In this document: one piece after another, positions 1-8,069 of the stretch
How positions within the stretch are numbered: position 1 is the first letter of the stretch
Layout: every line of letters begins with the position of its first letter
NCBI GenBank assembly: GCA_024278345.1
Contig: JAJRTK010000280.1
Span: 1 to 8,069 of the forward strand
Reading direction: 5' to 3'
DNA length: 8,069 bases
Source of the DNA: a bacterium
GTDB lineage: Bacteria > CSSED10-310 > JAJRTK01
Program-made: the position numbers and the translations under genes
The notes under the pieces: model-generated
Databases searched by the model: none
What the model was told of the DNA's origin: nothing
What the model saw: only the letters and a program-made list of their open reading frames with translations

Positions 1-17
1 AGTTGGAAACAAAAAAT

Positions 18-35
18 GTTCGATCATGATCGAAC
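18..35. repeat. 18-bp perfect palindrome
   Basis: The sequence GTTCGATCATGATCGAAC equals its own reverse complement over 18 bases. It is followed at once by a tandem pair of 15-bp direct repeats. A perfect palindrome beside short direct repeats could be a protein-binding site or the end of an insertion sequence. The window starts only 17 bases upstream, so its context cannot be judged. Confidence 0.6.
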
Positions 36-64
36 CAATGAGATGTCTCACCAATGAGATGTCT
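34..64. repeat. Two tandem 15-bp direct repeats
   Basis: ACCAATGAGATGTCT occurs at 34-48 and again at 50-64, a period of 16 bases. With only two units and a one-base spacer it is not a CRISPR array. Subterminal short repeats of this kind are common transposase-binding sites near insertion-sequence ends. The element they would belong to would lie left of the window, and that reading is inference. Confidence 0.6.
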
Positions 65-126
65 GGGACCTATCAAATTGTCGTGTTTTTGCTTTACAAT
101 TTTCTTCGCCGAAACGGTGGCACCGG
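65..126 (+). mobile_element. Element 2, copy 1 (truncated left end)
   Basis: Positions 65-126 match 285-346 at a constant offset of 220 bases. Both start GGGACCTATCAAAT, continue to GTTTTTGCTTTACA, and reach GGTGGCACCGG after the same distance. Copy 1 stops where copy A of element 1 begins (126), and its right half is not visible elsewhere in the window. The simplest reading is that element 1 inserted into this copy and the remainder was later lost. No coding capacity is seen. Confidence 0.55.
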
Positions 127-283
127 GGTATCCACGCAAAGCGGGACAATGGGTCGCGAAAAAAAAAACTTGGCATCGGGCAGCGCCGCGCTCCGCTCGG
201 CGGGTCACGTTTGCGTGACTCGAAGGGTCACGCCGTGCGTTACCCGAAGGTCGTCCGGGGACGCTGTCCCCCGTCCCCTGGCA

Positions 284-439
284 GGGGACCTATCAAATCC
301 CCGCGTTTTTGCTTTACACTCCGCAGCGCCGCCTTGGTGGCACCGGCATCTTGCCGGTGGCGGGCTGGACGGGATTCACGGAATCGAACGGTGGGTTCCT
401 TTCGTGCGTGGACTTGTCAACCGGATCTGATAGGTCCCC
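284..439 (+). mobile_element. Element 2, copy 2, nested in element 1 copy A
   Basis: This is a 156-bp unit whose ends are inverted repeats of 17 bases with one mismatch: GGGGACCTATCAAATCC at 284-300 and GGATCTGATAGGTCCCC at 423-439. It contains an internal hairpin CACCGGC/GCCGGTG (341-347/353-359). The flanks belong to element 1: CCCTGGCA on the left and CCGGCAGGACTTCGCC on the right are contiguous in copy C. GGCAGG occurs at both borders and may be a target duplication, but the exact boundary is ambiguous. It carries no ORF of note and looks like a second MITE-type family, distinct from element 1. Confidence 0.6.
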
Positions 440-482
440 CCGGCAGGACTTCGCCCTGCACCCACCAGGGAGCTCGCTCCCT

Positions 483-723
483 TGTATCTTGTCGCCATGA
501 CGAGTCCGAACAGTTGCCTGAACCGCCTGGCGAGTTCCCATCTACAAAGCTGGACCGGCATCGACAAGACCAAGAACGGGCCTGGATCGTGGGCTGCGCC
601 CTGAAGGGGACGCAGACCATCGAGCCAGGCTACGGCGCCGCCCCGGCGGCCCATGAACAGGCCTTGACCGTTGCGGCGCCGAACTGCAGACAACCTGATG
701 GACGAGTTGACATTCAAGACAGT
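483..723. other. Unidentified 241-bp block interrupting element 1 copy A
   Basis: This block separates two parts of copy A that are adjacent in the intact copy C. It lacks the hairpin modules and terminal repeats of elements 1 and 2. I found no convincing inverted ends or target duplication, and no frame on either strand gives a protein I recognise. It could be another insertion, a gene fragment captured between repeats, or the product of a rearrangement. Confidence 0.4.
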
Positions 724-775
724 TGCTGGACCTACATTTTTGTGCGCTGCGCGTTTTCCTTTTGTTTCCAATCTT

Positions 776-818
776 TGTCCCGCCTTGCGTGGATAGGGTA
801 TCCACGCAAGGCGGGACA
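776..818. repeat. Perfect 20-bp inverted repeat at a copy A / copy C junction
   Basis: TGTCCCGCCTTGCGTGGATA (776-795) is followed after GGG by its exact reverse complement (799-818). It arises because the right terminus of copy A abuts the left terminus of copy C. As single-stranded DNA or RNA it would form a 20-bp stem with a three-base loop. A degenerate version of the same arrangement occurs at 6951-6998. Confidence 0.85.
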
Positions 819-1015
819 TTCCCGGGACTGTGGAATCGCAAGCGTCCGGGCAACGCCTCGCTATCGCTCGGCGGTGGTCCGGGGATTCCATCCCCCGTCC
901 CCTGGCAGGACTTCGCCCTGCACCCACCAGGGAGCTCGCTCCCTGGACCCAGATTTTTGTGCGCTGCGCGTTTTCCTTTTGTTTCCAATCTTTGTCCCGC
1001 CTTGCGTGGATACCC
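796..1015 (+). mobile_element. Element 1, copy C (intact 220-bp MITE-like element)
   Basis: This is the reference copy. Perfect 23-bp terminal inverted repeats occupy 796-818 and 993-1015. The interior is an ordered series of hairpins: GGGGAT-TCC-ATCCCC (881-895), an imperfect GCAGGAC/GCCCTGC stem just after 900, and CCAGGGAGC/GCTCCCTGG (927-946). These are followed by a T-rich tail holding GTGCGCTGCGCG. Bases 953-1012 repeat 736-795 of copy A without a difference, so the two copies are recent or are being homogenised. There is no transposase gene, so movement would need an enzyme supplied in trans. No 8-bp duplication flanks this copy. TA is present on both sides, but on the left it belongs to copy A. 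Confidence 0.75.
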
Positions 1016-1029
1016 TACTTTCATGGTAA

Positions 1030-1092
1030 GTGGATACCCCCCTGCACCTAAGAGGGTCACGGCGAGCCGTGACCCTACATCCCTGGACCCAC
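1030..1092 (+). mobile_element. Element 1-like fragment D
   Basis: It begins with GTGGATACCC, the outer ten bases of a right terminal repeat. It continues with CTGCACC and ends with CCCTGGACCCA, both found in order inside copy C. Between them is an 11-bp hairpin, AGGGTCACGGC (1053-1063) pairing with GCCGTGACCCT (1066-1076), where copy C has a different stem. It looks like a rearranged remnant. Confidence 0.4.
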
Positions 1093-1361
1093 ATGGTTGG
1101 GCGGTGGGCCTCGGTTACGGCCTACGGCCGTTATCTCCGCTGCGCTCCGGTTATGCTCGGCCTCTCGCTGCGCTCGGCTCGCGCCTTTTTCTTCGTTCTC
1201 CTTCCCTTCTTTCATCTCCCGGGGTGCTGGCCAGTTCTGCATGAGCGTTACCGTGAAAGTACCGGAAAGCAGCTTTTTGTTTTTCATCTTCTGGGGTGGT
1301 TTCGATTCTTCTCCATGAGCGTTAGGTGGGTACCCGGTTCACATTTTCACCGGACCGGGGA
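1093..1361. other. Non-coding stretch with short repeats
   Basis: No credible gene is seen. The first half has ACGGCC-TAC-GGCCGT (1117-1131) and two nearby copies of CGCTGCGCTC, resembling the hairpin modules of element 1. Further right, ATGAGCGTTA occurs twice, near 1241 and 1315. Open frames here are low-complexity Leu/Arg/Phe-rich translations of repeat DNA and are not annotated. Confidence 0.4.
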
Positions 1362-1391
1362 TTGCCTAGACGGTCGGAAAGTGTACATACT
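1362..1391 (+). promoter_or_regulatory. Possible promoter of the TerB-like gene
   Basis: TTGCCT (1362-1367) and CATACT (1386-1391) are separated by 18 bases and resemble weak -35 and -10 boxes. They lie about 55 bases upstream of the start codon. The match is poor and the organism's sigma-factor preferences are unknown, so this is only a candidate. Confidence 0.2.
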
Positions 1392-1447
1392 GGATTTCCC
1401 TACTTCTTCCGGTGAAACACAAACCCCTACGGACAGAGGGAGTCCCC

Positions 1448-1897
1448 ATGACCGAGCAATCCGCAAATGGATCCCAGGCCGCATCCGAAGAGCCAACGAA
1501 CGAAGTCCTTGGATACCTCAAGGCGATCAAGATCGTCATCTGTGCTGACGGCATGCTCAGCTCTTCGGAGATGGAGAATCTCCGAAAGGGCATGGAACAG
1601 ATTGGCCTTGACACCGATGCCATGCGTGAAATCGAGGAGTTCGATGTCCGAGGCGTGCGCCTCGAAGATGTCCTCCCCCAAGACGAGCTGAGCGAAGAGG
1701 GAGCCAGGAAGCTCCTTTACACCACCATCGACACGGCGAAAGCCGACGGCCTGTACTCGGAAGAGGAGCGCCACGCCGTTGCCCGAGTCGCCGAGCTCTT
1801 GGGCGTGGAAACTTCGATCCTCCACGCTATCGAGGCGCTGGTGGATTTCGAAAATGCCGCCGACAAGCTACGGACGGCACTTTTCCTCGAAGTATAG
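1448..1897 (+). CDS. TerB-like (tellurite resistance B family) protein
   Basis: A 149-residue, acidic, helical protein without signal peptide or membrane segment, so probably cytoplasmic. Two copies of the acidic signature of the TerB fold are visible: ADGMLSSSE at residues 33-41 and ADGLYSEEE at 99-107. The aspartates D34 and D100 are those thought to bind metal in the family. TerB-type domains occur in stress and surface-associated systems and as accessory modules. Despite the name, this is not evidence for tellurite resistance, and no other ter gene is nearby. The start at 1448 is chosen because GAGGGAG (1436-1442) lies five bases upstream; an in-frame ATG at 1412 has no such site and would add 12 residues. 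The next gene converges on it 71 bases downstream. Confidence 0.75.
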   Translation: MTEQSANGSQAASEEPTNEVLGYLKAIKIVICADGMLSSSEMENLRKGMEQIGLDTDAMREIEEFDVRGVRLEDVLPQDELSEEGARKLLYTTIDTAKADGLYSEEERHAVARVAELLGVETSILHAIEALVDFENAADKLRTALFLEV

Positions 1898-1968
1898 GCA
1901 TTTCTCCCGTAACCCGGCGGCTGATGCGAAATCGGGTTCTGAGCGGCTGCGTTTTTCGAAGGAGACCA

Positions 1969-2628
1969 TCAGAGTTCTGACAGAATCCTCTTCTTGGTCG
2001 CCTGGTACTCCGACTCTTCAATGAGCCCCTTCTCCAAGAGCGACTTCAACTTTTTCAAGCGGTCGATCGGATCAACCGATTCAGCCGCTGCCTGGCCCGG
2101 TTGGGCGCTGGCAGCTTGTTTGGCCATATCCCGGGCATCCTCCCGGCGCATCTTGGAGGGGTCGAAACCCTGTTTGGCGGTGCGCTGCGCATTCTTGTAG
2201 ACTCTCCGCATATCGGCTTCGGAAAGCTGTCCGTCCTGCTCGAAATAGGCGCGGGCCACGGCGCCGATGGCCAAGGTGGAAGCATAGATGAACGGAGCGC
2301 TGATCAGGCCACCAAGACCAGGGAGAATCACCTTGGCCGCCGTCGTGGCCAGGCGGCTTCCCACCAAGGAAAGACCCACGGTGGCACCAATTTTCATAAG
2401 GAGGTCGCTGGCCGAGTCGCTGGTGATTTCCTGGCCATAGAGACGCCCGATCCCCCCGACCATTCCCACGTGAAGAGGCATGACAGCCAAAATCTCGCTG
2501 CCGGGAATCGGCAGGATCGTCAGTGCGGCTGCCGCATAGCCACACTTTTCAATGAGCTGCCTCACCGCGTCACCCCTCTCCGTAGAGGAACCCTTCCCAA
2601 CGATCTCGTCGATGAAATCCTGAAGCAT
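1969..2628 (-). CDS. DUF697-like membrane protein with C-terminal SHOCT domain
   Basis: A 219-residue protein. Residues about 28-62 and 80-128 are hydrophobic and Gly/Ala-rich. They contain LPIPGSE (39-45) and ILPGLGG (101-107), each followed by a small-residue segment, the pattern of the DUF697 (YcjF-type) family often found near small GTPases. Residues about 130-185 are a charged linker. Residues about 186-219 match a SHOCT motif (IDRLKKLKSLLEKGLIEESEYQ), a short helical module usually at protein ends and thought to mediate interaction or oligomerisation. The start at 2628 is supported by GGAG (2639-2636 on this strand) seven bases upstream. An in-frame extension to 2934 would run antisense through the acetyltransferase gene and is rejected. 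It is convergent with the TerB-like gene and divergent from the acetyltransferase gene. The function is unknown. Confidence 0.65.
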   Translation of the reverse strand: MLQDFIDEIVGKGSSTERGDAVRQLIEKCGYAAAALTILPIPGSEILAVMPLHVGMVGGIGRLYGQEITSDSASDLLMKIGATVGLSLVGSRLATTAAKVILPGLGGLISAPFIYASTLAIGAVARAYFEQDGQLSEADMRRVYKNAQRTAKQGFDPSKMRREDARDMAKQAASAQPGQAAAESVDPIDRLKKLKSLLEKGLIEESEYQATKKRILSEL

Positions 2629-2691
2629 AGTCGATCTCCAAATCTGTTTTGGCCCTGTCCAACGCAAACCAACGCCCACGAGCACCATGCA
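2629..2691. promoter_or_regulatory. Divergent intergenic region (shared promoter region)
   Basis: These 63 bases separate the start codons of the divergent DUF697/SHOCT and acetyltransferase genes, so any promoters must lie here or inside the genes. I see a ribosome binding site for the leftward gene (GGAG) but no clear -35/-10 pair or operator palindrome on either strand. Confidence 0.35.
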
Positions 2692-3171
2692 ATGATTCGG
2701 TACGTGAACGCAACAGACAGCCTTACATCCCTGCAGCTCACGGGGTTCTTCGAGGGCTGGCCAACCCCGCCATCTCCGGAGCGGCATCTGATATTGCTTC
2801 GAAAAAGCGATGAAATTGTCCTTGCAGTGGAGAGCGCATCCGAAAAGGTCGTCGGCTTCATCACGGCCATTACGGACGGCGTGCTTTGCGCCTACATTCC
2901 CCTTCTGGAGGTCCTTCCGCCCTTCCGAAGGCAAGGCATTGGAAAAGAGCTGGTGCGAAGAATGCTTCGCAGCCTGGAAGGCCTCTACATGGTGGATCTG
3001 CTCTGCGATCCCCAGTTGCGGGAGTTCTATGCTTCATTGGGAATGAATCCTGCAACGGGAATGATGATCCGCAACTATCGTGTTCAATCTGGGTCAAAAG
3101 AGCAAAGGGCAAGGGGCAAACAGCAAGGGAATGCAACCCGAAAAACAGCGCACTCCGGTCTTCAGGAGTGA
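2692..3171 (+). CDS. GNAT family N-acetyltransferase
   Basis: A 159-residue GNAT-fold acetyltransferase that would move an acetyl group from acetyl-CoA to an amine. The acceptor cannot be inferred. The acetyl-CoA pyrophosphate loop is clear: VLPPFRRQGIGKELV, residues 74-88, carrying the R/Q-x-x-G-x-G/A signature as RRQGIG (79-84). The later LREFYASLGM segment (109-118) matches motif B, with the tyrosine that often acts as general acid. Residues 131-159 are a basic, Gln/Lys-rich tail outside the fold. The DNA there is purine-rich (AAAGGGCAAGGGGCAA type), so the tail may come from read-through into former spacer. The start at 2692 has only a weak purine stretch upstream, but it is the first ATG in frame after the divergent gene. 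The in-frame ORF extends left to 2101 only as an antisense shadow. Confidence 0.75.
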   Translation: MIRYVNATDSLTSLQLTGFFEGWPTPPSPERHLILLRKSDEIVLAVESASEKVVGFITAITDGVLCAYIPLLEVLPPFRRQGIGKELVRRMLRSLEGLYMVDLLCDPQLREFYASLGMNPATGMMIRNYRVQSGSKEQRARGKQQGNATRKTAHSGLQE

Positions 3172-3306
3172 GGACAGCAGGGCAAGATGCACGTGGCAAC
3201 CGATAGGGAGGGGGGCGAGAATGGCGAGTGGCGGGGGTCGGATGGCGCCCGCCGGGAGCGGAAGACAACACAAAAAAGAATTGTCACACCAAGGGGGCCA
3301 TTTTCC

Positions 3307-5442
3307 ATGTCCCGACGGGAAGCGGTTTTCTGGTGTCTGCTCCTGGTCGGCCTGTACCTTCCCTTCGTGGGGCGACCAGCCCACCTGGACGGCGGGTTCC
3401 TTTTGCGGAACGCCCAGGCGGCTTTGGAGCAGCCTTTCTCCCCTTACCACGGCTCGGTAGACTTCATCGGCTACCGGTGGCCCCGGCGTTTTTGGACACA
3501 TCCGCCGCTGCTCTGGTACTGGCTCGCGCCCGTGGTGGCGTGGCTACCTTCGTCATGGCACGCCGTGGGCGCCCATCTGGCCTTGCTGCCCTTCACCCTG
3601 CTGTTGATCCCGGCATTGGCGTTGCTAGGGCGCTTCGGCCCGGGGCTGGCGGGTCGGGCATTCATCCTCACAAGCCCACTGCTGGCGGTGGTGGCCCACA
3701 CGATTTCGTGGGAAATGCCCGTACTGGCCTGCAATCTTCTGGCGGTGGGACTGATGGTGCATGCAGCCGATCGTGGGCGGAGAAGGGCGTTGTTGTGGGC
3801 GGCCATCCCGGCCGGAATGGCCCTTCTGATCGCCTACCCGGGACGCATTCCCCTCATCCTTCTCTTCATGGCCTGGCGACTGCGGGTTCCCTGGCGATGG
3901 ACGGTGACGCTGCTGGGCCTCACTTTGCTCCCCTTGGCCCTGTTCGAAGGAGTGACTGCCTGGACTTGGGGCGTGCCCCACTTCCTGGAAGCCACCTTGA
4001 GCGATCGCGTCCCGATCTCCTATGCGGCCATCTCCGTTCCATGGGGGATCTCCCTGGCCAACCTACTGGCCGAGTTGGGAGCCTTGCCCCTGGCTGCCGC
4101 CTTGATCCCGGCTCTTTGGCGGTGGCCGGGCACCACGGCGGTCTGCCTTGGCCTGGGTGCCGCCGTGGCCTGGTTCTGTCCTTCTCCTTCGCTTCTGATC
4201 TCCATCCAGCTCGCGGCCTGGTGCGGCCTGGGATTCCTGACCTTGGCGTACGCCAGCCGTCACGTGGTGGGGCAGCTCCGGAAGGCAGGGTGGCCGGCGA
4301 AGCGGCTACCGGATCCCGAGGTTCTGTGGGGGGCATCGCTGGCTCTGGAAATGGCGTTTGCCGCCACCATGCTGGTTCATGGATCGGCTCGGTACATTGT
4401 CCCCCTGGTGGTTCCGGCAGCCTTCTTCGTGGACCGGTGGTGGGCGGAATGGGGGCTACCTCGCAGGGCTCTGGTGGTGGTGGTGGGAGTGCAAGTGGCG
4501 GCGGCCTTACTCCTGTCGTGGGCTGAACAGGCCGAGGTTGAGGCCTACGCCAGCGCCCCGGCGGAGCTCGCCCTCTCCGCCCCTCCAGATGGCCGGACCT
4601 ACTTCATCGGCGAGTGGGGCTTTCGTACGGCGATGAAGGCAGCGGGATACCGTTACCTGTACCGTGACACCCTACCCGGATTGGGCGATACCCTGATCCG
4701 GCCCCGGCGACTGGCTCGGGAGGTCTGGGTGATCAACCGCCACCTGGAAGAGGGACTGGACCTCGTGCGGACCGCGGTTATCCCTCTCTCCCACGGGCTT
4801 CCCATCCACGTGGACCGGCCGGCCAGCTACGCCGGGTTCTGGTGGTCCGGATCAGGGTTGCTGCCCTTCACCTGGGGTCAAGGCCCGGTGGATGAGCTGG
4901 AGATCTACCGGCTCCAGACTTTGCCTCCTCTCCTGGATGCCTACCGCCTGTGGCGGGCCATGGTGAAAAGTGGAGAGGCAAAAGACCCGCGCCCCAGCGC
5001 CCATCAATGGATCACCGACCGGTTCGGCGATGGGCTGCCCCGGACCACGCTCTTTCTCCATCCGCCAGCCCGCATCCACTGGGAGTTGGGAGCAGGCCGT
5101 GGGCGCCTGGATTTAGGGGTTGGATTCCACCCCAATGCTGGACCAGGCGACGGAGGTGAGGTGCTCGTCACCTTGCGCCAGCCGGGACGGAAGGATACCG
5201 AGGTTTTAGGGCGCATCCCCCTGATCGCGGGCCAATGGACCATCACCAACATGATGGTGGAAACCCCTGCTCCGGGAGCGGTGTTGACGCTGGAATCTCA
5301 CTCTGGCCCCAACGGGGATCTCCAGTACGACTGGTTTTGCCTTCGCCCCGTCTTCCGGGGCCCGGACAGCCCCTCCGTCCGGCGTGCCTGGATCACTCTT
5401 CCTCCAGCCATCGAGGCAAAGATACCGGGGTCCAATCCATGA
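3307..5442 (+). CDS. PMT/ArnT-type (GT-C, GT39-like) membrane glycosyltransferase
   Basis: A 711-residue polytopic membrane protein. Residues 1-405 hold about ten hydrophobic segments; residues about 406-711 are soluble and probably extracytoplasmic. The first loop has the acidic catalytic-site position (HLDGGFLLRNAQAAL, D28), but the usual second acidic residue is Gly here. The family's H-P-P-L motif follows (THPPLLWYWL, 64-73), and SARYIVPLVVPA (359-370) matches a late segment of the same families. GEWGFRTAMKAAGYRY (435-450) resembles a conserved stretch in the tail of these proteins. Such enzymes move a sugar from a polyprenyl-phosphate carrier to a lipid, protein or glycan outside the inner membrane; donor and acceptor cannot be told. 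The start at 3307 has AAGGGGG (3291-3297) nine bases upstream. An in-frame ATG at 3187 would add 40 charged residues and is rejected. Confidence 0.75.
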   Translation: MSRREAVFWCLLLVGLYLPFVGRPAHLDGGFLLRNAQAALEQPFSPYHGSVDFIGYRWPRRFWTHPPLLWYWLAPVVAWLPSSWHAVGAHLALLPFTLLLIPALALLGRFGPGLAGRAFILTSPLLAVVAHTISWEMPVLACNLLAVGLMVHAADRGRRRALLWAAIPAGMALLIAYPGRIPLILLFMAWRLRVPWRWTVTLLGLTLLPLALFEGVTAWTWGVPHFLEATLSDRVPISYAAISVPWGISLANLLAELGALPLAAALIPALWRWPGTTAVCLGLGAAVAWFCPSPSLLISIQLAAWCGLGFLTLAYASRHVVGQLRKAGWPAKRLPDPEVLWGASLALEMAFAATMLVHGSARYIVPLVVPAAFFVDRWWAEWGLPRRALVVVVGVQVAAALLLSWAEQAEVEAYASAPAELALSAPPDGRTYFIGEWGFRTAMKAAGYRYLYRDTLPGLGDTLIRPRRLAREVWVINRHLEEGLDLVRTAVIPLSHGLPIHVDRPASYAGFWWSGSGLLPFTWGQGPVDELEIYRLQTLPPLLDAYRLWRAMVKSGEAKDPRPSAHQWITDRFGDGLPRTTLFLHPPARIHWELGAGRGRLDLGVGFHPNAGPGDGGEVLVTLRQPGRKDTEVLGRIPLIAGQWTITNMMVETPAPGAVLTLESHSGPNGDLQYDWFCLRPVFRGPDSPSVRRAWITLPPAIEAKIPGSNP

Positions 5443-5543
5443 CCTCCCGTTTCAACCAGCCCTCCACGCCACCCAGGCGCCACCGTTCCTTCGAGCAGTT
5501 GCCAAAGCCCCATCCGAACAGTATGACTCCTGGGAACCTCTAA
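5439..5543 (+). CDS. Possible small ORF translationally coupled to the glycosyltransferase
   Basis: A 34-residue frame begins at an ATG that overlaps the glycosyltransferase stop as ATGA, the usual geometry of translational coupling. The peptide is basic and rich in Pro, Arg, Ser and His, with no hydrophobic segment and no family I recognise. It could be a small protein, the decayed start of a lost downstream gene, or chance. Composition does not separate it from the following non-coding DNA. Confidence 0.2.
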   Translation: MTSRFNQPSTPPRRHRSFEQLPKPHPNSMTPGNL

Positions 5544-5768
5544 ACTCCCCTGGTCTGCCCCCTACGGGTCATGAACCAATAAGACGCTTTTCTTTCTTTG
5601 GGTTGCCTTCCGCTCGCGGCGGCGGCAGTCCGTCCGCCGCCACTCGCACATCACCGCCCTTCACCCGGGCTCAATACCCGCAAGGCGTCTCACGACCCAA
5701 TTCTTGGTCCCCCCGGAGCCCGTACCGTGGAAACCAGTCTGCCCTCTTCCCCGGCATCAGCAGAAGAT
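5544..5768. other. Intergenic region with one GC-rich hairpin
   Basis: The gap between the glycosyltransferase (or the 34-residue ORF) and the methyltransferase holds no gene I can support. GGCGGCGG (5618-5625) pairs with CCGCCGCC (5634-5641) around an eight-base loop. No T-run follows, so it is not a standard intrinsic terminator. A T-rich tract (about 5588-5599) lies before it. No clear promoter is seen. Confidence 0.4.
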
Positions 5769-6878
5769 ATGTGCGTGGTTTGCCAAGGCGGGGATCCAAC
5801 TCAGGTGGGACAGAGAACCACGTGGGTGGGGAACTCGTTGCCTTTCATGGCAACGGGTCCCGCGAGCTCCCTGGTGGATGCAGGGCAAAGCCCTGCCAGG
5901 GGATCGGAAGCCGAGCAGAGTGAGACGCGGCCCAAAGGGCCGCAGCCAGACTCCCCGGACGGCCGCCGAGCAAAGCGAGGCGCCAGAGAGCCTCGAGTTG
6001 TCCCGCATTACGTGGATACACGCCAAGGCTCTCTTCTGCCTCTGGGGCGCCGCAAGGGTTCCGCCTACGCCTACTGCTTCCAGTGCGGCAGCGTTCAGCT
6101 CGTTCCCCTGCCCACCAAAGAGAAGCTCGCGCGCCTCTACCGGGAAGAATACCACGAGTCCGGGCACTATCATCTGGCGGCCGAGGCCAACGAAAAGCAG
6201 CGTCGCCACCTCAATTCCCGGATCGCCAGCCTCATCGCCAGCCTCCACCCCTCCACTGACCGCCGCCTAGTGGTAGAGCTAGGGACTGGTTGGGGCTCCT
6301 TGGGCCTGGAGATCATAGGCCGCGGACTAAGCTACCTGGGGCTGGAACCTTCCACCACCATGTGCCAGGCAGCCAAGGAACGAGGGCTGGACGTACGCCA
6401 GGGCAGCCTGGAGACGTTGGAATCCGATTCGGCTCTCCAAGGCCGCGTGCGGACCTTCGTCACCTTGTCGGTTTACGAGCATCTCGTGGACCAGACGGAC
6501 GCGCTGCGCCGGATGGCGGCCGTGCTCCCGCCGGAGGGCCGGATCGTCATTCAGTGTCCCACCGCCTCCGTACCCCGGATCGTGGGCCGGTGGCAACGGC
6601 GCCTGGCTCCACGTCGGGAACTGCCATCCCTACTGGGAATCTTCGCCCCTCCGTGGCACGTCTGCATGCCATCCATCCAGGGAGTGCGGCTCCAGGCGGC
6701 CCGCACCGGGTTGGTTGTGGAGCGAGTCCTTGCCTCCCCCTCGGGACGAAACTCCCGGCTGTCCGTGCGCCTAGCCCAAATCCTCCAGGAAACGGTGGCA
6801 CGATCCGGGCACCGGCTGTTTGGAGAAGGCTGGCCCATCTCCGCCTGCCATATCTTTGTGCTTCGCCACGCCGGATAG
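5769..6878 (+). CDS. Zinc-ribbon class I SAM-dependent methyltransferase carrying an in-frame MITE
   Basis: A 369-residue methyltransferase. The SAM-binding core is intact: VVELGTGWGSLGLEI (168-182) is motif I, GLEPS (191-195) has the acidic residue that binds the SAM ribose, and LSVYEHLVD (233-241) is the later conserved motif. In front is a zinc ribbon with cysteine pairs C2/C5 and C103/C106. YCFQCGSVQLVPLP followed by LARLYREEY is typical of methyltransferases acting on sugars or small metabolites. Here the two pairs are 97 residues apart because element 1 copy E lies between them. Removing 80 residues (8-87) leaves a CxxC-17-CxxC ribbon and a 289-residue protein of normal size. The start at 5769 places MCVVC at the N-terminus, as usual in this family, but its ribosome binding site is weak. 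A TTG start at 5598 adds only low-complexity sequence. The substrate is unknown, and whether the split ribbon still folds is open. Confidence 0.75.
   Translation: MCVVCQGGDPTQVGQRTTWVGNSLPFMATGPASSLVDAGQSPARGSEAEQSETRPKGPQPDSPDGRRAKRGAREPRVVPHYVDTRQGSLLPLGRRKGSAYAYCFQCGSVQLVPLPTKEKLARLYREEYHESGHYHLAAEANEKQRRHLNSRIASLIASLHPSTDRRLVVELGTGWGSLGLEIIGRGLSYLGLEPSTTMCQAAKERGLDVRQGSLETLESDSALQGRVRTFVTLSVYEHLVDQTDALRRMAAVLPPEGRIVIQCPTASVPRIVGRWQRRLAPRRELPSLLGIFAPPWHVCMPSIQGVRLQAARTGLVVERVLASPSGRNSRLSVRLAQILQETVARSGHRLFGEGWPISACHIFVLRHAG
5790..6021 (-). mobile_element. Element 1, copy E, inserted in the methyltransferase gene
   Basis: A 232-bp copy in inverted orientation. It is bounded exactly by GCCAAGGC at 5782-5789 and 6022-6029, an 8-bp target duplication. 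Its ends, 5790-5812 and 5999-6021, match the 23-base terminal repeat of copy C at 17 and 20 positions. Boundaries set by the duplication thus coincide with those set independently by copy C. Internal hairpins are CGTTGCC/GGCAACG (5836-5855), GCAGGGC-AAA-GCCCTGC (5880-5896) and GCGGCCC-AAA-GGGCCGC (5927-5943). Element plus one duplication is 240 bp, and the methyltransferase frame through it has no stop. Confidence 0.85.
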
Positions 6879-6950
6879 ACGCAGGTGCGGAACCGGTCAT
6901 CGGGGGCCGACGATCCCTTCGGTCGGCATCGGCCACCGACGACCGCTGCC

Positions 6951-6970
6951 TGTCTCGCCTTGCATGGAAC
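6951..6970 (-). mobile_element. Isolated element 1 terminal-repeat fragment
   Basis: TGTCTCGCCTTGCATGGA is a near match to the right terminal repeat of element 1 (TGTCCCGCCTTGCGTGGA). It lies head to head with the left terminus of copy F, separated by a few bases. This repeats the junction geometry seen at 776-818. Nothing recognisable of the rest of a copy lies to its left. Confidence 0.45.
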
Positions 6971-6975
6971 CTGGT

Positions 6976-7226
6976 GGGTATCCACCTAAGCCGGGACACC
7001 CAACAAAAACAAAAAAAACGCGCAGCGTACAAAAACGTGGGCTGGGATCCCGTTGCCCTTCGTTGCAACGGGAAGATGAGCGCGCTCCCTGGTGGGTGCA
7101 GGGCGAAGCCCTGCCAGGGGACGGGGGATGGAATCCCCGGGCACCCGCCGAGCGACAGCGAGGCGTTACCCGGACGTTCGCAATTCCACAAACCTTGAAA
7201 TGTCCCGCCTTAACGAGCATGATCCC
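6976..7226 (-). mobile_element. Element 1, copy F
   Basis: An inverted copy of about 251 bp between the methyltransferase and the NlpC/P60 gene, downstream of both. The left terminal repeat (6976-6998) matches copy C at 20 of 23 positions. The right end is degenerate after TGTCCCGCCTT (7201-7211), so its boundary is approximate. Hairpins are TCCCGTTGC/GCAACGGGA (7048-7073), GCAGGGC-GAA-GCCCTGC (7098-7114) and GGGGAT-GGA-ATCCCC near 7125-7139. No target duplication is visible. Both neighbouring genes end towards it, so it could serve as a bidirectional transcription barrier; that is inference. Confidence 0.65.
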
Positions 7227-7263
7227 GGCGACCCGACAACTCAACCTCAAAAAGGAGAGCTCG

Positions 7264-7857
7264 TCAAGATTGGACACGCCGACTACTCCAAAAGTGTTTC
7301 CGATAGTTTTTTGCATCCAGCTGGTCAACCGTCACGCCACGGCTCTTGCTGGCGTGAATGAAACGTTGGTCACCCAGGTAAATCCCCACGTGATCAGGCT
7401 TGCTCCCGCGGCGGCGGAAGCGAAAGAAGACGAGATCCCCCAACCGCAGTTTTTTTTGCTTCTTGACCCGTGTTCCGATCTGAACCTGCCCCTTGACGGT
7501 GCGTGGCAGCTCGATTCCCACGGCCTGATAGACATTCCGCACGAAGGCCGAGCAGTCGATGCCGCGGCGATTCGTGCCGCCATACCGATAGGGAGTGCCG
7601 AGCCAGGAATAGGCTACCTGCTCAAGGCGAGTGGCGTTGGAAGGCTTTTGCTCCAGACCACGCCAGGCCGGTTTCGAGGGCTTTTCTTGCGGTCGAGGGC
7701 GCTCGGCGGCAGGCGCCGGAGGCCCCAGGCGGACGTGGACCTCCCTGACGGAAGATCCGCATCCCATGAAGAGAAGGCCGGCAACCGGCATAAAAACCAG
7801 GCTGAGTGGGAGCAACCAGTTTTCCTGGAGCGGAAAGGAAGCGCTTGTCTTGTTCAT
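7264..7857 (-). CDS. NlpC/P60 family lipoprotein (putative peptidoglycan endopeptidase)
   Basis: A 197-residue protein. Residues 1-33 look like a lipoprotein signal: a hydrophobic stretch 14-31 ending in LFMGC with C33 as the lipidation site, though Phe at -3 is unusual. A Pro/Ala/Arg/Lys-rich linker (about 44-72) leads to an NlpC/P60 domain (about 75-195). Its catalytic residues are C102 in GIDCSAFV, H156 in DHVGIYLG and H168 in FIHAS. YSWLGTPYRYGGTNRRG before the cysteine is the usual lead-in. Such enzymes cleave bonds to gamma-D-glutamyl-diaminopimelate in cell-wall peptides, and this one would act in the periplasm on a lipid anchor. No SH3 or LysM domain is visible. ATG 7857 is the only start that keeps the signal, but its ribosome binding site is weak. 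Element 1 copy G begins 60 bases upstream. Confidence 0.85.
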   Translation of the reverse strand: MNKTSASFPLQENWLLPLSLVFMPVAGLLFMGCGSSVREVHVRLGPPAPAAERPRPQEKPSKPAWRGLEQKPSNATRLEQVAYSWLGTPYRYGGTNRRGIDCSAFVRNVYQAVGIELPRTVKGQVQIGTRVKKQKKLRLGDLVFFRFRRRGSKPDHVGIYLGDQRFIHASKSRGVTVDQLDAKNYRKHFWSSRRVQS

Positions 7858-7916
7858 GGTGAACCAGTTTCGTCAAGAGATTGCGCACGAAAAGTGGATA
7901 TTATTCTATCAAATCC

Positions 7917-8069
7917 GGGCATCCACGTAACGCGGGACAATTCCAGGACTATGGAACCGCAAGCGCCAACGCCTCGCTATCGCTCGGCGGGTCACGCTTC
8001 GCGTGACTCGGCGGTCGTCCGGGGCCTCCGGCCCCGGTCCCCGGCAGGGCTTTGCCCTGCACCCACCAG
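7917..8069 (+). mobile_element. Element 1, copy G (cut by window end)
   Basis: The left terminal repeat at 7917-7939 matches copy C at 20 of 23 positions. The body follows copy C in order (GGAACCGCAAGCG, CGCCTCGCTATCGCTCGGCG, CCGGCAGGGC, CCCTGCACCCACCAG). It carries an extra hairpin, GTCACGC-TTC-GCGTGAC (7991-8007), absent in C but present in degenerate form in A. Other stems are CCGGGGCC-TCC-GGCCCCGG (8019-8037) and GCAGGGC-TTT-GCCCTGC (8044-8060). It continues beyond the window. The bases just left, CTATCAAATCC (7906-7916), resemble the end of element 2. Confidence 0.7.

Follow-up and report, generated by a model that had tools for sequence, protein, structure and literature searches.

An in-frame MITE copy in a methyltransferase gene

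The window, which is the whole 8069 nt stretch of DNA analysed here (contig C205 of a 6.06 Mb draft genome in 550 contigs), contains a methyltransferase gene with an N-terminal zinc ribbon that is split by a short repeated element, and further copies of the same repeat family lie upstream and downstream of the gene (Table 1). The Methyltransf_23 domain scores 41.6 bits against a cut-off of 27, and the methyltransferase part, 282 codons long, is free of frameshifts and stops and keeps the SAM motif. Codon bias is 0.22 bits per codon in this part, 0.21 in the neighbouring gene, and −0.01 in the insert. GTG 5727, with its GGAG, is likely to be a better start than ATG 5769, and from this start the first cysteine pair, the insert, the second pair, and the catalytic domain would all share one frame.

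Table 1. Features of the window (positions counted from its first nucleotide)
Feature	Position	Strand	Basis
Longer family member, 672 bp; part 436–752 is 81 % identical to the stretch after the ISL3 transposase on contig C5	126–797		
Family copy with paired terminal repeats	798–1013		
Likely Shine–Dalgarno GGAG, 8 nt upstream of GTG 5727	5715–5718	+	Read from sequence
Methyltransferase CDS, GTG start, with 80-codon insert; alternative start ATG 5769	5727–6878	+	Open frame; Methyltransf_23, E 1.4e-10
First CxxC (CVVC)	5772–5783	+	
Target-site duplication GCCAAGGC, upstream copy; completes second Cys codon of first CxxC	5782–5789	+	Sequence
MITE copy, 232 bp, in frame	5790–6021		Other copies in the same genome
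Left terminal inverted repeat; 5 mismatches to family repeat	5790–5812		
Right terminal inverted repeat; 1 mismatch to family repeat	5999–6021		
Target-site duplication GCCAAGGC, downstream copy	6022–6029	+	Sequence
Second CxxC (CFQC) of split zinc ribbon	6075–6086	+	
SAM methyltransferase domain (Methyltransf_23)	6204–6722	+	
Further family copy, downstream of methyltransferase gene	6976–7211		
Further family copy, truncated by contig end	7917–8069		

The sequence-only reading of this locus had proposed a MITE exactly bordered by an 8 bp target duplication, with both ends matching a 23-base terminal repeat, and the analysis bears this out. The family terminal repeat is GGGTATCCACGCAAGGCGGGACA; the window copy has GGGGATCCAACTCAGGTGGGACA at its left end and GTGTATCCACGTAATGCGGGACA at its right end (reverse complement). 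The duplication on its two sides is perfect, whereas a perfect 8-mer is expected by chance in roughly 1 in 65 000 such pairs. It provides the last two bases of the second cysteine codon in the first CxxC, so that TGC CAA GGC at the upstream duplication becomes CGC CAA GGC at the downstream end. The element and one duplication together come to 240 bp, exactly 80 codons, and, as had been claimed, the methyltransferase frame stays open throughout (open frame 5598–6878). With its paired terminal repeats, its 8 bp duplication, its short length, the lack of a transposase, and a high copy number in the genome, the window copy has the features of a MITE.

The element would code for sequence between the two metal-binding cysteine pairs, as predicted, and removal of residues 8–87 rebuilds both the predicted ribbon (CVVC-17-CFQC) and a protein of normal size, at 289 aa; the open frames of single-domain homologues with the ribbon are 297–359 aa. 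The two CxxC motifs start 21 residues apart at the rebuilt empty site and 101 residues apart in the gene as it stands. Nine homologues from unrelated genomes, all lacking the 80-residue block, have them 21–29 residues apart, so the N-terminal CxxC…CxxCG pattern at this spacing is present only without the insert. When the flanks are joined at the duplication they align with the nine homologues to either side of the junction, with a weak alignment in the profile for the N-terminal CxxC half. Joining them raises the profile score only a little, from 95.3 to 97.5 bits, owing to the variability of the first ribbon half. Two observations named beforehand as contrary to an insertion, conservation of the 80 residues in unrelated genomes and flanks that fail to align, did not turn up in the nine homologues. 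The cellular-genome and viral contig collections searched contain no close orthologue, and hence none near enough to show the empty site, only distant homologues in relatives.

The enzyme TcaB9 carries a zinc site in its N-terminal part. The closest solved relatives of the protein are TcaB9 and sugar 3-C-methyltransferases (PDB 3ndi, 5t64; E 2e-5 to 4e-5), with a match that spans the catalytic domain and begins close to, or at, the ribbon's second half; the similarity is weak, and within the aligned part nothing in the solved chains corresponds to the insert. Single-sequence structure prediction of the protein gave a model too poor to support a disordered loop (pLDDT 35). The RNA of the insert (5790–6021) is strongly self-complementary (z −4.5) and lies near the message start, where its folding could reduce translation.

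The repeat family and its probable parent

At ≤3 mismatches, the 6.06 Mb genome contains 246 forward matches to the terminal repeat and 251 reverse ones, and none to the reversed control; these some 500 matches, corresponding to about 250 element copies, agree with the proposal that the element is a MITE. A survey of 0.69 Mb found 46 element-sized repeat pairs, 21 of which are flanked by a duplication of 8 or 9 bp with ≤1 mismatch. The duplication is perfect in 15 (nine of 8 bp and six of 9 bp), so 8 or 9 bp is the size of the family's duplication. Taken with the perfect duplication at the window copy, these pairs make it all but certain that the insertion is a genuine product of transposition. 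Family members are mostly 168–355 bp long with GGGTATCC ends and lie mostly between genes; most of the other surveyed copies have no gene crossing the site.

The first 1030 nt of the window are a nest of several family members, in which the 672 bp member directly abuts the copy that follows it. Many contigs of the draft terminate inside the repeat, the window at both ends, and therefore the assembly has probably been broken by it and the copies under-counted. The terminal repeat was absent from seven relatives in the phylum and from all 192 other genomes searched, had no match among the plasmids or phages searched, and an Rfam search also gave no match.

ISL3 elements make 8 bp duplications and have ends that start with GG. 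Contig C5 (L082, 1–1238) contains the remnant of an ISL3 transposase (PF01610, E 1e-22, C5:9–767), interrupted by element-type sequence. After the remnant comes the stretch that resembles part of the 672 bp member in the window, and then the family terminal repeat (C5:1216–1238). The remnant is thus joined to the right-end module and terminal repeat of the family, and the left end lies off the contig. Since transposase remnant, MITE-like stretch, and terminal repeat follow one another here, the MITE family, which itself carries no transposase, probably derives from an ISL3-family insertion sequence, and the sequence on C5 is a candidate for the parent or a relative. The 1.3 Mb read contained no long element that has both ends together with a duplication, and no intact parent was seen there.

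Copies in other genes

Each of the six reading frames is open in some copies of the element, and 92 of 204 frames in 34 copies are stop-free (~45 %). Allowing one third for phase, about 0.15 of random insertions into genes would be expected to stay open. A single open case therefore means little, and other copies within genes were sought, without selection for openness, in about 1.3 Mb read in stretches. Five further clear cases were identified. The copies in L119 (291 bp), L124 (177 bp), L116 (252 bp), and L105 (near 2862–3075) are in phase and open, whereas the copy in L183 has one stop inside the element. Four open cases out of five, excluding the window, against about 0.15 expected for each, gives a binomial probability of about 0.002, by our own arithmetic on a small sample in which the choice of clear genes was made by the analyst. 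Copies for which the only sign of a gene is a long open frame, with neither a domain nor codon bias to back it (C254, C253, C99, C402, and C446), were excluded from the count.

Searching the entire genome with peptides, an approach that selects for open copies, revealed another copy in the L105 protein and copies in an ApbE-like protein (L128), a CHASE2-cyclase (L083), and an MFS/spermidine-synthase-like protein (L210). Stop-free, in-phase copies are present in verified genes for AMP-binding/ACP/acyltransferase (two copies), helicase, DsbD_2 membrane, CHASE2-cyclase, ApbE, and MFS/spermidine-synthase-like proteins. Pfam matches support real genes at L105, L124, L116, L128, and L083; for L119, which lacks a Pfam match, the status as a gene rests on codon bias. 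A bias towards one orientation among the in-gene copies was considered and dropped, as peptides from the opposite strand also find long open frames.

Two of these loci merit description. L105 (C124, 3–5396, minus strand) is an open frame for a 1798 aa reductase/AMP-ligase/ACP/acyltransferase with two in-frame copies of the element. A single Pfam AMP-binding match (640 to 1127) crosses one insert, and the second lies between the phosphopantetheine and acyltransferase domains. Tandem RSAGVPAE octapeptides are found in frame beside and within the element. L183 (C332, 8882–9123) is an SNF2-like helicase gene in which the flanks of the copy share a frame; given the internal stop, this is a probable broken gene.

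The inserts are read in differing frames, and synonymous change is not in excess. Comparison of the window insert with other copies gave pN/pS of 0.76–0.86 for three copies in genes and 0.63–1.46 for seven others. The inserted peptide is therefore without sign of constraint as protein, and selection seems to act only on keeping the frame open.

Consequences for the methyltransferase and comparison with known systems

The events at the locus are best explained as follows. A non-autonomous element would have been mobilized in trans by a transposase that makes 8–9 bp duplications, probably of the ISL3 family, and would have entered a gene for a class I SAM-dependent methyltransferase in its 5′ portion, just past the codons of the first CxxC in the N-terminal zinc ribbon. 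As the length of element plus duplication is divisible by three and the gene's frame meets no stop within this copy, it is proposed that the ribosome reads through and adds 80 residues between the cysteine pairs, most likely as an unstructured and functionally neutral loop. The insertion would have survived because the frame was open and the catalytic domain untouched. Transposition, read-through, and a tolerated neutral loop, taken as a whole and leaving the fate of the ribbon aside, are given a probability of roughly 70 %. The insertion is most likely to be tolerated ballast in an enzyme that is still translated.

Of the possible outcomes, a translated protein with a tolerated loop ranks first and a disabled ribbon second. 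In the latter case, only the SAM domain would persist, with translation beginning at the original start or at one inside or after the element. The distance between the CxxC motifs is now far beyond that in the homologues, and the ribbon is missing altogether from several proteins recovered by the homologue search (L032, L037, and others), so it is dispensable in the wider family; in-frame starts can also be read within the insert (ATG 5850 and GTG 6012). However, these internal starts have no clear ribosome site upstream, the original start, its GGAG, and the first CxxC are intact and in frame, and a long loop between cysteine pairs can in principle still allow one metal to be bound. Loss of the ribbon is therefore a possible but rather unlikely outcome.

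It is less probable again that the gene was already redundant or decaying, with its frame open by chance. Around 15 % of random insertions of the family would be in phase and stop-free, and the L183 copy, with its stop, indicates that the genome does contain broken genes. Against decay, the methyltransferase part is undamaged and has normal codon bias, and other genes of the genome also contain open, in-frame copies.

The closest analogues of the event in the window are the Rickettsia palindromic elements, which are short multicopy repeats found in frame in unrelated protein genes, where most insertions keep the frame (reviewed in PMC10969869). The present family likewise lies in frame within several unrelated protein genes. 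The likeness noted here is one of features. Rickettsia palindromic elements are repeats of ~150 bp that code for a conserved peptide (PMC10969869), whereas these MITEs are mostly longer, with their own ends and 8–9 bp duplications, are mostly intergenic, and are read in various frames; the frames and the pN/pS of the copies compared gave no evidence of a conserved encoded peptide. The same results bear on the suggestion, discussed for the Rickettsia elements, that the family is selected for coding and that its inserts are useful linkers or peptides. Several in-gene copies do lie in linkers or between domains, and insert-derived RSAGVPAE octapeptides have expanded in tandem and in frame, but the reading frame is not fixed and pN/pS shows no difference from other copies, which makes such selection very unlikely. 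Least credible of all is an assembly artefact in which two unrelated stretches were joined at a repeat, since, although draft contigs often end in this MITE, including both ends of the window, a false join would not predict an exact duplication together with a rebuilt, family-typical protein.

Coxiella QMITE and other intragenic MITEs, ERIC among them, sometimes fuse in frame with genes (PMC5896051; PMC10969869), as this MITE does; the present family differs in its ends, its host, the several unrelated genes hit, and the presence of two copies in one protein. Events of this type are thus already known (PMC10969869), and what adds interest is that they recur within a single genome, from a phylum that has been poorly sampled.

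In bacteria, in-frame insertions of mobile elements after which the protein may still function have been described mainly for Rickettsia, and there they could be due to a parasitic lifestyle and a reduced genome. The genome studied here, at 6 Mb, belongs to a distant lineage, and in it an unrelated MITE has the same outcome in several unrelated genes. As the duplications mark each event exactly, the frequency with which inserts are tolerated, and whether they later become useful, can be tested. It may be, as a tentative proposal that we hold with more doubt than confidence, that one probably ISL3-derived MITE family has repeatedly lengthened still-working proteins, even within a conserved domain, and that segments of the Rickettsia type would thus reflect a more general bacterial process.
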